A DNA stretch of 64,000 nucleotides from positions 124,001 through 188,000 of the forward strand of contig NZ_RJKN01000001.1 of the NCBI RefSeq assembly GCF_003751265.1. Reading direction: 5' to 3'. This document shows, one piece after another, positions 1 to 64,000 of this stretch (within the stretch, counting starts at the first letter, position 1; each line of letters starts with the position of its first letter). The position numbers and the translations under genes were made by a program. The notes below the pieces were generated by a model. The model saw only the letters and a program-made list of their open reading frames with translations, made no database searches and had not been told where the DNA came from. Origin of the DNA: Pseudokineococcus lusitanus (GTDB lineage: Bacteria > Actinomycetota > Actinomycetes > Actinomycetales > Quadrisphaeraceae).

Positions 1-3000
1 AAGACCTACTTCTACTTCAGCGCGGACCAGAACATCGGTGTCGCCGTCGGCGACTCACCGGCCGGGCCCTTCACCGAGCCCCTGGGACGCCCGCTCGTCG
101 ACAAGGCCGACCACGGCGGTGCCCAGCAGATCGACCCCGCCGTCTTCACGGACGTCGACGGGCAGTCGTACCTGTACTGGGGCAACGGCCGCGCCTACGT
201 CGTGCCGCTGGCCGACGACATGGTCTCCTACGACCCCGCCCAGGTCCGCGAGATCCCGGGTCTCGACGGCTTCCGCGAAGGCCTGTGGATGCACGAGCGC
301 CAGGGCACCTACCACCTGACCTGGTCCATCGACGACACGCGCAGCGAGGACTACCGCGTCGGCTACGCCACCGGGCCGTCGCCGACGGGGCCGTGGACGA
401 ACCGCGGCGTCGTCCTCCGCAAGGACACCTCCCTCGGGCTGCTCGGCACCGGGCACCACTCGACCGTCCAGGTGCCGGGCACCGACGAGTGGCTCGTCGC
501 CTACCACCGCTTCGCCGTGCCCGACGGCGACGGCACGAACCGCGAGGTGACGATCGACCACCTCGAGCACGGCGCCGACGGCCTGCTGCGCCCCGTGCGT
601 CCGACGCTCGAGTCGGTGACCCTGGCCGAGGTCCTGGGGCCCGACCCGGAGCCGGAGCCGGGCGACGGGCCCGAGCCCGTCGTCGCGTACGACTTCCGGC
701 TCGGGAGCGGGGAGGTCGTCACCGACGCCTCCGGCGGCGGGCGCGACGCCCGGGTCGTCGGCGGCGGCGCGCGGTCCGCCACCGACGGGCTCGTGCTGGA
801 CGGCAGCACCTACGTCGACCTGCCGGACGACCTCCTGCGGGGGCTCGACGACGTCACGGTGAGCACCGAGGTGCTCGTCGACCCGTCGCAGCGCGGCAGC
901 TACTTCCTCTGGGGGCTCGGCAACACGCGCGGCGGCGTCGGCGACGGCTACCTCTTCGCCACGGGCGACCCCTACCGCACCTCGATCACCCCGACGAACT
1001 GGTCCGGCGAGGAGACGGTCGCGGGCGAGGCGGGGCCCCTGCCCCGGGGCGTCTGGCGCACGCTCACGTACACCCTCGAGGACGGCACGGCCCGGCTCTA
1101 CCTCGACGGCGACCTCGTCGGCACCCGCACGGGCGTCGCCACCCGCCCCGGCGACCTCGGCGGCGGTCGGACGACCGCCAACTACGTCGGCCGCTCCCTC
1201 TACGACGCCGACGCCCGTCTGATCGGGAAGGTCCGCGACTTCCGCGTCTACGACGGCGCCCTGGACGCCGACGCGGTGGCCGAACTGGCCCCGGACCCGG
1301 CGGAGCGCGTGGCCGCCGACCTCGCGGCCCTCGACCTCGGCGACACGTCCGCCGTCACGGAGGACCTCGAGCTGCCGGCGTCCGGCCCCGCCGGCACGAC
1401 GATCACGTGGGCGAGCGACGCACCCACGGTCGTCGCCGCCGACGGGACGGTCACGCGTCCTGCCTTCGGGCAGCCGGACGCCGTCGTCACGCTGACCGCC
1501 ACGGCGACCGCCCGGGGGGTCTCGGCCGGCAGGACCTTCACCGTCACGGTGCCCGCGATGCCCGACGACGCGACGCTGGCCGCCGAGGCTGCCGCCGCGC
1601 TCGCCGTGCCGGACGCCGACCGGGTGCGCGGAAACGTCACGCTGCCGACGACGTCCCGCGGGGCGACGGTCGCGTGGGCGTCCTCGGACCCCGCCGTGGT
1701 CACCCCCACGGGCGAGGTGACGCGCGGCGACGGCGACGTCACGGTCACCCTCACGGCGACGGTGACGTACGGCGGGGCGACGACGACACGCGACCTCGAC
1801 CTCCACGTCGTGGCCGCCGTCGACGTCGAGCCCTTCGAGGGCTACGCCTTCGCGTACTTCACGGGCGACAGCCTGGCCGGCGAGAACATCTTCATGGCCG
1901 CCAGCCGCGGCAACGACGCGCTGCGGTGGGACGAGCTGGACGACGGGCAGCCGGTCCTGCGCTCGGAGCTCGGGACCCGTGGGCTGCGTGACCCCTTCGT
2001 CGTCCGGGCGCCCGAGGGGGACAGGTTCTTCATGATCGCCACCGACCTGTCGATCGGCTCCGGCACGAGCTGGGACGACTCGCAGCGGCGGGGCAGCCGG
2101 TCGATCAACGTGTGGGAGTCCGACGACCTCGTCACGTGGTCGGAGCAGCGCCAGGTCGTCGTGTCGCCGGAGAACGCCGGCAACACGTGGGCGCCGGAGG
2201 CCTTCTGGAGCGAGGAGCTGGGGTCCTACGTCGTCTTCTGGGCGTCCAAGCTCTACCCCGAGGACGACCCGCAGAAGGCGTCGGCCCAGGCCAACCGGAT
2301 GATGTACGCGACGACGCGCGACTTCCGCACCTTCACGGAGCCGGCCGTCTGGCAGTTCCCCGGCACCTCCGTCATCGACACCACGGTGATCGAGGAGGAC
2401 GGGACCTACTACCGCTTCGTCAAGGACGAGGGCAGCGGCGTCACCGGCTGCACCGACATCATCCAGCAGCGCAGCCGCGACCTCCTGGCGGTCGACCTGG
2501 AGGACGGCCCGCAGACGTGGGAGACGCAGGACGAGTGCATCGGCCGCGACGCCGGCCTCCGGGCGGTCGAGGGTCCGACGGTGTTCGAGGCCAACGAGGG
2601 GGACGTCAACGGTCCCGGGTACCACCTCTTCCTCGACGAGTACGGCGGCCGGGGCTACCTCCCGCTGCGGACGGCCGACCTCGACGCCCCGGACTGGGAG
2701 GTCGCGGAGTCCTTCGACCTGCCCGCGAACCCGCGCCACGGCACCGTCGTGCCGGTGACCGCCGCCGAGCTGGCGACGCTCCGTGCCGGGCTCGACGGCG
2801 AGCCGCCCGCCGAGCCGGAGGCGCCCGGTGCGCCGACCGGCGTCACCGCGACGGCGGCCGACGGGGCGCTGGACGTCGCGTGGACGGCCCCCACCACAGG
2901 TGGCCCGGTCGCCGGCTACACGGTCACGGCGTCGCCGGGCGGGGCCACCTGCTCGACGGACGGCGCGACGACCTGCCGGGTGGGGGGTCTCGAGCGCGGG

Positions 3001-3417
3001 ACCGCCCACACGGTCGTCGTCGTCGCCCGGGGGACCGACGGGGCCGAGGACTCCGCCCCCACGGCGGCCTCGGCGCCGGCGACGCCGGGCTGGGCGCCCG
3101 GCAGCGCCGACGGCGTCGCGGCCTCCGTCGCCGCCACGCTGTCGTGCGACATCCGGCGGACCACGCTGACGGCATCGGTGACCAACCGCGAGGCCGGACG
3201 GGTCGGCGTCCGCGTCGTCGTCCGGCGGGCGGACGGCACGCGCGTCGGCCGGCCGACGGCCGTCCGGCTCGCCCCCGGGACGACGCACGAGCACGTCGTC
3301 GCCCTGCCCCGCGGCGTCGACGACGCGACCGCCACCGTGACGGTGTCCCGCTGGCAGCGCGACGGCTCGGTCCGCTCGACGTACGAGGTGGGCACCACCG
3401 GCACCGGCTGCGCCTGA
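1..3417 (+). CDS. Multidomain GH43-family glycosidase, 5' end cut by window
   Basis: Open from the first base; the true start lies upstream. The visible 1138 residues hold, in order, a GH43 five-bladed propeller end (about 1-215, motifs IDPAVF near 44 and EGLW near 94), a LamG/concanavalin-like domain (about 222-430), two atrophied bacterial Ig-like repeats (about 435-605), a second GH43-like propeller (about 610-932), an FN3 domain (about 938-1030) and a C-terminal beta-rich tail. The second propeller keeps the three acidic positions expected in GH43: RDPF (Asp664), IDTT (Asp793) and EGPTVF (Glu857). GH43 enzymes cleave arabinan, xylan or related plant polysaccharides; the exact substrate cannot be told. 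The architecture implies secretion, but the signal peptide is outside the window. A perfect hairpin follows the stop. Confidence 0.9.
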   Translation, partial: KTYFYFSADQNIGVAVGDSPAGPFTEPLGRPLVDKADHGGAQQIDPAVFTDVDGQSYLYWGNGRAYVVPLADDMVSYDPAQVREIPGLDGFREGLWMHERQGTYHLTWSIDDTRSEDYRVGYATGPSPTGPWTNRGVVLRKDTSLGLLGTGHHSTVQVPGTDEWLVAYHRFAVPDGDGTNREVTIDHLEHGADGLLRPVRPTLESVTLAEVLGPDPEPEPGDGPEPVVAYDFRLGSGEVVTDASGGGRDARVVGGGARSATDGLVLDGSTYVDLPDDLLRGLDDVTVSTEVLVDPSQRGSYFLWGLGNTRGGVGDGYLFATGDPYRTSITPTNWSGEETVAGEAGPLPRGVWRTLTYTLEDGTARLYLDGDLVGTRTGVATRPGDLGGGRTTANYVGRSLYDADARLIGKVRDFRVYDGALDADAVAELAPDPAERVAADLAALDLGDTSAVTEDLELPASGPAGTTITWASDAPTVVAADGTVTRPAFGQPDAVVTLTATATARGVSAGRTFTVTVPAMPDDATLAAEAAAALAVPDADRVRGNVTLPTTSRGATVAWASSDPAVVTPTGEVTRGDGDVTVTLTATVTYGGATTTRDLDLHVVAAVDVEPFEGYAFAYFTGDSLAGENIFMAASRGNDALRWDELDDGQPVLRSELGTRGLRDPFVVRAPEGDRFFMIATDLSIGSGTSWDDSQRRGSRSINVWESDDLVTWSEQRQVVVSPENAGNTWAPEAFWSEELGSYVVFWASKLYPEDDPQKASAQANRMMYATTRDFRTFTEPAVWQFPGTSVIDTTVIEEDGTYYRFVKDEGSGVTGCTDIIQQRSRDLLAVDLEDGPQTWETQDECIGRDAGLRAVEGPTVFEANEGDVNGPGYHLFLDEYGGRGYLPLRTADLDAPDWEVAESFDLPANPRHGTVVPVTAAELATLRAGLDGEPPAEPEAPGAPTGVTATAADGALDVAWTAPTTGGPVAGYTVTASPGGATCSTDGATTCRVGGLERGTAHTVVVVARGTDGAEDSAPTAASAPATPGWAPGSADGVAASVAATLSCDIRRTTLTASVTNREAGRVGVRVVVRRADGTRVGRPTAVRLAPGTTHEHVVALPRGVDDATATVTVSRWQRDGSVRSTYEVGTTGTGCA

Positions 3418-3431
3418 CGCCGGCAGGACGA

Positions 3432-3476
3432 CGACGCCCCCGGCGCCGCCCCGCGAGGGGGGCGCCGGGGGCGTCG
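3432..3476. terminator. Bidirectional hairpin terminator
   Basis: A perfect 15-bp inverted repeat (gacgcccccggcgcc at 3433-3447 and its complement at 3461-3475) lies between the convergent glycosidase and PAC2 genes. There is no T-run, as usual in GC-rich actinobacteria. Confidence 0.75.
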
Positions 3477-3496
3477 GCCGTGGTGGGCGGCCGGGG

Positions 3497-4390
3497 TCAG
3501 GACGGGCCGCGGGGCCCCCGGGGCCGCTGGTCGTCGTCGCCGCGCCGGCGCAGGTAGCGCTCGAACTCGCGGGCGATGGCCTCGCCGCTCGCCTCGGGCA
3601 GCTCGGCGGTGTCCTTGGCCTGCTCGAGCTGCTGGACGTACTCGGCGATCTCCTCGTCCTCGCCGGCCAGCTCGTCGACGCCGCGCTCCCACGCCTCGGC
3701 CTCCTCGGCCAGGTCCTCGAGCGGGACGGCCGCGCCGACGACCTCCTCGACGCGGCCCAGCAGCGCCATGACGGCCTTGGGGGAGGGGGACTGCCCGACG
3801 TAGTGCGGCACGGCCGCCCACAGCGAGACCGCCTGCAGCCCACGGCTCGACGCCGTGTCACCGACGACGCCGACGATGCCGGTGGGGCCTTCGTAGCGCG
3901 ACGGCTCGAGGGCCAGGTGCTCGAGGCCCGGGTCGTCGCTCGTCGACGTGATGGGGATGGGCCGCGTGTGCGGGACGTCGGCGAGCAGGGCGCCGAGGAT
4001 GACGACCGTGCGGGCGCCGAGCGCCTCGGCGTGGTCGAGCACCTCGCGCGTGTAGGCCCGCCAGCGCATCGACGGCTCGATGCCGTGGACGAGGACGACG
4101 TCGCGCCCGCCCCCCGGGGGCCGCGCCCACGCGAGCCGCGTCGTCGGCCACGTGATGCGGCGGCGGCCGTCCTCGTCGAAGCCCGTGACCGGCCGGTTGA
4201 CCTGGAAGTCGTGGTAGTCCTCGGGGTCCAGCTCGGCGAAGGTCGTCTCGCCCCAGACCCGCGCGAGGTGGTCCAGCGCGCCGCTCGCGGCCTCGGCGGC
4301 GTCGTTCCAGCCCTCGAAGGCCGCGAGCACGACGGGGTCCCTCAGCTCCGGCACCTCGGTGCCCCGGGACCGTCCCACCTGCTCGCTCAC
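3497..4390 (-). CDS. PAC2-family (proteasome assembly chaperone-like) protein
   Basis: 297 residues. The body from about residue 10 to 240 matches the PAC2 family: DPVVLAAFEGWNDAAEAAS near the N-terminus, VLVHGIEP, and the GDTASSRGLQAVSLWAAVPHYV stretch typical of actinobacterial members, followed by an acidic helical tail with RYLRRRG. The open frame runs further upstream to 4672, but GTG at 4390 has a GAGGAG ribosome site 5-6 bases before it, and the upstream part is repeat DNA, so I start here. Eukaryotic PAC2 proteins help assemble 20S proteasomes; the role of actinobacterial homologues is not settled, though this genome does have a proteasome. It is convergent with the glycosidase gene. 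Confidence 0.88.
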   Translation of the reverse strand: MSEQVGRSRGTEVPELRDPVVLAAFEGWNDAAEAASGALDHLARVWGETTFAELDPEDYHDFQVNRPVTGFDEDGRRRITWPTTRLAWARPPGGGRDVVLVHGIEPSMRWRAYTREVLDHAEALGARTVVILGALLADVPHTRPIPITSTSDDPGLEHLALEPSRYEGPTGIVGVVGDTASSRGLQAVSLWAAVPHYVGQSPSPKAVMALLGRVEEVVGAAVPLEDLAEEAEAWERGVDELAGEDEEIAEYVQQLEQAKDTAELPEASGEAIAREFERYLRRRGDDDQRPRGPRGPS

Positions 4391-4547
4391 CACGTCCTCC
4401 TCGTCGGTGCCCCTCGCGGGCGCGGCGCCTGCTCGCCGGGGCCGCTCCACCCTACGGGCGCGCCGTGGACCCGCCCGTCGCACGGGCGGCGGACGGGCCC
4501 ACGAGGGACGCCCTCGCCGGACATCGGGGCAACCGGCTCCCGCAGCC

Positions 4548-4690
4548 CGACTTCGCTGCCGAAGTCGTCGGGAGAGCACCCCATCACCCCACTTCGCTGC
4601 CGAAGTCGGCGGAAGCGCGTCCTGTCGTCCTACGTCGGCAGCGACGTCGACGGCAGAGGGCCCGTGGCCCACCTTCGGCAGCGACGTCGA
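4548..4690. repeat. 41-bp-periodic palindromic array, locus 1 (4 units)
   Basis: Most of the 398-bp gap between the PAC2 and HAD genes that shows structure. Four 20-bp hairpin units begin at 4548, 4589, 4630 and 4670, so spacing is 41, 41 and 40 bp. Unit 1 is CGACTTCGCTGCCGAAGTCG (8-bp stem, CTGC loop). Unit 2 has the same loop, while units 3 and 4 carry GCAG loops, meaning inverted orientation. The 21-bp intervals after units 1 and 2 still resemble the intervals of the longer array at 19745-20031 (shared CGGGAGA and CGGAAG starts). Function unknown. The rest of the gap shows only a -10-like box for the HAD gene. Confidence 0.85.
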
Positions 4691-4788
4691 GAAGGAGGGG
4701 CTCGTCGTCGGCTGCCCGGAGGGCGCCGGGGCGACGGGAGGGGCGGCTCCGGCGGCGGTACCCCGGGCGCGCCTGGGAGACTCGGGCC

Positions 4789-5520
4789 ATGCCCACCCCC
4801 ACGACGCCCGACCGCCCCGTCCCGCTCGCGGCCGCGATGCCGGCCGCGGTGCTGTGGGACATGGACGGCACGCTCGTCGACACCGAGCCGGTGTGGTGGG
4901 CGGCCGAGCGGGCCCTCGTGGAGGCGCACGGCGGCACGTGGTCGGACGAGCAGGCGCTGGCGCTCGTCGGCAGCCAGCTCGAGGTCTCGGCCGAGGTCCT
5001 GCGCGTCGAGGGCGGGGTCGACCTGCCCGTGCCGGAGGTCATCGAGGTGCTGGCGGCGTCCGTCGTCGCGGACCTCGTCAAGGGGCCGCGCTGGCGGCCG
5101 GGGGCGCGCGAGCTCGTCGCCGAGCTCGCCGAGGCCGGTGTGCCCCAGGCCCTCGTGACGATGTCGTGGCGGCACATCGCCGACGCGATGCTCGGCCACC
5201 TGCCCGAGGGCACCTTCGCCGCCGTCGTCACGGGCGACGTCTGCGAGCGCGGGAAGCCGCACCCCGAGCCCTACCTCCGCGCCGCCGAGGCCCTCGGCCT
5301 GCGCCCCGAGGACTGCCTCGCCGTCGAGGACAGCCCCACGGGCGTCGCGTCGGCCGCCGCGGCGGGGGTGCCGGTCGTCGCCGTGCCGCACGCGGTCGTG
5401 GTGCCCGCACGGCCCGGCGTCGCCGTGGTCGGCAGCCTCGCCGGGATGACCACCGGCGACCTCGCGGAGGTCCGGCGCGGCGTCCTCGACGCGGAGGGCG
5501 CACCGCCGCAGGGCGACTGA
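4789..5520 (+). CDS. HAD-superfamily hydrolase (phosphatase/phosphoglucomutase-like)
   Basis: 243 residues. HAD motif I is LWDMDGTLVDTEPVW near residue 22-36 with both catalytic aspartates, motif II is the LVTMS segment near 125, motif III is the lysine in CERGKPHPEPY near 150, and motif IV is EDSPTGVASA near 180. The helical cap between motifs I and II puts it in the beta-phosphoglucomutase-like subgroup (cap type C1). The substrate is unknown; such enzymes dephosphorylate sugar phosphates or isomerise them. The start is fixed by ATG 4789, with GAGACT at 4777-4782 exactly six bases upstream, which suggests a leaderless transcript. The gene stands alone between the palindromic array and the peptide ABC operon. 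Confidence 0.9.
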   Translation: MPTPTTPDRPVPLAAAMPAAVLWDMDGTLVDTEPVWWAAERALVEAHGGTWSDEQALALVGSQLEVSAEVLRVEGGVDLPVPEVIEVLAASVVADLVKGPRWRPGARELVAELAEAGVPQALVTMSWRHIADAMLGHLPEGTFAAVVTGDVCERGKPHPEPYLRAAEALGLRPEDCLAVEDSPTGVASAAAAGVPVVAVPHAVVVPARPGVAVVGSLAGMTTGDLAEVRRGVLDAEGAPPQGD

Positions 5521-5653
5521 CCCCGGTACGGCCCGTGTCCGACTCGTGACCTCCGGCGCCGTCGGGCTTCCCCCGGCCGGGCGGCCGCAGGGTTAGCGTC
5601 TCTTCGCCGTCGGCCGGACCGGTCGCGGCAGAGCTGACCCCAGGGAGACGACC

Positions 5654-7306
5654 ATGGTCCGAAGCACGAGGAGCCGGGCCGCGGCCCTCCTCGCGGCGGG
5701 TGCGCTGCTGGCGACCGCCGGCTGCGTCCAGAGCGAGCGGGACGACACGGCCGGCGGGGGCGGCTCCTTCGTCTTCGCGGCGAGCTCGGACCCCGTCGTC
5801 CTCGACCCGGCCTTCGCCAGCGACGGCGAGACCTTCCGTGTGGCGCGCCAGATGTTCGAGGGCCTCGTCGGCACCGAGCCGGGCACCGCGGACCCGGCCC
5901 CGCTGCTCGCGGAGTCCTGGGAGACCGACGACGCCGGCGTCGTCTACACCTTCGACCTGCGCGACGACGTGACCTTCCACGACGGCACGACGTTCGACGC
6001 CGCGGCCGTCTGCGCCAATTTCGACCGCTGGTACAGCTGGACCGGTCTGCAGCAGAACGAGAACATCTCGTACTACTACAACTCGCTGTTCCAGGGCTTC
6101 GCCGAGAGCGAGGACCCCGAGCTCGTCGGCGGCCTCTACGACAGCTGCGAGGCGCAGGACGAGCAGACGGCCGTCGTCACCCTCACGCGGCCCTTCGCCG
6201 GCTTCATCGCCTCGCTGTCGCTGCCCGCCTTCTCCATGCAGAGCCCCACTGCCATGGAGGAGTACGACGCCGACAACCTCTCCGGCTCCGAGGACGACGT
6301 CCGCTTCAGCGCCTACGGCACCGAGCACCCCACCGGCACGGGCCCCTTCCAGTTCGACTCCTGGGAGCGCGGCCAGTCGGTCACCCTCACGCGCTACGAC
6401 GACTACTGGGGCGACGTCGCCCAGCTCGACGAGGTCGTCGTCCAGACCATCGCCGACGGCAACGCCCGCCGGCAGGCGCTCGAGGGCGGCCAGGTCGACG
6501 GCTACGACCTCGTGGCCCCCGGCGACGTGCAGGCGCTCGAGGACGCCGGCTTCCAGATCGAGAACCGGGACCCGTTCAACGTCCTGTACCTCGGGCTCAA
6601 CCAGGCCGTGCCGGAGCTCGCGGACCTCCGCGTCCGCCAGGCCATCGCGCACGCCATCGACAAGGACGCCGTCATCAGCCAGTCGATGCCCGAGGGCTCG
6701 ACCGCGGCGACGCAGTTCATGCCCGACATCGTCACGGGCTTCTCCGACGACGTCGAGACCTACGACTACGACCCGGAGCGGGCGAAGGAGCTGCTCGCCG
6801 AGGCCGGCCAGTCCGACCTCAGCATCGACTTCGTCTACCCGACCGGCGTCTCGCGGCCGTACATGCCGAGCCCGGAGGACACCTTCGTCGCGCTGCGCAG
6901 CCAGCTCGAGGCCGTCGGCATCACGGTCAACCCGGTCGCGCTGCCCTGGTCGCCCGACTACCTCGACCGCATCCAGGGCAGCCCCGACCACGGGCTGCAC
7001 CTGCTCGGCTGGACCGGCGACTACAACGACCCCGACAACTTCGTCGGCGTGTTCTTCGGCACGGAGAAGAACGAGTGGGGCTTCGACAACCCCGAGCTCT
7101 TCTCCGCGCTGGCGGCGGCCCGCGAGCTGCCCGACGCCGACGAGCAGGGCCCCGCGTACGAGGCGATCAACGACCAGATCATGGAGTTCCTGCCCGGCGT
7201 CCCGCTGGCCTCCCCGGTGCCGTCGCTCGCCTTCGCCCCCGAGGTCGAGGGCTACGAGCCCAGCCCGGTGCAGGACGAGGTCTGGAACGGGGTGACGGTC
7301 AGCTGA
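5654..7306 (+). CDS. ABC transporter substrate-binding lipoprotein, family 5 (peptide type)
   Basis: 550 residues. An N-terminal lipoprotein signal ends in LLATAGC (Cys24 lipidated), followed by the family 5 fold: DPVVLDPAF, FEGLV, LAESWETDD, YTFDLRDDVTFHDG, TGPFQFDSWERGQSVTLTRYDDYWG and VRQAIAHAIDKDA. It captures oligopeptides or similar ligands outside the membrane and delivers them to the permeases encoded next. ATG 5654 has a GGGAG ribosome site; TAGCGT at 5594-5599 is a candidate -10, giving a leader of about 50 bases. It is the first gene of a five-gene operon, and a strong hairpin after it probably lets it be made in excess of the membrane parts. Confidence 0.93.
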   Translation: MVRSTRSRAAALLAAGALLATAGCVQSERDDTAGGGGSFVFAASSDPVVLDPAFASDGETFRVARQMFEGLVGTEPGTADPAPLLAESWETDDAGVVYTFDLRDDVTFHDGTTFDAAAVCANFDRWYSWTGLQQNENISYYYNSLFQGFAESEDPELVGGLYDSCEAQDEQTAVVTLTRPFAGFIASLSLPAFSMQSPTAMEEYDADNLSGSEDDVRFSAYGTEHPTGTGPFQFDSWERGQSVTLTRYDDYWGDVAQLDEVVVQTIADGNARRQALEGGQVDGYDLVAPGDVQALEDAGFQIENRDPFNVLYLGLNQAVPELADLRVRQAIAHAIDKDAVISQSMPEGSTAATQFMPDIVTGFSDDVETYDYDPERAKELLAEAGQSDLSIDFVYPTGVSRPYMPSPEDTFVALRSQLEAVGITVNPVALPWSPDYLDRIQGSPDHGLHLLGWTGDYNDPDNFVGVFFGTEKNEWGFDNPELFSALAAARELPDADEQGPAYEAINDQIMEFLPGVPLASPVPSLAFAPEVEGYEPSPVQDEVWNGVTVS

Positions 7307-7323
7307 CCGCCCCGCTCCCCGTC

Positions 7324-7355
7324 GCGGCCGTCGCCCCCTCCGGGGCGACGGCCGC
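7324..7355 (+). terminator. Intra-operon hairpin (attenuator/mRNA stabiliser)
   Basis: Perfect 14-bp stem (gcggccgtcgcccc with complement ggggcgacggccgc) and a CTCC tetraloop, 18 bases after the binding-protein stop and 64 bases before the first permease. This position is typical for hairpins that let binding-protein mRNA outlast permease mRNA. Confidence 0.7.
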
Positions 7356-7418
7356 GGCCGGTCCCCACCCCCGCCGCAACGCCGCGGCGTCCCCGACCCA
7401 CGGCGAGGAGGCCGGGCC

Positions 7419-8423
7419 GTGCTGAGGTTCGTCGTCCGACGGCTCGCCCTCGTCGTCCCCGTGCTGCTCGGCCTGTCCGTGCTCCTCTTCGCGTGGCTCC
7501 GCGCGCTGCCCGGGGACCCCGCGCGCACGCTCCTCGGCGAGCGGGCGACGCCGGCGGCCGTCGAGCGCATCACCGTCGCCTACGGCTTCGACCAGCCGCT
7601 GCCGCTGCAGTACCTCACCTACCTCGGCCGGCTCGTCCGCGGCGACCTCGGGACGTCGGCCCGCACGGGGGAGCCGGTGCTCGAGTCCTTCCTCCTGCGC
7701 TTCCCGGCCACGGTCGAGCTGGCGCTGGCGGCCCTCCTCGTCGCCGTCCTGCTCGGCATCCCGCTCGGCTACCTGGCGGCGCGCCGTCACGGCAGCGCCC
7801 TCGACTCCTTCCTCGTCGGCGGCTCGCTGCTCGGGACGGTCATCCCCGTCTTCTTCCTGGCGTACCTGCTCAAGCTCGTCTTCGCGGTCCAGCTGGGCTG
7901 GCTGCCGACGGCGGGACGCCAGGACCCGCGCATCGACGCGACGCACGTGACGAACTTCTTCGTGCTGGACGGCCTGCTGACGGGGGAGTGGGACGCCGCC
8001 TGGGACGCCCTCGTCCACCTCGTGCTGCCCGCCGTCGCGCTCGGCACCATCCCGCTCGCCATCGTCGTGCGGATCACCCGCGCGTCCGTGCTCGAGGTGA
8101 CCGGCCAGGACTACGTCCGCACCGCCGAGGCCAAGGGCCTCGCGCGCTCGGTCGTCCGCCGCCGCCACGTGCTGCGCAACGCCATGCTCCCCGTCCTCAC
8201 GACGGTCGGGCTCCAGACCGGCCTGCTGCTGTCGGGCGCCGTCCTCACCGAGACGGTGTTCGCCATCAACGGGATCGGCTCCTACCTCTTCGAGTCCATC
8301 TCGACCCTGGACTACCCCGTGCTGCAGGGCTTCATCCTCTTCATCGCGCTCGTGTACGCCCTCGTCAACCTCCTCGTGGACGTGGGCTACGGCGTCGTCG
8401 ACCCCCGGGTGCGTGCCGCGTGA
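7419..8423 (+). CDS. Peptide ABC transporter permease (DppB/OppB-like)
   Basis: 334 residues. A first membrane helix (residues 8-28) is followed by GDPARTLLGERATPAAVE, the extracytoplasmic signature of DppB-type permeases, then five further helices. The cytoplasmic EAA loop reads TAEAKGLARSVVRRRHVLRNAMLPV near 230-250 and docks onto the ATPases. The start is GTG 7419. The stop overlaps the next start by four bases (GTGA), so the two permeases are probably translationally coupled and form the heterodimeric channel. Confidence 0.92.
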   Translation: MLRFVVRRLALVVPVLLGLSVLLFAWLRALPGDPARTLLGERATPAAVERITVAYGFDQPLPLQYLTYLGRLVRGDLGTSARTGEPVLESFLLRFPATVELALAALLVAVLLGIPLGYLAARRHGSALDSFLVGGSLLGTVIPVFFLAYLLKLVFAVQLGWLPTAGRQDPRIDATHVTNFFVLDGLLTGEWDAAWDALVHLVLPAVALGTIPLAIVVRITRASVLEVTGQDYVRTAEAKGLARSVVRRRHVLRNAMLPVLTTVGLQTGLLLSGAVLTETVFAINGIGSYLFESISTLDYPVLQGFILFIALVYALVNLLVDVGYGVVDPRVRAA

Positions 8424-9403
8424 GCGGCGTCGTGCTCCCGCCGTCCTCGGGCCCCGTGGGCCCCGGGGGCTCGGCCGGCGGTGACCCCGTGCCCGGCCTC
8501 CCGTCGGCGCTCGTGCCCGACGCGACGGCGGCCGACGAGCGCGGCACGAGCCTGTGGCGCGGCGCCTGGCGCCGGCTGCGGCGCGACCCGGCGGCGATCG
8601 TCGGCGCGGTCGTCGTGCTGGCCTTCGTCCTCGTCGCCCTGCTCGCGCCGGTCATCGCGCCCTACGCGCCGGCCGGGGCCCAGTGGGCGAACCAGGTGAC
8701 GCCGTCGTCGGTGCCCGGCCCGAGCGACGAGCACCTCCTCGGGCTCGACTCCTTCGGCTCGGACCTCTTCACGCAGCTCGTCTACGGCGCCCGCCAGTCG
8801 CTCGTCATCGGCGTCGTCTCGACGGCCATCGGCCTGTCCTTCGGCGCGGCGCTCGGGCTGCTGGCCGGCGCCTTCGGCGGCTGGGTCGACACGCTCGTCA
8901 TGCGGGTCGTCGACATCATGCTGTCGATCCCGAGCCTGCTCCTCGCCGTGAGCATCGCCGCGCTCGTCGGGCCCAGCCCGACCGCGCTGATGATCGCCAT
9001 CGGCGCCGCGCAGGTGCCGATCTTCGCGCGGCTGCTGCGCGGGTCGCTGCTGAGCCAGCGGCGCGCGGACTACGTCCTCGCGGCGTCGTCGCTCGGCCTG
9101 CGGCACCGCACGGTCGTCATGAGCCACATGCTGCCCAACTCGCTGAGCCCGGTCATCGTCCAGGCGACGCTCGTGCTGGCCACGGCGATCATCGAGGTGG
9201 CCGCGCTGTCCTACCTCGGGCTCGGCGACCCCAACCCGACGGTCGCCGAGTGGGGGCGCATGCTCGTCCGCGCCCAGGACCGCCTGTCCACCGACCCGCA
9301 CCTGGCGCTGCTGCCCGGCGCCTGCATCGCCGTCACCGCGTTGGGGTTCACGCTCCTCGGCGAGGCGCTGCGCGAGTCCCTCGACCCCACCTTCCGCCGG
9401 TGA
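8420..9403 (+). CDS. Peptide ABC transporter permease (DppC/OppC-like)
   Basis: 327 residues. A Pro/Gly-rich cytoplasmic N-terminus of about 45 residues precedes the helix [20 protein letters not shown], then the DppC hallmark [20 protein letters not shown] and an EAA loop, [24 protein letters not shown]. The end, [15 protein letters not shown], is the usual DppC terminus. It pairs with the preceding permease. GTG 8420 overlaps the upstream stop, and its own stop overlaps the next gene by four bases. Confidence 0.92.
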
Positions 9404-10499
9404 GCGCCCCCCGCGGCGCCGGCCGCACCGCACCCCCCGGGAGCACCGTGCCCGACCCCGCCGACCGCCCCCTCGTCCCCCCGCCCGCCCGGGCGGAGCC
9501 CCTCCTCGAGGTCCGCGACCTCGGGGTGGAGTTCCGCCGCCGGGGCGCGCCGCCCGTCCGCGCCGTGGACGGCGTCAGCCTCACCGTCCGCCCCGGCGAG
9601 GTCATGGGCCTCGTGGGGGAGTCCGGCAGCGGCAAGTCCGTCACGTCGCTCGCCGTCATGGGGCTGCTGCCGCGGCGCAGCGCCGTCGTCACCGGCTCGG
9701 TGCGCCTCGCCGGCGAGGAGCTCGTCGGCGCGTCGCCGAAGCGCGTGGCCTCGCTGCGCGGGGCCCAGATGTCGATGGTCTTCCAGGACCCGATGACGTC
9801 GCTCAACCCCGTCGTGCCCATCGGCACCCAGGTCACCGAGGTGCTGCGCGCGCACACCGACGCCGACCGCGGCGCCGCCCGCGACGAGGCCGAGGACCTC
9901 CTGCGCCGCGTCGGGATCCCCGACCCGCGGCGCCGCCTGCGCGACTACCCCCACCAGCTGTCCGGCGGCATGCGGCAGCGCGCGCTCATCGCCATCGCGC
10001 TCGCCTGCAAGCCGCGCCTGCTCGTGGCCGACGAGCCGACGACGGCCCTCGACGTGACGATCCAGGCGCAGGTCCTCGAGCTGCTCAAGGTCCTCGTCAC
10101 GGGGTCGGGCACGGCGATGCTCCTCATCACCCACGACCTCGGCGTCGTCGCGGGCCTCTGCGACGACGTCACCGTCATGTACGCCGGCCGTGTCGTCGAG
10201 ACCGCCCGGCGGAAGGAGCTCTTCGCGCGGCCGGCGCACCGGTACACCGAGGGCCTCCTCGCCTCGGTGCCCCGCCTGGACACCCCGCGCGGCGAGCCGC
10301 TGCGGCCCATCCCCGGGACGCCGCGGGACACCGTCCCGTGGTCGCGGGCGTGCGCCTTCGCGCCGCGGTGCCCGCACGCGGGCGCCGGGTGCGACGACCC
10401 GGGGCTCGCGCTGGCCGTCCCGGCCGCGCTGCCCGCCGACCACCTCGTGCGGTGCGCCCACCCGGCGCTGCCGCAGCCGGCCGCCGCGGGGGCGGGCGC

Positions 10500-10503
<4 letters not shown>
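9400..10503 (+). CDS. Peptide ABC transporter ATPase (DppD/OppD-like)
   Basis: 367 residues. Walker [10 protein letters not shown] near residue 70, Q-loop [12 protein letters not shown], signature LSGGMRQR, Walker [13 protein letters not shown] and switch histidine ITHD are all present. The C-terminal oligopeptide/dipeptide extension contains cysteines ([16 protein letters not shown]) like those that bind an iron-sulfur cluster in several DppD proteins. GTG 9400 overlaps the upstream stop by four bases; a second in-frame GTG at 9448 is a possible alternative. The protein couples ATP hydrolysis to peptide import together with the next gene product. Confidence 0.92.
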
Positions 10504-11627
<1,124 letters not shown>

Positions 11628-11630
11628 GGT

Positions 11631-11687
11631 CGCCCCGGCCGCGGACCGCCCCCCGCCCCGGCGAGGGAAGGGTCCGCGGCCGGGGCG
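11631..11687 (+). terminator. Terminator of the peptide ABC operon
   Basis: Perfect 17-bp inverted repeat (cgccccggccgcggacc at 11631-11647, complement at 11671-11687) with a 23-base loop, starting four bases after the last ATPase stop. Confidence 0.8.
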
Positions 11688-11700
11688 GGTTGCGGCGGAC

Positions 11701-15131
<3,431 letters not shown>

Positions 15132-15229
15132 GCCGCTCGGCGGGCCGTCGCCTGCCGACGGGCCGCGACGTCGACGTCCGCGTCAGCCGAGCGCGGCCGA
15201 CCGCGGAGCCTCGTGCACGCCCGGACGGC

Positions 15230-15319
15230 GACCGGGGAGCACCCGGCAAGGCCGCAGCCCCCGGAGCGGTGCACCACGCTCCCCGGTCGACGCCGCACCG
15301 TGCAGCAGGCTCCCCGGTC
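15230..15319. promoter_or_regulatory. Triple CTCCCCGGTC element in the trmI-arc gap
   Basis: The 339-bp gap 15132-15470 has no gene. It holds two 20-bp direct copies, gtgcaccacgctccccggtc (15269-15288) and gtgcagcaggctccccggtc (15300-15319), 18/20 identical and 31 bp apart, plus an inverted copy gaccggggagcacc at 15230-15243. A -10-like TACTGT follows near 15399. The copies could be operator sites for arc or processed RNA hairpins; the regulator is unknown. Confidence 0.5.
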
Positions 15320-15470
15320 CGGCCCGGCGCCCCCGGGCGCAGGGGGCCGGTCGGGTCCGGACCCGGCGGGGGGCCGTCCCGTCGTCGGGGGGCCGGGCTA
15401 CTGTCGCGGCGTCGCCACCCGAGCCGGCGGTGCGGCTGCGCCGCCGGCGGCCCCGCCCGGAGGTGTGCCC

Positions 15471-17198
15471 GTGGACAGCCAGCCCACCCAGCCCGAGGAC
15501 CCGCGCCCCGAGCCCGGACGGCAGGACGCCGCCGCGGGCGGCGCGCCCTCGTCCCCCGAGCCCCGGCTGTGGGCCGCCGGCCCGGCCCGGGTCCGCGCGC
15601 TGCAGGACCAGGTGGGCGAGCTGGCGGCCCGCAACGAGCGCCTCGTGCGCACCCTCGGGGACGCGCGGGAGCAGCTCGTCGCGCTGCGCGGCGAGGTCGA
15701 GCGCCTCGCCCAGCCCCCCAGCGGCTACGCCACCTACCTCGGCCCGTCCGGGGAGGGGAGCGTCGACGTCCTCCACCAGGGACGGAAGATGCGCGTCGCG
15801 CTGTCGGCCGCCCTCGACGTCGCCGACCTCGGCCCCGGCCAGGAGGTCGAGCTCAACGAGGCCCTCAACGTCGTGGCGCTGCGCGGCTACGAGCGCGCGG
15901 GCGAGGTCGTCACCTTCAAGGAGCACCTCGACGGCGACCGCGCCCTCGTCGTCGCGCACGGCGACGACGAGCGCGTCGTGCACCTCGCCGCCCCGCTCGT
16001 GGGCCGCCGCCTCAAGGCCGGTGACGCCCTCGTGCTCGAGGGGCGCTCGGGCTACGTCCACGAGGTGGTGCCGAAGGCCGAGGTCGAGGAGCTCGTCCTC
16101 GAGGAGGTCCCCGACGTCGAGTACGCGGACATCGGCGGGCTCGGCGCGCAGATCGAGGTCATCCGCGACGCCGTCGAGCTGCCGTTCAAGCACCCCGACC
16201 TCTTCCGCGAGCACGGCCTCAAGGCGCCCAAGGGCGTGCTCCTCTACGGCCCGCCCGGGTGCGGCAAGACGCTCATCGCCAAGGCGGTGGCGCACTCGCT
16301 CGCGCAGCAGTCCGCCGAGCGCGACGGGCGCGAGGTGACGGCCGGCTACTTCCTCAACGTCAAGGGTCCCGAGCTCCTCAACAAGTACGTCGGCGAGACC
16401 GAGCGGCACATCCGGCTCATCTTCGCCCGCGCCCGCGAGAAGGCGAGCGAGGGCCACCCCGTCGTCGTCTTCTTCGACGAGATGGAGTCGCTGTTCCGCA
16501 CCCGCGGCTCGGGGGTCAGCTCCGACGTCGAGACGACGATCGTCCCCCAGCTCCTCGCGGAGATCGACGGCGTCGAGCGCCTCGACGACGTCATCGTCAT
16601 CGGCGCCTCCAACCGCGAGGACATGATCGACCCGGCGATCCTGCGGCCCGGTCGCCTCGACGTGAAGATCAAGGTCGAGCGGCCGGACGCGGAGGGCGCC
16701 AAGGAGATCTTCGCCAAGTACCTGACGCCCGACCTGCCGCTCCACCCGACCGACCTGGCGCACCACGACGGGGACCCCGACCGCACCGTCCAGGCGATGA
16801 TCGCCGCGACGGTCGAGCGGATGTACAGCGAGGACGAGGAGAACCAGTTCCTCGAGGTCACCTACGCGGGCGGCGACAAGGAGGTCCTCTACTTCAAGGA
16901 CTTCAACTCCGGCGCCATGGTCCAGAACATCGTCGACCGCGCGAAGAAGACGGCCATCAAGGACTTCCTCACGACCGGCACGAAGGGCCTGCGCGTCGAC
17001 CACCTGCTCGTCGCCTGCGTCGACGAGTTCAAGGAGAACGAGGACCTGCCCAACACGACCAACCCCGACGACTGGGCGCGGATCTCCGGCAAGAAGGGCG
17101 AGCGGATCGTCTACATCCGCACGATTCTCCACGGCAAGAAGGGCACCGAGGCCGGCCGCTCGATCGACACGGTGACGAGCCCCGGCCAGTACCTCTGA
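15471..17198 (+). CDS. arc: Proteasome-associated AAA ATPase (ARC/Mpa)
   Basis: 575 residues. An N-terminal coiled coil (about 38-80, [20 protein letters not shown]) captures Pup. Two OB folds follow (about 85-230), then one AAA domain with Walker A GPPGCGKT near 260-267 and Walker [10 protein letters not shown] around Asp336. The C-terminus ends GQYL, the motif that docks into the proteasome alpha ring. The hexamer unfolds pupylated proteins and threads them into PrcA/PrcB. The frame is open upstream to 15213, but GTG 15471 with GGAGG seven bases upstream is the only start that fits family length. TACTGT near 15399 may be the promoter -10, leaving a leader of about 60 bases. Confidence 0.95.
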
Positions 17199-17215
17199 CC
17201 CGCGGGCCCGCCGCG

Positions 17216-17635
17216 TCAGCCGGCGCGGCGGGCCGCGACCCGGGCGATCGCCCGCCAGCCGAGCAGCAGCACGGCGAGGACGAGCGTCGTCACGAGGAGG
17301 AAGGGGGCGGGCGCGCCCTGCCCGCTCGCGAGGCGCAGCACCGCCCCGACGACGACGGCGCCCGCCAGCACGAGCACGCCCGCCGGCACGAGGCGCGTGG
17401 GGTCGCGGTGCACCCGCGGCAGCGCCCACGCCAGCACGACGCCGACCCAGAACGGCAGCGCCACGAGCAGCACCGTCCCGAGGCCGGTGCCCGCGCCGTC
17501 GCCCGCGTGCGAGGCCCGGCCGACGAGGGCGAAGACGAGGACGGCCACGAGGTCGACCGCCAGCCCGGCGGCGGGCGGGCGCGCCGGTGCCGACGGCGCG
17601 GCGGGGGAGGGACGGCGGGACGGGCGGCGGCTCAC
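17216..17635 (-). CDS. DUF3054 family membrane protein
   Basis: 139 residues with four predicted transmembrane helices. VDLVAVLVFALVGRASHA near the start is the DUF3054 signature, and the later helices follow the family pattern (WRAIARVAARRAG terminus). Function unknown. It sits on the opposite strand between arc and dop, a placement seen in many actinobacterial proteasome loci. Its start lies only 23 bases from the dop start, so the two divergent promoters must overlap. Confidence 0.85.
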   Translation of the reverse strand: MSRRPSRRPSPAAPSAPARPPAAGLAVDLVAVLVFALVGRASHAGDGAGTGLGTVLLVALPFWVGVVLAWALPRVHRDPTRLVPAGVLVLAGAVVVGAVLRLASGQGAPAPFLLVTTLVLAVLLLGWRAIARVAARRAG

Positions 17636-17658
17636 GGGGCCACCGTAGGCTCGCCGTG

Positions 17659-19374
17659 ATGAGCAGCGACGCCGCCACGGCCGGTCCGACCGACGACGCC
17701 GGCCCGGCCCCCGCCGCGGGCCGCAGCCCGGGCACCGGCGGCCGCGCCGACGGCCCGTGGGGCCGTGACGGCGGCGTCCGCCGGGTCATGGGCCTGGAGA
17801 CGGAGTTCGGCATCAGCGCGCCGGGCGAGCCGGGGGCGAGCGCCGTCGTCCTGTCCGGCCGTGTCGTCGCCGCGTACGCCCAGCCCGCCCCGGGGTCCGG
17901 CCCCGTGCGCCGGGGCCGGCGGCCCACGCGGTGGGACTACGCGGACGAGGCGCCGCTGCGCGACGCCCGGGGCTTCGAGCTCGACCGGGCCCGCGCCCAC
18001 GCCAGCCAGCTCACCGACGTCCCGCCCGACGTGGCCGCCGAGGTGCGCCCGTCGGCCGGCCTCCACGTCGCCGAGGAGCTCGAGGAGGCGGGCCTGGCCA
18101 ACACCGTCCTCACCAACGGCGCCCGCCTCTACGTCGACCACGCGCACCCCGAGTACTCGGGCCCCGAGGTGACGACGCCGCGCGACGCCGTCCTGTGGGA
18201 CCTCGCCGGCGACGAGGTCGCCCGCGAGGCGATGCGCCGCGTCTCGGCGTCCCCGGGCCTCGGCGAGCTCGTCCTCTACAAGAACAACACCGACGGCAAG
18301 GGCGCCTCGTACGGTACGCACGAGAACTACCTCGTCCCGCGGTCCGTCCCGTTCCGGGACCTCGTGCGGGCGCTCGTGCCCTTCTTCGTCAGCCGTCAGG
18401 TCGTCGCGGGCGCGGGCCGGGTGGGCCGGGGCCAGACCGGCGAGCAGACCGGCTTCCAGCTGAGCCAGCGCGCGGACTTCTTCGAGACCGAGGTGGGCCT
18501 CGAGACGACGCTCAAGCGGCCCCTCGTCAACACGCGCGACGAGCCGCACGCGACCGCGGAGCTCTGGAGGCGGCTCCACGTCATCGTCGGCGACGCCAAC
18601 CTCAGCCCCGTCGCGACGCTGCTCAAGACCGGCACGACGTCGCTCGTCCTCGCCATGGTCGAGGCCGGCGAGATGCCGGACCTGTCGGTCGAGCAGCCCG
18701 TGGCCGCCGTCCGCGCCGTCAGCCACGACCCGTCGCTGCAGCACCTGCTGACGCTGCGCACGGGGGAGCGGCTCACCGCCGTCCAGCTCCAGTGGCGCCA
18801 CCTCGAGGCCGCCCGGGCCTTCGTGGCGCGGCGCCAGGGCGACGCCGTCGACCCGGACACCGCCGAGGTCCTCGACCGCTGGGAGCAGGTCCTCACCGAC
18901 CTCGAGGCCGACCCGCTGCGGTGCGCCGACCGGCTCGACTGGGTGGCCAAGCTGCGGCTGCTCGAGGGGTTCCGGCGCCGGGAGGACCTGTCCTGGGACG
19001 CCGCCCGGCTGCACCTCATCGACATCCAGTACGCCGACCTCCGTCCCGAGCGCGGCCTGCACGCCCGGCTCGTGGGCCGGGGCGCGGTCGAGACGCTGCA
19101 CACGCCCGCGGAGGTGGCGCACGCGGTGACGACGCCGCCGGAGGACACGCGCGCCTGGTTCCGCGGGGAGTGCGTGCGCCGCTACGGCGACGCCGTGGCC
19201 GCGGCCAGCTGGGACTCCGTGGTCCTCGACGTGCCCGGCCGGACGTCGCTGCAGCGCGTGCCCGTCCTCGAGCCGCTGCGGGGGACGCGGGCCGCCGTCG
19301 GCGCGCTGCTCGACCGCTGCGGCACCGCGGCAGACCTCGTGGCCGCCCTCACCGGCGGGCGCCCGGCGTCCTGA
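17659..19374 (+). CDS. dop: Depupylase/Pup deamidase Dop
   Basis: 571 residues. After a 40-residue Ala/Pro/Gly-rich extension come GLETEFGIS (Mg-ATP-binding strand), the Dop-specific loop TRWDYADEAPLRDARGF, LTNGARLYVDHAHPEYSGPE and VLYKNNTDGKGASYGTHENY, the carboxylate-amine ligase-like core shared with PafA. Dop removes Pup from substrates, and deamidates Pup where Pup ends in Gln; here Pup already ends in Glu. ATG 17659 has TAGGCT (17646-17651) seven bases upstream, which fits a leaderless mRNA. A downstream ATG at 17788 would give the more usual family N-terminus and is the alternative. Confidence 0.93.
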   Translation: MSSDAATAGPTDDAGPAPAAGRSPGTGGRADGPWGRDGGVRRVMGLETEFGISAPGEPGASAVVLSGRVVAAYAQPAPGSGPVRRGRRPTRWDYADEAPLRDARGFELDRARAHASQLTDVPPDVAAEVRPSAGLHVAEELEEAGLANTVLTNGARLYVDHAHPEYSGPEVTTPRDAVLWDLAGDEVAREAMRRVSASPGLGELVLYKNNTDGKGASYGTHENYLVPRSVPFRDLVRALVPFFVSRQVVAGAGRVGRGQTGEQTGFQLSQRADFFETEVGLETTLKRPLVNTRDEPHATAELWRRLHVIVGDANLSPVATLLKTGTTSLVLAMVEAGEMPDLSVEQPVAAVRAVSHDPSLQHLLTLRTGERLTAVQLQWRHLEAARAFVARRQGDAVDPDTAEVLDRWEQVLTDLEADPLRCADRLDWVAKLRLLEGFRRREDLSWDAARLHLIDIQYADLRPERGLHARLVGRGAVETLHTPAEVAHAVTTPPEDTRAWFRGECVRRYGDAVAAASWDSVVLDVPGRTSLQRVPVLEPLRGTRAAVGALLDRCGTAADLVAALTGGRPAS

Positions 19375-19490
19375 CCGACCGCCCGTCCTCTCCGTCCTCT
19401 CCGTCCCCCCGGTGACCGGGACCCCGGCGGGCCTACCATCGGCGACGTCGGCACGGGCGGCCCGCACGGGCCCCGAGCACGGGAGCAGCC

Positions 19491-19700
19491 ATGGCAGGCC
19501 AGGAGCAGCGCAGGCACGAGCGGCGCGAGGTCGAGACCGACGAGGTCGTCGAGCCCGTGCCCCCGGCACCGGCGGCCGGGGCCGCGACGACGTCCGCGTC
19601 CGACAGCGAGGTCGACGACCTCCTCGACGAGATCGACGACGTCCTCGAGGCCAACGCCGAGACCTTCGTCCGCTCCTTCGTCCAGAAGGGCGGCGAGTAG
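19491..19700 (+). CDS. pup: Prokaryotic ubiquitin-like protein Pup
   Basis: 69 residues, acidic and mostly disordered. The C-terminal half, DSEVDDLLDEIDDVLEANAE followed by TFVRSFVQKGGE, is the Pup signature: an amphipathic helix that binds the ARC coiled coil, then a terminal Gly-Gly-Glu. Because Glu is encoded directly, no deamidation by Dop is needed before PafA ligates it to lysines. ATG 19491 has a GGGAG ribosome site; TACCAT at 19435-19440 is a plausible -10 with a leader of about 45 bases. Unlike the usual tight pup-prcB-prcA arrangement, a 407-bp gap filled by a palindromic array follows. Confidence 0.96.
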   Translation: MAGQEQRRHERREVETDEVVEPVPPAPAAGAATTSASDSEVDDLLDEIDDVLEANAETFVRSFVQKGGE

Positions 19701-19744
19701 CCGCTCCGGCCGGACCCCGGCGCGGCGGCCGTCGGCCACGGTCC

Positions 19745-20031
19745 CACCTCTGCTGCCGACGTCGAACGGGCGACGTCTCCTGACCCGACGTCGCTGCCGA
19801 CGTCGAACGGGAGACGTCTACTGAGCCGACTTCGCTGCCAAAGTCGAACGGGAGACGTCTCCTGGCGCGACTTCGCTGCCAAAGTCGAACGGAAGACGTC
19901 TCCTGGCCCGACTTCACTGCCAAAGTCGAACGGGGAAGGCCTCCCGGGACGACTTCGCTGCCGAAGTCGAACGAGGAAAACCCGCTGGCACGACGTCGGC
20001 AGCGACGTCGGGGTGGGCGCGCCCGGCCCGC
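19745..20031. repeat. 41-bp-periodic double-palindrome array, locus 2 (7 units)
   Basis: Seven units begin at 19745 (left part degenerate), 19786, 19827, 19868, 19909, 19950 and 19991, an exact 41-bp period. Each full unit has a 20-bp hairpin, CGACTTCGCTGCCRAAGTCG (CGACGTCG arms in some), then a 21-bp interval whose best copies contain the 12-bp palindrome GGAGACGTCTCC. The last unit is inverted (GCAG loop). The array fills most of the 407-bp gap between pup and prcB. It matches the array at 4548-4690 in sequence and period. Unlike CRISPR, the intervals are themselves related. Confidence 0.92.
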
Positions 20032-20066
20032 CGCCGCGGCGACGGCGGGAGATCGGGTCCGCCTCT

Positions 20067-20080
20067 CGGCGGGCCCGCCG
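20067..20080. promoter_or_regulatory. Perfect palindrome upstream of prcB, with -10 box after it
   Basis: CGGCGGGCCCGCCG is a perfect 14-bp palindrome, 14 bases before TAGGGT (20095-20100), the probable -10 of prcB. It could be a regulator site or part of a short terminator closing the pup/array transcript. Confidence 0.4.
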
Positions 20081-20107
20081 TCGGGGGCCGTGGCTAGGGT
20101 CGTCCGG

Positions 20108-20971
20108 GTGATGCCCGCCGCTCCCGTCCCGCCCCCCGGAGGCCCGTCGGGCCGCCTGCCCGCGGCCTTCCACGTCGCCGGCGCCGCCTCCTTCGTCGAC
20201 CTCGTGGCCGGGACCGACCCCTCGTTGCTGCCGGGCCGGCGCCCGCTGCCCGCCGGGGCGCTGCCGCCGGAGCTCGACCCGCCGCACGCGACGACGATCG
20301 TCGCCCTCACCTACCCCGGCGGCGTCGTCATGGCGGGCGACCGCCGGGCCACCGCCGGCTCGACCATCGCGCACCGCGAGATCGAGAAGGTCTTCCCCGC
20401 GGACGCGCACTCGTGCGTCGGCATCGCGGGCACGGCCGGGATCGCCGTGGAGATGGTGCGGCTGTTCCAGGTCGAGCTCGAGCACTTCGAGAAGATCGAG
20501 GGCGCCGTCCTCTCCCTCGACGGCAAGGCCAACCGGCTGTCGGCGATGGTGCGCGGCAACCTCGGCCTCGCGATGCAGGGCCTGGCCGTCGTGCCGCTGT
20601 TCGCCGGCTACGACGCCGCCCTGGGCCGCGGGCGGATCTTCAGCTACGACGTCACGGGCGGCCGCTACGAGGAGCGCGGGCACCACTCCGTCGGCTCCGG
20701 CTCTGTCTTCGCCAAGGGCGCGCTCAAGAAGCTGCACCGGCCCACCCGCGGGGTGGACGACGCCGTCGCCACCGCCGTGGAGGCGCTCCACGACGCGGCG
20801 GACGACGACTCCGCCACCGGCGGCGTCGATCTCGTCCGCGGGGTCGTGCCGGTCGTCGCCGTCGTCGACGAGGCCGGGTACCGGCGCGTGCCGGACGAGC
20901 GGGTGCTCGCCGTCGCCCGCGAGGTGCTCGCCGCCCGCACCGCCCGCCACGAGGAGGACACGCAGCCGTGA
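20108..20971 (+). CDS. prcB: 20S proteasome beta subunit PrcB
   Basis: 287 residues including a propeptide of about 61. Processing before [20 protein letters not shown] exposes the catalytic Thr (residue 62). [27 protein letters not shown] and [13 protein letters not shown] match the beta-type family. Fourteen copies form the two inner rings and hydrolyse unfolded proteins. TAGGGT at 20095-20100 lies seven bases before GTG 20108, so I start there; ATG 20111 and GTG 20090 are alternatives. The stop overlaps prcA by four bases. The gene seems to have its own promoter, separate from pup. Confidence 0.94.
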
Positions 20972-21795
20972 CGCAGCCGTTCTACGTCTCGCCCGAGCAG
21001 CTCATGCGCGACCGGGCGGATTTCGCGCGCAAGGGCATCGCCCGCGGCCGCTCGGTCGTCGTCCTGGGCTACGACGCGGGCATCGCGCTCGTCGCCGACA
21101 ACCCCTCCCGGGCGCTGCACAAGGTCAGCGAGATCTACGACCGCATCGCCTTCGCCGCCGTCGGCAAGTACAACGAGTTCGAGAACCTGCGGGTGGCGGG
21201 CGTGCGCTACGCCGACCTGCGCGGGTACTCCTACGACCGGGCCGACGTCACGGCCCGCGGCCTCGCCAACGCCTACGCGCAGACGCTGGGCAGCGTCTTC
21301 ACGACGGAGAGCAAGCCGCTCGAGGTCGAGATCGTCGTCGCCGAGGTCGGCGCCACGCCCGACGACGACCAGGTCTACCGGCTCACCTACGACGGGTCGG
21401 TGGCCGACGAGCGCGGTGCCGTCGTCATCGGCGGGGCGTCCGAGGCCCTGGCGGGGGTGCTCGCCGAGGGGTGGCGCGCCGACCTGCGGCTGGGCGACGC
21501 GCTGGCCCTGGCGCGCCGCGTCCTGGCCACGGACCCGGCCGCCGCCGCCGCGGGCCCGGCCCGGGAGCTCACGGCCGCGTCGCTGGAGGTCGCCGTGCTC
21601 GAGCGCGGCCTCCCGCGGCGCTCGTTCCGCCGGCTCACGGGCCCGCTGCTGGACCGGCTGCTGTCGACCGAGGACCCGACGGCCGACGCGCCGCCGGCCC
21701 CCGAGGTGGCGCCGCCGCCCGGGGCCGCCCAGGTCGCCGACCGCGCCCACCCGGGCCTGCCGGACGACCGGCCCTCCGGGCCGGCGGCGGGCTGA
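20968..21795 (+). CDS. prcA: 20S proteasome alpha subunit PrcA
   Basis: 275 residues. The N-terminus [20 protein letters not shown] is the alpha-subunit gate and H0 helix, followed by [40 protein letters not shown] and [20 protein letters not shown]. There is no catalytic Thr, as expected for alpha rings, which control entry and bind the ARC C-terminus. The last 50 residues are Pro/Ala-rich, a common disordered actinobacterial tail. GTG 20968 overlaps the prcB stop, ensuring coupled synthesis. Confidence 0.95.
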
Positions 21796-21839
21796 GCGTG
21801 CCGCCGACCGGGCGACGGGCCCGGACGTAGGGTCGCGCC

Positions 21840-23207
21840 ATGGAGCGCCGCATCTTCGGGCTGGAGACGGAGTACGGCATCACCTGCGTCACCGAGGGCT
21901 CACGGCGGCTCACGGCGGACGAGGTGGCGCGCTACCTCTTCCGCACCGTCGTCGCGTGGGGCCGGTCGAGCAACGTCTTCCTCGGCAACGGGGCACGGCT
22001 CTACCTCGACGTCGGCTCGCACCCCGAGTACGCGACGCCCGAGTGCGACGACGTCACCCAGCTCGTCGTCCACGACCGGGCCGGCGAGCGCATCCTCGAG
22101 GGGCTCGTGGCCGACGCCGAGGCGCGTCTCGCCGAGGAGGGCACGACGGGGGAGATCTTCCTCTTCAAGAACAACACGGACTCCGCCGGCAATTCCTACG
22201 GCTGCCACGAGAACTACCTCGTGCCGCGGGCGGGGGAGTTCAGCGCGCTGTCGGACGTCCTCATCCCCTTCCTCGTCACCCGGCAGGTGCTCGTGGGCGC
22301 GGGGAAGGTGCTGCAGACGCCACGGGGCGCCAGCTACGCCTTCTCCCAGCGGGCCGACCACATCTGGGAGGGCGTCTCGAGCGCGACGACGCGCTCGCGG
22401 CCCATCATCAACACCCGCGACGAGCCGCACGCGGACGCCGAGCACTACCGCCGCCTGCACGTCATCGTCGGCGACTCGTCGATGGCCGAGCCGACGACGA
22501 TGCTCAAGGTGGGCGCCGTCGACCTCGTCCTGCGGATGCTCGAGGCGGGGGCGCCGCTGCGGGACATGGCCCTGGAGAACCCGATCCGGGCCATCCGCGA
22601 GGTGAGCCACGACCTCACCGGCCGCCGCCCGCTGCGCACCGCCGGGGGCCGGCGGCTCAGCGCGCTCGACATCCAGGGCGAGTTCCTCGAGCGGGCGCGC
22701 GCCTTCGTCGAGCGCGGCGACGCCGGTGAGGTCACGGCGACGACGAAGGCCGTCCTCGACCTGTGGGAGCGCGGCCTACGGGCGGTGGCCACGGGGGACA
22801 CCTCGCTCGTGGACCGCGAGCTGGACTGGGCCATCAAGAAGCGGCTCGTCGAGCGCTACCTGCACAAGCACGACCTCACGCTCGCCAGCGCCCGGGTCGC
22901 CCGGCTCGACCTCGCCTACCACGACGTCTCGCGCACCCGGGGGCTCTACCACCGCCTGGCCGAGCGGGGCCTCGTCGACCGGGTGACGACCGACGCCGAC
23001 GTCGAGGACGCGCGCACCGTGCCCCCGCAGACCACGCGGGCCCGGCTGCGGGGCGACTTCGTCCGCGCCGCGACGGCCGCCGGGCGCGACTTCACGGTGG
23101 ACTGGGTGCACCTCAAGCTCGGCGACCAGGCCCAGCGGACGGTGCTCTGCAAGGACCCCTTCGCCAGCGTGGACGAGCGGGTCGAGCGGCTCATCGCGGC
23201 CGTCTGA
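21840..23207 (+). CDS. pafA: Pup--protein ligase PafA
   Basis: 455 residues. [14 protein letters not shown] carries the metal-binding glutamate (Glu9); [21 protein letters not shown] includes Asp57, the position aligned with the catalytic base of Paf[21 protein letters not shown] and [18 protein letters not shown] are core ligase segments. It phosphorylates the Pup C-terminal Glu with ATP and joins it to substrate lysines. It lacks the Dop loop present in the paralogue at 17659. TAGGGT at 21828-21833 is six bases before ATG 21840, a leaderless-type start. Confidence 0.95.
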
Positions 23208-23349
23208 GCGGGCGACGACCGCCCCCCGCGCCCCGCCGCCACGGATCTCCCTCCGAGCGGCCCCCCAGGGGCCCGGGCTACCGTGCGGGCGGCCGGCGAC
23301 GTCGCCGGCCCGACCGCCGGGCACGAGCCCGGCCCGACGAGAGGTCCCC

Positions 23350-24375
23350 GTGCGACACCTGCTGCACCGGCCCGCCCGGTCCCCCCGGCCCGGCCGCCCC
23401 GCGTCCCGACGCCCGGCCCTGGCGGTCACCGCCGGCGCCGCCGCGCTCGTGCTCGTCCTCTCCGGCTGCGGCGACGACAGCAGCGGCACCGACGCCGACC
23501 AGCCGGAGACGTCCGACCCCTTCAGCCAGGTCGAGGTCGTCGGCGAGCCCGACGCGCCGACGCTCGAGGTCGACGCGCCGCTCAGCGTGACGACGACCGA
23601 CGTGAAGGTGATCGACGAGCCCGAGGACGCCGACGCGCCGGTCGTCGCCGAGGGCGACCTGGTCTCGATGGACGTGCTCGCCGTCTCCGGCGGGACCGGC
23701 GACACGCTGCAGTCGACCTACGGCTCGCCGACCCAGCTCGGCCTCCTCGCCGACCCCGGCACGACGGTCCAGGGCCTCGTCACCGGCGTCGTCGGCCAGC
23801 AGGTCGGCTCCCGCGTGCTCGTCGCCGTGGCGCCCGAGGACTTCCCCGTGCAGACCCCGCAGACGTCGACGACCACGGGCGACGGCTCCGTCGTCCTCCT
23901 CATCGACATCGAGGGCGCCAGCACGCCGCTCGAGCGCGCGGAGGGCGAGGAGGTCGCCGTCCCCGAGGGCCTGCCGTCGGTCGAGCGGGCCGAGGACGGT
24001 GCGCCGACCATCGGCGCCGCCGAGGGCGACCCGCCCACCGAGCTCCGCGTCGAGACGCTCGTGCAGGGCACGGGCGAGCCCGTCGCCGAGGGCGACACCG
24101 TCGCCGTCCGCTACAGCGGGGTCGTCTGGGGCGAGACCGAGCCCTTCGACTCCGCCTGGGTGGACGACCGCCCGCCGTTCGTCTTCGCCGTCGGCGCCGG
24201 CCAGGTCATCCCGGCCTGGGACCAGGGCCTGCAGGGCGTGCCCGTCGGCAGCCAGGTCATGGTCGTGGCCCCGCCCGACACCGCCTACGGCGACAACGAG
24301 CAGGGCGCCATCCCCGCCGGCTCCACGCTCGTCTTCGTCGTCGACGTCCTCGCCGCGGTGCCCACCGCGCGCTGA
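23350..24375 (+). CDS. FKBP-type peptidyl-prolyl isomerase lipoprotein
   Basis: 341 residues. A lipoprotein signal ends LVLVLSGC (Cys40), so the protein is anchored outside the membrane. The C-terminal domain (about 230-335) is a full FKBP: EGDTVAVRYSGVVWGETEPFDSAW, GAGQVIPAWDQGLQGVPVGS and PPDTAYGD. The middle part (about 80-200) looks like a second, degenerate FKBP-like domain (GDLVSMDVLAVSG, VTGVVGQQVGSRVLVAVAPEDF). It should assist folding of exported proteins. GTG 23350 follows GAGAGGTCC; TACCGT near 23279 is a likely -10. It is followed by a cytoplasmic FKBP, as often seen after pafA in actinobacteria. Confidence 0.9.
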   Translation: MRHLLHRPARSPRPGRPASRRPALAVTAGAAALVLVLSGCGDDSSGTDADQPETSDPFSQVEVVGEPDAPTLEVDAPLSVTTTDVKVIDEPEDADAPVVAEGDLVSMDVLAVSGGTGDTLQSTYGSPTQLGLLADPGTTVQGLVTGVVGQQVGSRVLVAVAPEDFPVQTPQTSTTTGDGSVVLLIDIEGASTPLERAEGEEVAVPEGLPSVERAEDGAPTIGAAEGDPPTELRVETLVQGTGEPVAEGDTVAVRYSGVVWGETEPFDSAWVDDRPPFVFAVGAGQVIPAWDQGLQGVPVGSQVMVVAPPDTAYGDNEQGAIPAGSTLVFVVDVLAAVPTAR

Positions 24376-24438
24376 CGCCGCCCCCGCCGGGCGCCCCGCC
24401 CGGCCGTCCCGACCGACCCCACGCACCCGGAGGTGCCC

Positions 24439-24810
24439 GTGACCGACAAGCCCGACGTCCAGATCCCCGCCGGCGACCCGCCCGCCGACCTCGAGCTCGA
24501 GGACCTCGTCGTCGGCGACGGCGAGGAGGCCACCGCCGGCCGGACCGTCCACGCGCACTACGTCGGCGTCTCGTGGTCGACGCAGCAGCAGTTCGACGCG
24601 TCGTACGACCGCGGCCAGCCGCTGTCCTTCCGGCTCGGCGCCGGCCAGGTCATCTCCGGGTGGGACACCGGGATCCAGGGCATGCGCGTCGGCGGCCGCC
24701 GGCGCATCACCATCCCGCCGCACCTCGGCTACGGCGACCGTGGCGCCCCGCCCGTCATCGCCCCCGGCGAGACGCTCGTCTTCGTCGTGGACCTCGCCGG
24801 GGTCTCCTGA
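24439..24810 (+). CDS. Small FKBP-type peptidyl-prolyl isomerase
   Basis: 123 residues, a single FKBP domain with no signal peptide: AGRTVHAHYVGVSWSTQQQFDASYDRG-like core (shown in part), FRLGAGQVISGWDTGIQGM, RRRITIPPHLGYGDRGAPP and GETLVFVVDL. The aromatic and Asp residues lining the active pocket are kept. GTG 24439 is preceded by CCGGAGG at the right distance; another GTG at 24433 overlaps that ribosome site and is less likely. It lies 63 bases after the lipoprotein FKBP on the same strand and is probably cotranscribed. Confidence 0.92.
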   Translation: MTDKPDVQIPAGDPPADLELEDLVVGDGEEATAGRTVHAHYVGVSWSTQQQFDASYDRGQPLSFRLGAGQVISGWDTGIQGMRVGGRRRITIPPHLGYGDRGAPPVIAPGETLVFVVDLAGVS

Positions 24811-24867
24811 CCCGCCGACCGACCGACCGCCGTCCCGGGACCTCCCGGGCCGGCGGGCGGCGTCGTC

Positions 24868-26091
24868 TCACCCCGTCGTGGGGGAGGCCGCCTCCCGGCC
24901 CGCCGCCGCCGCAGCGAGGAAGGGCGCCGGGTCGACGTCCGGCCCGCGCCCCATCGTCGACAGCCCCACCGGGCTGGCCGCCAGGGCGACGTCGAGCCCC
25001 TCGACGTCCACCTCGACGAGGCGGTGGCGCCCGCCCCCGTCCGGGCCGAGCGCCCGGGCCTGCTCCCGCACCCGCTCGCCGAGCGCCCCGCCGAGCCGCG
25101 GCACGACGACGTCGGCGGCCGCCAGCGCCACCCGCCCGTAGGCGGTCAGCGAGTGGTGCGAGACGCCCCGGTGCCGCTCGCGGGCGTCCGCCCCGGACAC
25201 CCGCAGCGAGGCCAGGGGTCGCCCGCCGAGCGTCGCGACGGCGTTGACGGCCTCGCCGCACGCCACCCCCGAGAAGCCCCACCGGGTGCCCGTCCCGAGG
25301 TTGCCGGGGCCCTGCGCGACGACGACGAGGTCGGCGCCGAGCACATGTCGGGCGGCCAGCAGCCCCGTGTGGAGGGTCACCGCCTCCACGTCACCGCCGA
25401 AGGACTGCCCCGTCGACACGACGGCGTCGAGCCAGCCCGCGGCCCGCAGGCCCGCCGTCGTGCGCGACAGCGCCGCCGGCAGCGCGCCGCCGTCCGTCAT
25501 GACGTAGACGCACCGGCCCGGCCCGAGCCCTGCCGCCGCCCTACCGGCGCGCCACCCCGCGAGGACGGCGGGGAGCGCGGAGTGCAGGTCCGCGACGACG
25601 ACCGGCAGCCCGCCGAGGTCGTCGGCGTCCACGAGCGCCCCGTGGTGCGGCGACTCCTGCTCGTCGACGCCGAGGACCATGGCCTGCAGCGGGGTGTAGC
25701 GGGCCTTGACGAGGTGGCCCGGTGCGGGCGGCGGGTCGGCGGGCAGCCGGTCCGGCAGCGCGACGACGCCCGCGGACCCGCCCGTGCCGAGGCCCCGCGC
25801 GAGCGCCGAGACGCTGAGGACCACGGCGTCACCGGGCTCGGGGGCGCCGACGACGTCGACGAGCGCCACGGCGCGGACCCGGTCGGCCGCACCCTCTCGC
25901 GCCGCCTCCTCGTCGGGGGCCCCACCGAGCCGGGGGAGCGGCACGTCGAGGTCGACCTCGACCTCGCGCGCCCCGGGCCACTCGCGCACGAGGCGGTGCA
26001 CGCGCCCGCGCCGCCAGTGCACGAGGCCGCGCCGGACGCCCGCCCCGTCGTCCGTCGTCGTCGCCCCGTCGCCGCCCTCGCGCTCGTCCAC
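24868..26091 (-). CDS. DUF3866 family protein
   Basis: 407 residues, cytoplasmic. Recognised by GHLVKARYTPLQAMVLGVDE, SPHHGALVDADDLGGLPVVV, CVYVMTDGGALPAALS, TLHTGLLAARHVLGADLVVV and GPGNLGTGTRWGFSG, all characteristic of DUF3866. The glycine-rich GPGNLGTGT segment suggests nucleotide or phosphate binding, but no function is established. TAGCGT (complement of 26098-26103) lies six bases before GTG 26091, so the mRNA is probably leaderless. It is divergent from pafB with only 48 bp between starts, a conserved actinobacterial neighbour pairing. Confidence 0.9.
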   Translation of the reverse strand: MDEREGGDGATTTDDGAGVRRGLVHWRRGRVHRLVREWPGAREVEVDLDVPLPRLGGAPDEEAAREGAADRVRAVALVDVVGAPEPGDAVVLSVSALARGLGTGGSAGVVALPDRLPADPPPAPGHLVKARYTPLQAMVLGVDEQESPHHGALVDADDLGGLPVVVADLHSALPAVLAGWRAGRAAAGLGPGRCVYVMTDGGALPAALSRTTAGLRAAGWLDAVVSTGQSFGGDVEAVTLHTGLLAARHVLGADLVVVAQGPGNLGTGTRWGFSGVACGEAVNAVATLGGRPLASLRVSGADARERHRGVSHHSLTAYGRVALAAADVVVPRLGGALGERVREQARALGPDGGGRHRLVEVDVEGLDVALAASPVGLSTMGRGPDVDPAPFLAAAAAGREAASPTTG

Positions 26092-26139
26092 GCCCCGACG
26101 CTAGGGGGGAGCGCCCCCCGGCTCGGGTAGCGTCGCCGG
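26092..26139. promoter_or_regulatory. Divergent leaderless promoters, DUF3866 / pafB
   Basis: Two identical TAGCGT boxes face away from each other: complement of 26098-26103 for the DUF3866 gene and 26128-26133 for pafB, each exactly six bases from its GTG. The 24 bases between the boxes leave room for overlapping -35 regions, so the two genes may share regulation. Confidence 0.6.
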
Positions 26140-27117
26140 GTGGCTGCCGCCGAGCGCACCGAGCGCCTGCTCAACCTCGTCATCGCGCTGCTGTCGACCC
26201 GTCGCCGGCTGCGCAAGGACCAGATCCGCCAGGCCGTGCCCCAGTACGCCGCCGCGGCGACCGACGAGGCCTTCGACCGGATGTTCGAGCGCGACAAGGA
26301 AGAGCTGCGCGACCTGGGCGTCCCCCTCGTCACCGGCAGCGACGAGGCGTGGTTCGAGGACGAGGTGGGCTACCGCGTCGACCGGGACGCCTGGGAGCTC
26401 CCGGCCGTCGACGTCACCCCGGCCGAGCTCGCCGTCCTCGGGCTCGCCTCGCGGGTGTGGCAGCAGGCCAGCCTCGCCGGGCCGGCGTCGCGCGCCCTGG
26501 TCAAGCTGCGCGCCCTCGGCGTCGAGCCGGACGAGTCCTCCCTCGTCGGCGTCGAGCCGCGGGTCCGCACGACCGAGCCCGCCTTCGGCCCGCTCTACGC
26601 GGCCACGCGCGACCGCGCCCCGGTCGCCTTCCGCTACCGGACGGGGGCCACGGGCGTCACCGCGCGGCGCCGCGTCGAGCCCTGGGCCATCACCTCCTGC
26701 TACGGCCGGTGGTACCTCGTGGGGCACGACCTCGACCGGGAGGCCCCGCGCGTCTTCCGCCTCGACCGCGTCGCCTCCTCGGTGACGCGCACGGGGAAGC
26801 CCGCGACGGCGCCCGTGCCGGAGGACCTCGACGCCCGGGCCCTCGTGCGCGGCCGCACCGAGCAGCCCGCCGAGCGCACCGCCCGCGTCCGCCTCGCCGG
26901 CCGCGCCGGCGCCGGCCTGCGGCTGCGGGCCGGGGCCGCCCCGGACGCCGGGGTGGTCGACGTGCCCTTCGCCGACGTCGACGAGCTGGCCGCCGAGGTG
27001 GCCGCGCTCGGTGCCGACGCCGTCGTCCTCGACCCGCCCGACCTCCGCGACGCCGTCGCGGCGGGCCTGCGGGCCGTCCTCGCGGCGCACGACGACGCCG
27101 CGGCGGTGGCGTCGTGA
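26140..27117 (+). CDS. pafB: WYL-domain transcriptional regulator PafB
   Basis: 325 residues. A winged HTH at the start (ERTERLLNLVIALLSTRRRL, QIRQAVPQY, FDRMFERDKEELRDLGVPL) is followed by a WYL domain near 150-215 (VEPWAITSCYGRWYLVGHDL, RVFRLDRVAS) and a C-terminal WCX region. PafB and PafC form a regulator known in mycobacteria to activate DNA-damage response genes, with the WYL domain sensing a signal. It is encoded near the proteasome but is not a proteasome part. GTG 26140 is a leaderless-type start, and the stop overlaps pafC by four bases. Confidence 0.93.
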   Translation: MAAAERTERLLNLVIALLSTRRRLRKDQIRQAVPQYAAAATDEAFDRMFERDKEELRDLGVPLVTGSDEAWFEDEVGYRVDRDAWELPAVDVTPAELAVLGLASRVWQQASLAGPASRALVKLRALGVEPDESSLVGVEPRVRTTEPAFGPLYAATRDRAPVAFRYRTGATGVTARRRVEPWAITSCYGRWYLVGHDLDREAPRVFRLDRVASSVTRTGKPATAPVPEDLDARALVRGRTEQPAERTARVRLAGRAGAGLRLRAGAAPDAGVVDVPFADVDELAAEVAALGADAVVLDPPDLRDAVAAGLRAVLAAHDDAAAVAS

Positions 27118-28187
27118 GCCCCGCGGCCCGCTCGGGGCCGGGCGGCGGCCGGGTCTCCGGCCCGCCCGCGGTCGCGCCGGGAGCGGGGGCGGCCGACCGC
27201 CTCTCGCGGCTGCTCGCGATGGTCCCGTGGCTGCTCGAGCGGCAGGGCGTGGCGCTCGACGACGCCGCGCGGCACTTCGCCATCACCACCGACCAGCTCG
27301 TCGACGACCTCGAGCTGCTCTTCGTCTGCGGCGCCCCGGGCCACATGCCCGACGACCTCATCGAGGCGGAGTGGGAGTCGGGCCGGGTCTACCTCGGCAA
27401 CGCCGACGCCATCTCGCGGCCGCTGCGGCTCGGGCAGGACGAGGCGCTCGCGCTCCTCGTCGGCCTGCGCACCCTCGCCGACCTCGAGCGGCCCGGGGGA
27501 GGGCAGGACGCCGTCGTGCAGAGCGCCCTCGCCAAGCTGTCGGCCGCCGCGGGGGACGCCGCGGCCGCGGCCACGTCCGTGCAGGTCGACATCACCGCCG
27601 GCGCGGACCCGGGCGTGCTCGCCGTCGTCCGGGGCGCCCTGGCGCGCGGCCGCCGCCTCCACCTGCGCTACCTCGTCGCCACCCGCGACGAGGTGACCGA
27701 GCGCGACGTCGACCCGCTGGACCTCGCGACGCTCGACGGGCGCTGGTACCTCCAGGCCTGGTGCCACCGGTCCCAGGGGCTGCGCCGCTTCCGGCTGGAC
27801 CGCGTCCTCGCGGCCGACGAGCTCGAGGTCGCGGCGCGGCCGCCCGCCGACGTCGCCGACGCCCGCTTCGGCGACGAGCTCTTCGCCCCGGACGAGCGCG
27901 GGCCCCTCGTCGTGCTCGACCTCGCGCCGGCGGCGCGGTGGGTCGCCGAGTCGGTGCCCGTGGAGGACGTCGCCGAGCTCGACGCGGGCCGCGACGGCGA
28001 GCCCGTGCTGCGCGTGCGACTGCGCGTCGTCGACGACGCCTGGCTGCGCCGGCTCGTCCTGCGGCTCGGCGGCGCCGCCCGCGTGGTCTCCCCGCCGGCG
28101 CTCGCCGCCGAGGTGGCCGCGGCCGCGCGGGCCGCGCTCGCGGCGGCCGGGGACGCGCCCTCGGGCCCGGCTAGGGTCGACCCGTGA
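27114..28187 (+). CDS. pafC: WYL-domain transcriptional regulator PafC
   Basis: 357 residues. After a Gly/Pro-rich N-terminal stretch comes an HTH (DRLSRLLAMVPWLLERQGVA, HFAITTDQLVDDLELLFVCG), then a WYL domain (VDPLDLATLDGRWYLQAWCH, LRRFRLDRVLAADEL) and a WCX C-terminus. It works as partner of PafB in the same complex. GTG 27114 overlaps the pafB stop. The last bases of the gene contain TAGGGT (28172-28177), the apparent -10 of the next small gene. Confidence 0.93.
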   Translation: MSPAARSGPGGGRVSGPPAVAPGAGAADRLSRLLAMVPWLLERQGVALDDAARHFAITTDQLVDDLELLFVCGAPGHMPDDLIEAEWESGRVYLGNADAISRPLRLGQDEALALLVGLRTLADLERPGGGQDAVVQSALAKLSAAAGDAAAAATSVQVDITAGADPGVLAVVRGALARGRRLHLRYLVATRDEVTERDVDPLDLATLDGRWYLQAWCHRSQGLRRFRLDRVLAADELEVAARPPADVADARFGDELFAPDERGPLVVLDLAPAARWVAESVPVEDVAELDAGRDGEPVLRVRLRVVDDAWLRRLVLRLGGAARVVSPPALAAEVAAAARAALAAAGDAPSGPARVDP

Positions 28188-28498
28188 CGTGGTGGGCGTG
28201 GGTGCTGCTCTGGCTGCTGCTCGTCGGCGTCTCCGCCGTCGTGCTCGTGCGCCTCGGCCTCGGCGTGTGGCGCAAGGGCACCGCCGTGCTGGCCGAGGTC
28301 GGCCGGGCGGGCGCCGTGTCCGCCGAGCTGTCCGCGCAGGTGACGCGGCTGCGGGCCGAGCAGCCGCGCGAGCCCGTCGTCACCACCGCCTTCGACGACC
28401 CCGTGGCCCTGCGGCGCGAGCGCACCGCACGGCTCGCCCAGCGGACCCGGGCCCGGCGACGCCGGTCCGGGCTCGTCGGGCGTACATTGCACCGGTAA
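28184..28498 (+). CDS. Small single-pass membrane protein between pafC and tatA
   Basis: 104 residues, not assigned to a named family. One N-terminal transmembrane helix (WWAWVLLWLLLVGVSAVVLV), then a helical, basic cytoplasmic tail ending RRRRSGLVGRTLHR. GTG 28184 overlaps the pafC stop by four bases and also has TAGGGT six bases upstream, so it can be made both from the paf operon and as a leaderless transcript. Similar short membrane proteins are often found in this gap in actinobacteria; role unknown. Confidence 0.75.
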   Translation: MTWWAWVLLWLLLVGVSAVVLVRLGLGVWRKGTAVLAEVGRAGAVSAELSAQVTRLRAEQPREPVVTTAFDDPVALRRERTARLAQRTRARRRRSGLVGRTLHR

Positions 28499-28561
28499 GA
28501 GCCGACGACGACCGGTCGGGCCGAGCAGCGGCGTGACCACCGTGACGAGGAGACCCGCACC

Positions 28562-28858
28562 ATGCGTCCCGAGCCGTGGCACATCCTGATCCTGCTGATC
28601 GTCATCATCGTGCTGTTCGGCGCCAAGCGGCTGCCGGACATCACGCGCAACGTCGGCAAGTCGATGCGGATCTTCAAGACCGAGGTCAAGAGCCTCCGGG
28701 ACGAGGACACCCCGGCGTCGGGCAGCACGGGCACGACCGGCACGACCGGGTCCGCCGCCGACGAGGCGCCCCGCGCGTCGCTCGAGGGCAGCGCGGTCGA
28801 CGAGGCGCGCGAGCACGAGCGCCGCCGCGCCGACGAGCACCACCGCCCCTCCGCCTGA
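28562..28858 (+). CDS. tatA: Sec-independent translocase subunit TatA
   Basis: 98 residues. The TatA pattern is clear: a short N-terminal helix WHILILLIVIIVLFGAKRLPD, the FGAKRLP hinge, an amphipathic helix NVGKSMRIFKTEVKSL, and an acidic disordered tail with TGTTGTTG. TatA oligomers form the pore through which folded twin-arginine proteins cross. ATG 28562 has GAGGAG eight bases before it. tatC follows directly (2-base gap), so the two are cotranscribed. Confidence 0.94.
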   Translation: MRPEPWHILILLIVIIVLFGAKRLPDITRNVGKSMRIFKTEVKSLRDEDTPASGSTGTTGTTGSAADEAPRASLEGSAVDEAREHERRRADEHHRPSA

Positions 28859-28860
28859 GC

Positions 28861-29688
28861 GTGGCCCTCCGCACCCCCAGCCGCCGCCGCGGGCCGAAGC
28901 GGGACCCCGAGGGGCGGATGCCGCTCGGGTCCCACCTGCGCGAGCTGCGCAACCGCCTCGTCATCGCCGCGGTCGCGGTCGTCCTCGGGGCGGTCGCGGG
29001 CTGGTTCCTCTACAACCCGGCCATCGAGGCGCTCAGCGCCCCGCTGACGGAGGCCGCCGTCGCCCAGAACCGCGAGGGCGACATCGAGCTGAACTTCAAC
29101 AGCGTCACGAGCCCCTTCGACCTCAAGGTCAAGGTGTCGGTCTTCCTCGGCATCCTCGTCTCGAGCCCGATCTGGCTCTGGCAGCTGTGGGCCTTCGTCA
29201 CCCCCGGCCTCACGCGCAAGGAGAAGCGCTACGCGGGCGGCTTCGTCGTCGTCGCCGTCCCGCTCTTCCTCGGCGGGGCCGCGCTGGCCTACCTGGCCCT
29301 GCCCCGGGCCGTGGCCTTCCTCGTCGACCTCACCCCCGACGGCACCGTCAACTACGTCGACGCCCAGGTCTACCTGGGCTTCGTCATGCGGATCCTCCTC
29401 GCCTTCGGCATCGCGTTCCTCCTGCCCGTGGTCCTCGTGGCGCTCAACATGGTCGGGCTTCTCGCCGGGCGGACGATGCTCAAGGCGTGGCGCTGGGTCG
29501 TCGTCGTGTGCTTCACCTTCGCGGCCGTCGCGACGCCGAGCCCCGAGGTGACGGCGATGTTCACCCTCGCCCTGCCCATGTGCGCCCTCTTCTTCCTCGC
29601 CATCGGCATCTCCATGCTGCTCGACCGCCGGCGGGCCAAGCGCGAGGGCTACGCCGACCTCGCCGACGACGAGGTCAGCCCGCTGTGA
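28861..29688 (+). CDS. tatC: Twin-arginine translocase subunit TatC
   Basis: 275 residues with six transmembrane helices. MPLGSHLRELRNRLVIA holds the signal-peptide-binding N-terminal segment with its conserved Glu, SPIWLWQLWAFVTPGLTRKEKRY is the first-loop hallmark, and FGIAFLLPVVLVALNMVGLL and ATPSPEVTAMFTLALPMCAL complete the family pattern. TatC recognises twin-arginine signal peptides. The open frame extends upstream within tatA, but GTG 28861 is the only start after the tatA stop. Confidence 0.94.
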   Translation: MALRTPSRRRGPKRDPEGRMPLGSHLRELRNRLVIAAVAVVLGAVAGWFLYNPAIEALSAPLTEAAVAQNREGDIELNFNSVTSPFDLKVKVSVFLGILVSSPIWLWQLWAFVTPGLTRKEKRYAGGFVVVAVPLFLGGAALAYLALPRAVAFLVDLTPDGTVNYVDAQVYLGFVMRILLAFGIAFLLPVVLVALNMVGLLAGRTMLKAWRWVVVVCFTFAAVATPSPEVTAMFTLALPMCALFFLAIGISMLLDRRRAKREGYADLADDEVSPL

Positions 29689-29719
29689 GCCGAACGACCC
29701 CGACGCCCGGCCGACGCGC

Positions 29720-30682
29720 GTGAGCGCGGACGACCCGCTCGTCTGCCTCCTCACCAACCCCACCTCGGGGGCCGGCCGCGGCCGGGGCGCGGCCAGCGCC
29801 GTCACCGCGGAGCTGCACCGCCTCGGGGTCCGCTTCTTCGACGCCACGGGCAGCAGCGCCTCCGGCTCCCTGCGCCGGGCCCACGTGGCCGCCGCCGGGG
29901 CGGACGCCGTCGTCGTCGTCGGCGGGGACGGGATGGTCCACCTCGCCGCGGAGGTCGCCGCGGCCCACGACCTGCCCCTGGGCGTCGTCCCCGCCGGGAC
30001 GGGCGACGACGTGGCCCGCGGCCTGGGCCTAGCCGTACGCGACCCGGGCGACGCCACGCGCGCCGTCGTCGCCGCGCTGCGCGCCGGCCGTACCCGCCCC
30101 GTCGACGTCCTCGCCGTGCGGGGCGGCGACCCCGCCGGCTCGCCCGAGCACCGGGGCTCGCCGCGCTCGGCCGGCAGCGACCGGTACGAGCGGGTCGTCC
30201 TCGGCGTCGTCTCCGCCGGCTTCGACGCCCTCGTCAACGAGCGCGCCAACGGGTGGAGCTGGCCGCGGGGGAGGGCCCGGTACGTCATGGCCGTGGCCCG
30301 CGAGCTGCCCGGGCGCCGCTCGCTGGACTACTCCCTCGTCGTCGACGGCGTCCCCGAGCACCGGCAGGCGCTGCTCGTCGCCGTCGCCAACACGGCGAGC
30401 TTCGGCGGCGGCATGCGGATCGCCCCCGACGCCGACCCGGGCGACGGCGTGCTCGACCTCGTGGTCGTCGCGCCGCTGCCGGCGTGGGAGCTGGCGCGGG
30501 TCTTCCCCCGGGTCTTCAGCGGCACCCACGTCGGCCACCCGGCCGTCGAGGTGCGGCGCGTGCGGGAGGTCGAGCTGGCCGCCGAGGGCGACGACCTGCC
30601 CGTCTACGGCGACGGCGAGCGGCTGGGCACGCTGCCCCTGCGGGTCGGCGTGCGACCGGGGGGCCTGCGCGTCCTCGCCTGA
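29720..30682 (+). CDS. Diacylglycerol/lipid kinase family protein
   Basis: 320 residues. LLTNPTSGAGRGRGAAS, VVVVGGDGMVHLAAE and LGVVPAGTGDDVARGLGL are the nucleotide-binding motifs of the DagK catalytic domain (YegS/BmrU type); TASFGGGMRIAPDADPGDG is the family's second conserved block. It phosphorylates diacylglycerol or a related lipid. GGDGM replaces the more common GGDGT, a small change at a position near ATP. GTG 29720 lies 31 bases after tatC and 20 bases before the helY promoter region, in the same operon direction. Confidence 0.9.
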   Translation: MSADDPLVCLLTNPTSGAGRGRGAASAVTAELHRLGVRFFDATGSSASGSLRRAHVAAAGADAVVVVGGDGMVHLAAEVAAAHDLPLGVVPAGTGDDVARGLGLAVRDPGDATRAVVAALRAGRTRPVDVLAVRGGDPAGSPEHRGSPRSAGSDRYERVVLGVVSAGFDALVNERANGWSWPRGRARYVMAVARELPGRRSLDYSLVVDGVPEHRQALLVAVANTASFGGGMRIAPDADPGDGVLDLVVVAPLPAWELARVFPRVFSGTHVGHPAVEVRRVREVELAAEGDDLPVYGDGERLGTLPLRVGVRPGGLRVLA

Positions 30683-30702
30683 GGCGCGCCTACGCTGGCA
30701 GC

Positions 30703-33700
30703 ATGCCGTCGCGACGCAACCGCCGCGGCGGGGCAGCCCCCGAGCGGGGCCCGGACCTCGACCCCGAGGTCGACGTCGTCGACCCGGCCGCCCGCTTCGC
30801 CGCCGCCCGCGCCCGCGCGCAGGCCGCCAAGGAGGGCCGCCTGGCCGAGGGCGTCACCGAGCTCGAGCGCTTCCGCGCCTCGCTGCCCTTCCGCCTCGAC
30901 GACTTCCAGGTGCGCGCCTGCCGGGCGCTCGAGGAGGGCCGCGGCGTCCTCGTCGCCGCGCCCACCGGGGCCGGCAAGACGGTGGTCGGCGAGTTCGCCG
31001 TCCACCTCGCGCTGGCCCGCGGCCGCAAGGCGTTCTACACCGCGCCCATCAAGGCGCTGAGCAACCAGAAGCACGCCGAGCTCGTCGAGCGGCACGGCGC
31101 CGACCGGGTCGGGCTGCTGACGGGGGACGTCGTCGTCAACGGGGACGCGCCCGTCGTCGTCATGACGACCGAGGTCCTCCGCAACATGCTCTACGCGGGC
31201 TCCCCGGCGCTGGCCGGGCTCGGCTACGTCGTCATGGACGAGGTCCACTACCTCGCCGACCGCTTCCGCGGCCCGGTGTGGGAGGAGGTCATCCTCCACC
31301 TGCCCCAGGACGTGCGGATCGCCTCGCTGTCGGCCACCGTCAGCAACGCCGAGGAGTTCGGCGCCTGGCTGGACACGGTCCGCGGCGGCACGGAGGTCGT
31401 CGTCTCCGAGGTCCGCCCCGTGCCGCTGTGGCAGCACGTGCTCACCGGCCGCGACGGCCTCGTCGACCTCTTCGTCGGCGAGGCCGACCAGGCCGTGGCC
31501 GGCGGGTCCGTCGAGCAGGCCGACGGCGACGCCCGGCCGCAGGTCAACCCCGAGCTCACGGCGCTCGCGCGCGACGAGCAGCGCGGCGGCCGCACGACCG
31601 GCTCGCCGCCGCCCCGCGGTGGCCGTCGCCGTCGCGGGGGCTACCCGCCGCACCGGCCGAAGCACGCCGGCGGGGGCGGGGCCGACGCCCGGCCGTCGCA
31701 GCGCCCGCCCAGCCGCGCGCACGTCGTCGCCGCGCTCGACGACGCCGACCTCCTGCCGGCCATCACCTTCGTCTTCAGCCGCAACGGCTGCGACGCCGCC
31801 GTCCGGCAGTGCATGGCCGCGGGGCTGCGCCTCACGACGCCCGAGGACCGCCTCGAGATCCGCGCGGTCGTCGAGGCCGCCTGCGCCGACATCCCCGACA
31901 CCGACCTCGCCGTCCTCGGCTACTGGGAGTGGCTCGAGGGCCTGCAGCGCGGCGTCGCGGCGCACCACGCCGGGCTCCTGCCGCGCTTCAAGGAGGTCGT
32001 CGAGGAGCTCTTCAGCCGGGGGCTCGTCAAGGCCGTCTTCGCCACGGAGACCCTGGCCCTCGGCATCAACATGCCGGCGCGGTCGGTCGTCCTCGAGAAG
32101 CTCGTCAAGTACGACGGCGAGAAGCACGCCGACATCACGCCGGGGGAGTACACGCAGCTCACCGGGCGCGCGGGCCGCCGGGGCATCGACGTCGAGGGCC
32201 ACGCCGTCGTCCTGTGGCAGCCGGGCATCGACCCCGAGCACGTCGCGGGCCTCGCGAGCCGTCGCCTCTACCCGCTGCGGTCGCGCTTCCGCCCGACGTC
32301 GAACATGGCCGTCAACCTCGTCGGCGGCGTGGGCCGCGGACGGGCGCGCGAGATCCTCGAGACGTCGTTCGCGCAGTTCCAGGCCGACCGCGCCGTCGTC
32401 GGGCTGGCCCGCCGCGCGCGGACGCAGGAGGAGGCGCTGGACGGCTACGCCGAGGCGATGGCCTGCCACCTCGGCGACTTCGCCGAGTACGCCGCGCTGC
32501 GGCGCCGCATCTCCGAGCTGGAGAAGGAGGGCAGCCGTGAGGCCACCCGCCGCCGCCGCGCCGAGGTGCTCTCCTCGCTCGAGGGGCTGCAGGTCGGCGA
32601 CGTCGTCCGCGTCCCCGGCGGGCGGCGCGCCGGCACCGCGGTCGTCCTCGACCCCGGGGCCGACGCCGGTCTCGAGGGGCCGCGCCCGACCGTCCTCACC
32701 GAGGACCGCGAGGTGCGGCGCCTGCAGCTGCAGGACGTGGCCGGGGCCGTGGAGGTGCTGGCCCGGGTGCGCGTCCGGCGCGACTTCAACGCCCGGGACG
32801 CCGGCGCGCGGCGCGACCTGGCCGGGGCCGCCCGGGCGGCGCTCGCCGAGGCCGACCCGCCCGCCCGGCAGCGGGGGCGCCGCCGCGACGACGGCCGCGG
32901 CGGCGACGCCGTGGAGACGGTCGAGGCGCTGCGCCGCGAGCTGCGCCGCCACCCCTGCCACGGCTGCCCCGACCGCGAGCAGCACGCCCGGTGGGCCGAG
33001 CGGTGGTCGCGGCTGCGGCAGGAGACCGACGGCCTCGTCCAGCGGATCGAGGGCCGCACGAGCGGTATCGCGCGCGTCTTCGACAAGGTGTGCGACCTCC
33101 TGCTCGAGCTCGGCTACCTCGCGCCCGTGCCCGTGGACGAGGCGGCTGCCGAGCCGGACGGCCGCCGGGCGGTCGACGAGGTCGCCGTCACGCCCGCGGG
33201 GCGCCGGCTCGGCCGGGTCTACGCCGAGAAGGACCTGCTCGTCGCGCAGTGCCTCCGCGAGGACGTGCTCGCGGGCCTCGACGGCCCCGGCGTGGCCGCC
33301 GTCGCCTCGGCTCTCGTCTTCGAGGCGCGGCGCGAGGAGGTCGGCACGGGGCCGCGGACGCCGTCCGGTGTCGTGGGCGAGGCGCTGCGCGCCGTCGTCG
33401 GCCTCTGGTCGGACCTCGAGGAGCGCGAGCGCGCCCACGGCCTGACGCCGACGTCGGCGCCCGACGTCGGGCTGGCGCTGCCGATGCAGCGGTGGGCCCG
33501 CGGGGCGTCGCTGCAGGAGGTGCTCGACGAGGCCGCCGGCCTCGAGCTCGGCGCGGGCGACTTCGTGCGCTGGTGCAAGCAGACGGTCGACCTGCTCGAC
33601 CAGCTGGCCGGCGCGGCGGGGGACGACCCCCGCGGCCGCGAGGTCCGGGCGGCGGCGCTCGACGCCGTCGACCGCGTCCGCCGCGGCGTCGTGGCCTACT

Positions 33701-33714
33701 CCGTCGTCACCTGA
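30703..33714 (+). CDS. helY: DEAD/DEAH-box helicase, HelY/Ski2-like
   Basis: 1003 residues. Walker A is APTGAGKT (about residue 86-93), then FYTAPIKALSNQKHAE, motif II VMDEVHY, motif III SLSATVSN, and motifs V-VI AVFATETLALGINMPARSVV and QLTGRAGRRGID. The C-terminal half carries the DSHCT-type helical domain found in Ski2/Mtr4-like RNA helicases. HelY-type proteins probably unwind RNA or remodel RNP complexes. A low-complexity insert near 285-345 is rich in Arg/Gly/Pro. TACGCT at 30691-30696 stands six bases before ATG 30703, so it also has its own leaderless promoter. It ends at a large hairpin. Confidence 0.93.
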   Translation: MPSRRNRRGGAAPERGPDLDPEVDVVDPAARFAAARARAQAAKEGRLAEGVTELERFRASLPFRLDDFQVRACRALEEGRGVLVAAPTGAGKTVVGEFAVHLALARGRKAFYTAPIKALSNQKHAELVERHGADRVGLLTGDVVVNGDAPVVVMTTEVLRNMLYAGSPALAGLGYVVMDEVHYLADRFRGPVWEEVILHLPQDVRIASLSATVSNAEEFGAWLDTVRGGTEVVVSEVRPVPLWQHVLTGRDGLVDLFVGEADQAVAGGSVEQADGDARPQVNPELTALARDEQRGGRTTGSPPPRGGRRRRGGYPPHRPKHAGGGGADARPSQRPPSRAHVVAALDDADLLPAITFVFSRNGCDAAVRQCMAAGLRLTTPEDRLEIRAVVEAACADIPDTDLAVLGYWEWLEGLQRGVAAHHAGLLPRFKEVVEELFSRGLVKAVFATETLALGINMPARSVVLEKLVKYDGEKHADITPGEYTQLTGRAGRRGIDVEGHAVVLWQPGIDPEHVAGLASRRLYPLRSRFRPTSNMAVNLVGGVGRGRAREILETSFAQFQADRAVVGLARRARTQEEALDGYAEAMACHLGDFAEYAALRRRISELEKEGSREATRRRRAEVLSSLEGLQVGDVVRVPGGRRAGTAVVLDPGADAGLEGPRPTVLTEDREVRRLQLQDVAGAVEVLARVRVRRDFNARDAGARRDLAGAARAALAEADPPARQRGRRRDDGRGGDAVETVEALRRELRRHPCHGCPDREQHARWAERWSRLRQETDGLVQRIEGRTSGIARVFDKVCDLLLELGYLAPVPVDEAAAEPDGRRAVDEVAVTPAGRRLGRVYAEKDLLVAQCLREDVLAGLDGPGVAAVASALVFEARREEVGTGPRTPSGVVGEALRAVVGLWSDLEERERAHGLTPTSAPDVGLALPMQRWARGASLQEVLDEAAGLELGAGDFVRWCKQTVDLLDQLAGAAGDDPRGREVRAAALDAVDRVRRGVVAYSVVT

Positions 33715-33740
33715 CCCGCCCCACCGACCCGGCCCGATCC

Positions 33741-33809
33741 CCCCGGTCTTCGTGGCCCTCCACCGCCCTGAGGGGTCCTCCCGCCGGTGGAAGGCCACGA
33801 GGACCGGGG
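33741..33809. terminator. Long bidirectional hairpin, helY / exonuclease
   Basis: Two 25-bp arms (33741-33765 and 33785-33809) are complementary at 23 of 25 positions, with a 19-base loop. The two mismatches give one G-U pair on each strand's transcript, so the hairpin works in both directions between convergent genes. The arms include CTTCGTGGCC, an unusually AT-mixed sequence for this genome. Confidence 0.8.
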
Positions 33810-33824
33810 ACGGGGCGGGCGGGC

Positions 33825-34784
33825 TCAGTCGGGGAGGGCGTCGGTCGGCAGGCCGAGCGCCACGAGCAGGCGGCGCAGACTCGACGTGATGCCGTAGCGG
33901 CGGGCCAGGCGGGCCACCGCGTCCGGGTCGGCGACGGCCGTGGGCAGCGCGTCGTCGTGCGCGGGGAGGTCGGCGTCGCGCAGCACGCGGACGACGGCGG
34001 GCGCGGCGTCGAGGTAGTCGGCGGCCTCGGTGAGCCGGGCCAGCTGGGCCGGGCGGAACGAGGCGTCGCGGCGGGCGACGGCGTCCCGGACGCCGTCGAG
34101 GTCGCCGAAGCGCTCGAGCAGCGTCGAGGCCGTCTTCTCGCCGACGCCCGGCACGCCCGGGAGCCCGTCGCTCGGGTCGCCCCGCAGGACGGCGAGGTCG
34201 GCGTAGCGGTCGCCGTCCTCGACGCCGTACCGCTCGCGGAGACGGGCCGCGTCGACGACCTCGAGGTCGCGGATGCCGCGGGAGGTGTAGAGGACGAGCA
34301 CCTGGTCGCCCTCGTCGCCGCCGCCCGCGAGCTGGAAGAGGTCGCGGTCGCCGGTGACGACCTCGACCCGCCGGCCGGCGGCCACGGCGCGCGTCGTGAG
34401 GGTGCCGATGACGTCGTCGGCCTCGCAGCCCGGTGCCCCGACGCGGGGGACGCCGACGGCGGCCAGCGCCTCGGCGATGACGGGCACCTGCGGGCCCAGC
34501 GTGCGGGGGGCGTCCTCGCCGCCGTCGGCCGCGACGCGGTGCTCCTTGTAGGAGGGCACCGCCTCGACGCGCCAGGCCGGCCGCCAGTCGTCGTCCCAGC
34601 AGGCGACGAGGCCGGCGGGGCGGCGGTCCGCGACGAGCCGCGCCGTCATGTCGAGGAAGCCCCGCAGCGCGTTGACCGGCGTCCCGTCGGGGGCGGCGAC
34701 CGAGTCGGGGATGCCGTGGTAGGCGCGGAAGTACATCGACGCGGCGTCCAGCAGGAGCAGCGGCGCGTCCGGGCGGCGGTCCAT
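33825..34784 (-). CDS. 5'-3' exonuclease (FEN/PolA-type nuclease domain)
   Basis: 319 residues. The acidic metal sites are in LLLLDAASMYFRAYHG, LVACWDDDWRP, GCEADDVIGTL and VVTGDRDLFQLAG; GDPSDGLPGVPGVGEKTAST is the helix-hairpin-helix-like DNA-binding arch. This is the polymerase I 5'-nuclease fold as a stand-alone protein, expected to remove RNA primers or flaps. TAGGCT (complement of 34792-34797) lies seven bases before ATG 34784, a leaderless-type start. It is divergent from the amidohydrolase gene and convergent with helY. Confidence 0.93.
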   Translation of the reverse strand: MDRRPDAPLLLLDAASMYFRAYHGIPDSVAAPDGTPVNALRGFLDMTARLVADRRPAGLVACWDDDWRPAWRVEAVPSYKEHRVAADGGEDAPRTLGPQVPVIAEALAAVGVPRVGAPGCEADDVIGTLTTRAVAAGRRVEVVTGDRDLFQLAGGGDEGDQVLVLYTSRGIRDLEVVDAARLRERYGVEDGDRYADLAVLRGDPSDGLPGVPGVGEKTASTLLERFGDLDGVRDAVARRDASFRPAQLARLTEAADYLDAAPAVVRVLRDADLPAHDDALPTAVADPDAVARLARRYGITSSLRRLLVALGLPTDALPD

Positions 34785-34896
34785 GCGCGGGAGCCTAGGA
34801 CGCCGGGACGACGGTCCCCGCCGCCGCGCCCCCGTCCGTCGTGCGGCGCGGGCGCCCCGGCGGGAGCGGGCGCCGCGGGCACGGCAGACTCCCGCC

Positions 34897-36576
34897 GTGA
34901 CCAGCGCAGCCGTCCCCGCCGACGCGGCGCCCCGCCGCGTCCTCTACCTCGCAGCCTCCGTCTACAGCCCCGCGGACCCCTTCGCGACGGCCGTCCTCGT
35001 CGAGGGCGACCGGGTCGCGTGGGTCGGCTCCGAGGAGGCCGCGGAGGCGCAGCGGGCCCGCGCCGACGTCGTCGTCGAGGCCCCGGACGCGCTCGTCACG
35101 CCCGCCTTCGTCGACGCCCACGTCCACGTCACGGAGACGGGTCTCGCCCTCGAGGGCCTCGACCTCACGGCCGTGGGCGACGCGGGGGCACTGCTGGCCG
35201 CCGTCGCCGACGCCGCCCGCCGCAGCCCCGGCGCCGTCGTCCGCGGCCACGGCTGGGACGACGCCGCCTGGGCCGGGCCGCTGCCCACCCGCGCCGAGCT
35301 GGACCGGGCCGCCGACGGCGCCGAGGTGCTGCTCTCGCGGGTCGACGTGCACTCCGCCCTCGTCTCGACGGCGCTGGCCGAGCGGGCGGGGCTGCGCGAC
35401 GGCGGCGGCACCGAGGGGTGGGACGGCGGGGCGCTCGTGACCCTCGCGGCGCACGACGCCGCCCGCGACGCCGGCCGTCGCCTCACCCCGGCCGAGCGCG
35501 GGCGGGCCCAGCGGCGCGCCCTCGACGCCGCCGCCGCCACGGGCGTCGCCGCCGTCACCGAGTGCGCCGCACCGCACGTCGGCTCGCCGGACGACCTGCG
35601 CTCGCTGCGGGCGCTCTCCGACGCCGGCGACGTCCCCGAGGTGCTCGCCTACTGGGGCGCGCTCGCCACCGACGAGGCGTCGGCCCGCGCGGCGCTCGCC
35701 GACGTCGAGGGCGCCGGCGTCCTCGGCCTCGCGGGGGACCTCTGCGTCGACGGCTCGTACGGCTCGCGGACGGCGTGGCTGCGCGCGCCGTACGCGGACC
35801 TCGAGGGCACCGGCCTGCCGGTGGACCACCGGGGCGACCCCCACCTCGACGCCGCGCAGGTGGCCGCCCACCTCGTCGCCTGCACCCGCGTCGGCGTCCA
35901 GGGCGGCTTCCACGTCATCGGGGACGCCGCCGCGGACGCCCTCATCGAGGGCCTGCTCGCCGCCGAGCGGGAGGTCGGCACGCCCGCGCTCGCCGGCGCC
36001 CGCCACCGTGTCGAGCACCTCGAGGCCGTGGACGCCCGCGTCGTCGCCGAGCTGGCCCGCCTCGGTGTCGTCGCCAGCGTCCAGCCCGCCTTCGACGCCG
36101 TCTGGGGCGGTCCGGACCGGCTCTACGCCAGCCGCCTCGGCGTCGAGCGCGCCACCGCCCTCAACCCCTTCGCGGCCCTGGCCTCGGCCGGCCTGCCCCT
36201 GGCGCTGGGCTCGGACAGCCCGGTGACGCCCGTCGACCCGTGGGCGGGGGTGGCCGCGGCGGCGTCGCCGTCCACCGCCGGCCACGGGCTGTCGGCCCGC
36301 GCCGCCTTCCTCGCCGGCACCCGCGGCGGCTGGCGCGCGGCGCGGCGCGAGGGCGAGGGCGTCCTCGTCCCCGGCGCCCTCGCCACCCTCGCCGTGTGGT
36401 CCGTCGGCGACCTCGTCGTCCAGGCCGCCGACAGCCGTGTCTCCAGCTGGAGCACCGACCCGCGCTCCGGCGTCCCCGGCCTGCCCGACCTCTCCCCGGG
36501 CGCCCCGCGCCCGCGCTGCCTGCGGACGCTGCGCGCCGGCCGGGTCCTCCACGACGCCGGCGAGCTCGCGGCCTGA
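34897..36576 (+). CDS. Amidohydrolase family 3 protein (YtcJ-like)
   Basis: 559 residues. TPAFVDAHVHVTETGL gives the HxH metal site, WDDAAW and VRGHGW are the YtcJ-type segments, VQGGFHVIGDAAADALI carries the next metal histidine, ARHRVEHLE another, and PLALGSDSPVTPVDPW the catalytic Asp. Such enzymes hydrolyse C-N bonds in amides, ureas or imidates; the substrate is unknown. GTG 34897 has CAGACT (34885-34890) six bases upstream. The frame is open to 34783, but that extension overlaps the divergent exonuclease start and is rejected. Confidence 0.88.
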   Translation: MTSAAVPADAAPRRVLYLAASVYSPADPFATAVLVEGDRVAWVGSEEAAEAQRARADVVVEAPDALVTPAFVDAHVHVTETGLALEGLDLTAVGDAGALLAAVADAARRSPGAVVRGHGWDDAAWAGPLPTRAELDRAADGAEVLLSRVDVHSALVSTALAERAGLRDGGGTEGWDGGALVTLAAHDAARDAGRRLTPAERGRAQRRALDAAAATGVAAVTECAAPHVGSPDDLRSLRALSDAGDVPEVLAYWGALATDEASARAALADVEGAGVLGLAGDLCVDGSYGSRTAWLRAPYADLEGTGLPVDHRGDPHLDAAQVAAHLVACTRVGVQGGFHVIGDAAADALIEGLLAAEREVGTPALAGARHRVEHLEAVDARVVAELARLGVVASVQPAFDAVWGGPDRLYASRLGVERATALNPFAALASAGLPLALGSDSPVTPVDPWAGVAAAASPSTAGHGLSARAAFLAGTRGGWRAARREGEGVLVPGALATLAVWSVGDLVVQAADSRVSSWSTDPRSGVPGLPDLSPGAPRPRCLRTLRAGRVLHDAGELAA

Positions 36577-36584
36577 CGGGTCCC

Positions 36585-36626
36585 GCCCCTGACGTCCCCG
36601 GCGGACCCGCCGGAGGCGTCAGGGGG
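36585..36626. terminator. Bidirectional hairpin, amidohydrolase / ROK
   Basis: Arms 36585-36604 and 36607-36626 pair over about 20 bp with three mismatches (core CCCCTGACG/CGTCAGGGG and CCGGCGG/CCGCCGG). The right arm overlaps the last codons of the ROK gene, so it serves both convergent transcripts. Confidence 0.7.
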
Positions 36627-37935
36627 CGACGGCGAGGTGCGCCGCGGGGAGCAGCGGGTCCGCGAGGAGCGGGGCGAGGGCCACCTCGGCCGCCCCGACG
36701 AGCGTCGAGCCCGTGCCGAGCCCCGCGGGACGGACGTCGACGTGCCCCCGCAGCGCGGGCAGGACGAGGCGGTCGACCCAGGGCATGACGTCGTCCTCGA
36801 CGGCCGGCCAGAGGTCCTGCCACAGGCCCGCGCCGAGCAGCACCGCCCGCGGGTCGAAGACGTTGACGATGCTCGCGAGGCCCCGGGCGAAGGAGCGCGA
36901 GACGCGGTCCCGGGTACGACGGGCCGCCACGCCGCCGCGGTCGAGCCGCTCGAGGACGCGGGCGGCGACGTCGGGCGCGTCCGCGTCGAGGTCGAGCGGC
37001 GCCGCCCAGGCCGACGCCTGGCTCTCCGACTCCCAGCACCCGCGGCTGCCGCAGTGGCAGGCGCGGCCCTCGGGGTCGACGCCGATGTGCCCGACCTCGC
37101 CCGCGAAGCCGTGCCGGCCCGTGAGCCGGTTGCCGCCGCTGATGATCCCGCTGCCGAGGCCCCAGGTGCCGCAGAGGTAGACGACGTCCGTGGTGGACCG
37201 GGCGCCGCCGCGCAGGTGCTCCGCGACGACGCCGAGGTCGGCGTCGTTCCCGAGCTCCACGGGCAGCCGGCGGCCGAGCGCGGCCGCCAGCGCGTCCGCG
37301 AGGGCGTCGCCGAAGGGCGCCTCGACCCAGCCGAGGTGGGGGGCGAGGCCGACGACGCCGGTGCCGGCCCGGACGGTGCCCGGGACGGCCGCGCCGACGC
37401 CGACCAGCCGCGCCCGGTCCGCCGCCGTCGGGACCAGCCGCGCCGCCAGCGACGCGGCGGCCGAGGCCGCGCGCGCGGGGCCGACGACGGCGGGCAGGTC
37501 GTCGTCGAGGCGGCCGAGGACCTCGCCGCCGAGGCCGACGAGCGCCACCCGCACGCGGTGGACGTCGGCGTAGACGGCCAGCACGGTGGGGGATCCGGGC
37601 GCGGGCCGCACGAGGAGCGACGGCCGGCCCACGCCGCGGCCCGACGAGGCGTCGGGCCGGCGCTCGACGAGGAGACCGGCCTCGACCATGTCGCCGACGA
37701 GGTCGCCGACGGTGGAGCGGGAGAGCGCCAGCGTCGTCGTCAGCTGCGCCCGGCTCACCGCCCCCGCGTGGTGCACGGCCTGGAGGACGGCGCTGAGGTT
37801 GTGCCGACGGAGGTCGTCGACGCCGCGGCCGGTCGGCCCCCGGCGTCCGGCGGCGCCCCGCAGGCCCACGGCGCGGCCCGGTCCGGAGCGGCCGGGGGTC
37901 CCCGGCGGGGAGGTGGGGGCGGGCGGGGCGGGCAC
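36619..37935 (-). CDS. ROK-family transcriptional repressor (XylR/NagC type)
   Basis: 438 residues. A winged HTH (LRRHNLSAVLQAVHHAGAVS, LALSRSTVGDLVGDMVEAGL) precedes the ROK sugar-kinase-like domain: VGVGAAVPGTV, ELGNDADLGVVAEHL, FAGEVGHIGVDPEG and the zinc motif CHCGSRGCWE. It probably represses the sugar transporter genes upstream and releases DNA when it binds the sugar. The frame opens at 37980, but GTG 37935 has CATCCT six bases upstream, matching the leaderless spacing seen elsewhere, so I prefer it. It lies downstream of the transporter genes on the same strand. Confidence 0.88.
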   Translation of the reverse strand: MPAPPAPTSPPGTPGRSGPGRAVGLRGAAGRRGPTGRGVDDLRRHNLSAVLQAVHHAGAVSRAQLTTTLALSRSTVGDLVGDMVEAGLLVERRPDASSGRGVGRPSLLVRPAPGSPTVLAVYADVHRVRVALVGLGGEVLGRLDDDLPAVVGPARAASAAASLAARLVPTAADRARLVGVGAAVPGTVRAGTGVVGLAPHLGWVEAPFGDALADALAAALGRRLPVELGNDADLGVVAEHLRGGARSTTDVVYLCGTWGLGSGIISGGNRLTGRHGFAGEVGHIGVDPEGRACHCGSRGCWESESQASAWAAPLDLDADAPDVAARVLERLDRGGVAARRTRDRVSRSFARGLASIVNVFDPRAVLLGAGLWQDLWPAVEDDVMPWVDRLVLPALRGHVDVRPAGLGTGSTLVGAAEVALAPLLADPLLPAAHLAVAP

Positions 37936-38040
37936 CCCCTCAGGATGCCCGCCCCCGACGTCCGGCCCGGCCGGCGTCACCGCGTCACCGCCCCGACGGC
38001 GGCCGCCCGGGAGCCGGGCGGCCGCACGAGGCGGCCCACG

Positions 38041-39384
38041 TCAGCGTCCGGCGGAGGAGCGCCGGCGCCGCGAGACGGCGTCGACGGCCGCGGCGAGGAG
38101 GAGCACCGCGCCGGTGACGAGGAAGTTGACGTACGCCTGCTGCCCGAGGAGACCGAGCCCGTTGGCGATGACGGCGATGACGAGCCCGCCGATGACGGCG
38201 TTGCTCACCTTGCCGCGGCCGCCGAAGAGGCTCGTGCCGCCGATGACCGCGGCGCCGACGCCGAGCAGCAGCGTGTTGCCGCCGCCCGAGCCGGGCGCCA
38301 CGGAGTTGAGGCGGGAGGCGTCGATGATCCCGGCGAGGGCGGCCAGCGTGGAGCCGACCATGAACACCGAGATGCGGATGCGCAGGACGTCGATGCCGGC
38401 GCGGCGGGCGGCCTCGGGGTTGCCGCCGACGGCGTACACGTGGCGGCCGTAGGCCGTGCGGCCCAGCACGAGCGACAGGACGACGAGCAGCACCGCGATG
38501 AGCGGCACCGACCAGGGCATGCCCGCGAGGACGATGCTCGGGACGCGGGCGCGGTTCTGGGAGAGCACCGCGGTGACGGCGAGCACGGCCACGGCCACGG
38601 CGGCGACGCGGAGGACGACGACGCCGAGGTTGTCGCGGGTCAGCCCGCGACGCCGCTGGCCGGACCACTTGCGGAGGCTCAGGGCGGCGTACGCGACGAC
38701 CGCGACGACGGCGAGCACCCAGCCGAGGACGACCGGCACGTTGCCGTTGGCGATGGCCACGACGACGGGGTCGCGGACGGCGATGGTGCCGCCCTGGCCG
38801 ATGAGGCGCAGCGTGACGCCCTGCAGCCCGAGGAAGAGCGCCAGCGTCACGACGAAGCTCGGGATGCCGACCTTGGCGACGAAGAGCCCGATGAGCGTGC
38901 CGATGACGAGACCGGTGAGGAGGCCGGCCAGCACGCCGACGAACCAGGGCAGGCCCGCCTGGCCGAGGACGAGGGCCATGACGGCCGCCGAGGCACCGCC
39001 CGCGACGCCGGCCGAGAGGTCGATGTCGCCGAGCAGGAGGACGAAGGTCAGGCCCATCGCGAGGACGACGATGGACGACGCCTGCACGAGGAGGTTGGCC
39101 ACGTTGCCGGCGGTGGGGAAGGTCTCGGGGCGCAGCACCGAGAAGAGGACGAGCAGCACGCCGAGCCCGAGCAGCGCCGGGAGCGATCCGATGTCGCCGC
39201 CCTTGAGGCGTGCGACGTACGCGTCGACGCCCTCGCGGAAGGTCGGGGCCTTCGCCGGCTCGGCCAGGGGGCTGCTGCCGCCCGTGGCACGCGCCAGCTC
39301 GACGATGCGGGCCTGCTCGGCGGACAGCTGCCCGCGGTCGCCGTCGGTGCCGGCGGTCGCGGGGGCGGGGGTCTGGTGGCTCAC
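38041..39384 (-). CDS. Sugar ABC transporter permease (XylH/RbsC-like)
   Basis: 447 residues with about ten or more transmembrane helices. An N-terminal cytoplasmic segment is followed by TAGNVANLLVQASSIVVLAM, DIDLSAGVAGGASAAVMAL, AKVGIPSFVVTLALFLGLQG, RTAYGRHVYAVGGNPEAARR (the RbsC/XylH hallmark) and GGTSLFGGRGKVSNAVIGGL. Length and the long central region resemble XylH. GTG 39384 has GAAGGAG seven bases upstream; the longer frame to 40038 runs through the ATPase gene and is a shadow. It follows the ATPase by 11 bases in a binding protein-ATPase-permease operon. Confidence 0.9.
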   Translation of the reverse strand: MSHQTPAPATAGTDGDRGQLSAEQARIVELARATGGSSPLAEPAKAPTFREGVDAYVARLKGGDIGSLPALLGLGVLLVLFSVLRPETFPTAGNVANLLVQASSIVVLAMGLTFVLLLGDIDLSAGVAGGASAAVMALVLGQAGLPWFVGVLAGLLTGLVIGTLIGLFVAKVGIPSFVVTLALFLGLQGVTLRLIGQGGTIAVRDPVVVAIANGNVPVVLGWVLAVVAVVAYAALSLRKWSGQRRRGLTRDNLGVVVLRVAAVAVAVLAVTAVLSQNRARVPSIVLAGMPWSVPLIAVLLVVLSLVLGRTAYGRHVYAVGGNPEAARRAGIDVLRIRISVFMVGSTLAALAGIIDASRLNSVAPGSGGGNTLLLGVGAAVIGGTSLFGGRGKVSNAVIGGLVIAVIANGLGLLGQQAYVNFLVTGAVLLLAAAVDAVSRRRRSSAGR

Positions 39385-39395
39385 GGGGGGCTCCT

Positions 39396-40211
39396 TCACA
39401 GCGCCGCGGTCGGGGAGGCGCCGGTGACGGCCGGCTGCAGGCCCAGGTCGCCGGAGCGGCCCGTGGTGATGAGCTCGACGACCTGGCTGCTCGTGACGTC
39501 GCGGGTGCGGACCGTCGCGGCCGAGCGGCCGAGGTAGAGCGCCGTGATCGAGTCGGCGACCTCGAAGACGTCGCCGAGGTTGTGGCTGATGAGGACGACG
39601 CCGAGGCCGTTGTCCGCGAGCCGCCGGACGAGGTCGAGGACCTGCCGGGTCTGCGCGACGCCGAGGGCCGCCGTCGGCTCGTCGAGGAGCACGACGCGCG
39701 AGTTCCACAGGACGGCCTTCGCGATGGCGACGGTCTGACGCTGGCCGCCGGACAGGCTCGCGACGAGCTGGCGGACCGAGCGGATGGTGCGGACGGACAG
39801 GCTCGCGAGGGTCTGGCGCGCCAGCTCCTCCATCGTCGTCTCGTCGAGGAGGCCGCCGGCCTTCTTCTCGCGGCCGAGGAACATGTTCTGGACGACGTCG
39901 AGGTTGTCGCACAGCGCGAGGTCCTGGTACACGACCTCGATGCCGAGGTCGGCCGGGTCCTTGGGGCCCGTCACCGTGACGGGGCGGCCCTCGAAGCGGT
40001 ACTCGCCCGCGTCGGTCGTGTAGATGCCGGCGACGCACTTGACGAGGGTCGACTTGCCTGCGCCGTTGTCGCCGACGAGGGCCGTCACCTCCCCGGCGCG
40101 CACGTCCAGGTCGACACCGTGCAGGACCTGCACGGCGCCGAAGCTCTTGTCGATGCCGCGCAGCGAGAGCAGCGGCTCGCCGGCGTCCGGCGGGGTGGGG
40201 GGGTGGCTCAC
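39396..40211 (-). CDS. Sugar ABC transporter ATPase, single domain (FrcA/XylG-like)
   Basis: 271 residues, with one ABC domain: Walker A GDNGAGKST near 39-47, Q-loop VYQDLALCDNLDVVQNMFLG, signature LSGGQRQTVAIAKA, Walker B VVLLDEPTAALG and switch ISHN. XylG or RbsA proteins usually have two fused ABC domains of about 500 residues; this is the shorter FrcA-like form, which would act as a homodimer. Asn replaces the usual His/Asp pair in ISHN, as is normal for this subfamily. GTG 40211 has GAGGAGG nine bases upstream. It follows the binding-protein gene after a 169-bp gap that holds a large hairpin. Confidence 0.9.
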   Translation of the reverse strand: MSHPPTPPDAGEPLLSLRGIDKSFGAVQVLHGVDLDVRAGEVTALVGDNGAGKSTLVKCVAGIYTTDAGEYRFEGRPVTVTGPKDPADLGIEVVYQDLALCDNLDVVQNMFLGREKKAGGLLDETTMEELARQTLASLSVRTIRSVRQLVASLSGGQRQTVAIAKAVLWNSRVVLLDEPTAALGVAQTRQVLDLVRRLADNGLGVVLISHNLGDVFEVADSITALYLGRSAATVRTRDVTSSQVVELITTGRSGDLGLQPAVTGASPTAAL

Positions 40212-40286
40212 GGAGGTCCTCCTCGTCGAGGCCGGGTCAGAGCGGAGGGGGGAGCGGGGCGTCGGTCGGCGCCGGGGCCCACGGGC

Positions 40287-40342
40287 GGGCACGACGGCGC
40301 GTCCCGCGGGGGCTGCCCGCGGGACGCGACGTCGTCGTGCCC
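40287..40342 (-). terminator. Intra-operon hairpin between sugar-binding protein and ATPase
   Basis: A 12-bp perfect inner stem (gcgtcccgcggg, 40299-40310, with its complement 40316-40327) sits inside a 10-bp perfect outer stem (gggcacgacg, 40287-40296, with 40333-40342). The place right after a binding-protein gene suggests differential mRNA decay or partial termination. Confidence 0.7.
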
Positions 40343-40380
40343 GGTCGTGCGGTGGTGCGGTCGAGCGGTGGGACCTCGGG

Positions 40381-41490
40381 TCAGGAGATCCCGAGCTCGG
40401 TGCAGTCGGCCGCGAAGTCGCCGGTGCACAGCTCCTCGGCCGTGACGAAGCCGTCGTCGACGACCGTCTTGACGTTGTCGCGGGTGATGGCCTGCGGCTC
40501 GAGGAGGATGGAGGCCACGTCGCGGCCGCCGGTCTCGTCGCGGACGGTGCCCGTGGTGGGGGGCTCCTCGCCGTTGATGAGGGCGATCGCCGTGTCCGCG
40601 AGGCCCTGCGCCTCGTCGGTGACGGCCTTGTAGACCGTCATGCACTGGGTGCCGGCGAGGATGTTCTGCAGCCCCTGGACCGTCGCGTCCTGGCCCGTGA
40701 CCGGGACCTGGCCCGCGAGGCCGTTCTTGGCGAGGATCGAGATGGCCGCGTTGCCGAGGCCGTCGTTGGCGGCGAGGACGCCGTCGATCTCGCCGGCCTG
40801 CGTGAGCATCTGCTCGAAGATCGTCGCGGCCTGCTGGTTGTCCCAGTCCGGGACGGCCTGCTCGGCGACGACGGTGTAGTCGGTCATCGGGTCGAGGACG
40901 CTGTGGGCGCCCTCGGCGAACAGCGTCGCGTTGTTGTCCGTGGGCGAGCCGTTGAGGTAGACGATGTCGGCCGCCTCGGCGCCGAGGCAGTCCGCCAGGC
41001 CCTGGCCCTGCAGCTCGCCGACGACGGTGTTGTCGAAGGAGACGTAGTAGTCGGCCGAGCCGCCCAGCGTGAGCCGGTCGTAGTCGATCGTCTGGACGCC
41101 GGCCTGCTTGGCCTTGGCCTCGATGGCGGCGCCCGAGTCGGAGTCGAGGTTGACGATGGCGAGGACCTGGACGCCCTGCGTGATCATCTGGTCGGCGATG
41201 GTCTGCATGCCGGCCGCGTCGCCCTGGGCGTTCTGGATGACGGCGTTGATGCCCGCGTCCTCGAAGGCGGCCTCGAGCAGCGGCTGGTCGAAGCTCTCCC
41301 AGCGGGCCGAGGACTCGGTGTCGGGGAGGATGACGCCCACCTGGGGCGAGTCCGAGCCGCCGCCGGTGCTGCTGCCGCCCGTGGCGCTGCCGCCGCCGGC
41401 GGTGGTCCCGCCGTCCGAGCCGCAGGCGCCGGCCAGCAGGACGACGGCCGCCGCGCTCGCCGCGCACAGGGCCCTGGTACGTGCCTTCAT
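40381..41490 (-). CDS. Sugar ABC transporter substrate-binding lipoprotein (XylF-like)
   Basis: 369 residues. A lipoprotein signal ends VVLLAGAC (Cys23), followed by a Gly/Ser linker and a periplasmic-binding-protein fold: VGVILPDTESSARWESFDQP, VLAIVNLDSDSG, VQTIDYDRL, YVSFDNTVVGELQGQGLADC, GVLAANDGLGNAAISIL and VTGQDATVQGLQNILAGTQC. These match D-xylose-type binding proteins (XylF; DYDRL and NILAGTQ are typical). It should bind a pentose or a similar sugar. ATG 41490 has GAGGGAGC at the right distance. It is the first gene of the minus-strand transporter set ending with the ROK regulator, which probably controls it. Confidence 0.92.
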   Translation of the reverse strand: MKARTRALCAASAAAVVLLAGACGSDGGTTAGGGSATGGSSTGGGSDSPQVGVILPDTESSARWESFDQPLLEAAFEDAGINAVIQNAQGDAAGMQTIADQMITQGVQVLAIVNLDSDSGAAIEAKAKQAGVQTIDYDRLTLGGSADYYVSFDNTVVGELQGQGLADCLGAEAADIVYLNGSPTDNNATLFAEGAHSVLDPMTDYTVVAEQAVPDWDNQQAATIFEQMLTQAGEIDGVLAANDGLGNAAISILAKNGLAGQVPVTGQDATVQGLQNILAGTQCMTVYKAVTDEAQGLADTAIALINGEEPPTTGTVRDETGGRDVASILLEPQAITRDNVKTVVDDGFVTAEELCTGDFAADCTELGIS

Positions 41491-41752
41491 GGATGCTCCC
41501 TCGCATCGTGACCCCCGGGTCGCCGTCGGCCCGGGATAAGTCGCGAGCCCGAACATATGCACGTCCGGGCCGATCGCGAAGGCTCGTGACGAGATCGTGA
41601 CCTCGGGTCGCCCGCTCGGGGGGTCGTGGCCGCGCGGCCGCGACCGCGAGCACGCCCGACGACGCCGGTGCGCGGGACCCCGCCGACACGCCGCACGACA
41701 CGCCGGGGGAGCCGGCCGGGGCCAGGTCACGGACGGGTCTCGCCACGTCGCG

Positions 41753-41787
41753 CTGACCTGCGGCGACGGGACGTCGTCGCAGGTCAG
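41753..41787. promoter_or_regulatory. Hairpin in the divergent transporter/lnt gap
   Basis: The 595-bp gap 41491-42085 has no gene I can support. Within it, arms ctgacctgcggcgac (41753-41767) and gtcgtcgcaggtcag (41773-41787) pair over 15 bp with one G-U, around a GGGAC loop. It may end a short upstream transcript or act as an operator. The part nearest the binding-protein gene (41540-41575) is AT-richer (CATATG) and is the likely promoter region of that operon. Confidence 0.5.
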
Positions 41788-41815
41788 AGGGGGTCTCCGG
41801 GTCGACCGCGGGCGG

Positions 41816-41843
41816 TTGACAGGGCAGCCCTGCCGAGTACTTT
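41816..41843 (+). promoter_or_regulatory. Sigma-70-like promoter with a palindrome in its spacer
   Basis: TTGACA (41816-41821), a 16-base spacer and TACTTT (41838-41843) form the best consensus-like promoter in the window. The spacer contains CAGGGCAGCCCTG (41820-41832), a perfect dyad with a one-base centre, well placed for repression. It points toward lnt, about 240 bases away; lnt also seems to have its own leaderless start, so the transcript may be a long leader or a small RNA. Confidence 0.5.
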
Positions 41844-42085
41844 CGTCGTCAGCCACCGGAGCCCACGGGTCGAGGTGGAGCAGCGACGGCCCCCGCCCGC
41901 CCCGTAGACAACGTCCCGCAGACCCCGGCGCCACCGAGGCTCGGACGGACCGAAGGGCGGGCGGGGTCCGTCCGCCGCCCGCACCGCCGCGGTCGGCGCC
42001 GCCCCTCCCGGCGAGGGCCGCCGCGGACACCCACGACCCGGCCCGCGCCCCGGGGACGTCCAGGTCCAGCACCTACCCTGGCCGC

Positions 42086-43849
42086 GTGATGGTCCGCCTG
42101 TCCCCGACGGCCCGCGTCCTCGCGGCCGTCCTCGGCGGCCTCGCGCTCTCGGCCGCCTTCCCCGGCACCGACTGGTGGTGGACGGCCGTCCCGGGCGTCG
42201 CCCTCCTCGTCGTCGCCGTGGCCGGCGCCGGCGTCCGCGCGGGGCTCGGCCTCGGCCTGCTGCACGGCCTGGCCTTCTTCCTCGTCCTCCTGCGCTGGAC
42301 CGCGGAGTTCGTCGGCCCCGTGGCGCACGCCCTCGCCGTGCTGCAGGCCGGCTTCGTGGCCCTCGCCGGGGCGCTCCTCGTCCTCGTGCTGCGCCTCGGG
42401 ACGCCGCCGCACCGGGTCGGCCACGGGTGGGCGGCGTCCGGCGCCGTCCGGCTGTGCCTTCAGGCCGCCGCGGCCGGCGCGGTCTGGACGGGCACCGAGG
42501 CGCTGAGGGCCCGCCTCCCCTTCGGGGGCTTCGGCTGGGGCCGGCTCGCCTTCAGCCAGGCCGACGCCCCCACCCTGGGCCTCGCCGCGCTCGGCGGGGC
42601 GCCGCTCGTCACCTTCGCCGTCGCCACCGCCGGCGCCGCCCTCGGCCTGGGCCTGCTGCGCCTGGCGCTGCTCGTGGGGGAGCGCCGGGCCGCCCGGGCG
42701 CACCGCACGTCGCCGTCCTCGATGACGCCCCGCCGCACCGAGGGGAGCCGCCGGGTGCGGGGCCGCCGTCCGGCCGTCGTCGTCCCGCTCGTCCTCGCGG
42801 CGGGCCTCGTGCTCGTCGGGGCGGCCGTGCCGCGGCCCACCGGGGCGGAGGCGGGGACGCTCGTCGTCGCGGGGGTGCAGGGCGACGTCGCCGAGCCGGG
42901 CCTGGAGTTCAACGCCGAGCGGCGCGCCGTCCTCGACAACCACGTGCAGGGGACCCTGCGCCTCGCCGAGCAGGTGGCGGCAGGCGAGGTGCCGCAGCCG
43001 GACGTCGTCGTCTGGCCGGAGAACGCGAGCGACATCGACCCCTTCGCCAACCCCGACGCCGCCGCGCAGATCCGCCGGGCGGCCGAGGCCGTGGGGGCGC
43101 CGGTCCTCGTCGGCACGCTCGTCCGCGGCACCGTGGGCACCGGGCTCCCCGAGACCGGCCCCGGGGACGACGGGCTGCGCAACGTCGTCCTCGAGTGGGA
43201 CCCGGAGACGGGCCCCGGCCAGGCCTACGCCAAGCGGCACCCCGTGCCCTTCGCCGAGTACGTGCCCTACCGCGACGTCTTCCGGATGTTCAGCTCGCAG
43301 GTCGACCTCGTGCGCGCGGACATGGTCCCCGGCACGGAGCCGGGCGTCTTCGACGTCGCGGGCAGCCGCCTCGGCGTCCTCATCTGCTTCGAGCCGGTGG
43401 AGGGCGACCTCGTCGACGACGTCGTCCGCGCCGGCGCGCAGATGCTCGTCGTGCCGACGAACAACGCGACCTTCGGGTTCACCGACGAGAGCGTCCAGCA
43501 GCTGGCCATCTCCCGCGTGCGCGCGGTGGAGGAAGGACGGGCCGTGGCCCACATCTCGACCGTGGGGGTCTCGACGATCGTCGCCCCGGACGGCAGCACG
43601 GGGCGCCGGACGGCGCTCTACACCCCGGACGTCGTCGTGGGCGAGGTGCCGCTGCGCACCTCCCTCACCCTCGCCGCCCGCGTCGGGCAGTGGCCCGAGC
43701 TGGTCCTCTCCCTCGCCGGGGCGGCCGCGGCCCTCGCGGGCGCGGCGACGACGGCCCGGCGCCGGCGGGACCGCCCGGCCCCGGGCGGCGGCCGCCGTCA
43801 CGACGACGCCGTCCCGCCCGTCCCCGCGGGCGCCGGAGGCCCCCGGTGA
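42086..43849 (+). CDS. lnt: Apolipoprotein N-acyltransferase
   Basis: 587 residues. About seven N-terminal membrane helices are followed by a nitrilase-type domain with the catalytic set Glu in VVVWPENASDID, Lys in AYAKRHPVPFAEYVPYR and Cys in LGVLICFEPVEGD. Lnt adds the third acyl chain to lipoproteins at the outer face of the membrane, relevant to the several lipoproteins in this window. TACCCT (42074-42079) lies six bases before GTG 42086; ATG 42089 is the near alternative. The stop overlaps fxsA by four bases. Confidence 0.93.
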   Translation: MMVRLSPTARVLAAVLGGLALSAAFPGTDWWWTAVPGVALLVVAVAGAGVRAGLGLGLLHGLAFFLVLLRWTAEFVGPVAHALAVLQAGFVALAGALLVLVLRLGTPPHRVGHGWAASGAVRLCLQAAAAGAVWTGTEALRARLPFGGFGWGRLAFSQADAPTLGLAALGGAPLVTFAVATAGAALGLGLLRLALLVGERRAARAHRTSPSSMTPRRTEGSRRVRGRRPAVVVPLVLAAGLVLVGAAVPRPTGAEAGTLVVAGVQGDVAEPGLEFNAERRAVLDNHVQGTLRLAEQVAAGEVPQPDVVVWPENASDIDPFANPDAAAQIRRAAEAVGAPVLVGTLVRGTVGTGLPETGPGDDGLRNVVLEWDPETGPGQAYAKRHPVPFAEYVPYRDVFRMFSSQVDLVRADMVPGTEPGVFDVAGSRLGVLICFEPVEGDLVDDVVRAGAQMLVVPTNNATFGFTDESVQQLAISRVRAVEEGRAVAHISTVGVSTIVAPDGSTGRRTALYTPDVVVGEVPLRTSLTLAARVGQWPELVLSLAGAAAALAGAATTARRRRDRPAPGGGRRHDDAVPPVPAGAGGPR

Positions 43850-44400
43850 GCCGGGCGACCCCGGGCGCGCGGCCGGCCCGGCGCCGCCGCTGGCTGCTCG
43901 CGGTGCCGCCGCTCGTCGTCCTCGTCGAGCTGGTGGGCATCCTCCTCGTCGGCGAGGCGGTCGGGGCGGGGTGGACGCTGCTGCTGCTGCTCGCGGGCGC
44001 CGTCCTCGGCGGTGTGCTGCTCGTCCGCGGCGGGATCGGCGGTGCCCGGCGCGCGGTCGAGCACGCCCGGCAGCGCGGGACGGCCGAGGGCACGGGACGC
44101 GAGCTCGCCGACGCCGGCCTGCTGTCCCTGGGCGCGCTGCTGCTCGTCCTGCCGGGCTTCGTCTCCGACGTCGTCGGGCTGCTCTGCGTCCTGCCCTTCA
44201 CCCGTCCGCTCGTGCGACGCCTGCTGGGTGCGGCGGCCGCGGCGACGGCGTACCGCGTCGTCGGCGTCCGACGCGGCGACGTCGTCGCCGGACGGGTCGT
44301 CCTCCGGCCCGACGCGGGGGGCCCCGGCAGCGCAGGGCCCGTCGTGGGCCGGGTCCTGCCCCCGGGCGAGGACCCCTCCGGGCCGCGGCCCGGCGCCTGA
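43846..44400 (+). CDS. fxsA: FxsA family membrane protein
   Basis: 184 residues. WLLAVPPLVVLVELVGILLV, then GGVLLVRGGIGGARRAV and GALLLVLPGFVSDVVGLLCV with LPFTRPLVRRLL make the FxsA signature, with three to four membrane helices. In Escherichia coli FxsA relieves phage T7 exclusion by F plasmid; the general role is unknown. A Pro/Gly-rich cytoplasmic tail follows. GTG 43846 overlaps the lnt stop, and the gene ends before a perfect 18-bp hairpin. Confidence 0.88.
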   Translation: MSRATPGARPARRRRWLLAVPPLVVLVELVGILLVGEAVGAGWTLLLLLAGAVLGGVLLVRGGIGGARRAVEHARQRGTAEGTGRELADAGLLSLGALLLVLPGFVSDVVGLLCVLPFTRPLVRRLLGAAAAATAYRVVGVRRGDVVAGRVVLRPDAGGPGSAGPVVGRVLPPGEDPSGPRPGA

Positions 44401-44462
44401 CCCGCGGCGGCGCCGGCCCGGGTCCCGCACGACGAGGGCACGACCAGGGCACGACGGAGGCA

Positions 44463-44500
44463 CGACGAAGGCCGCACCCCGAGGGGTGCGGCCTTCGTCG
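44463..44500. terminator. Perfect 18-bp bidirectional terminator, fxsA / rbpA
   Basis: cgacgaaggccgcacccc (44463-44480) and its exact complement (44483-44500) with a two-base loop lie between convergent genes. It is the strongest hairpin in the window. Confidence 0.85.
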
Positions 44501-44578
44501 TCGCGCCGGGGCGCGGACCCGGGTGTCAGGGGGCCGGGCGCAGGTGCCGGGAGGGCGGCCGGGGCCGCCTGCCGCCGG

Positions 44579-44929
44579 TCAGGCCGTGCGCTTGGCGTGC
44601 AGCAGACCGCTGCGCAGGAGCTCCAGGCGCTCGTCGAGCAGCACCTGCAGGTCCTCCTTGCTCCGGCGCTCCAGGAGCATGTCCCAGTGCGTGCGCGCCG
44701 GCTTGGTCGGCTTCTCCTCCGGGCGCGAGGCGTCCAGGAGGAGGGCCTGCTCGCCGCACCGGCACTCCCACAGCGCAGGCACGTCGGCCTCCACGGACAG
44801 CGGGACGACGGTGCGGTGGTCGTTCGGGCAGACGTACTCCTTCATCTGCCGCGGCGCCGGCTCCACGCCGGCGTCGGACTCCAGGCTCGCTGCGCCCAGT
44901 CGGGTGCCCCTCAGGCTCCGGTCGGCCAT
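44579..44929 (-). CDS. rbpA: RNA polymerase-binding protein RbpA
   Basis: 116 residues. MADRSLRGTRLGAASLESD is the N-terminal tail that reaches into the polymerase, KEYVCPNDHRTVVPLSVEAD and LWECRCG form the core, and THWDMLLERRSKEDLQVLLD-ERLELLR is the sigma-interacting C-terminal helix. RbpA stabilises promoter complexes of the principal sigma factor in actinobacteria. ATG 44929 has GGAGGT nine bases upstream. It is a single gene between the fxsA terminator and the MFS gene. Confidence 0.95.
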   Translation of the reverse strand: MADRSLRGTRLGAASLESDAGVEPAPRQMKEYVCPNDHRTVVPLSVEADVPALWECRCGEQALLLDASRPEEKPTKPARTHWDMLLERRSKEDLQVLLDERLELLRSGLLHAKRTA

Positions 44930-45117
44930 GCGTCAGCCACCTCCATCTCTGCGATACCACGGTCGCCGCGGTCCTGGCGGCGTCCGTCCTCAGGGGCAAC
45001 GGTGCCGGGCGGCGGCGTGTTCCGCCCGTCGACCGACGAATACCCCGGGCCACCACGTCGGGCGGTCACCTGCACTTCGGCGCCGGGACGCGGACGGATG
45101 CCCCGCCGGACGACGTG

Positions 45118-46521
45118 TCAGACGACGCGCGGCTGCTCGCGCCCCGCCTCGGCGACGCCGCGACGCACGTCGACGCGCCACAGCAGGAGCCCGCCGAGGA
45201 CGAAGAAGACGACGAGCGCCCCGACGGCGGGGCGGTAGGACCCGGTCGCCTGCACGACGAGGCCCACGACGAGCGTCCCGACCCACGACGTCCCGCGCTC
45301 GGCGGCCTGGTAGAGGCTGAAGTACTGCGCCTCGCGGCCCACCGGCACGAGCTGGGCGAAGAGGGACCGCGAGATCGCCTGCGTGCCGCCGAGGACGAGC
45401 CCGATGGCCACGGCGACGAGGAGGAAGAGGTCGAAGCGGCCGGCGGGGAGCCCGTACGCCACGCCGACGACGACGACCCACGCCCCGAGGGAGGCGAGGA
45501 TCGTCCGGCGCGCCCCGAAGCGGCCCGCCAGGCGCCCCATCAGCAGGGCGCCCAGCACGGCCACGGCCTGGACGAGGAGGATCGCGGTGATGAGCTGGGA
45601 CTGCGCGAGACCGAGCTCGGCGCTGCCGAAGAGGCTCGCGGCGTAGATGACCGTCTGGACGCCGTCGTTGTAGAGCAGGAACGCCAGCAGCATGAGCAGG
45701 GTCACGCGGTGGCCGCGCGCGTGCCGGACCGTCGCGGCCAGCTCGCCGAGGACGCCGCGCACCGCCGCCCCCGGGCGCGGGGGCGCCGGCGGGGCGCCGT
45801 CGGGGGCACCGGCGTCGGGCGGGCGGGCCAGCGGCCGGTCCCGCAGGCCGAGGACGGGCACGAGCGAGAACACCCCCCACCACACGCCCGCGGACAGCAG
45901 GCTGAGCCGGACCGCGTCGCCCTCCGTGAGGCCGAGCGCGTCGTGGCCGCTGACGAGCGCGAGGTTGGCCGCCAGGAGGACGAAGCCGCCGACGTACCCG
46001 ACGGCCCAGCCGCGGCTCGAGACGCGGTCCCGCTCGTCCGGTCCCGCGAGGTCGAGCAGCAGGGCGTTGTAGACGACGAGGGAGGCGCCGAGGCAGCTGC
46101 CGGCGACGACCTGGAGGAGGACGCCGAGCTGCCAGTCGGTCCCCGTGACGAGGGCCATCGCCGCGGCGGCCAGCGCGCCGACGAGGGCGAAGGCGCCCAG
46201 GAGCAGTCGCTTGCGGACGACCCGGTCCGACAGGGCCCCGACGAGCGGCAGCAGCAGCGCGCTGACGGCCGTGGAGACCGACGTCGTGTAGAGCGCGAGC
46301 GAGCCGGGGGCCACCGGGACGCCGAGCACGGACAGCGTCGCGTCGCAGTCGACCCCGGCCGGCAGGTCGGGGCAGGCGGCGGCCGTGGCGACGGCCGTGA
46401 GGTACGGGGCGAAGAGGACCGTGCCCGTCGTCGTGACGAAGCCGGAGTTGGCCCAGTCGTAGACGTACCAGGCGCGGCGCTCGCGGCGCAGCGACCGCGC
46501 GTCGGCCGGGGCGGTGCTCAC
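45118..46521 (-). CDS. MFS transporter, ATG22/UMF1-like
   Basis: 467 residues with about 12 transmembrane helices in two sets of six. RRAWYVYDWANSGFVTTTGT at the start is the signature of the Vps/ATG22-like MFS family, supported by LVGALSDRVVRKRLLLGAFA, LLYNDGVQTVIYAASLFGSA and GGTQAISRSLFAQLVPVGRE. Yeast members export amino acids from the vacuole; the bacterial substrate is unknown. GTG 46521 overlaps the stop of the upstream diesterase gene by four bases, so the two are coupled. The longer frame to 47067 runs over that gene and is rejected. Confidence 0.9.
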   Translation of the reverse strand: MSTAPADARSLRRERRAWYVYDWANSGFVTTTGTVLFAPYLTAVATAAACPDLPAGVDCDATLSVLGVPVAPGSLALYTTSVSTAVSALLLPLVGALSDRVVRKRLLLGAFALVGALAAAAMALVTGTDWQLGVLLQVVAGSCLGASLVVYNALLLDLAGPDERDRVSSRGWAVGYVGGFVLLAANLALVSGHDALGLTEGDAVRLSLLSAGVWWGVFSLVPVLGLRDRPLARPPDAGAPDGAPPAPPRPGAAVRGVLGELAATVRHARGHRVTLLMLLAFLLYNDGVQTVIYAASLFGSAELGLAQSQLITAILLVQAVAVLGALLMGRLAGRFGARRTILASLGAWVVVVGVAYGLPAGRFDLFLLVAVAIGLVLGGTQAISRSLFAQLVPVGREAQYFSLYQAAERGTSWVGTLVVGLVVQATGSYRPAVGALVVFFVLGGLLLWRVDVRRGVAEAGREQPRVV

Positions 46522-47336
46522 GCGCGACCGCCGTCCGCGGCACGGCCGTGGACGAGGTCGACGAGCAGGTCGGTGCGGTCGGTGACGAGGCCGTCCACGC
46601 CGGCGTCGAGCAGCCGCCCGGCGGTGGGGACGTCGTCGACCGTCCACACGTGGACCCGGCGGCCCGCCTCGTGGACGGCGCGGACGAAGGCGGGGGTGGC
46701 CACGCCCACGGGGACCTGGAGGACGTCGACGCCGCGCAGCGCCGCGGCCACGGCGCGGCGCCGTGCGGGCCCGGGCAGGCGCGTGCGGACGGCGGCCACG
46801 ACGGCCGCCACGACGGGCGCGCCGCCGGAGGCGGCCGTGCCCGGGGGAGCGGACCGCAGGACCCCGCGACGGCGCACCTCGGAGAAGCTGGCGACGACGA
46901 CGCGGTCCCACGCCCCGGCCTCCTCGAGCGCCCGCGCCACCGGCCGGACGGCGCCCGCGGCCTTGACGTCGAGGTTGAGGCGCACGGAGGGCAGCTGCTC
47001 GAGCACGTCGACGAGCCGTGGCAGGGGCTCGCGGCCGCCGACCCGCAGCCGGGCCACCTCCGACCACGGCCGCCGGGCGACCTCGCCGGAGCCGTCGGTC
47101 GTGCGGTCGAGGCGCTCGTCGTGGAGGACGACGGCCACGCCGTCCGCGGTGGCGCGGACGTCCGTCTCGACGACGTCCGCGCCGAGCTCCGTCGCGGCGA
47201 CGAAGGCCGCGAGGGTGTTCTCGCGGCCGTCCCGCGAGAAGCCGCGGTGCGCGAGGAGGAGCGGACCGCCGCCGGGCCGGGCGAGCACGGGCGGCACGGG
47301 CCGTGCCCCGCGGCCGCCCGGCCGGGCGGAGGTCAC
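46518..47336 (-). CDS. Glycerophosphodiester phosphodiesterase
   Basis: 272 residues. LLAHRGFSRDGRENTLAAF provides catalytic His-Arg and Glu, ETDVRATADGVAVVLHDERL the metal Glu/Asp and second catalytic His, LNLDVKA a further acidic site, and VHVWTVDDVPTAGRLLDAGV the C-terminal signature. It splits glycerophosphodiesters to glycerol 3-phosphate and an alcohol. GTG 47336 overlaps the stop of the M15 peptidase gene (GTGA), and its own stop overlaps the MFS start, giving a coupled three-gene operon. Confidence 0.93.
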   Translation of the reverse strand: MTSARPGGRGARPVPPVLARPGGGPLLLAHRGFSRDGRENTLAAFVAATELGADVVETDVRATADGVAVVLHDERLDRTTDGSGEVARRPWSEVARLRVGGREPLPRLVDVLEQLPSVRLNLDVKAAGAVRPVARALEEAGAWDRVVVASFSEVRRRGVLRSAPPGTAASGGAPVVAAVVAAVRTRLPGPARRRAVAAALRGVDVLQVPVGVATPAFVRAVHEAGRRVHVWTVDDVPTAGRLLDAGVDGLVTDRTDLLVDLVHGRAADGGRA

Positions 47337-48778
47337 GAGCCGGACGTCTCGGCGAACTCGAAGTGCCACGGCTCCGGCTTGGAGCCGCCCTGCTGCGCCC
47401 ACGACGGGTGGAACCACCCGAAGAGCGGGGCGCGCTGCGCCATCCACTCGTGCTGGGCGGTGCCGAACCGGTTGACGCCGCCGCACAGGTCGACGGCGCG
47501 GCCGAGGCCGTGCCGGCTGGTGCCGGGCTTGGCGGCCAGGCCCGGCTTCGAGGCGCGCAGCGAGATCTGCGTCTCGAGCGGCCGGTAGGAGTCGGTGACG
47601 CAGATGGGCGTCCCGAAGGTCTGCTCGTAGCTGCGGCTCATGGTGTCGAAGGCCGCCGCGGCGTCGCCGCGGAGGTGGTGGCCGGGCGCCGTCGACAGCT
47701 CGCAGAGCGCCGTCAGGGGGATCTGGCCGTTGGGGTAGGCGCTGAGGTCGTCAGAGGCGCAGCCGCCCACGAGGCCGGTGAGGTCGACCGGGCCCGACAG
47801 GACGGTGGCGGAGGCGGCGGCCAGCGCGGCGGCCTCGGCCTCCCGCTTCTTCGCCTCCTCGACGGCGACCCCGAGGTCGGTGCGGGCCTGCGCGAGACGG
47901 GCGTCGACCTCCGCGACGAGGGTGCGCTGCTCGTCGAGCGCCTCCTCCGCGGCGGCGGCCTCGGCGTCGGCGGTCGCGCGGGCGCTGTCGGCCTCGGCCT
48001 GCGCCGCGTCGGCCCGGGCGAGGGCGCGCCGGGCGATCTCGTCGGCGTCGAGCGCGCCGGTGACGGCGACGCTGCGGGTGCGGCCCACCGCCTCGAGCAT
48101 GCTCAGCTGGGCGCCGACCTCGTCGGTCGTCGCGCTGCCGAGGAGGGCCGAGGCGACCGGGAGGGAGCGGGCGTCCTCGCCGCCGCGGTAGGCGGAGCTG
48201 GCCCAGCGGCCGACCGCGCTGCGCTCGGCGGCGACGGTGGTGGCGGCGGACGCGGCCACCTGGCGCTGGCGGACGACCTCGGCGCTGGCGGCGTCGGCCC
48301 GGGCGCGGGCGGCGTCACGGGCCTCGAGGGCCGCACCGGCCCGCGCCGAGACCTCGGCCAGCCGGGCGGACGCCTCCGACGAGGCGGCGACGGCGGCCTC
48401 GTAGGCGGCCACGGCGGCGGGGTCGGGGGCGGCGGCGCTGTCCTCGGCGCCCTCGACCGCGCCGTCGCCGGCGGGGGAGGAGCCCTCGGGGCCGTCGGCC
48501 GGGTCCGCGTCGTCGGTGGTGCCGGCGTCCGTGGCGCCGTCGGTCGTGCCGTCGGTGGTGCCGTCGGTCGTGCCGTCGGTCGTGGCCTCGTCGGAGGTCG
48601 CCGTGCCGGCGGTCGCGGAGGCGCTGACGGCGGCGTCGTCGGTCGCGGCGCCCGTGGAGGAGGCGGCGGCCGGCAGGGCCAGCCCGGCGGACAGCGCGGC
48701 GGCGCCCAGCAGCGCCACGACGGCCCTGCTCGTGCTCGTGCCGGTCCGTGCCCCTCGCGTCCCGCGCCCCGTGCTCAC
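47333..48778 (-). CDS. Secreted M15 (VanY-like) D,D-carboxypeptidase with coiled-coil N-terminus
   Basis: 481 residues. A signal peptide (VVALLGAAALSAGLALPAAA) is followed by a Thr/Asp/Gly-rich linker with TTDG repeats, a long coiled coil (about 125-330) with the NlpC/RipA-like region SSAYRGGEDARSLPVASALL, and a C-terminal M15 domain: SYRPLETQISLRASKPG, TSRHGLGRAVDLCGG (zinc His and Asp) and EPWHFEF (zinc His). It trims D-Ala from peptidoglycan stem peptides. GTG 48778 has GAGGAG six bases upstream; GTG 48817 is a weaker alternative. First gene of a three-gene operon. Confidence 0.9.
   Translation of the reverse strand: MSTGRGTRGARTGTSTSRAVVALLGAAALSAGLALPAAASSTGAATDDAAVSASATAGTATSDEATTDGTTDGTTDGTTDGATDAGTTDDADPADGPEGSSPAGDGAVEGAEDSAAAPDPAAVAAYEAAVAASSEASARLAEVSARAGAALEARDAARARADAASAEVVRQRQVAASAATTVAAERSAVGRWASSAYRGGEDARSLPVASALLGSATTDEVGAQLSMLEAVGRTRSVAVTGALDADEIARRALARADAAQAEADSARATADAEAAAAEEALDEQRTLVAEVDARLAQARTDLGVAVEEAKKREAEAAALAAASATVLSGPVDLTGLVGGCASDDLSAYPNGQIPLTALCELSTAPGHHLRGDAAAAFDTMSRSYEQTFGTPICVTDSYRPLETQISLRASKPGLAAKPGTSRHGLGRAVDLCGGVNRFGTAQHEWMAQRAPLFGWFHPSWAQQGGSKPEPWHFEFAETSGS
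48536..48583 (-). repeat. Four 12-bp tandem repeats coding TTDG
   Basis: gccgtcggtcgt repeats four times (one copy with a single change), coding Thr-Thr-Asp-Gly on the minus strand inside the linker of the M15 peptidase. Copy number is likely to vary between strains. Confidence 0.9.
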
Positions 48779-48871
48779 CGTCTGCTCCTCGCCCACCGCG
48801 TCCACCACGTCTGCCACGTCCGGGTCATCGGCACGGGAGGCCCGCTCCTGGAGCGGGGCCCGGCCGGCGTC

Positions 48872-50713
48872 TCAGTGCTTCGTCGCGTACATCGCCTCGA
48901 TGTCGTCGGCGAACTCGGCGAGGACGACGGGCCGCTTGACCTTCATGCTCGGGGTCAGCTGGCCGCCCTCCTCGGTGAGGTCCACGGGGAGCACGCGGAG
49001 ACGCTTGATCCCCTCGGCGGAGGAGACGGTGGAGTTGGCCGTGTCCACGGCCCCGCGCAGCTCGGCGAGGAGGTCCGCGTCCTCGGTCAGCTCGGCCACG
49101 GGCTTCTCCGGCCGGCCCTTCTGCTGCAGCCAGGCGGCGACGGACTCGGCGTCGAGCGTCACGAGGGCGCCGATGCTGCTGCGCCCGTCGCCCACGACGA
49201 CGGCCTGGCTGACGAGCGGGTGCGCGCGCAGGCTGTCCTCGAGCGGGCCCGGCGAGACGTTCTTGCCCGACGACGTCACGAGGATGTCCTTGGACCGGCC
49301 GGTGATGGTGAGGAAGCCGTCGGCGTCGAGCGCGCCGAGGTCGCCGGTGGCGAACCAGCCGTCCTCGCCGAGCACGGCGGCCGTCGCCTCCGGGTTGCCC
49401 AGGTACTCGCGGAAGACGTGGCCGCCGCGCAGCAGCACCTCGCCGGCGTCGGAGATGCGGACCTCGAAGCCGGGCAGCGCCCGCCCGACCGTGCCGACGC
49501 GCTGCTGCGTGGGCGTGTTGACGGTGGCGGCGGCCGTCGTCTCGGTGAGGCCGTAGCCCTCGAGGATCGTCACGCCGATGCCGCGGAAGAAGTGCCCGAG
49601 GCGCTCGCCGAGCGGCGCGCCGCCGGACACCGCCCACTCCGCCTGCCCACCGAGCGCGGCGCGGAGCTTGACGTAGACGAGGCGGTCGAAGAGCGCGTGC
49701 TGCGCCCGCAGGAGCAGCCCCGGCCCGCCGGTGTCCTGGGCCCGGCTCCAGGCGCCCGCCACGTCGGCGGCGCGCTGGAAGATTGTGCCCTTGCCCTCCG
49801 TCGTGGCCCGGCGCCGCGCGGTCTCGTAGACGCGCTCGAAGACGCGCGGGACGGCGAGGACGAAGGTGGGTCGGAAGGTCGGCAGGTCGCGCGTCACGCG
49901 CGCGACGTCGCTGTGCCCCACCCGGATCCGCGCCATGAGCACGGCCACCTGGATCATCCGCCCGAAGACGTGGGCCAGCGGCAGGAAGAGGAGCGTCGAC
50001 GAGCGCGGGTCGCGGAACAGCTCCGGGAGGAGCTCGACGGCGGTGCCGCACTCCACGAGGAAGTTGCCGTGGGTGAGCACGCAGCCCTTGGGCCGGCCCG
50101 TCGTCCCCGACGTGTAGATGAGGGTGGCGACGTCGTCGCGCCCCAGGGCGGCCCGGCGGCGGGCCAGCTCGGCGCGCCCCTCCTCGGCCCCCGCACGGCC
50201 CCCGGCGACGAGGTCGGCCAGCGAGCCGAGCGTGCTGCTGGCACCGCCGTCGACGACCCACGCCTCGCGCAGGGCCGGCAGGTCCTCGCGCACGGCGGCG
50301 AGGGTGCGGGCGTGGCCCGGCGTCTCGACGACGCAGGCCACGGCCCCGGAGTCCTGGAGGATCCAGCGCAGCTGGTCGGGCGCGCTCGTCTCGTAGACGG
50401 GGACGACGACGGCGCCGGCCAGCCAGCAGGCCGCGTCGACGAGCGTCCACTCGTAGCGGGTCCGGGCCATGAGCCCCACGCGGTCGCCGGGCTGCACGCC
50501 CGCCGCGAGCAGCCCCAGCGCCACGCCCTCGGCCTCGTCGTGGAAGGCCTTCGCCGACACCGGCGCCCAGCCGTCGCCCGAGCGGCGGGCGAGCACCTCG
50601 CGGCCCGGCTCCTCGGCCGCGGCCCGCACGACGACGTCCGCCAGGTTCGCGGGAGCGTCGTCCTGCCACCACCAGCGCCGTCCGGAGGGGGCGGTCTGCT
50701 GCGGTGCGCTCAT
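48872..50713 (-). CDS. Long-chain fatty acid--CoA ligase (FadD15-like)
   Basis: 613 residues. The AMP-binding P-loop is LIYTSGTTGRPKGCVLTHGN; other core motifs are LLFLPLAHVFGRMIQ, ILEGYGLTETTAAATVNTP, DGWFATGDLGALDADGFLTI and GRSKDILVTSSGKNVSPGPL, all typical of bacterial long-chain acyl-CoA synthetases. It activates fatty acids with ATP and CoA. TAGGCT (complement of 50721-50726) is seven bases before ATG 50713, so the mRNA is probably leaderless. It is monocistronic, divergent from the AI-2E-type gene. Confidence 0.93.
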   Translation of the reverse strand: MSAPQQTAPSGRRWWWQDDAPANLADVVVRAAAEEPGREVLARRSGDGWAPVSAKAFHDEAEGVALGLLAAGVQPGDRVGLMARTRYEWTLVDAACWLAGAVVVPVYETSAPDQLRWILQDSGAVACVVETPGHARTLAAVREDLPALREAWVVDGGASSTLGSLADLVAGGRAGAEEGRAELARRRAALGRDDVATLIYTSGTTGRPKGCVLTHGNFLVECGTAVELLPELFRDPRSSTLLFLPLAHVFGRMIQVAVLMARIRVGHSDVARVTRDLPTFRPTFVLAVPRVFERVYETARRRATTEGKGTIFQRAADVAGAWSRAQDTGGPGLLLRAQHALFDRLVYVKLRAALGGQAEWAVSGGAPLGERLGHFFRGIGVTILEGYGLTETTAAATVNTPTQQRVGTVGRALPGFEVRISDAGEVLLRGGHVFREYLGNPEATAAVLGEDGWFATGDLGALDADGFLTITGRSKDILVTSSGKNVSPGPLEDSLRAHPLVSQAVVVGDGRSSIGALVTLDAESVAAWLQQKGRPEKPVAELTEDADLLAELRGAVDTANSTVSSAEGIKRLRVLPVDLTEEGGQLTPSMKVKRPVVLAEFADDIEAMYATKH

Positions 50714-50883
50714 GGGGCGCAGCCTAGGAGGTCGGCGCGGGCCGGGGGAGGGGACGGGGCGCCCCGTCCCGGTGACGTCGCGTGCCCGCGGCACGGGTCC
50801 GCGGTCGCCCCCGCCCCCGCGCAGGCACCAGAGTGGCCCCCGCGCCCGGGGACCCGCGGGCGTGCGACGTCAGGAGAACACCC

Positions 50884-52311
50884 ATGAGCATCCTCGACCG
50901 GCTGCGCGGCGCCCGGCGCCGGCAGGCCCCCGCGGAGGCCGCCGTCCACCACCCCGAGCACGAGCCCGCCGCCGTGCCCGGGACGACGCCCCCGCCGCCG
51001 TCCGCCGACGTGCAGCCCTCGCGCCGCCCCGGGGCCCGCCCGGCCGGGCCCCGGCCGGAGGACCGCGTGGACGCCGTCGTCGAGATGCGCCCGTCGAGCA
51101 AGCAGCCGCGCACGCGGTTCGGCCAGCTGGAGCGGGCGGCCACGGCCGTCGCCCTGTGGGTGCTGCGGGTCCTCGTCATCGTCGCCGGCCTCGTGGGCCT
51201 GGTGTGGGTCCTGCGCGAGACCTGGTCGATCGTCCTGCCGGTCGTCCTCGCGCTCATCCTCACGACGGTGCTGTACCCGCTGGCCCGGCTCCTGCGCCGG
51301 CACATGCCCGACGCGCTCGCGGCCCTCGTCGTGCTGCTCCTGTTCTTCGGCGCGATCATCGGGCTCTTCTCGGTCCTCATCCCCCGGGTGATCGACCAGG
51401 CGAGCGGCCTGTCGGACCAGGTGGTGTCCGGCTTCGAGCGCCTCCAGCAGACCTTCGTCTCCGCGACCCAGGACGGTTTCCTCGGCATCGAGGGCGACCA
51501 GATCAGCACGTGGGTCGACCAGGGCGTCGAGCGCGTGCAGCAGAACGCGCAGACCATCGCGAGCTCGGTGGGGTCCGGCCTGCTCACGGGGCTCTTCAGC
51601 GTCGGGTCCGGCCTCGTGACGTTCCTCCTCGTGCTCGTCCTCACCTTCTTCTTCCTCAAGGACGGCCACCGCTTCCTGCCGTGGCTGCACCTCTGGACGG
51701 GGACCCGCGTCGCGGAGCACGCCGACGCGCTGCTCGGCCGCACGTGGAAGACGCTCGGCGGCTACATCGGCTCCCAGGCCGCCGTGGCGCTCGTGGACGC
51801 CGTCTTCATCGGCCTCGGGCTCTTCTTCCTCGACGTGCCCTTCGCCCTGCCGCTGGCCGTCCTCATCTTCTTCGCCGCCTTCATCCCCATCGTCGGTGCG
51901 GTGACGACCGGGGCGCTCGCCGTCCTCGTCGCCCTCTTCGCCAACGGCCTGACGAACGCGTTGATCGTCCTCGGCATCGTGCTGCTCGTGCAGCAGCTGG
52001 AGAGCAACGTGCTCCAGCCGGTCCTCGTCGGCAAGACCCTCGCGCTGCACCCCGCCGTCGTCATCGGCTCGGTCACCGTCGGCGGCACGCTCTTCGGCAT
52101 CATCGGCGCCTTCCTCGCCGTGCCCATCGCGGCGGTGGGGACCGTCGCCCTGCGCTACGTGCGGGAGGCGGTGCGCGGCGAGGAGCCGCAGAAGGACCAC
52201 GGCGACGGCGACGGCTCGGCGCCGATGGGCGGGGAGACCGGGAAGAAGGTCGACGAGGTCTCGAAGCGCAAGGACGCCGACGCGCGCGACGTCGTCGACC
52301 AGCAGGCCTGA
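50884..52311 (+). CDS. AI-2E family transporter
   Basis: 475 residues. A Pro/Arg-rich cytoplasmic N-terminus of about 80 residues precedes eight or so membrane helices: SIVLPVVLALILTTVLYPLA, LVVLLLFFGAIIGLFSVLIP, LLVLVLTFFFLKDGHRFLPW, and the conserved block FIPIVGAVTTGALAVLVALF with QQLESNVLQPVLVGKTLALH. The family includes TqsA and sodium/proton antiporters; the substrate is unknown. ATG 50884 has CAGGAGAAC seven bases upstream. The tail is charged. It ends at a hairpin shared with the next convergent gene. Confidence 0.92.
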   Translation: MSILDRLRGARRRQAPAEAAVHHPEHEPAAVPGTTPPPPSADVQPSRRPGARPAGPRPEDRVDAVVEMRPSSKQPRTRFGQLERAATAVALWVLRVLVIVAGLVGLVWVLRETWSIVLPVVLALILTTVLYPLARLLRRHMPDALAALVVLLLFFGAIIGLFSVLIPRVIDQASGLSDQVVSGFERLQQTFVSATQDGFLGIEGDQISTWVDQGVERVQQNAQTIASSVGSGLLTGLFSVGSGLVTFLLVLVLTFFFLKDGHRFLPWLHLWTGTRVAEHADALLGRTWKTLGGYIGSQAAVALVDAVFIGLGLFFLDVPFALPLAVLIFFAAFIPIVGAVTTGALAVLVALFANGLTNALIVLGIVLLVQQLESNVLQPVLVGKTLALHPAVVIGSVTVGGTLFGIIGAFLAVPIAAVGTVALRYVREAVRGEEPQKDHGDGDGSAPMGGETGKKVDEVSKRKDADARDVVDQQA

Positions 52312-52317
52312 CGCGCC

Positions 52318-52352
52318 GCGTCGACGTCGCCCTCAGACGGCGACGTCGACGC
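52318..52352. terminator. Bidirectional hairpin between convergent genes
   Basis: Perfect 14-bp arms gcgtcgacgtcgcc (52318-52331) and ggcgacgtcgacgc (52339-52352) with a seven-base loop. The right arm encodes the last residues of the convergent gene. Confidence 0.75.
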
Positions 52353-53313
52353 GGAACAGGCGCCGGGGGTCCTGCAGCCGGGCCGGCGGCAGGACCGCCG
52401 ACCGCGCGACCCGCCCGCCCCACCGCACGGCCCGGCGGTGCGGCGCCGGGGCGCCCTTGCGCGGGACGAAGGTGTACTCGCCGACGACCTCGCCGACGAG
52501 CAGCGCCTGCTCGCCCTCGATGGGCAGCCCCACCTCGTCGCCGACGGCGACGTCGTGCACGAGCGCCTCGAGCTGCCGCAGCTCCTTGCCGGGCCGGCGC
52601 TCGGGGTGCACCCGGCGCAGGAGGGCGCGGACGTCCGCGGGGGGCACCTCCTTCGGCTCCTCGTCCTTGGCCGCCGCCTTCTCGGCGGCCGCGGCCTCGG
52701 CGAGGCGCTGCGTCTCCGCCACCCCCTCGACGACGTCGACGTCGACGCCCGAGCCGGTGGACAGGCCGATGACGCCGTCCGCGAGGAAGGCCACGAGGGT
52801 CTCGGCGTCGCCCGGCCGGACCACCCACAGCGGACGGCCCTCGGGCCGCTCGACGGGCGCGGGCTCGCGCGGCTCGGGCCAGGAGTACGGGAGGTCGTCG
52901 GGCTCCTCGTCGCCGAAGAACGGCCGGTAGGTCTCCGGCTCCTTGCGCAGCAGCGCCGAGCGGTGGCTCTGGTGCACCGCCTCGTCGCCCAGCCAGGACG
53001 GCAGCAGGCCGGCGGCTGCCAGCTCCTCCTGGGGGACGCCGACGACCTCGGGCGCGAACTCCCCGATGAGCTCCGCCGTCCCGTCGGCGTGGCCGCGGCC
53101 CTGCCAGGCGTCGACGCACGCGAGCCCGTAGGAGACGAGCGCCGGCGTGCAGCCGCGCCACATGAGCACCGCGGGGTGGCTCGCCCAGCCGTAGTCGGGC
53201 AGCTCCAGCGCCCGGAGGATCTGCAGCGTCTCGACCCGCTGCTTGCCCAGCCGGGGGGAGTCGAGCACCTCGGCGCTGCGGGCGAAGTCGGCGTAGGGGA
53301 GGAACGTCTGCAC
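52333..53313 (-). CDS. MSMEG_6728-like protein (Pyr_excise-type N-domain) with EVE-like C-domain
   Basis: 326 residues. The N-terminal half (about 1-135: MQTFLPYADFARSAEVLDSP, LGKQRVETLQILRAL, YGWASHPAVLMWRG) resembles the MSMEG_6728 family, related to pyrimidine-dimer DNA glycosylases. The C-terminal half (about 150-326: LWVVRPGDAETLVAFLADGV, ELRQLEALVHDVAVGDEVGL, ALLVGEVVGEYTFVPRKG, HRRAVRWGGRVARS) looks like the EVE/PUA-like domain found at the N-terminus of some restriction-system proteins, which binds modified bases. Function is therefore likely in DNA base damage or modification, but unproven. GTG 53313 is chosen because it begins the conserved QTFLPY block. Confidence 0.75.
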   Translation of the reverse strand: MQTFLPYADFARSAEVLDSPRLGKQRVETLQILRALELPDYGWASHPAVLMWRGCTPALVSYGLACVDAWQGRGHADGTAELIGEFAPEVVGVPQEELAAAGLLPSWLGDEAVHQSHRSALLRKEPETYRPFFGDEEPDDLPYSWPEPREPAPVERPEGRPLWVVRPGDAETLVAFLADGVIGLSTGSGVDVDVVEGVAETQRLAEAAAAEKAAAKDEEPKEVPPADVRALLRRVHPERRPGKELRQLEALVHDVAVGDEVGLPIEGEQALLVGEVVGEYTFVPRKGAPAPHRRAVRWGGRVARSAVLPPARLQDPRRLFRVDVAV

Positions 53314-53389
53314 GGGGCCATCCTCGCCGGGACGGGCGTCGCCCGCGCCCGCGGAGCCCGGGTGGCCGGCGCCGCCGTACGGTCGGCGC

Positions 53390-54280
53390 GTGGACGCCCC
53401 TGCCGCCCTGCGCGCCGCCCACCTCGTCGACGCGTCCACGCTGGCCGCGCTCCTCGCCGGCGACGCGCCGCCGGTCGTCCTCGACGTCCGGTGGGCGCTG
53501 GGGGCGCCGGACGGGCGGGCCACGCACCGCGCCGCCCGGGTGCCGGGCTCGACCTACGTCGACCTGGAGACCGAGCTGGCCGGCCACGGGGCGCCGACCG
53601 ACGGTCGCCACCCGCTGCCCGACGTCGCCGACCTGCAGGCCGCGGCCCGGCGCTGGGGCGTGGGCGCGGGGCAGGCGGTCGTCGTCCTCGACGACGTCGC
53701 GGGCCTGTCCGCCGCCCGGGCCTGGTGGCTGCTGCGGTGGGCCGGCCTCGCCGACGTCCGGCTGCTCGACGGTGGCCTCGCGGCCTGGCGGGCGGCGGGG
53801 CTGCCCCTGGCGTCGAGCGACCCCGTGGCGCCGGCACCGGGCGACGTCGTCCTCCGCGGCGGCGCGCTGCCGACGGTCGACGCCGACGGCGCCGCGGCCC
53901 TCGCCTCCCGGGGGCGGCTGCTCGACGTGCGGGCGGGGGAGCGCTACCGCGGCGAGACCGAGCCGGTGGACCCGCGGGCCGGCCACGTCCCCGGCGCGCT
54001 GAGCGCCCCGACGGCCGAGACGCTCGACGCCGCAGGCGCTCTCGTGCCGTCGACGACGCTCGACGAGCGGTTCGCCGCGCTCGGGACGGCCCCGGGGGAG
54101 CGGGTGGGGGTCTCGTGCGGGTCGGGCGTCACCGCGGCCCACGCCGCCCTCACGCTCGTGCTGTCCGGGCGGGAGCCGGTGCTGTTCCCGGGCTCGTGGT
54201 CGGCGTGGGCCAACGACCCGGCCCGCCCCGTGGCCGTGGGGGCCGAGCCGTGGGGGAGCGACGGCCCGACCTCGGCGTGA
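53390..54280 (+). CDS. Sulfurtransferase with two rhodanese domains
   Basis: 296 residues. Domain 1 (about 10-140) contains VLDVRWALGAPDGRATHRAA and RVPGSTYVDLETELAG but has Asp (VVVLDDVAG) where the active domain has its Cys. Domain 2 (about 160-285) keeps LLDVRAGERYRGETEPVDPR, GHVPGALSAP and the catalytic loop SCGSGVTA. This is the 3-mercaptopyruvate/thiosulfate sulfurtransferase layout. TACGGT (53378-53383) is six bases before GTG 53390, a leaderless-type start. It is divergent from the MSMEG_6728-like gene with a 76-bp gap. Confidence 0.92.
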   Translation: MDAPAALRAAHLVDASTLAALLAGDAPPVVLDVRWALGAPDGRATHRAARVPGSTYVDLETELAGHGAPTDGRHPLPDVADLQAAARRWGVGAGQAVVVLDDVAGLSAARAWWLLRWAGLADVRLLDGGLAAWRAAGLPLASSDPVAPAPGDVVLRGGALPTVDADGAAALASRGRLLDVRAGERYRGETEPVDPRAGHVPGALSAPTAETLDAAGALVPSTTLDERFAALGTAPGERVGVSCGSGVTAAHAALTLVLSGREPVLFPGSWSAWANDPARPVAVGAEPWGSDGPTSA

Positions 54281-54301
54281 GGCCGGCCCGGTCGGCCCCG
54301 G

Positions 54302-54748
54302 TCAGGCAGGGGCGCCGGCGAGGGCGCCCGGGGGGCGCTGCATCGGCGGGACGTCGTGGCCCGGCACGTGCGGCACGGGCTCGGAGAGGTCGGCGCCGAG
54401 CGCGACCTGCCGGTTGTCGGCGTCGACGTGGACGACGCGGGGGGAGTGGCCCGCCCGCTCGGCCTCCTCGAGCTCCACGTAGCTCATGATGATCACGAGG
54501 TCGCCGGGCGAGACGAGGTGCGCGGCAGCGCCGTTGATGCAGATCTGACCCCCGCCGGGCTCGCCGAGGATGACGTAGGTGACGAGGCGCGCGCCGTTGG
54601 TGACGTCGACGACGTGGACCTGCTCGCCCTCGACGAGGTCCGCCGCGGACGCCAGCTCGGCGTCGATGGTGATGGAGCCGACGTAGTCGAGGTCGGCCTC
54701 CGTCACCGTCGCGCGGTGGATCTTGCCGTTGACCACTGTGCGGCGCAT
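54302..54748 (-). CDS. panD: Aspartate 1-decarboxylase precursor
   Basis: 148 residues. [20 protein letters not shown] and DYVGSITID include the Gly24-Ser25 self-cleavage site that generates the pyruvoyl group; later [30 protein letters not shown] and [10 protein letters not shown] are the PanD core. It makes beta-alanine for pantothenate. The last 30 residues ([19 protein letters not shown]) form a Pro-rich extension beyond the usual length of 117-139. No other pantothenate gene is adjacent. ATG 54748 follows GGAGGGACGG. Confidence 0.94.
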
Positions 54749-54918
54749 GGGTGCCGTCCCTCCCGTCGTCGGCCCGTGCCCCGCGTGCTGCAGGGCGTCC
54801 CCTGGACCCGGCGAGCGTAACGACCACGGGGCCCTGGTCCTTCCGTGGTCACGGGGCGCCGCGGCCCCCGCGACGGGCGGGGACCGCGCCCCGTCGTCAG
54901 AGGACGGTCCCGCCGGTC

Positions 54919-55212
54919 TCAGTCTTGGCGGTCGCGGGGCGTCGTCGTGAGGGCCAGCACGAGGCCGAGGGCGGCGACGAGCCCGACGACGACGCACGCC
55001 ACGAGCAGCCCGTGGTCGCGGGCGAGCATCGGGCACGCGGCGGGCGCGTCGTCGTCAGGGCACGTACGCCACGGCTGGAGCACGAGCAGTGCGAAGCCGC
55101 CGGCGCACAGGACGCCCACGGCGGCCGAGACGCCGACGACGACGGCTCGCCACCGGCCCCGGGTCGGGCCCGTCCGGTGCGGCGTCGGTCGGGCGGCGGT
55201 CGGCGGTGGCAC
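54919..55212 (-). CDS. Small two-helix membrane protein, unknown
   Basis: 97 residues, no family recognised. Two membrane helices ([20 protein letters not shown] and [20 protein letters not shown]) flank an extracytoplasmic loop with two cysteines ([15 protein letters not shown]) that could form a disulfide. The start is GTG 55212; GAGGAGCC precedes it. It is divergent from the lipoprotein gene, and the 183-bp gap between them holds an AT-rich dyad and a hairpin. Confidence 0.6.
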
Positions 55213-55294
55213 GGTGGGCTCCTCGGGGAGGTCGGCGGGGCTGCATCGTGGCCGCCCGCCCCTCTCGGCGTCCTGAGAAGCCGTGATGTCGAGC

Positions 55295-55316
55295 GCCGAT
55301 AATGAACGTTATGACA
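55295..55316 (+). promoter_or_regulatory. AT-rich dyad, possible operator (copy 1)
   Basis: GCCGATAATGAACGTTATGACA stands out in GC-rich DNA. ATAATG and CGTTAT form an imperfect dyad. A near match occurs in the opposite orientation at 57476-57497. General appearance is of a Fur/Zur-type or similar operator, which is inference only. It lies about 80 bases upstream of the lipoprotein start. Confidence 0.45.
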
Positions 55317-55375
55317 TCACAGTGCCGGGTCAACGGCGGGCACCCCTCCCCGCACGACCGGGAACCCGACCCACT

Positions 55376-55395
55376 GCCGCTGCGTCAGCAGCGGC
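55376..55395 (+). promoter_or_regulatory. Hairpin abutting the lipoprotein start codon
   Basis: GCCGCTG (55376-55382) and CAGCGGC (55389-55395) form a perfect 7-bp stem that ends on the base before ATG 55396. No ribosome site is visible. The stem could limit initiation unless opened. Confidence 0.5.
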
Positions 55396-56166
55396 ATGAC
55401 GACGACGTCGCCCCTCCCTCGCGCCGGCGTGCTCGTGGCGGTCGGCACGCTGCTGGCCCTCGCGGGCTGCGGCACGCCCGACGCCGCACCACCGGCCGAC
55501 CCCGGCCCGACCACCGTGCGCGTCGAGGCGACCCGTCCCACGTCCGGGACGTCGGGCCCGCTGCCGCCCCTGCCGTCCGCCGAGGAGGTCGTGGCCGCCC
55601 GGGACGTCGAGCACCCGATCGACGGCGAGATGGGCACCGAGCCCGAGGTGCGGAAGCTCTTCCCGGGCATGACGTCGGACGAGGTGCTCTCCACGCTGCG
55701 GGCCCAGATCCGCGTCGGTGACGCGGGTCGGGCGCTCGGCGAGCTGGCACCCGCCGACTACGCCGACGTCGGGCTCGAGGACGGCGGCGTCTCCCCCGTC
55801 ATCTTCATGCTGACGCCCCGCGGCGTGGAGCTCGCCGAGGAGGTCGCGCGGCTGTCCGACCTGGACGCCGAGGTCCGCCTCACCACGACCACCGGCGCCG
55901 CGCTGGGCGAGGCCTCCGGGCTGCTCCAGGCGGACGAGACGCTGCAGGACCTGGACCTCGACGTCCGGTCCGAGGTGCACGGCCTGGCGGTCGACGTCGA
56001 GCACGACGACCACGCGGCCGCCGTGGCCCGGGTCCGGGCGCTCCGCCTGCCCGCCCCCGTCGACGTGGTGCCTGTCGACGAGGTCGTCGAGGAGGTGTTC
56101 TGCCACGAGGGCGGCTGCGTCGGCCACGACGGCGCGGCCGTGTCGCTCGACGCGCCCGGCGGCTGA
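55396..56166 (+). CDS. Putative lipoprotein, unknown function
   Basis: 256 residues, no family recognised. A lipoprotein signal ends LLALAGC (Cys25), then a Pro/Thr-rich linker and an alpha/beta-looking domain (about 55-250). The C-terminal end has a small Cys/His cluster, EEVFCHEGGCVGHDG, and earlier VEHDDH, which could bind metal. Together with the upstream AT-rich dyad this hints at metal or redox control, but that is speculation. ATG 55396 is chosen because the signal peptide begins there. It lies 64 bases upstream of the dehydrogenase-like gene, separated by a 12-bp tandem repeat. Confidence 0.7.
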   Translation: MTTTSPLPRAGVLVAVGTLLALAGCGTPDAAPPADPGPTTVRVEATRPTSGTSGPLPPLPSAEEVVAARDVEHPIDGEMGTEPEVRKLFPGMTSDEVLSTLRAQIRVGDAGRALGELAPADYADVGLEDGGVSPVIFMLTPRGVELAEEVARLSDLDAEVRLTTTTGAALGEASGLLQADETLQDLDLDVRSEVHGLAVDVEHDDHAAAVARVRALRLPAPVDVVPVDEVVEEVFCHEGGCVGHDGAAVSLDAPGG

Positions 56167-56171
56167 GCCTC

Positions 56172-56205
56172 CGGTCCGTCGTCCGGTCCGTCGTCCGGTC
56201 CGTCG
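56172..56205. repeat. 12-bp tandem repeat, nearly three copies
   Basis: cggtccgtcgtc occurs in tandem between the lipoprotein and the dehydrogenase-like gene, just before the probable -10 CAGACT (56218-56223). Confidence 0.8.
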
Positions 56206-56230
56206 ACCCGGGCCGGGCAGACTGCCGTCC

Positions 56231-57340
56231 GTGAGCCTCTCGTCGTCCGGGACAGGTCCGGCGCACCCGGTGCCGCCCCGACCGGTGACCGTCGTCGTGT
56301 GCGGGCTCGGGTCGGTGGGGTCCGCGCTCCTCCGCCTCGTCGCGGCGAGGGTCGAGCAGGTGCGGCGGCAGCACGGCGTGCGGCTCGTGGTCGTGGGCGT
56401 CGTCGACTCCCGCGGCGCCGCCCTCGACGCGGCGGGCCTCGACGTGCCGACCGTCCTCGCCACCAAGGAGGGCGGGGCGTCGGTCGGGGACCTCCCCGAC
56501 GTCGGCGTCCCGGGCGCGGACGCCGCCCAGGTGCTGTCCCGGCTCGGGGCCGCCGGGCACCCGGTGGACGTGGTGGTCGAGGCCGGCCCCGCCGACCTGC
56601 GCACCGGCGGCGCGGGCCTGGCGGCGGTGCTGGCCGCCCGCGCCGCCGGGGCCGCCGTCGTGCTGGCCAACAAGGCCCCGCTCGCCCTCGCCTGGGAGCA
56701 GGTCGTCGAGGCCCCGGGACCGGCGGTCCGGTACAGCGCCTGCGTGGGCGCGGCGCTGCCCACCGTCGACCTCCTGCGGTCCGTCGCGGTCTCCGCCTCC
56801 CCGGTCCGGCTGGAGGTGGTCCTCAACAGCACCTGCCAACGGGTGCTGGGCGACGTCGAGGCCGGCCTGAGCGCCGCGGAGGCCGTGGCGGCCGCGCAGG
56901 CGGCGGGCCTCGCCGAGGCCGACCCCTACCTCGACGTCGACGGGACGGACACCGCCGTCAAGCTCGTCGTCCTCATGGCCGCCCTCGGGCACCGGGTGCG
57001 GCTGGACGAGGTGTCCGTCACCGGCGTCCGGGAGGTGACGGCGGACCTCGCCACCCGGGCCCGGGAGCGGGGGGAGATCCTCGTGCTGATGGGGACGGCC
57101 GTGCCCGCGCCGCGTCCCCGGGAGGGCTGGACGCTCGAGGTGGCACCGGTAGCACTCCCCCGTCACCACCCGTTGGCGCGGATGGACCGCCACGAGACGG
57201 GCCTCGTCGTCCACACCGACGTCGCCGGCACCATCGCCGCCAGCGGGCGGCACGAGGACGTCACCGCGACCGCCGCCGCCGTGCTCCGTGACGTTCTCGT
57301 CGTCGCAGGGACGTCGACCCCCCACGCACCCCGGCCTTGA
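56231..57340 (+). CDS. Homoserine dehydrogenase-like oxidoreductase
   Basis: 369 residues. VTVVVCGLGSVGSALLRLVA is an NAD(P)-binding Rossmann motif; VVLANKAPLALAWEQ, VLNSTCQRVLGDVEAGLSAA, ADPYLDVDGTDTAVKLVVLM follow the homoserine dehydrogenase pattern, including the two key lysines. There is no C-terminal ACT domain and STCQ replaces the usual GTTN/STCN segment, so it may be a secondary paralogue acting on homoserine or a similar substrate. CAGACT is seven bases before GTG 56231. No threonine pathway genes are nearby. It marks the left border of the accessory stretch. Confidence 0.8.
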   Translation: MSLSSSGTGPAHPVPPRPVTVVVCGLGSVGSALLRLVAARVEQVRRQHGVRLVVVGVVDSRGAALDAAGLDVPTVLATKEGGASVGDLPDVGVPGADAAQVLSRLGAAGHPVDVVVEAGPADLRTGGAGLAAVLAARAAGAAVVLANKAPLALAWEQVVEAPGPAVRYSACVGAALPTVDLLRSVAVSASPVRLEVVLNSTCQRVLGDVEAGLSAAEAVAAAQAAGLAEADPYLDVDGTDTAVKLVVLMAALGHRVRLDEVSVTGVREVTADLATRARERGEILVLMGTAVPAPRPREGWTLEVAPVALPRHHPLARMDRHETGLVVHTDVAGTIAASGRHEDVTATAAAVLRDVLVVAGTSTPHAPRP

Positions 57341-57364
57341 GGGCCGAGCACCGCCGGACGGGTG

Positions 57365-57445
57365 TCACACGGCGGCGGCCCCATCTGCGCGGCGCACGTG
57401 CACCAGGACCGCCGCGGCGACCGCGGCCAGCTCCCCCTCGGCCAT
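57365..57445 (-). other. Possible short ORF, carboxylase epsilon-subunit-like remnant
   Basis: A 26-residue frame starting MAEGELAAVAAAVLVHVRRA resembles the C-terminal helix of actinobacterial acyl-CoA carboxylase epsilon subunits (ELAALVAVL pattern). It begins 31 bases downstream of the second AT-rich dyad but lacks a clear ribosome site. It could be the remnant of a gene cut at the island border, or chance. Confidence 0.2.
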
Positions 57446-57475
57446 TCCAAAGCCGCACGAAGGAGGCACCCGTAC

Positions 57476-57497
57476 TGACATAATGCTAATTATCGGC
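57476..57497 (-). promoter_or_regulatory. AT-rich dyad, possible operator (copy 2)
   Basis: Read on the minus strand, GCCGATAATTAGCATTATGTCA matches copy 1 (55295-55316) at about 18 of 22 bases. ATAAT and ATTAT form a perfect 5-bp dyad. It sits in the 238-bp gap between convergent genes, at the GC drop. Confidence 0.45.
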
Positions 57498-57578
57498 TCA
57501 ATTGCCACTGGGGTCGACAGCCTCAGCGCCGCCCGTAAGGACTGGCATAGGCCGCCCGCCACATCGCCACACGTGGAA

Positions 57579-58589
57579 CTACGGCGTCGCACCGGAGTCG
57601 ACGGACCCCACCTCCTCCATGAGGGGCGCAGAACCCGGCGCCGTCGACGTCTCGGCCTGTGTATTGACCACACCAAAAGGCACATGCACGCTGGCGACGA
57701 CGTCTGCCGCACCCTCAAGGTGCGACATCTGGTCGTCAAAGAAGATGTGTGGGCGCAGAATCTCTAGCACCCTGGACTTTGCTATGCCACCAAGGAAAAA
57801 GGCGTCATTCACGCGGACGCCCCATTGCTTTAGGCTCGCGAGGGCCCGTTCGTGAGAGGGGGCATTCCGGGCCGTCACGATGGCAACATGTACTCGAATG
57901 CGATAAGACGGATCTTCGAGACGCTTCGCCTCTTCGCGGTCTTGGATACGATTGATAGCCGCCAGAAAGGCCTTCAGTGGGCCATCACCCAGAGGAGTGG
58001 CCACGTTGGCCACCTCATGCCTGTGAAACTCAGCCAGGCCGGCTCGCTGCATGACTGCCTCGGAGGAGTCGTCCGCCACGACGCCATCGAAGTCGAAGGC
58101 GATGCGCAAGTCACCAGAGCCCGCATCGGAAGCAGTAACGCGCGAGGGCAAGACTCGGCCAGCCGGGCGGCCGGCCTCTACGGCCTCCCTCACTGCACCC
58201 TCGTCCCCGGAGAGGAAAAGAGACATGTTGAAGGCTGGCATGAACTTGTGCGGTGATCGACCTTGACGGAAAACCGCTCTAGTGATCGGCAGTCCATGCG
58301 CAGCGATCGACTTCATGACGCGAAGACCAGTGTCGGGATCGTTACTTGACATGACAATCACTTCGACTAGAGGGTCACCCTCATCAGCGAGGTCATTCAA
58401 GGACAACAACCGCTCAATAAAGGCGAAGGCGGCGCCCGGCGCGAGCGTGTCCTCAAGGTGAGCCTCCTGGTACTTTCGGTAGGCGGCCTCGCCTTCAGCT
58501 CGAAACACCGCATCCGACTCGGCGAGGTCGAAGAGGGCGCTTGACGCGATGCCTACTACTAGACGCTGCTCCAGCTGATAAGCCGCCAT
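57579..58589 (-). CDS. 5'-nucleotidase family protein (NT5C1-like)
   Basis: 336 residues. LVVGIASSALFDLAESDAVF, EVIVMSSNDPDTGLRVMKSI, FNMSLFLSGDEGAVREAVEA, and the HAD-like motif IAFDFDGVVADDSSE with HVAIVTARNAPSHERAL match the bacterial relatives of cytosolic 5'-nucleotidase I. It should dephosphorylate nucleoside monophosphates. GC content here is clearly lower than in neighbours and codon use includes many A/T-ending codons, so recent transfer is likely. ATG 58589 has GGGGGAG eight to nine bases upstream, unlike the leaderless genes around it. It is the first complete gene of the accessory stretch. Confidence 0.88.
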   Translation of the reverse strand: MAAYQLEQRLVVGIASSALFDLAESDAVFRAEGEAAYRKYQEAHLEDTLAPGAAFAFIERLLSLNDLADEGDPLVEVIVMSSNDPDTGLRVMKSIAAHGLPITRAVFRQGRSPHKFMPAFNMSLFLSGDEGAVREAVEAGRPAGRVLPSRVTASDAGSGDLRIAFDFDGVVADDSSEAVMQRAGLAEFHRHEVANVATPLGDGPLKAFLAAINRIQDREEAKRLEDPSYRIRVHVAIVTARNAPSHERALASLKQWGVRVNDAFFLGGIAKSRVLEILRPHIFFDDQMSHLEGAADVVASVHVPFGVVNTQAETSTAPGSAPLMEEVGSVDSGATP

Positions 58590-58806
58590 ACCTGAGACTC
58601 CCCCGTAACAAGTAGCGTGCGCCGTTCTAGGTCTGGGCCGCCGGTAGGCACACCCTAGGGATAAGAACGTGACATCCGCAGCAAGCCCCTTGGCTTCCTT
58701 CCGCTCGCTGGTCGCGTAGCCCCTCGCCGGCGCGTCCCGAAAGCGGCGCGGCGTCCGAGCAACCGCTCGGGCCCCGGGGTCCTGACCGCGCCGTAGCCTC
58801 GCACCG

Positions 58807-59280
58807 GTGGAGCGGGTGCTGATCTTCGGCCGCGGAGCGGCGGGGAAGTCCACCATGGCGCGGGCTCTGGCCGAAAGCACCGGCCTCCCCGTCGTCGAGC
58901 TCGACCAGCACTTTTGGAGCGATGGCGTCCGGCCGCTGCCCGGCGACGAGTGGATCTCCGTCCAAGAGCGCCTGGCCGGTCGTGATAGGTGGGTCATGGA
59001 CGGGGACCTGGGGCCCCACGACCTCCCGGCGCCCCGACTCTGCCGGGCCGACACCGTCCTCGTCCTCGACCTGTCCCTGGCCCGCTGCGCCTGGCGAGCC
59101 GCGCGTCGCTCCCGCGAGCAGGCCGACTTCTGGTGGTGGGTCGTTACCTGGCGATGGCGCAGCCGCCCCCGCGTGCTTGACGCCATCGCCACCCACGCCC
59201 CCCAGGCGAGAGTCCACCTGCTGCGCACCCCGGCCCAGGTGCGCAGCTTCCTCGCTACCGCCTCGACCGACGCCCGGTGA
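58807..59280 (+). CDS. P-loop kinase-like ATPase (adenylate kinase/shikimate kinase-like)
   Basis: 157 residues. Walker A GRGAAGKST at residues 8-16 begins almost at the N-terminus; LPVVELDQHFW and WVMDGDL follow the pattern of small P-loop proteins annotated as topology modulation or adenylate kinase-like; ARRSREQADFWWWVVTWRWR is the lid-like basic helix. The substrate is unknown. TAGCCT (58794-58799) lies seven bases before GTG 58807. It is convergent with the DUF4262 gene, with repeat copy R1 between them. Confidence 0.8.
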   Translation: MERVLIFGRGAAGKSTMARALAESTGLPVVELDQHFWSDGVRPLPGDEWISVQERLAGRDRWVMDGDLGPHDLPAPRLCRADTVLVLDLSLARCAWRAARRSREQADFWWWVVTWRWRSRPRVLDAIATHAPQARVHLLRTPAQVRSFLATASTDAR

Positions 59281-59316
59281 CGGAGACGTTCCGGCGGACA
59301 CTCGCTGACCGGCCAG

Positions 59317-59351
59317 CGATCGTCATCCGGTCAGCGTCCCGCTGACGATCG
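59317..59351. repeat. Island repeat R1, imperfect hairpin
   Basis: Left strand CGATCGTC, then ATCCGG bulging, TCAGCG, a TCC loop and CGCTGA-CGATCG: a 12-bp stem with an eight-base one-sided bulge. It lies between convergent genes (58807 and 59366). ccggtcagcgtcccgctgac at 59327 recurs exactly in R4. Confidence 0.8.
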
Positions 59352-59365
59352 TCTATCGGAGCGGC

Positions 59366-60163
59366 CTACGCGCTACCGAGGGGCCACTGGACCCAGTCCT
59401 GCCCCGCTCCCTCCCTAGTGGCACGGCTGCCCGCCGGGATGGTGAGGGCGACGGCAAGGGAGTGGTCGGCTTCGACGAGCTCCTCCCGGTGCACTGCGGC
59501 AGGGACCGTGTCGTCGGTGACGTCCCCGCCCAGGAGCTGCCAGCCGCCGTCAGCGGTGTGCCAGACGACGGTCACGGCGGCTCCATCCAAGACCGCTTGG
59601 GTCGTGACGACCAGCTCCTCGTTCTCGGCGGCCGCTGGGGACGGCGGCACGTCGGGGCACGGCAGCGCGAGCAGGTCTTCGTCGACGGGGCCTCGTAGCT
59701 GTTGGAGCGATGAGGGGTTGGCGTAGCCCTCGTGCCAGGGGAAGCGGCCGGTGGAGTCGGTCCAGACGACCTGGAGCACGGAACGGCTCCCGTACAGCTG
59801 CCGCACGGCGTCGAGGTCACTGGCGTCCTGGACGGGGATGACGGCGACGGGCAGTCCCTCGCTGCCGTCGGGGTGGCCGGCCTCGAGGTGCTGGCCGGCC
59901 TCGAGCACGAGTCCCTGCTGGACGACCCGGCGTCCCAGCTGGTCGAGCAACGCGTGGGCCGACTCCGGGGGCAGTCCGGTGCACAGCAGCTCCGGTTGGT
60001 CCTTGAGGCTGAGGCCGACCGTGTACGCCAGCGCCCCCTCGTCGCTGGCGGGATGAGGCCCGGCCACCATCCGCACGGCCACGCCGTGCTCAGCGACCAT
60101 GCCCTCCAACTCGGCGAGGATCCCGTCCACCTCCGCACCGGCCGCCTTGGGGTCGTCACTCAT
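59366..60163 (-). CDS. DUF4262 domain protein
   Basis: 265 residues. The N-terminal half has the DUF4262 pattern (LAYTVGLSLKDQPELLCTGL, ESAHALLDQLGRRVV); the middle contains VLQVVWTDSTGRFPWHEGY; the C-terminal half (VVWHTADGGWQLLGGDVTDD) resembles an immunity-type SUKH/DUF2185-like fold seen in similar proteins. Function unknown; such proteins are frequent in mobile regions. TAGATT (complement of 60170-60175) is six bases before ATG 60163, a leaderless-type start. Flanked by R1 and R2 repeats. Confidence 0.75.
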   Translation of the reverse strand: MSDDPKAAGAEVDGILAELEGMVAEHGVAVRMVAGPHPASDEGALAYTVGLSLKDQPELLCTGLPPESAHALLDQLGRRVVQQGLVLEAGQHLEAGHPDGSEGLPVAVIPVQDASDLDAVRQLYGSRSVLQVVWTDSTGRFPWHEGYANPSSLQQLRGPVDEDLLALPCPDVPPSPAAAENEELVVTTQAVLDGAAVTVVWHTADGGWQLLGGDVTDDTVPAAVHREELVEADHSLAVALTIPAGSRATREGAGQDWVQWPLGSA

Positions 60164-60273
60164 GGCCAGAATCTATGGCTGACAGCCACCCTGTGAGGAG
60201 CGCTCAGAGGCCAAGCCCACGAATGAGCGACAGCGCGCCAGTTCGCACAATGGCCTCGCCCGCCGGTGCCGCC

Positions 60274-60330
60274 ACTGACCGGATGAGGATCGTCATCCGA
60301 CACGCTCCGCGAGCTCATCGTGTGCGGGAT
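60274..60330. repeat. Island repeat R2
   Basis: 60291-60320 matches 61520-61549 (R4 left part) at 26 of 30 bases, and gatcgtcatccg is shared with R1. It lies in the gap between the divergent DUF4262 and 60370 genes. Confidence 0.65.
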
Positions 60331-60369
60331 GCCGAGCGGGACGGCGGTCGGGCGTCCTAACTTCGCGGC

Positions 60370-60609
60370 ATGGCGATCGTGAGCGGCCCGTCGAGCCGTT
60401 GGTCATGGGGCGCCCTCTGGCTGTGGCTGGCCGCTGTTGGACTACTGGTCCTCGCAGCCGTCATGGCGCTGCCCATGGTGTTCGAGTCGAGCCCCGGGGA
60501 GAGGGCGGAGGCCGTGAGGGGTCTCTGGCCAGCGGTCGTAACCGTCGCTCTCGCCGGCGTGGCAGCGGCCGTCGCTGGCTCTGCGTGCCTGCGACGAGTG
60601 CCCCGCTGA
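60370..60609 (+). CDS. Small two-helix membrane protein, unknown
   Basis: 79 residues with two hydrophobic helices (ALWLWLAAVGLLVLAAVMAL and VVTVALAGVAAAVAGSACL) separated by a short charged loop. No family recognised. TAACTT (60358-60363) stands six bases before ATG 60370, which supports it as a real leaderless gene. It is followed by another small gene on the same strand after 71 bases. Confidence 0.6.
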   Translation: MAIVSGPSSRWSWGALWLWLAAVGLLVLAAVMALPMVFESSPGERAEAVRGLWPAVVTVALAGVAAAVAGSACLRRVPR

Positions 60610-60680
60610 CCGATCGGCCCGGCGGAGCGTGCCAGCAGGCGATCCTCAACCGGTGTGCCTCGCGGTCGTAGCGTCGACGC

Positions 60681-61007
60681 ATGAGGCAGGACGACAGGGC
60701 GGAGCGTCTGCTGGTCCGGCTCTTCCCCGACTACGGCGCGGAGTGGCCGGTGTGGGGTTCAAGGGGTGCAGGCCGGCAGGGGTTGCTCTCCCCGGCGCAC
60801 TTCCCCGGCCTCCCCGCCGACCTCGTCGAGGACCTCAGAAGCTGGCAGCGCCGATGGGAGGACAAGCACCCCGAGCCATGGATCGACCGCCGCCCTCCCC
60901 AGGCCGCGGAACGCCAGGCCGAGCTCGACCGGCTCGCGCAGCGCCTCGCGGCTGAGGTGAGCGGCACCGCTGACGTCCAGACGGACACCTGGTCCAGCAC
61001 CGGCTGA
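60681..61007 (+). CDS. Hypothetical protein
   Basis: 108 residues, cytoplasmic, no named family. RAERLLVRLFPDYGAEWPVW and LPADLVEDLRSWQRRWEDKH look like a short alpha-helical protein of a type common in actinobacterial islands. Codon third-position bias is good. TAGCGT (60669-60674) is six bases before ATG 60681. Repeat copy R3 follows. Confidence 0.65.
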   Translation: MRQDDRAERLLVRLFPDYGAEWPVWGSRGAGRQGLLSPAHFPGLPADLVEDLRSWQRRWEDKHPEPWIDRRPPQAAERQAELDRLAQRLAAEVSGTADVQTDTWSSTG

Positions 61008-61046
61008 ACGACTGCGGGCGGCATCCAGCCAGCTCCGAGCCGCCCC

Positions 61047-61068
61047 CGCTGACGATCGCTGGCCGGTC
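61047..61068. repeat. Island repeat R3, partial
   Basis: cgctgacgatcgctggccgg plus tc. It combines the right arm of R1 (CGCTGACGATCG) with the atcgctggccggtc stretch found exactly in R4. It lies between two plus-strand genes. Confidence 0.65.
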
Positions 61069-61109
61069 GCTACCAAAGTTGCGGTTGCGCGCTGCGGGAG
61101 GATGCCGAC

Positions 61110-61499
61110 ATGCAGACAGCTGAGGGCGTTGAAGTCCCGCGGCCGCTGACGCGGCGCGAAGAGGCTGTCCTCGTCGCCATGATCAAGAACGCGAATCCCT
61201 GGGACGACGACGTCCCGGTCACGGACGCCGACCGGTCCCGCTGGCTCGCGCAAGTCAGCGGTACCCGCGCCGGTCGCCCCTGTGGATGTGGGACGTGCCC
61301 GTCCATCGGGCTCACGAACGCTGACGGTCTGACGCCTGACTTCTCGGAGAGCCGCGTGGTGCTACAAGCCAGCGCCACGGGCGCACTGCTGTTGCTCTTC
61401 GTCGACGACGACAGCCTCAGCGAGTTGGAGCTCGCCCCTCTGAGCGAGAAAACGTCCTTCCAACAATTCCCCGATGCGACGGGTCTCGCCTTCCCGTAG
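61110..61499 (+). CDS. Hypothetical protein with Cys motif
   Basis: 129 residues. LTRREEAVLVAMIKNANPWD is followed by PCGCGTCPSIGL, a short Cys-rich motif that may bind metal, and by VVLQASATGALLLLFVDDD. Similar hypothetical proteins with an RCGCGCPS-type motif occur in actinobacteria; function unknown. ATG 61110 has GGGAGG eight bases before it. It is convergent with the cold-shock-like gene, with R4 between them. Confidence 0.65.
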   Translation: MQTAEGVEVPRPLTRREEAVLVAMIKNANPWDDDVPVTDADRSRWLAQVSGTRAGRPCGCGTCPSIGLTNADGLTPDFSESRVVLQASATGALLLLFVDDDSLSELELAPLSEKTSFQQFPDATGLAFP

Positions 61500-61519
61500 A
61501 TGCCGCTCCGGCTGTGGAT

Positions 61520-61585
61520 CGGCATCCGGCACGCTCCGCGATCCCATCGCTGGCCGGTCAGCGTCCCGCTGACGATGGCGTCCGG
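61520..61585. repeat. Island repeat R4, longest copy
   Basis: Left part 61520-61549 matches R2; right part 61554-61576 is an exact 23-base match to R1 (59327-59349). R4 therefore joins both halves of the family. It lies between convergent genes. Confidence 0.8.
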
Positions 61586-61613
61586 ACACGGCCGCGGATG
61601 GACCTGTGACTGG

Positions 61614-61916
61614 TCAGCTCGCGTCGTCGTCGAAGCGGATCGTCAGCGTGCTGCTGCAGGCCCCGTCCTGGTCCGGGCCGTCGTGATCGACCGGTTCTAC
61701 GCCGGTCGGCCACGCCCGCAGCGCGCGGTAGCTGTAGCCGTCCTGGTCGGCCGGCTCCCACTCGAGCTCGACGTCCTGGCCCGGCGGCAGGCTGCGGAAG
61801 CCGTCGATGGCGATGCTCGACCAGTGCGTCCAGCACCCACCGGGGGTCTCGGGCGCGTCGAGGACGCCCCAGCCCTCGCCCTCGTCCCACTCGCGCACTA
61901 CCGCCGTGACCGCCAC
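61614..61916 (-). CDS. Cold-shock-domain-like protein
   Basis: 100 residues. VTAVVREWDEGEGWGVLDAP, GGCWTHWSSIAIDGFRSLPP and GQDVELEWEPADQDGYSYRA follow the five-strand cold-shock pattern (the GWG and W/F positions are kept), so nucleic-acid binding is likely. The aromatic RNP1/RNP2 set is altered compared with CspA, and a C-terminal acidic tail is added. GTG 61916 has CACGAT six bases upstream. Flanked by R4 and R5. Confidence 0.75.
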   Translation of the reverse strand: MAVTAVVREWDEGEGWGVLDAPETPGGCWTHWSSIAIDGFRSLPPGQDVELEWEPADQDGYSYRALRAWPTGVEPVDHDGPDQDGACSSTLTIRFDDDAS

Positions 61917-61968
61917 GGGCCCATCGTGCCCACGCCGGGAGGCGTCGGGGTCCAGCTGCGCCGGATGA

Positions 61969-61992
61969 CGATCGTCGTCCGGTCAGCGTCCC
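61969..61992. repeat. Island repeat R5
   Basis: cgatcgtcgtccggtcagcg plus tccc matches R1 at 23 of 24 bases, but its right arm is degenerate (ggtgatga), so the hairpin is broken. It lies between the cold-shock-like gene and the tiny membrane genes. Confidence 0.75.
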
Positions 61993-62040
61993 GGTGATGA
62001 AGGCCGCACCCTCACTACCGCCTCAGCGTCACCTTGGTCG

Positions 62041-62154
62041 CTAGGCGAAGCGCCAGATCGCCACAACGGCGCACAGGGCCAAGAAGGACCCGTACATGAT
62101 GATCTGACCTCGGGTGCTGGCGGGCCGCCAGTTACCGCCCTTCACCCAGGGCAT
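62041..62154 (-). CDS. Tiny membrane protein, 37 residues, coupled to the preceding ORF
   Basis: 37 residues: a polar start (MPWVKGGNWRPAST) and one hydrophobic helix (IIMYGSFLALCAVVAIWRF). Its ATG shares one base with the TAA of the upstream 25-residue frame (TAATG), a classic coupling signal. Base composition is lower in GC than the chromosome average. No family recognised. It could be a small membrane toxin, holin-like or regulatory peptide; nothing in the sequence decides. Confidence 0.5.
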   Translation of the reverse strand: MPWVKGGNWRPASTRGQIIMYGSFLALCAVVAIWRFA

Positions 62155-62231
62155 TACTTCTTGTTCCTGCGCAGGAACATGACAACCGCAATGACGGCGA
62201 AGATGGCAATGAGAACAAAGAAGAACTCCAT
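62154..62231 (-). CDS. Tiny membrane protein, 25 residues
   Basis: 25 residues, almost all one transmembrane helix: MEFFFVLIAIFAVIAVVMFL then a basic RRNKK end. The frame is open upstream to 62360, with GTG choices that would add about 11 residues, but the hydrophobic block begins at this ATG. It ends in TAATG, coupling it to the 37-residue ORF. Confidence 0.5.
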   Translation of the reverse strand: MEFFFVLIAIFAVIAVVMFLRRNKK

Positions 62232-62601
62232 GCTGATGGAGCCGCCGCTAGTACCCACTGTCACCTCACCACTAATGGCGGCCGCGCCCACGCTGCCCGC
62301 TCTGGGGCGGCGACCATAGCCAGGCCGACGACGATGCGCCCCCCAGCAGCGACACACCACTCGTCCGTGTTGCCACCTGTAGCACCCGTCTCACTTGACG
62401 ACCGTCTACCGGTGACGCCACAGGTCAGCGGCCCGTCGAGGCGTCGCTTGGCAGCGGGCGTCCCGATAGCCCTGTCCGGTTTGAATTTTCACTCAGGGGC
62501 GTCATACGGACGGCCCCGGTGGCGGCGCGAGAGTCGGTTGGCCTCGCGGGCGAGCTGGACGATCGAAGGTCCCGACCATGCGGCGAACCTGGGCGTCGCC
62601 G
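62232..62601. other. Gene-free stretch with AT-richer patch
   Basis: No gene supported over about 370 bases. It contains ttgacgaccgtctaccggtg with a following caggtcagcgg (62394-62431), a weak relative of the island repeats, and a patch TTTGAATTTTCACTCA near 62480-62495 that is unusually AT-rich. The minus-strand frame 62489-62701 has no start or family support. Confidence 0.5.
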
Positions 62602-63039
62602 TCAGCGGCGCGCCAGCTGTAGCTGCTCGCGCGTCCACGGGCCCGCGCCGTGCAGCCACCGGTCCAACCAGTGAGGCCACCGGACCCATCGGCGGTTCCA
62701 CTCCTGGAGGAAGCAGGCCTCGGCGTAGTCCAACGGGGTGACGACGCCTGCCGTGGCGGTGCCCGCGGGCGACCGGCGCACGGCGTCGTCGACCAGCGCC
62801 TGCAGCGCGGCGGCGTCGACCTCACCGGTGAGGGTGAGCACCACGCGCTCCTCCTTCCGCACGCTCGCGATGGCCAGGACCGCGCCGTCGACTCGATAGG
62901 CGGCCACGTACTCGCCGTCCTCGACCATCAGGAACTCCATCGACCCAGCCGCATACGCCGCATCGGCGTAGACGTCGAGGTCACCGTCACGGTCGAGCAC
63001 GAAGACCGCCCCGCCGACCGGCGCCTCATCACGAGCCAC
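62602..63039 (-). CDS. Hypothetical protein downstream of the recombinase
   Basis: 145 residues, no family recognised. AVFVLDRDGDLDVYADAAYA and SMEFLMVEDGEYVAAYRVDG suggest a small beta-sandwich; VVLTLTGEVDAAALQALVDD and ACFLQEWNRRWVRWPHWLDR follow, with many Trp and Arg at the end. Similar unknown proteins occur in actinobacteria. GTG 63039 is chosen, seven bases upstream of the recombinase stop; ATG 63057 is the alternative and gives a longer overlap. Cotranscription with the recombinase is likely. Confidence 0.65.
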   Translation of the reverse strand: MARDEAPVGGAVFVLDRDGDLDVYADAAYAAGSMEFLMVEDGEYVAAYRVDGAVLAIASVRKEERVVLTLTGEVDAAALQALVDDAVRRSPAGTATAGVVTPLDYAEACFLQEWNRRWVRWPHWLDRWLHGAGPWTREQLQLARR

Positions 63040-63622
63040 CGCCGACCCCCTGCTCATCCGTCGCCCGCGAGCCCAGGACGTTGCGGTAGATGGTGTTGCG
63101 GGAGACACCGAGGTGGGCGGCAACGCCGGTGACGGTGGCGCCCGGCTGGGCGAGCAGCGCCCGGGCCGCCTCGATCCGCTCGGGGCCCATGACGGTCGGG
63201 CGGCCGCCGACGCGGCCGCGGGCGCGGGCGGCCTCGAGCCCGGCGATGGTCCGCTCCCGGATGAGCTGACGCTCGAAGTCCGCCAGGGCCCCGAAGATCG
63301 AGAACACCAGCCGACCGCCGGCGGTGGTGGTGTCGATGGACTCGGTCAGGGACCGGAAGCCCACTCCCCTGGCCTCGAGCTCGTTGACCGTGGCGAGCAG
63401 GTGCGGCAGGGACCGGCCGAGCCGGTCCAAACGCCAGACGACGAGGGTGTCGCCGGGCAGCAGCCGCTCGAGGAGCTGGGCTAGCTGAGGCCGGTCGTCG
63501 CGGGAGCCGGAGGCGACGTCGGTCCACAGCCGGGCGCAGCCGGCAGCGGTCAGCGCATCGTGCTGGAGCGAAGCGTCCTGCGAGGTCGTCGAGACCCGGG
63601 CGTATCCGTGGGCGTGAGGCAC
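63029..63622 (-). CDS. Serine recombinase (resolvase/invertase family)
   Basis: 197 residues. HGYARVSTTSQDASLQ contains the catalytic Ser11, VVWRLDRLGRSLPHLL the active-site arginines, FSIFGALADFERQLIRERT the E helix, and GRVGGRPTVM plus VAAHLGVSRNTIYRNV the C-terminal HTH. Size and order match small resolvase/invertase proteins of the Tn3-Gin-Hin group. GTG 63622 is chosen to place Ser near residue 11. The frame is open upstream to 63748 but through the presumed site DNA. Its stop overlaps the next gene. The direct and inverted repeats just upstream are candidate recombination sites. Confidence 0.92.
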   Translation of the reverse strand: MPHAHGYARVSTTSQDASLQHDALTAAGCARLWTDVASGSRDDRPQLAQLLERLLPGDTLVVWRLDRLGRSLPHLLATVNELEARGVGFRSLTESIDTTTAGGRLVFSIFGALADFERQLIRERTIAGLEAARARGRVGGRPTVMGPERIEAARALLAQPGATVTGVAAHLGVSRNTIYRNVLGSRATDEQGVGGGS

Positions 63623-63651
63623 TCCCCCACTGTGCCGGAAAGGCCGACCAC

Positions 63652-63694
63652 CGGGTTGTGGCACGCCGAGGTTTCCGCCACGGGTTTTGGCACG
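63652..63694. repeat. 14-bp direct repeats upstream of the recombinase
   Basis: cgggttgtggcacg (63652-63665) and cgggttttggcacg (63681-63694) differ at one base, 29 bp apart. The location fits accessory binding sites of a resolvase res region. Confidence 0.6.
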
Positions 63695-63746
63695 TCCACT
63701 ATCAGCGTGTCGCGCTCTCGCCGCCCGCCCCCGGCGACTGTCCCTC

Positions 63747-63795
63747 AAACCATCGGTTTAGTTGTGAGGCGGTCGGGTTGTCGCTTCCTCACAAC
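63747..63795. repeat. Inverted repeats upstream of the recombinase
   Basis: AAACC-ATC-GGTTT (63747-63759) is directly followed by GTTGTGAGG (63761-63769) and its exact complement CCTCACAAC (63787-63795) with 17 bases between. This could be a crossover site, a terminator for the converging side, or an element end. Confidence 0.6.
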
Positions 63796-63829
63796 GACAC
63801 CTCCCCCGACGGCGTGGCGGACCTCGTGA

Positions 63830-64000
63830 TCAGTCGGTTGCGGCGAGGGCCTGGTCGACAAGCTCGCGGAAGTGGTCGGGCGAGGTCGGCTCGATGCGCT
63901 GGCCGTCGAGGAAGAACGTCGGGGTGCCCTGGACGCCGAGGGCCTGGCCGTCGGTGAGGTCCTGGCCGACCCGCTGCAGGGTGGCGGGATCGGCCACGGC
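63830..64000 (-). CDS. DsbA-family thiol oxidoreductase, N-terminal part beyond window
   Basis: Only the last 56 residues are visible. LGVQGTPTFFLDGQRIEPTS contains the cis-Pro loop (GTPTFF) of thioredoxin-fold DsbA-like proteins, followed by the terminal helix FRELVDQALAATD. The active-site CXXC is outside the window. Base composition returns to normal high GC here, so the island border may lie between this gene and the recombinase. Confidence 0.85.
   Translation of the reverse strand, partial: AVADPATLQRVGQDLTDGQALGVQGTPTFFLDGQRIEPTSPDHFRELVDQALAATD

Follow-up and report, generated by a model that had tools for sequence, protein, structure and literature searches.

Two arrays of one palindrome family in the window

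The window analysed here is a 64,000-nucleotide stretch of the 3.84 Mb genome of Pseudokineococcus lusitanus (G000), which we compared with the genomes of three sister species of the same genus (G001–G003). It contains two arrays of short palindromes, placed among the following features:

3497–4393, minus strand: PAC2-family gene (Pfam PF09754, E 2.3e-62), its 5' side facing the array
4548–4567, plus strand: F1 unit 1, CGACTTCG-CTGC-CGAAGTCG
4589–4608, plus strand: F1 unit 2, CTGC orientation
4630–4649, minus strand: F1 unit 3, GCAG (opposite) orientation, arms of the ACGTCG type
4670–4689, minus strand: F1 unit 4, GCAG orientation, one arm degenerate, CACCTTCG-GCAG-CGACGTCG
4789–5520, plus strand: HAD-family hydrolase gene (Pfam PF13419), its 5' side facing the array
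19491–19700, plus strand: pup, its stop codon about 45 bp ahead of the second array
19745–20010, strand not assigned: second F1 array, seven units of which the first is degenerate, orientation ++++++-, period 41 bp, between pup and prcB
20111–20971, plus strand: proteasome beta subunit position (prcB), downstream of the second array, from our own gene caller

The original prediction had placed four hairpins at 4548, 4589, 4630 and 4670, with a period of about 41 bp and a flip from CTGC to GCAG in mid-array. We recovered all of this, with steps of 41, 41 and 40 bp, central tetranucleotides CTGC, CTGC, GCAG and GCAG, and an imperfect fourth unit. In 2000 dinucleotide shuffles of the PAC2–HAD gap, no hairpin pair of this type appeared 40–42 bp apart. 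The two loci of the window had also been assigned to a single palindrome family, and both are F1 arrays. The seven-unit array at 19745–20010 interrupts the proteasome operon between pup, which we take to be this gene from the C-terminal FVRSFVQKGGE read in the sequence and from general knowledge, and what is presumably prcB, given its place behind pup.

The F1 family across the genome

The F1 core is a 20-bp palindrome, CGACTTCG-CTGC-CGAAGTCG, with an ACGTCG arm variant, and we found 123 units in about 27 arrays of P. lusitanus; array counts are lower bounds, drawn from the stretches examined around matches. With up to three mismatches the core matches the genome 109+77 times, against 9+8 for a reversed control pattern, and the exact degenerate core gives 43+35 matches against 0+0. 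Random spacing of the copies, which would have told against the original prediction, is not what the genome shows: 82 of 95 F1 steps are exactly 41 bp. Arrays range from two to eight units, step-changing indels are rare, and array ends are enriched in ACGTCG-type units (19/54 end units versus 5/65 inner units).

By the boundaries of a simple home-made gene caller, all F1 arrays are intergenic, most of them 15–62 bp from the closest 3' gene end. Over all families, the median distance from array start to nearest 3' gene end is 20 bp, only 2 of about 100 arrays overlap a called gene, and the gaps that hold arrays are tandem in 59 cases, convergent in 28 and divergent in 13. The orientation of single-direction arrays showed no correlation with the direction of transcription.

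Orientation switches within F1 arrays almost always run from CTGC to GCAG. We counted 19 such +- transitions versus two -+ in F1, where a +- pair is present in 18 arrays, and four versus none in F2 and F3, numbers that carry no formal probability because arrays descended from one ancestor would not be independent. The head-to-head switch predicted at 4548–4690 is therefore real, but reflects a genome-wide F1 rule and not a property of this locus. Whether switches always lie near the array end had been raised as a question, and they do not: of the seven F1 arrays with at least four units and one clean switch, five change direction just ahead of their last unit and two (4548–4690 and L045) in mid-array.

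Cores and spacing are kept, intervals diverge

F1 cores are nearly as similar between loci (identity 0.835) as within a locus (0.853). In the intervals of 19–21 nt, by contrast, identity between loci is 0.391 versus 0.406 expected from column composition, and 0.61 within a locus. Core identity between and within loci agrees to about 0.03 in five of six species–family sets, the exception being the degenerate family F2 (0.83 between loci versus 0.90 within). F3 and F5 in the sister species repeat the F1 pattern, with like cores and with intervals that are unlike between loci, at or below chance; within a locus, interval identity ranges from 0.61 to 0.75 over the families. As intervals resemble each other only within a locus, the arrays grow locally, through duplication of entire units; and as cores are near-identical where intervals sit at composition level, core and spacing are what is kept afterwards, while the intervals drift.

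The claim that intervals diverge while the period stays thus holds genome-wide, and selection for spacing rather than for interval sequence is well supported, the 41–42-bp step recurring in several palindrome families and in four species. The intervals are nevertheless not arbitrary sequence, since they carry a weak GGGGCCCC (GGGG/CCCC) dyad at the half period, 20–21 bp from the core centres. This dyad lies at an equal offset in F1–F4 and shows no covariation.

Two alternatives bear directly on these patterns. The arrays could be functionless relics, formed by minisatellite-like slippage of a repeat of the genus ancestor and made uniform through gene conversion. The similarity of intervals within loci, which points to local unit duplication, and the variation in array length would agree with such an origin. 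However, gene conversion should even out the intervals too, whereas uniformity between loci is limited to the cores, and step-changing indels are rare; we regard this account as quite improbable. The combination of constant repeat, diverging intervals and constant period also recalls a CRISPR-like array, in which a palindromic repeat separates acquired spacers. Spacers should then be unrelated, but the intervals of one locus resemble each other, and all have the positional GGGGCCCC pattern as a common profile. They are also only 19–21 nt long, the arrays are small, dispersed and number more than 100 in four genomes, and orientation switches inside arrays, and we give this explanation virtually no credence.

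Arm pairing and folding

If the palindromes acted as RNA, the tandem hairpins could be bidirectional terminators or protectors of mRNA 3' ends, and with the convergent orientation each transcript would meet the CUGC-loop form first. The placement of arrays 15–60 bp behind stop codons suits such a role, and each strand of the array at 4548–4690 folds more stably than its shuffled versions (z -4.4 and -2.6). The pattern of substitution in the arms, however, argues against it. At F1 arm pair 4–19, none of 16 deviants is Watson–Crick, and at pair 3–20 only 3 of 57 are; the compensated exceptions are F1 pair 6–17 (25/59, a T-A to G-C variant) and F3 pair 4–19 (7/34). The F3 consensus moreover has fixed unpaired positions (C.A, T.T and A.C). 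This near-absence of compensation, together with the fixed F3 mismatches, favours a reading in the double helix over RNA pairing.

Folding energies point the same way. On one strand of the L042 array, folding is no stronger than in shuffles (z -1.0), and hairpins on the array side gain very little over random windows (-26.1 versus -24.2 kcal/mol). With energies near random background and almost no compensatory change, the arrays do not fit the picture of an intrinsic terminator, whose stable hairpin behind a stop codon would be kept up by compensatory changes. In array-free sister gaps, on the other hand, the best 45-nt energy behind the stop codon averages -30.0 kcal/mol against -24.2 for random, so that an array may stand where a terminator-like hairpin stood, itself forming no comparable hairpin. 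Adding that 13 arrays lie in divergent gaps and that hairpin function needs no single sequence repeated genome-wide, we consider an RNA role unlikely.

Arrays of like design but different core in the sister species

As an array, the F1 core is absent from G001–G003 and from 55 further relatives. The sisters carry the same array design with other cores of 20–22 bp and a step of 41 or 42 bp; the families besides F1, one of them in P. lusitanus itself, are:

F2: GTGAAGT-NGACGCCN-ACTTCAC, in P. lusitanus, a second, older and degenerate family
F3: GYGAAGG-TGACGCC-YCCTTCAC, in G001 and G002
F4: GCGAAGC-AGACGCC-TCCTTCAC, in G003
F5: GGCGAG-TCGTCGCC-NGYTCGCC, in G001–G003, step 42 or 41 bp
F6 and F7: smaller families of the sisters
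L279:4673–5006 (G003:C1:82072–82405): F7 array, GGCACTCTGTCGGCACATCGCC, about nine units, step 41 bp

In all, at least 102 arrays of all families were catalogued over the four genomes. The step is as regular as in F1, 63 of 71 F3 steps in G002 being exactly 41 bp and 30 of 37 F5 steps in G001 exactly 42 bp. F1–F5 have in common a central hexamer GNNGCC of the same polarity (GCTGCC, GACGCC, GTCGCC). The gap that holds the F7 array in G003 is without an array in G001 and G002.

A covariance model of core–interval–core matched the four genomes of the genus 141, 40, 130 and 14 times and had 0–11 weak matches elsewhere. With a cut-off of E 1e-6, matches among the 297 genomes of the order were confined to these four, and so to one of 95 genera, for a model trained on F1–F4 that could miss genera with unrelated cores. 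Two 200-kb samples from sister genera (G004 and G006) had no 41-bp arrays. Searched against genome contigs, the bare 10-bp core pair gave chance matches and no comparable arrays among the matches listed, which says little as these may leave out the relatives of P. lusitanus itself. None of seven matches in viral contigs had a palindrome array. A few searches of the full-text literature, with partial coverage, brought up no account of arrays like these in the group.

Shared addresses and exchanged cores

In G001–G003, metH lies between the PAC2 and HAD genes (L227, L229, L230), and it is missing from this place in P. lusitanus (4394–4788). The PAC2 gene adjoins the array only for this reason, and the array belongs to the metH–HAD junction. 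This junction holds four F1 units in P. lusitanus (4548–4690), two F3 units in G002 and two F5 units in G001; that of G003 is without an array and has a GC-rich inverted repeat, evident from the sequence itself. Other addresses show similar exchanges. The gap behind a rhodanese-domain gene (L046) holds F1 in P. lusitanus and F3 in G001 and G002, L045 has F1 versus F3, and at L059 seven F1 units in P. lusitanus correspond to six F3 units in G002 and three F4 units in G003.

We mapped 15 P. lusitanus addresses (16 arrays) by gene anchors before array presence in G002 was known, and four of them are occupied in G002 as well. With about 50 arrays and about 3400 genes, well under one shared address is expected, a rough estimate that hot spots behind genes could raise. 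Two more shared addresses (L065/L338 and L290/L347) involve G002 loci chosen because they hold arrays. The orthologous gap is empty for 11 mapped P. lusitanus arrays in G002 and for 11 in G003, and with several sister gaps array-free, no single array can be essential. Relatives without any periodic signal in the same gap would have told against the original prediction, and here the outcome is mixed: many sister gaps are indeed empty, but several, including the metH–HAD junction, are periodic with a different palindrome.

A connection with the proteasome had been raised, with the reservation that it might be chance, from the two loci of the window. It proved incidental and was ruled out: the flanking genes scanned near arrays are unrelated housekeeping genes, the array at 4548–4690 belongs to the metH–HAD junction, and the pup–prcB gap has no array in G002 or G003. 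This gap measures 362 bp in P. lusitanus versus 89 bp in G002, where it contains a strong hairpin. The second PAC2 paralogue of P. lusitanus (L061:4094–4238, G000:C7) is likewise followed by an F1 array, 26 bp from the stop codon, which is probably coincidence.

Arrays lie to either side of an MTES_1575 nuclease-like gene. At L054:4243–5605 (G000:C4:234742–236104) in P. lusitanus it encodes 290 aa, winged helix-turn-helix (wHTH)/restriction-endonuclease-like, with a PF18741 match below the Pfam cut-off, and lies between F1 units ++++ on one side and ---- on the other. Two F5 arrays enclose the gene in G001 and G002, and in G003 the gap is without an array and, at 71 bp, too short to hold it. 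Its family has 1–8 matches in each of the 15 genomes searched, genera without arrays included, so that as a candidate cognate mobility gene it is no more than a lead.

Comparison with REP-like elements

The usual accounts of REP-like repeats invoke either selfish DNA or tracts that bind proteins, explanations that are difficult to tell apart. REP and BIME elements are palindromic, 20–40 bp long, extragenic and of high copy number, and the units described here fall within this range (20–22 bp; 123 F1 units). Further likenesses are the polarity of the short palindromes, their position near 3' gene ends, the regularly spaced clusters and the several species-specific families. BIMEs are composed of regularly spaced REPs in alternating orientation and bind proteins (PMC2817692); the units here, although regularly spaced, mostly point in the same direction, with at most one convergent switch. 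Other differences are the step fixed at 41–42 bp in all families, the weak half-period dyad, and the exchange of cores between sisters at shared addresses. In F1, F2, F3 and F5 the GTAG/CGTC tetranucleotide exceeds 7% at no fixed offset, and the RAYT transposase (Y1 transposase, PF01797) had no matches in P. lusitanus, controls being positive in five genomes. Lacking the tag and, in P. lusitanus, a RAYT, the arrays are not classical REPs (PMC2817692, PMC3733652): they may function much as BIMEs do, yet two of the features that define REPs are absent.

Among related elements, the CGTC-tagged REPs, which include Neisseria dRS3 and Rickettsia RPE, have an 8–9-bp stem, a 4–5-nt loop and head-to-head pairs, and are without a dedicated transposase (PMC3733652). 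In stem/loop design, head-to-head pairs and lack of a dedicated transposase they resemble our arrays, where however a fixed-position CGTC is absent and clusters, rare in CGTC REPs, are the rule. REPINs are RAYT-linked inverted doublets (PMC3116915); their inverted pair resembles the +- pair of the 18 F1 arrays, but here same-direction runs of up to eight predominate and no RAYT was found in P. lusitanus. Operator arrays and iterons likewise consist of palindromic sites in helical phase, whereas the present arrays are dispersed at dozens of unrelated genes, behind and not before them.

The arrays could accordingly be selfish REP-like elements, palindromes copied by a hairpin-acting transposase and then multiplied locally, with uniform cores marking recent spread and the different cores of sisters different invading families. 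Extragenic placement at 3' ends, several families per genome that are species-specific, an older degenerate family (F2) in P. lusitanus, inverted pairs that resemble head-to-head doublets, and sister gaps that are empty at most tested addresses are all consistent with this. Yet P. lusitanus lacks the Y1 transposase, and a tag at a fixed place is missing, GTAG/CGTC occurring at no F1 offset in more than 6% of units. Intervals of different loci are alike only by composition, which speaks against recent spread of whole arrays; a fixed step and half-period dyad common to families are unexpected from independent insertions; and roughly one in four of the addresses tested carries an array in both species. 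A selfish origin thus seems possible but doubtful.

A model of phased protein-binding sites

B-DNA makes one helical turn in 10.25–10.5 bp. The 41–42-bp step thus corresponds to about four turns, so that successive cores face the same side of the helix, with the weaker dyad two turns away. Our best explanation, to which we give roughly even chances, is that the arrays are helically phased REP/BIME-like clusters of sites, placed mainly behind genes, for a putative sequence-specific DNA-binding protein acting as a dimer; we infer the protein itself, its dimeric binding and its role at gene ends. The conserved core, the step, the half-period dyad, the placement at stop codons, the absence of compensation and the turnover of cores at shared addresses all point to protein sites. 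On the other side, the flanking genes scanned share no theme and no regulon is visible, and a short core that was copied recently would be identical between loci as well.

We postulate that the putative dimeric protein would bind the cores cooperatively, and that the bound tract at gene ends would insulate or stop transcription, as a road-block, or organise the chromosome. The placement at gene ends suggests such roles, and insulation, road-blocking or chromosome organisation have likewise been proposed for BIMEs (PMC2817692). A shift in the specificity of the putative protein is probably what brings about a change of core, which would explain why cores are uniform within a genome and different between sisters. 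More speculatively, the arrays might form a genus-specific, chromosome-wide system of marks, in which some addresses are kept and the palindrome is rewritten as a species set along with a fast-evolving protein while the four-turn spacing persists; we see this as a possible but rather unlikely extension.

With the same spacing and junctions but different palindromes, the sister species constitute a natural experiment on selection for repeat, spacing or protein, and the species-specific core offers a direct route to the putative protein. One array of G002 (G002:C2:361237–361381) combines F3 and then F5 units nearly in phase, their centres about 39 bp apart. Rfam has no family on the arrays, and its Ms_IGR-5 and cobalamin riboswitch entries fall only at neighbouring places in a single locus of G002, where an F3 array adjoins the Ms_IGR-5 sRNA (L296:3778–4019).

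Follow-up and report, generated by a model that had tools for sequence, protein, structure and literature searches.

A putative mobile gene-cassette array bounded by short dyad sites, with a candidate serine recombinase, in Pseudokineococcus

Genes and sites of the island

The window, meaning the whole 64,000-nucleotide stretch of DNA analysed (G000:C1:124001-188000), contains an island of small genes separated by related repeats. To the left of the first repeat lies a gene with weak P-loop/kinase matches (58807..59280, + strand), and the homologous stretch at locus L034 of P. marinus (82% over 514 bp) likewise ends at a site. The cassette genes that follow encode a DUF4262 protein (PF14081; 59366..60163, -), whose homolog L033_15170 adjoins a site in P. 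marinus; a 79-aa membrane-like protein (60370..60609, +); a 108-aa protein of no family (60681..61007, +); a 129-aa protein, also of no family, with homologs at loci L032 and L042 (61110..61499, +); and a 100-aa protein with a weak cold-shock-domain match (61614..61916, -), for which P. marinus has the homolog L031_4529 (79%). Two tiny ORFs of 37 and 34 aa, based on the gene call only, occupy their own segment bounded by the site S described below (62041..62258, -). The island extends to about 63.75 kb and takes in a serine recombinase gene of the Gin/DNA-invertase type (63029..63622, -), with a Resolvase N domain (PF00239, 2e-43) and an HTH, which is the candidate enzyme. The recombinase cassette also carries the gene for a 145-aa protein with no assigned function (62602..63039, -), a second copy of which is present in G000:C2. 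The genes had been described as alternating in direction; their directions are indeed mixed but do not strictly alternate. Across the loci compared, most cassettes contain one or two genes and many cargo genes are without a family. The cargo families include DUF4262, GNAT acetyltransferases, mycothiol-S-transferase, HAD, short-chain dehydrogenase, alpha/beta hydrolase, DUF4304, DUF6226 and a DUF433/DUF5615 toxin-antitoxin-like pair.

Alignment of 57 good copies of the repeat gave CCCGCWGAC-GATCGNNNNCCGGWCAGCGTCCCGCTGWC-GATCGNNNNCCGG as the consensus of a complete site. Each complete site holds two copies of S, a 22-bp quasi-palindrome (CCSGNNNNCGATCGNNNNCSGG) with GATC at its centre, and the GATC centres of the paired S are spaced 29 bp apart. 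The stem GWCAGCG-TCC-CGCTGWC forms a short hairpin between the paired S sites; this conserved hairpin has no role in a double-strand model of serine recombination. A second core sub-type, B, is built on the same plan but has a different stem and a spacing of 28 nt. It is seen in the window at R2 and R4, which are 86% alike over 42 nt of the sub-type B core (D3) and have GATC/CATC centres 28 nt apart. The 29-bp core corresponds to a left end joined to a right end without cargo and is capable of tandem arrangement, with eight overlapping core matches at 164.3 kb of G000:C2. Some junctions carry one S only, as at 60641 and 61054 in the window.

The repeats R1 to R5 of the original prediction were all found at or very near the coordinates given there, and the same gaps contain boundary sites that it had overlooked, namely a single site at 60641-60644, a left end at 62400 and a right end at 63751-63754. 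R1 (59318..59350, +) is a complete site whose two GATC centres, 59318 and 59347, are separated by 29 nt, with the hairpin GTCAGCG-TCC-CGCTGAC between them and a covariance-model match at G000:C1:183306-183362 (E 1.8e-15). R2 (60288..60319, +), of sub-type B, has its centres at 60288 (GATC) and 60316 (CATC), 28 nt apart. Two single S sites follow, ..GCCAGCAGGC-GATC-CTCAACCGG at 60641..60644 (+; weak PWM score of 14.8) and R3, CCGCTGAC-GATC-GCTGGCCGG, at 61054..61057 (+; PWM 27.4). R4 (61517..61577, +) consists of a sub-type B core (28 nt) and then a sub-type A core (29 nt), with centres at 61517 (GATC), 61545 (CATC) and 61574 (GATG) and a covariance-model E of 1.2e-13. R5 (61970..61999, +) has a GATC centre at 61970 and a degenerate second centre, GATG, at 61996 (covariance-model E 6e-4). 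The recombinase cassette is bounded by S half-sites. On the left is GACC-GTCTACCGG (62400..62412, +; half-site score p=3e-5), and homology with the copy of the recombinase unit in G000:C2 starts at 62399. The right half-site (63739..63754, -; TGTCCCTCAAAC-CATC on the + strand) precedes the recombinase start by about 130 bp and scores p=0.0008 given SATS.

The exact 23-base block said to be shared by R1 and R4 was recovered at 59327-59349 and 61554-61576, and it recurs with 3 mismatches at 61979-62001. Its chance expectation was 0.01 in dinucleotide shuffles, none of which reached 3 matches. When scored over the full 34-position core, the window copies reached 33, 30 and 27, compared to a maximum of 23 in three 64-kb Markov-simulated sequences. 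The window repeats are real and far beyond chance. Neighbouring sites are co-oriented in 18 of 20 pairs, while the directions of the genes relative to the sites are random (17 vs 15).

Dispersal of the sites and exchange of cassettes

About 30 repeat matches are present in the window genome, in clusters on contigs C1, C8 and C2 with a few elsewhere. When 84,980 named genomes were scanned for the exact pattern, repeated matches were confined to Pseudokineococcus (two genomes besides P. marinus) and to strain G007, catalogued as 'Streptomyces sp. NP160', which falls in the window's family by genome search. Quadrisphaera INWT6, of the same family, gave one exact-pattern match, and nearly all remaining matches were isolated singles, taken as chance. 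Searching with the covariance model gave strong sites in each of the four Pseudokineococcus genomes, and the sites of the family's second genus were weaker. The repeats thus belong to a dispersed family with members in Pseudokineococcus and, in more divergent form, in Quadrisphaera. This dispersal across genomes contradicts the possibility, raised against the original prediction at the outset, that the repeats occur at a single location where the gene order does not vary. A phage origin of the sites was also considered and rejected, as the site pattern occurs in none of the IMG/VR viral contigs.

An all-against-all comparison of 25 loci was used to identify segments shared between unlike contexts. 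The ends of homologous segments fell within 25 bp of S in 24 of 100 cases, compared to 3.4 expected (mean of 1000 circular shifts, of which the maximum was 14). In several independent pairs, the junction alignments display identity up to GATC and none beyond. A two-gene cassette shared by L031 and L032 is 98% identical over 806 bp with S at both ends; L028 and L041 share a segment at 97%; and L030 and L042 are 99.6% identical over 1011 bp, with one end at a GATC that is followed by no recognisable second half-site. Locus L042 also contains a 763-bp cassette that is tandemly duplicated from S to S with 100% identity. In Quadrisphaera INWT6, one segment is present in two copies, each with one end at S (L145 9959 and L146 4217). 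Cassettes of the window are seen again in different contexts in P. marinus, and for several of them homology ends at a site. The cassette of the 79-aa gene (60317-60644) is found at L032 (7232-7558, 91%) and L034 (76%), site-bounded in each; R2 forms its left end, and the L032 homology ends at the single S of 60641..60644.

Differing cassettes were also seen between matching flanks. L030 and L041, from P. marinus and strain 2-287, have a common flank of 5.1 kb at 88% that ends at S, after which the cassettes differ, and L142 and L033 have flanks that are 90-95% alike around differing inserts. Insertion of cassettes in either orientation relative to S was considered from one possible case, L034 vs the window, which was too unclean to count. 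No attI-like element was seen in the roughly 110 bp of shared sequence aligned from before some sites. As judged from these alignments, cassettes are shown to join, leave and be duplicated with breakpoints at the S centre. Since homology stops at the S centre and orthologous flanks hold different cassettes, the interpretation of the window island as a mobile gene-cassette array is well supported. The suggestion that gene and repeat move as a unit has held up, in that genes differ between relatives and homology ends at the sites.

Terminators or MITE-like dispersed palindromes might produce a similar picture if they were passive repeats between which ordinary homologous or illegitimate recombination had shuffled the genes. 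Their location in gene gaps and their form as short palindromes suit this explanation, and slippage could yield the tandem 29-bp runs. However, homology ends at GATC and not anywhere in the repeat, and such ends include the single 22-bp site at 60641 and the L042 14021 junction, which has no second half-site that can be recognised. The site set also switches its central dinucleotide between genera, as described below. An Rfam search of the site against structured RNA and terminator families returned no match at E<=1, so the ordinary terminator family that would have told against the original prediction did not appear. We regard passive repeats as quite improbable.

The two-base core and candidate enzymes

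With the four central bases omitted from scoring, the central dinucleotide is AT in 86 of 99 sites from four Pseudokineococcus genomes and AC in 9 of 11 sites from the one Quadrisphaera INWT6 genome, a small set, with the same flanks. S has dyad symmetry about a 2-bp centre that is fixed among the sites of a genome, and among aligned copies the bases flanking the central dinucleotide vary. For serine recombinases it is sufficient that the partners are identical in a 2-bp overlap, whereas tyrosine recombinases need 6-8 bp. Because a genome-wide 2-bp core is the signature of serine recombinases, it points more strongly than any other finding to serine chemistry, which is likely here on the evidence of the sites.

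The recombinase encoded in the window is closest to the DNA-invertase structures 4m6f/3uj3 (E about 1e-51). Two PF00239 serine recombinases are present in the window genome, both near arrays. Over 8 genomes, 10 of 29 PF00239 genes lie within 5 kb of a site where 0.5 would be expected; the P of about 2e-11 assumes independence among the recombinase copies, which does not hold for related ones, and so overstates the evidence. The expectation that a recombinase would track the repeats has weaker support: serine recombinases are present and clustered with the sites in most site-bearing genomes, but G007 (NP160) has many sites and no detectable PF00239 protein. A few rve transposases occur on the same contigs, and because of these the proximity may partly reflect regions rich in mobile genes.

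The recombinase unit (62400-63754) recurs on C2 at 94%. Six group-A copies from three genomes have a common upstream sequence up to SATS-GTTTGAG and then, at the right S half-site, diverge completely; the unit of a group-B copy in G004 terminates at a strong S site located 186 bp upstream of that gene. The stronger proposal, that a full S lies directly upstream of every recombinase gene, was rejected, as a 28-bp matrix found none for most of them and terminal half-site matches occur in group A only. The recombinase family is widespread on plasmids, where the five relatives examined share a conserved upstream motif unlike S; S is therefore not a general property of the family.

The hairpin raises another explanation, in which a tyrosine recombinase, either XerCD or an unrecognised IntI-like enzyme, would act on a single-stranded folded site as IntI acts on attC. 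The site does fold into an imperfect hairpin that bulges on one side, complementary outer arms are present at some sites, and tyrosine recombinases were found in all 12 genomes searched. Stem pairing is conserved, with 89% of cells paired, above shuffles, and covariation also exceeds shuffles, chiefly at one stem pair (T-A 25, A-T 13). Because it is strong in that pair only, it may reflect two core lineages instead of many independent changes. The resemblance to attC noted in the original prediction applies to shape and not to sequence. As that prediction had itself remarked, the attC end boxes are not visible (R''/R' boxes, RYYYAAC..GTTRRRY, at just 1 of 57 sites), and none of the 12 genomes, the window's own included, has an integron integrase (TIGR02249) over cut-off. 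On these two grounds, identity with integrons was rejected. G002 and G003 have sites and only two tyrosine recombinases each, taken as XerC/XerD, and the variable bases beside the central dinucleotide would be forbidden by a 6-8-bp identical overlap. A tyrosine recombinase acting on the folded site is unlikely.

The ends of IS200/IS605 and REP/RAYT elements have a tetranucleotide next to a hairpin. The anatomy of the sites resembles such ends, which would be processed by a Y1 transposase via single-stranded DNA. However, a Y1_Tnp protein was detected in none of the 12 genomes, including four with many sites, compared to 5 of 14 control genomes that gave matches. This absence of the enzyme contradicts an origin from such elements, and we consider one hardly tenable.

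Taken as a whole, the island is probably an S-bounded cassette array shuffled by a site-specific recombinase, for which the invertase-type serine enzyme is the candidate. A cassette is usually one small gene bounded by S, the 22-bp quasi-palindrome with its central SATS (GATC). We propose that a site-specific recombinase pairs two S sites, with a predicted cut at the central dinucleotide, which is AT here and AC in Quadrisphaera INWT6, followed by rejoining. Cassettes between co-oriented sites would be excised as circles and could then enter another S or, in rare cases, a site of poorer match. The 29-bp core would act like an empty cassette and build tandem runs. With less certainty, the enzyme may be an invertase-type serine recombinase like the product of 63029-63622, which itself rides in an S-bounded cassette. 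Cassette genes face in either direction and presumably carry promoters of their own.

Comparison with known cassette systems

Actinobacteria are described as being without complete integrons, and integrons as extremely rare among them for reasons that are unclear (PMC9024848). Bacteria long held to lack integrons appear to own a separate gene-shuffling system, with a shuffling enzyme that is probably of a different kind than the integron's. Like integron cassettes (attC/IntI; CALIN), the S arrays consist of small cassettes that are mostly of no assigned function or of toxin-antitoxin or GNAT type, with one co-oriented, hairpin-capable recombination site per gap and a gene content that varies between relatives. 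Unlike integrons, they have no IntI and no GTTRRRY/RYYYAAC boxes, their breakpoint is at the GATC/AT centre, their gene directions are random, and they form many small clusters per genome instead of one platform.

The dif (pdif) modules of Acinetobacter consist of genes that have short recombination sites at their borders and are reshuffled as units (PMC6449649, PMC13141974). The S arrays resemble these XerC/XerD modules in the shuffling of site-bounded genes. A site of that class would be 28 bp long, with XerC and XerD arms around a 6-bp spacer, and would match the chromosomal dif. In contrast to the XerCD dif sites, which have mostly been studied on plasmids, S is GC-rich, has a 2-bp centre beside variable bases and is located in chromosomal islands.

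Serine DNA invertases with several or many sites include Mpi of Bacteroides and the Gin/Min type, and the known ones flip promoters or tail-fibre segments. The S arrays share with them a Gin-type candidate enzyme, a short dyad site, a 2-bp core and many sites per genome. They differ in that segments with different cargo are exchanged between loci and between genomes. The SCC cassette chromosome recombinases and IS607 are large or transposase-type serine enzymes with one element per site. They too are serine recombinases that mobilise cargo, but the window protein scores far below the NCBIfam cut-offs for both.

A serine-recombinase gene-cassette array was described in no title or abstract found in the literature, a search with subscription journals and preprints outside its scope. 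Whether the S arrays are an independently evolved, serine-recombinase counterpart of the integron in Actinomycetota, with a self-carried invertase-type enzyme, single-gene cassettes and 2-bp cores that switch between genera, is in our judgement evenly balanced. This actinobacterial cassette system acts in the manner of an integron and yet fails both of the sequence tests by which integrons are defined. It would suggest that the capture of cassettes arose more than once, with different recombinase chemistry. It would also offer a route to hidden cassette reservoirs in high-GC genomes, and for DNA assembly it would supply short dyad sites in which the 2-bp core can be switched.

Site arrays and duplicated cassettes

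On contig C2 of the window's own genome (164287-164546, corresponding to 14287-14546 of locus L010), the bare 29-bp core occurs in tandem with eight overlapping core matches, as though empty cassettes had accumulated there. A large array is found in Quadrisphaera INWT6 (L145 on G011:C4, 2333-9958), where site centres are mostly AC, nearly all sites share one orientation, and a 29-bp triplet lies at 5886/5915/5944. At L042, a cassette of 763 bp is duplicated in exact tandem (3447-4981), with the GATC-centred site S bounding each step; the product of its gene, 147 aa long, weakly matches DUF2550.

Placement of strain NP160

The genome search placed G007, the site-rich genome named 'Streptomyces sp. 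NP160' (NZ_VDMJ01), in the window's family, where it shares a genus group with Quadrisphaera INWT6. The Streptomyces label is probably a misnaming.

Surroundings of the serine recombinase genes

At L139 (genome G009), two copies of a 568-bp segment (1483-2050 and 3628-4195; 98.6%), each starting at an S site, flank a serine recombinase on both sides. The group-B serine recombinase moves together with a DUF433/DUF5615 toxin-antitoxin-like pair (L029 9378-10736; L028 11190-12547). A CCAMAACCCGTGKCSGAAACC-like motif precedes the recombinase gene start in the window (63640-63700) and at loci L147-L151, and this upstream motif is shared with recombinases on plasmids of Kineococcus, Iamia and Rhodococcus.
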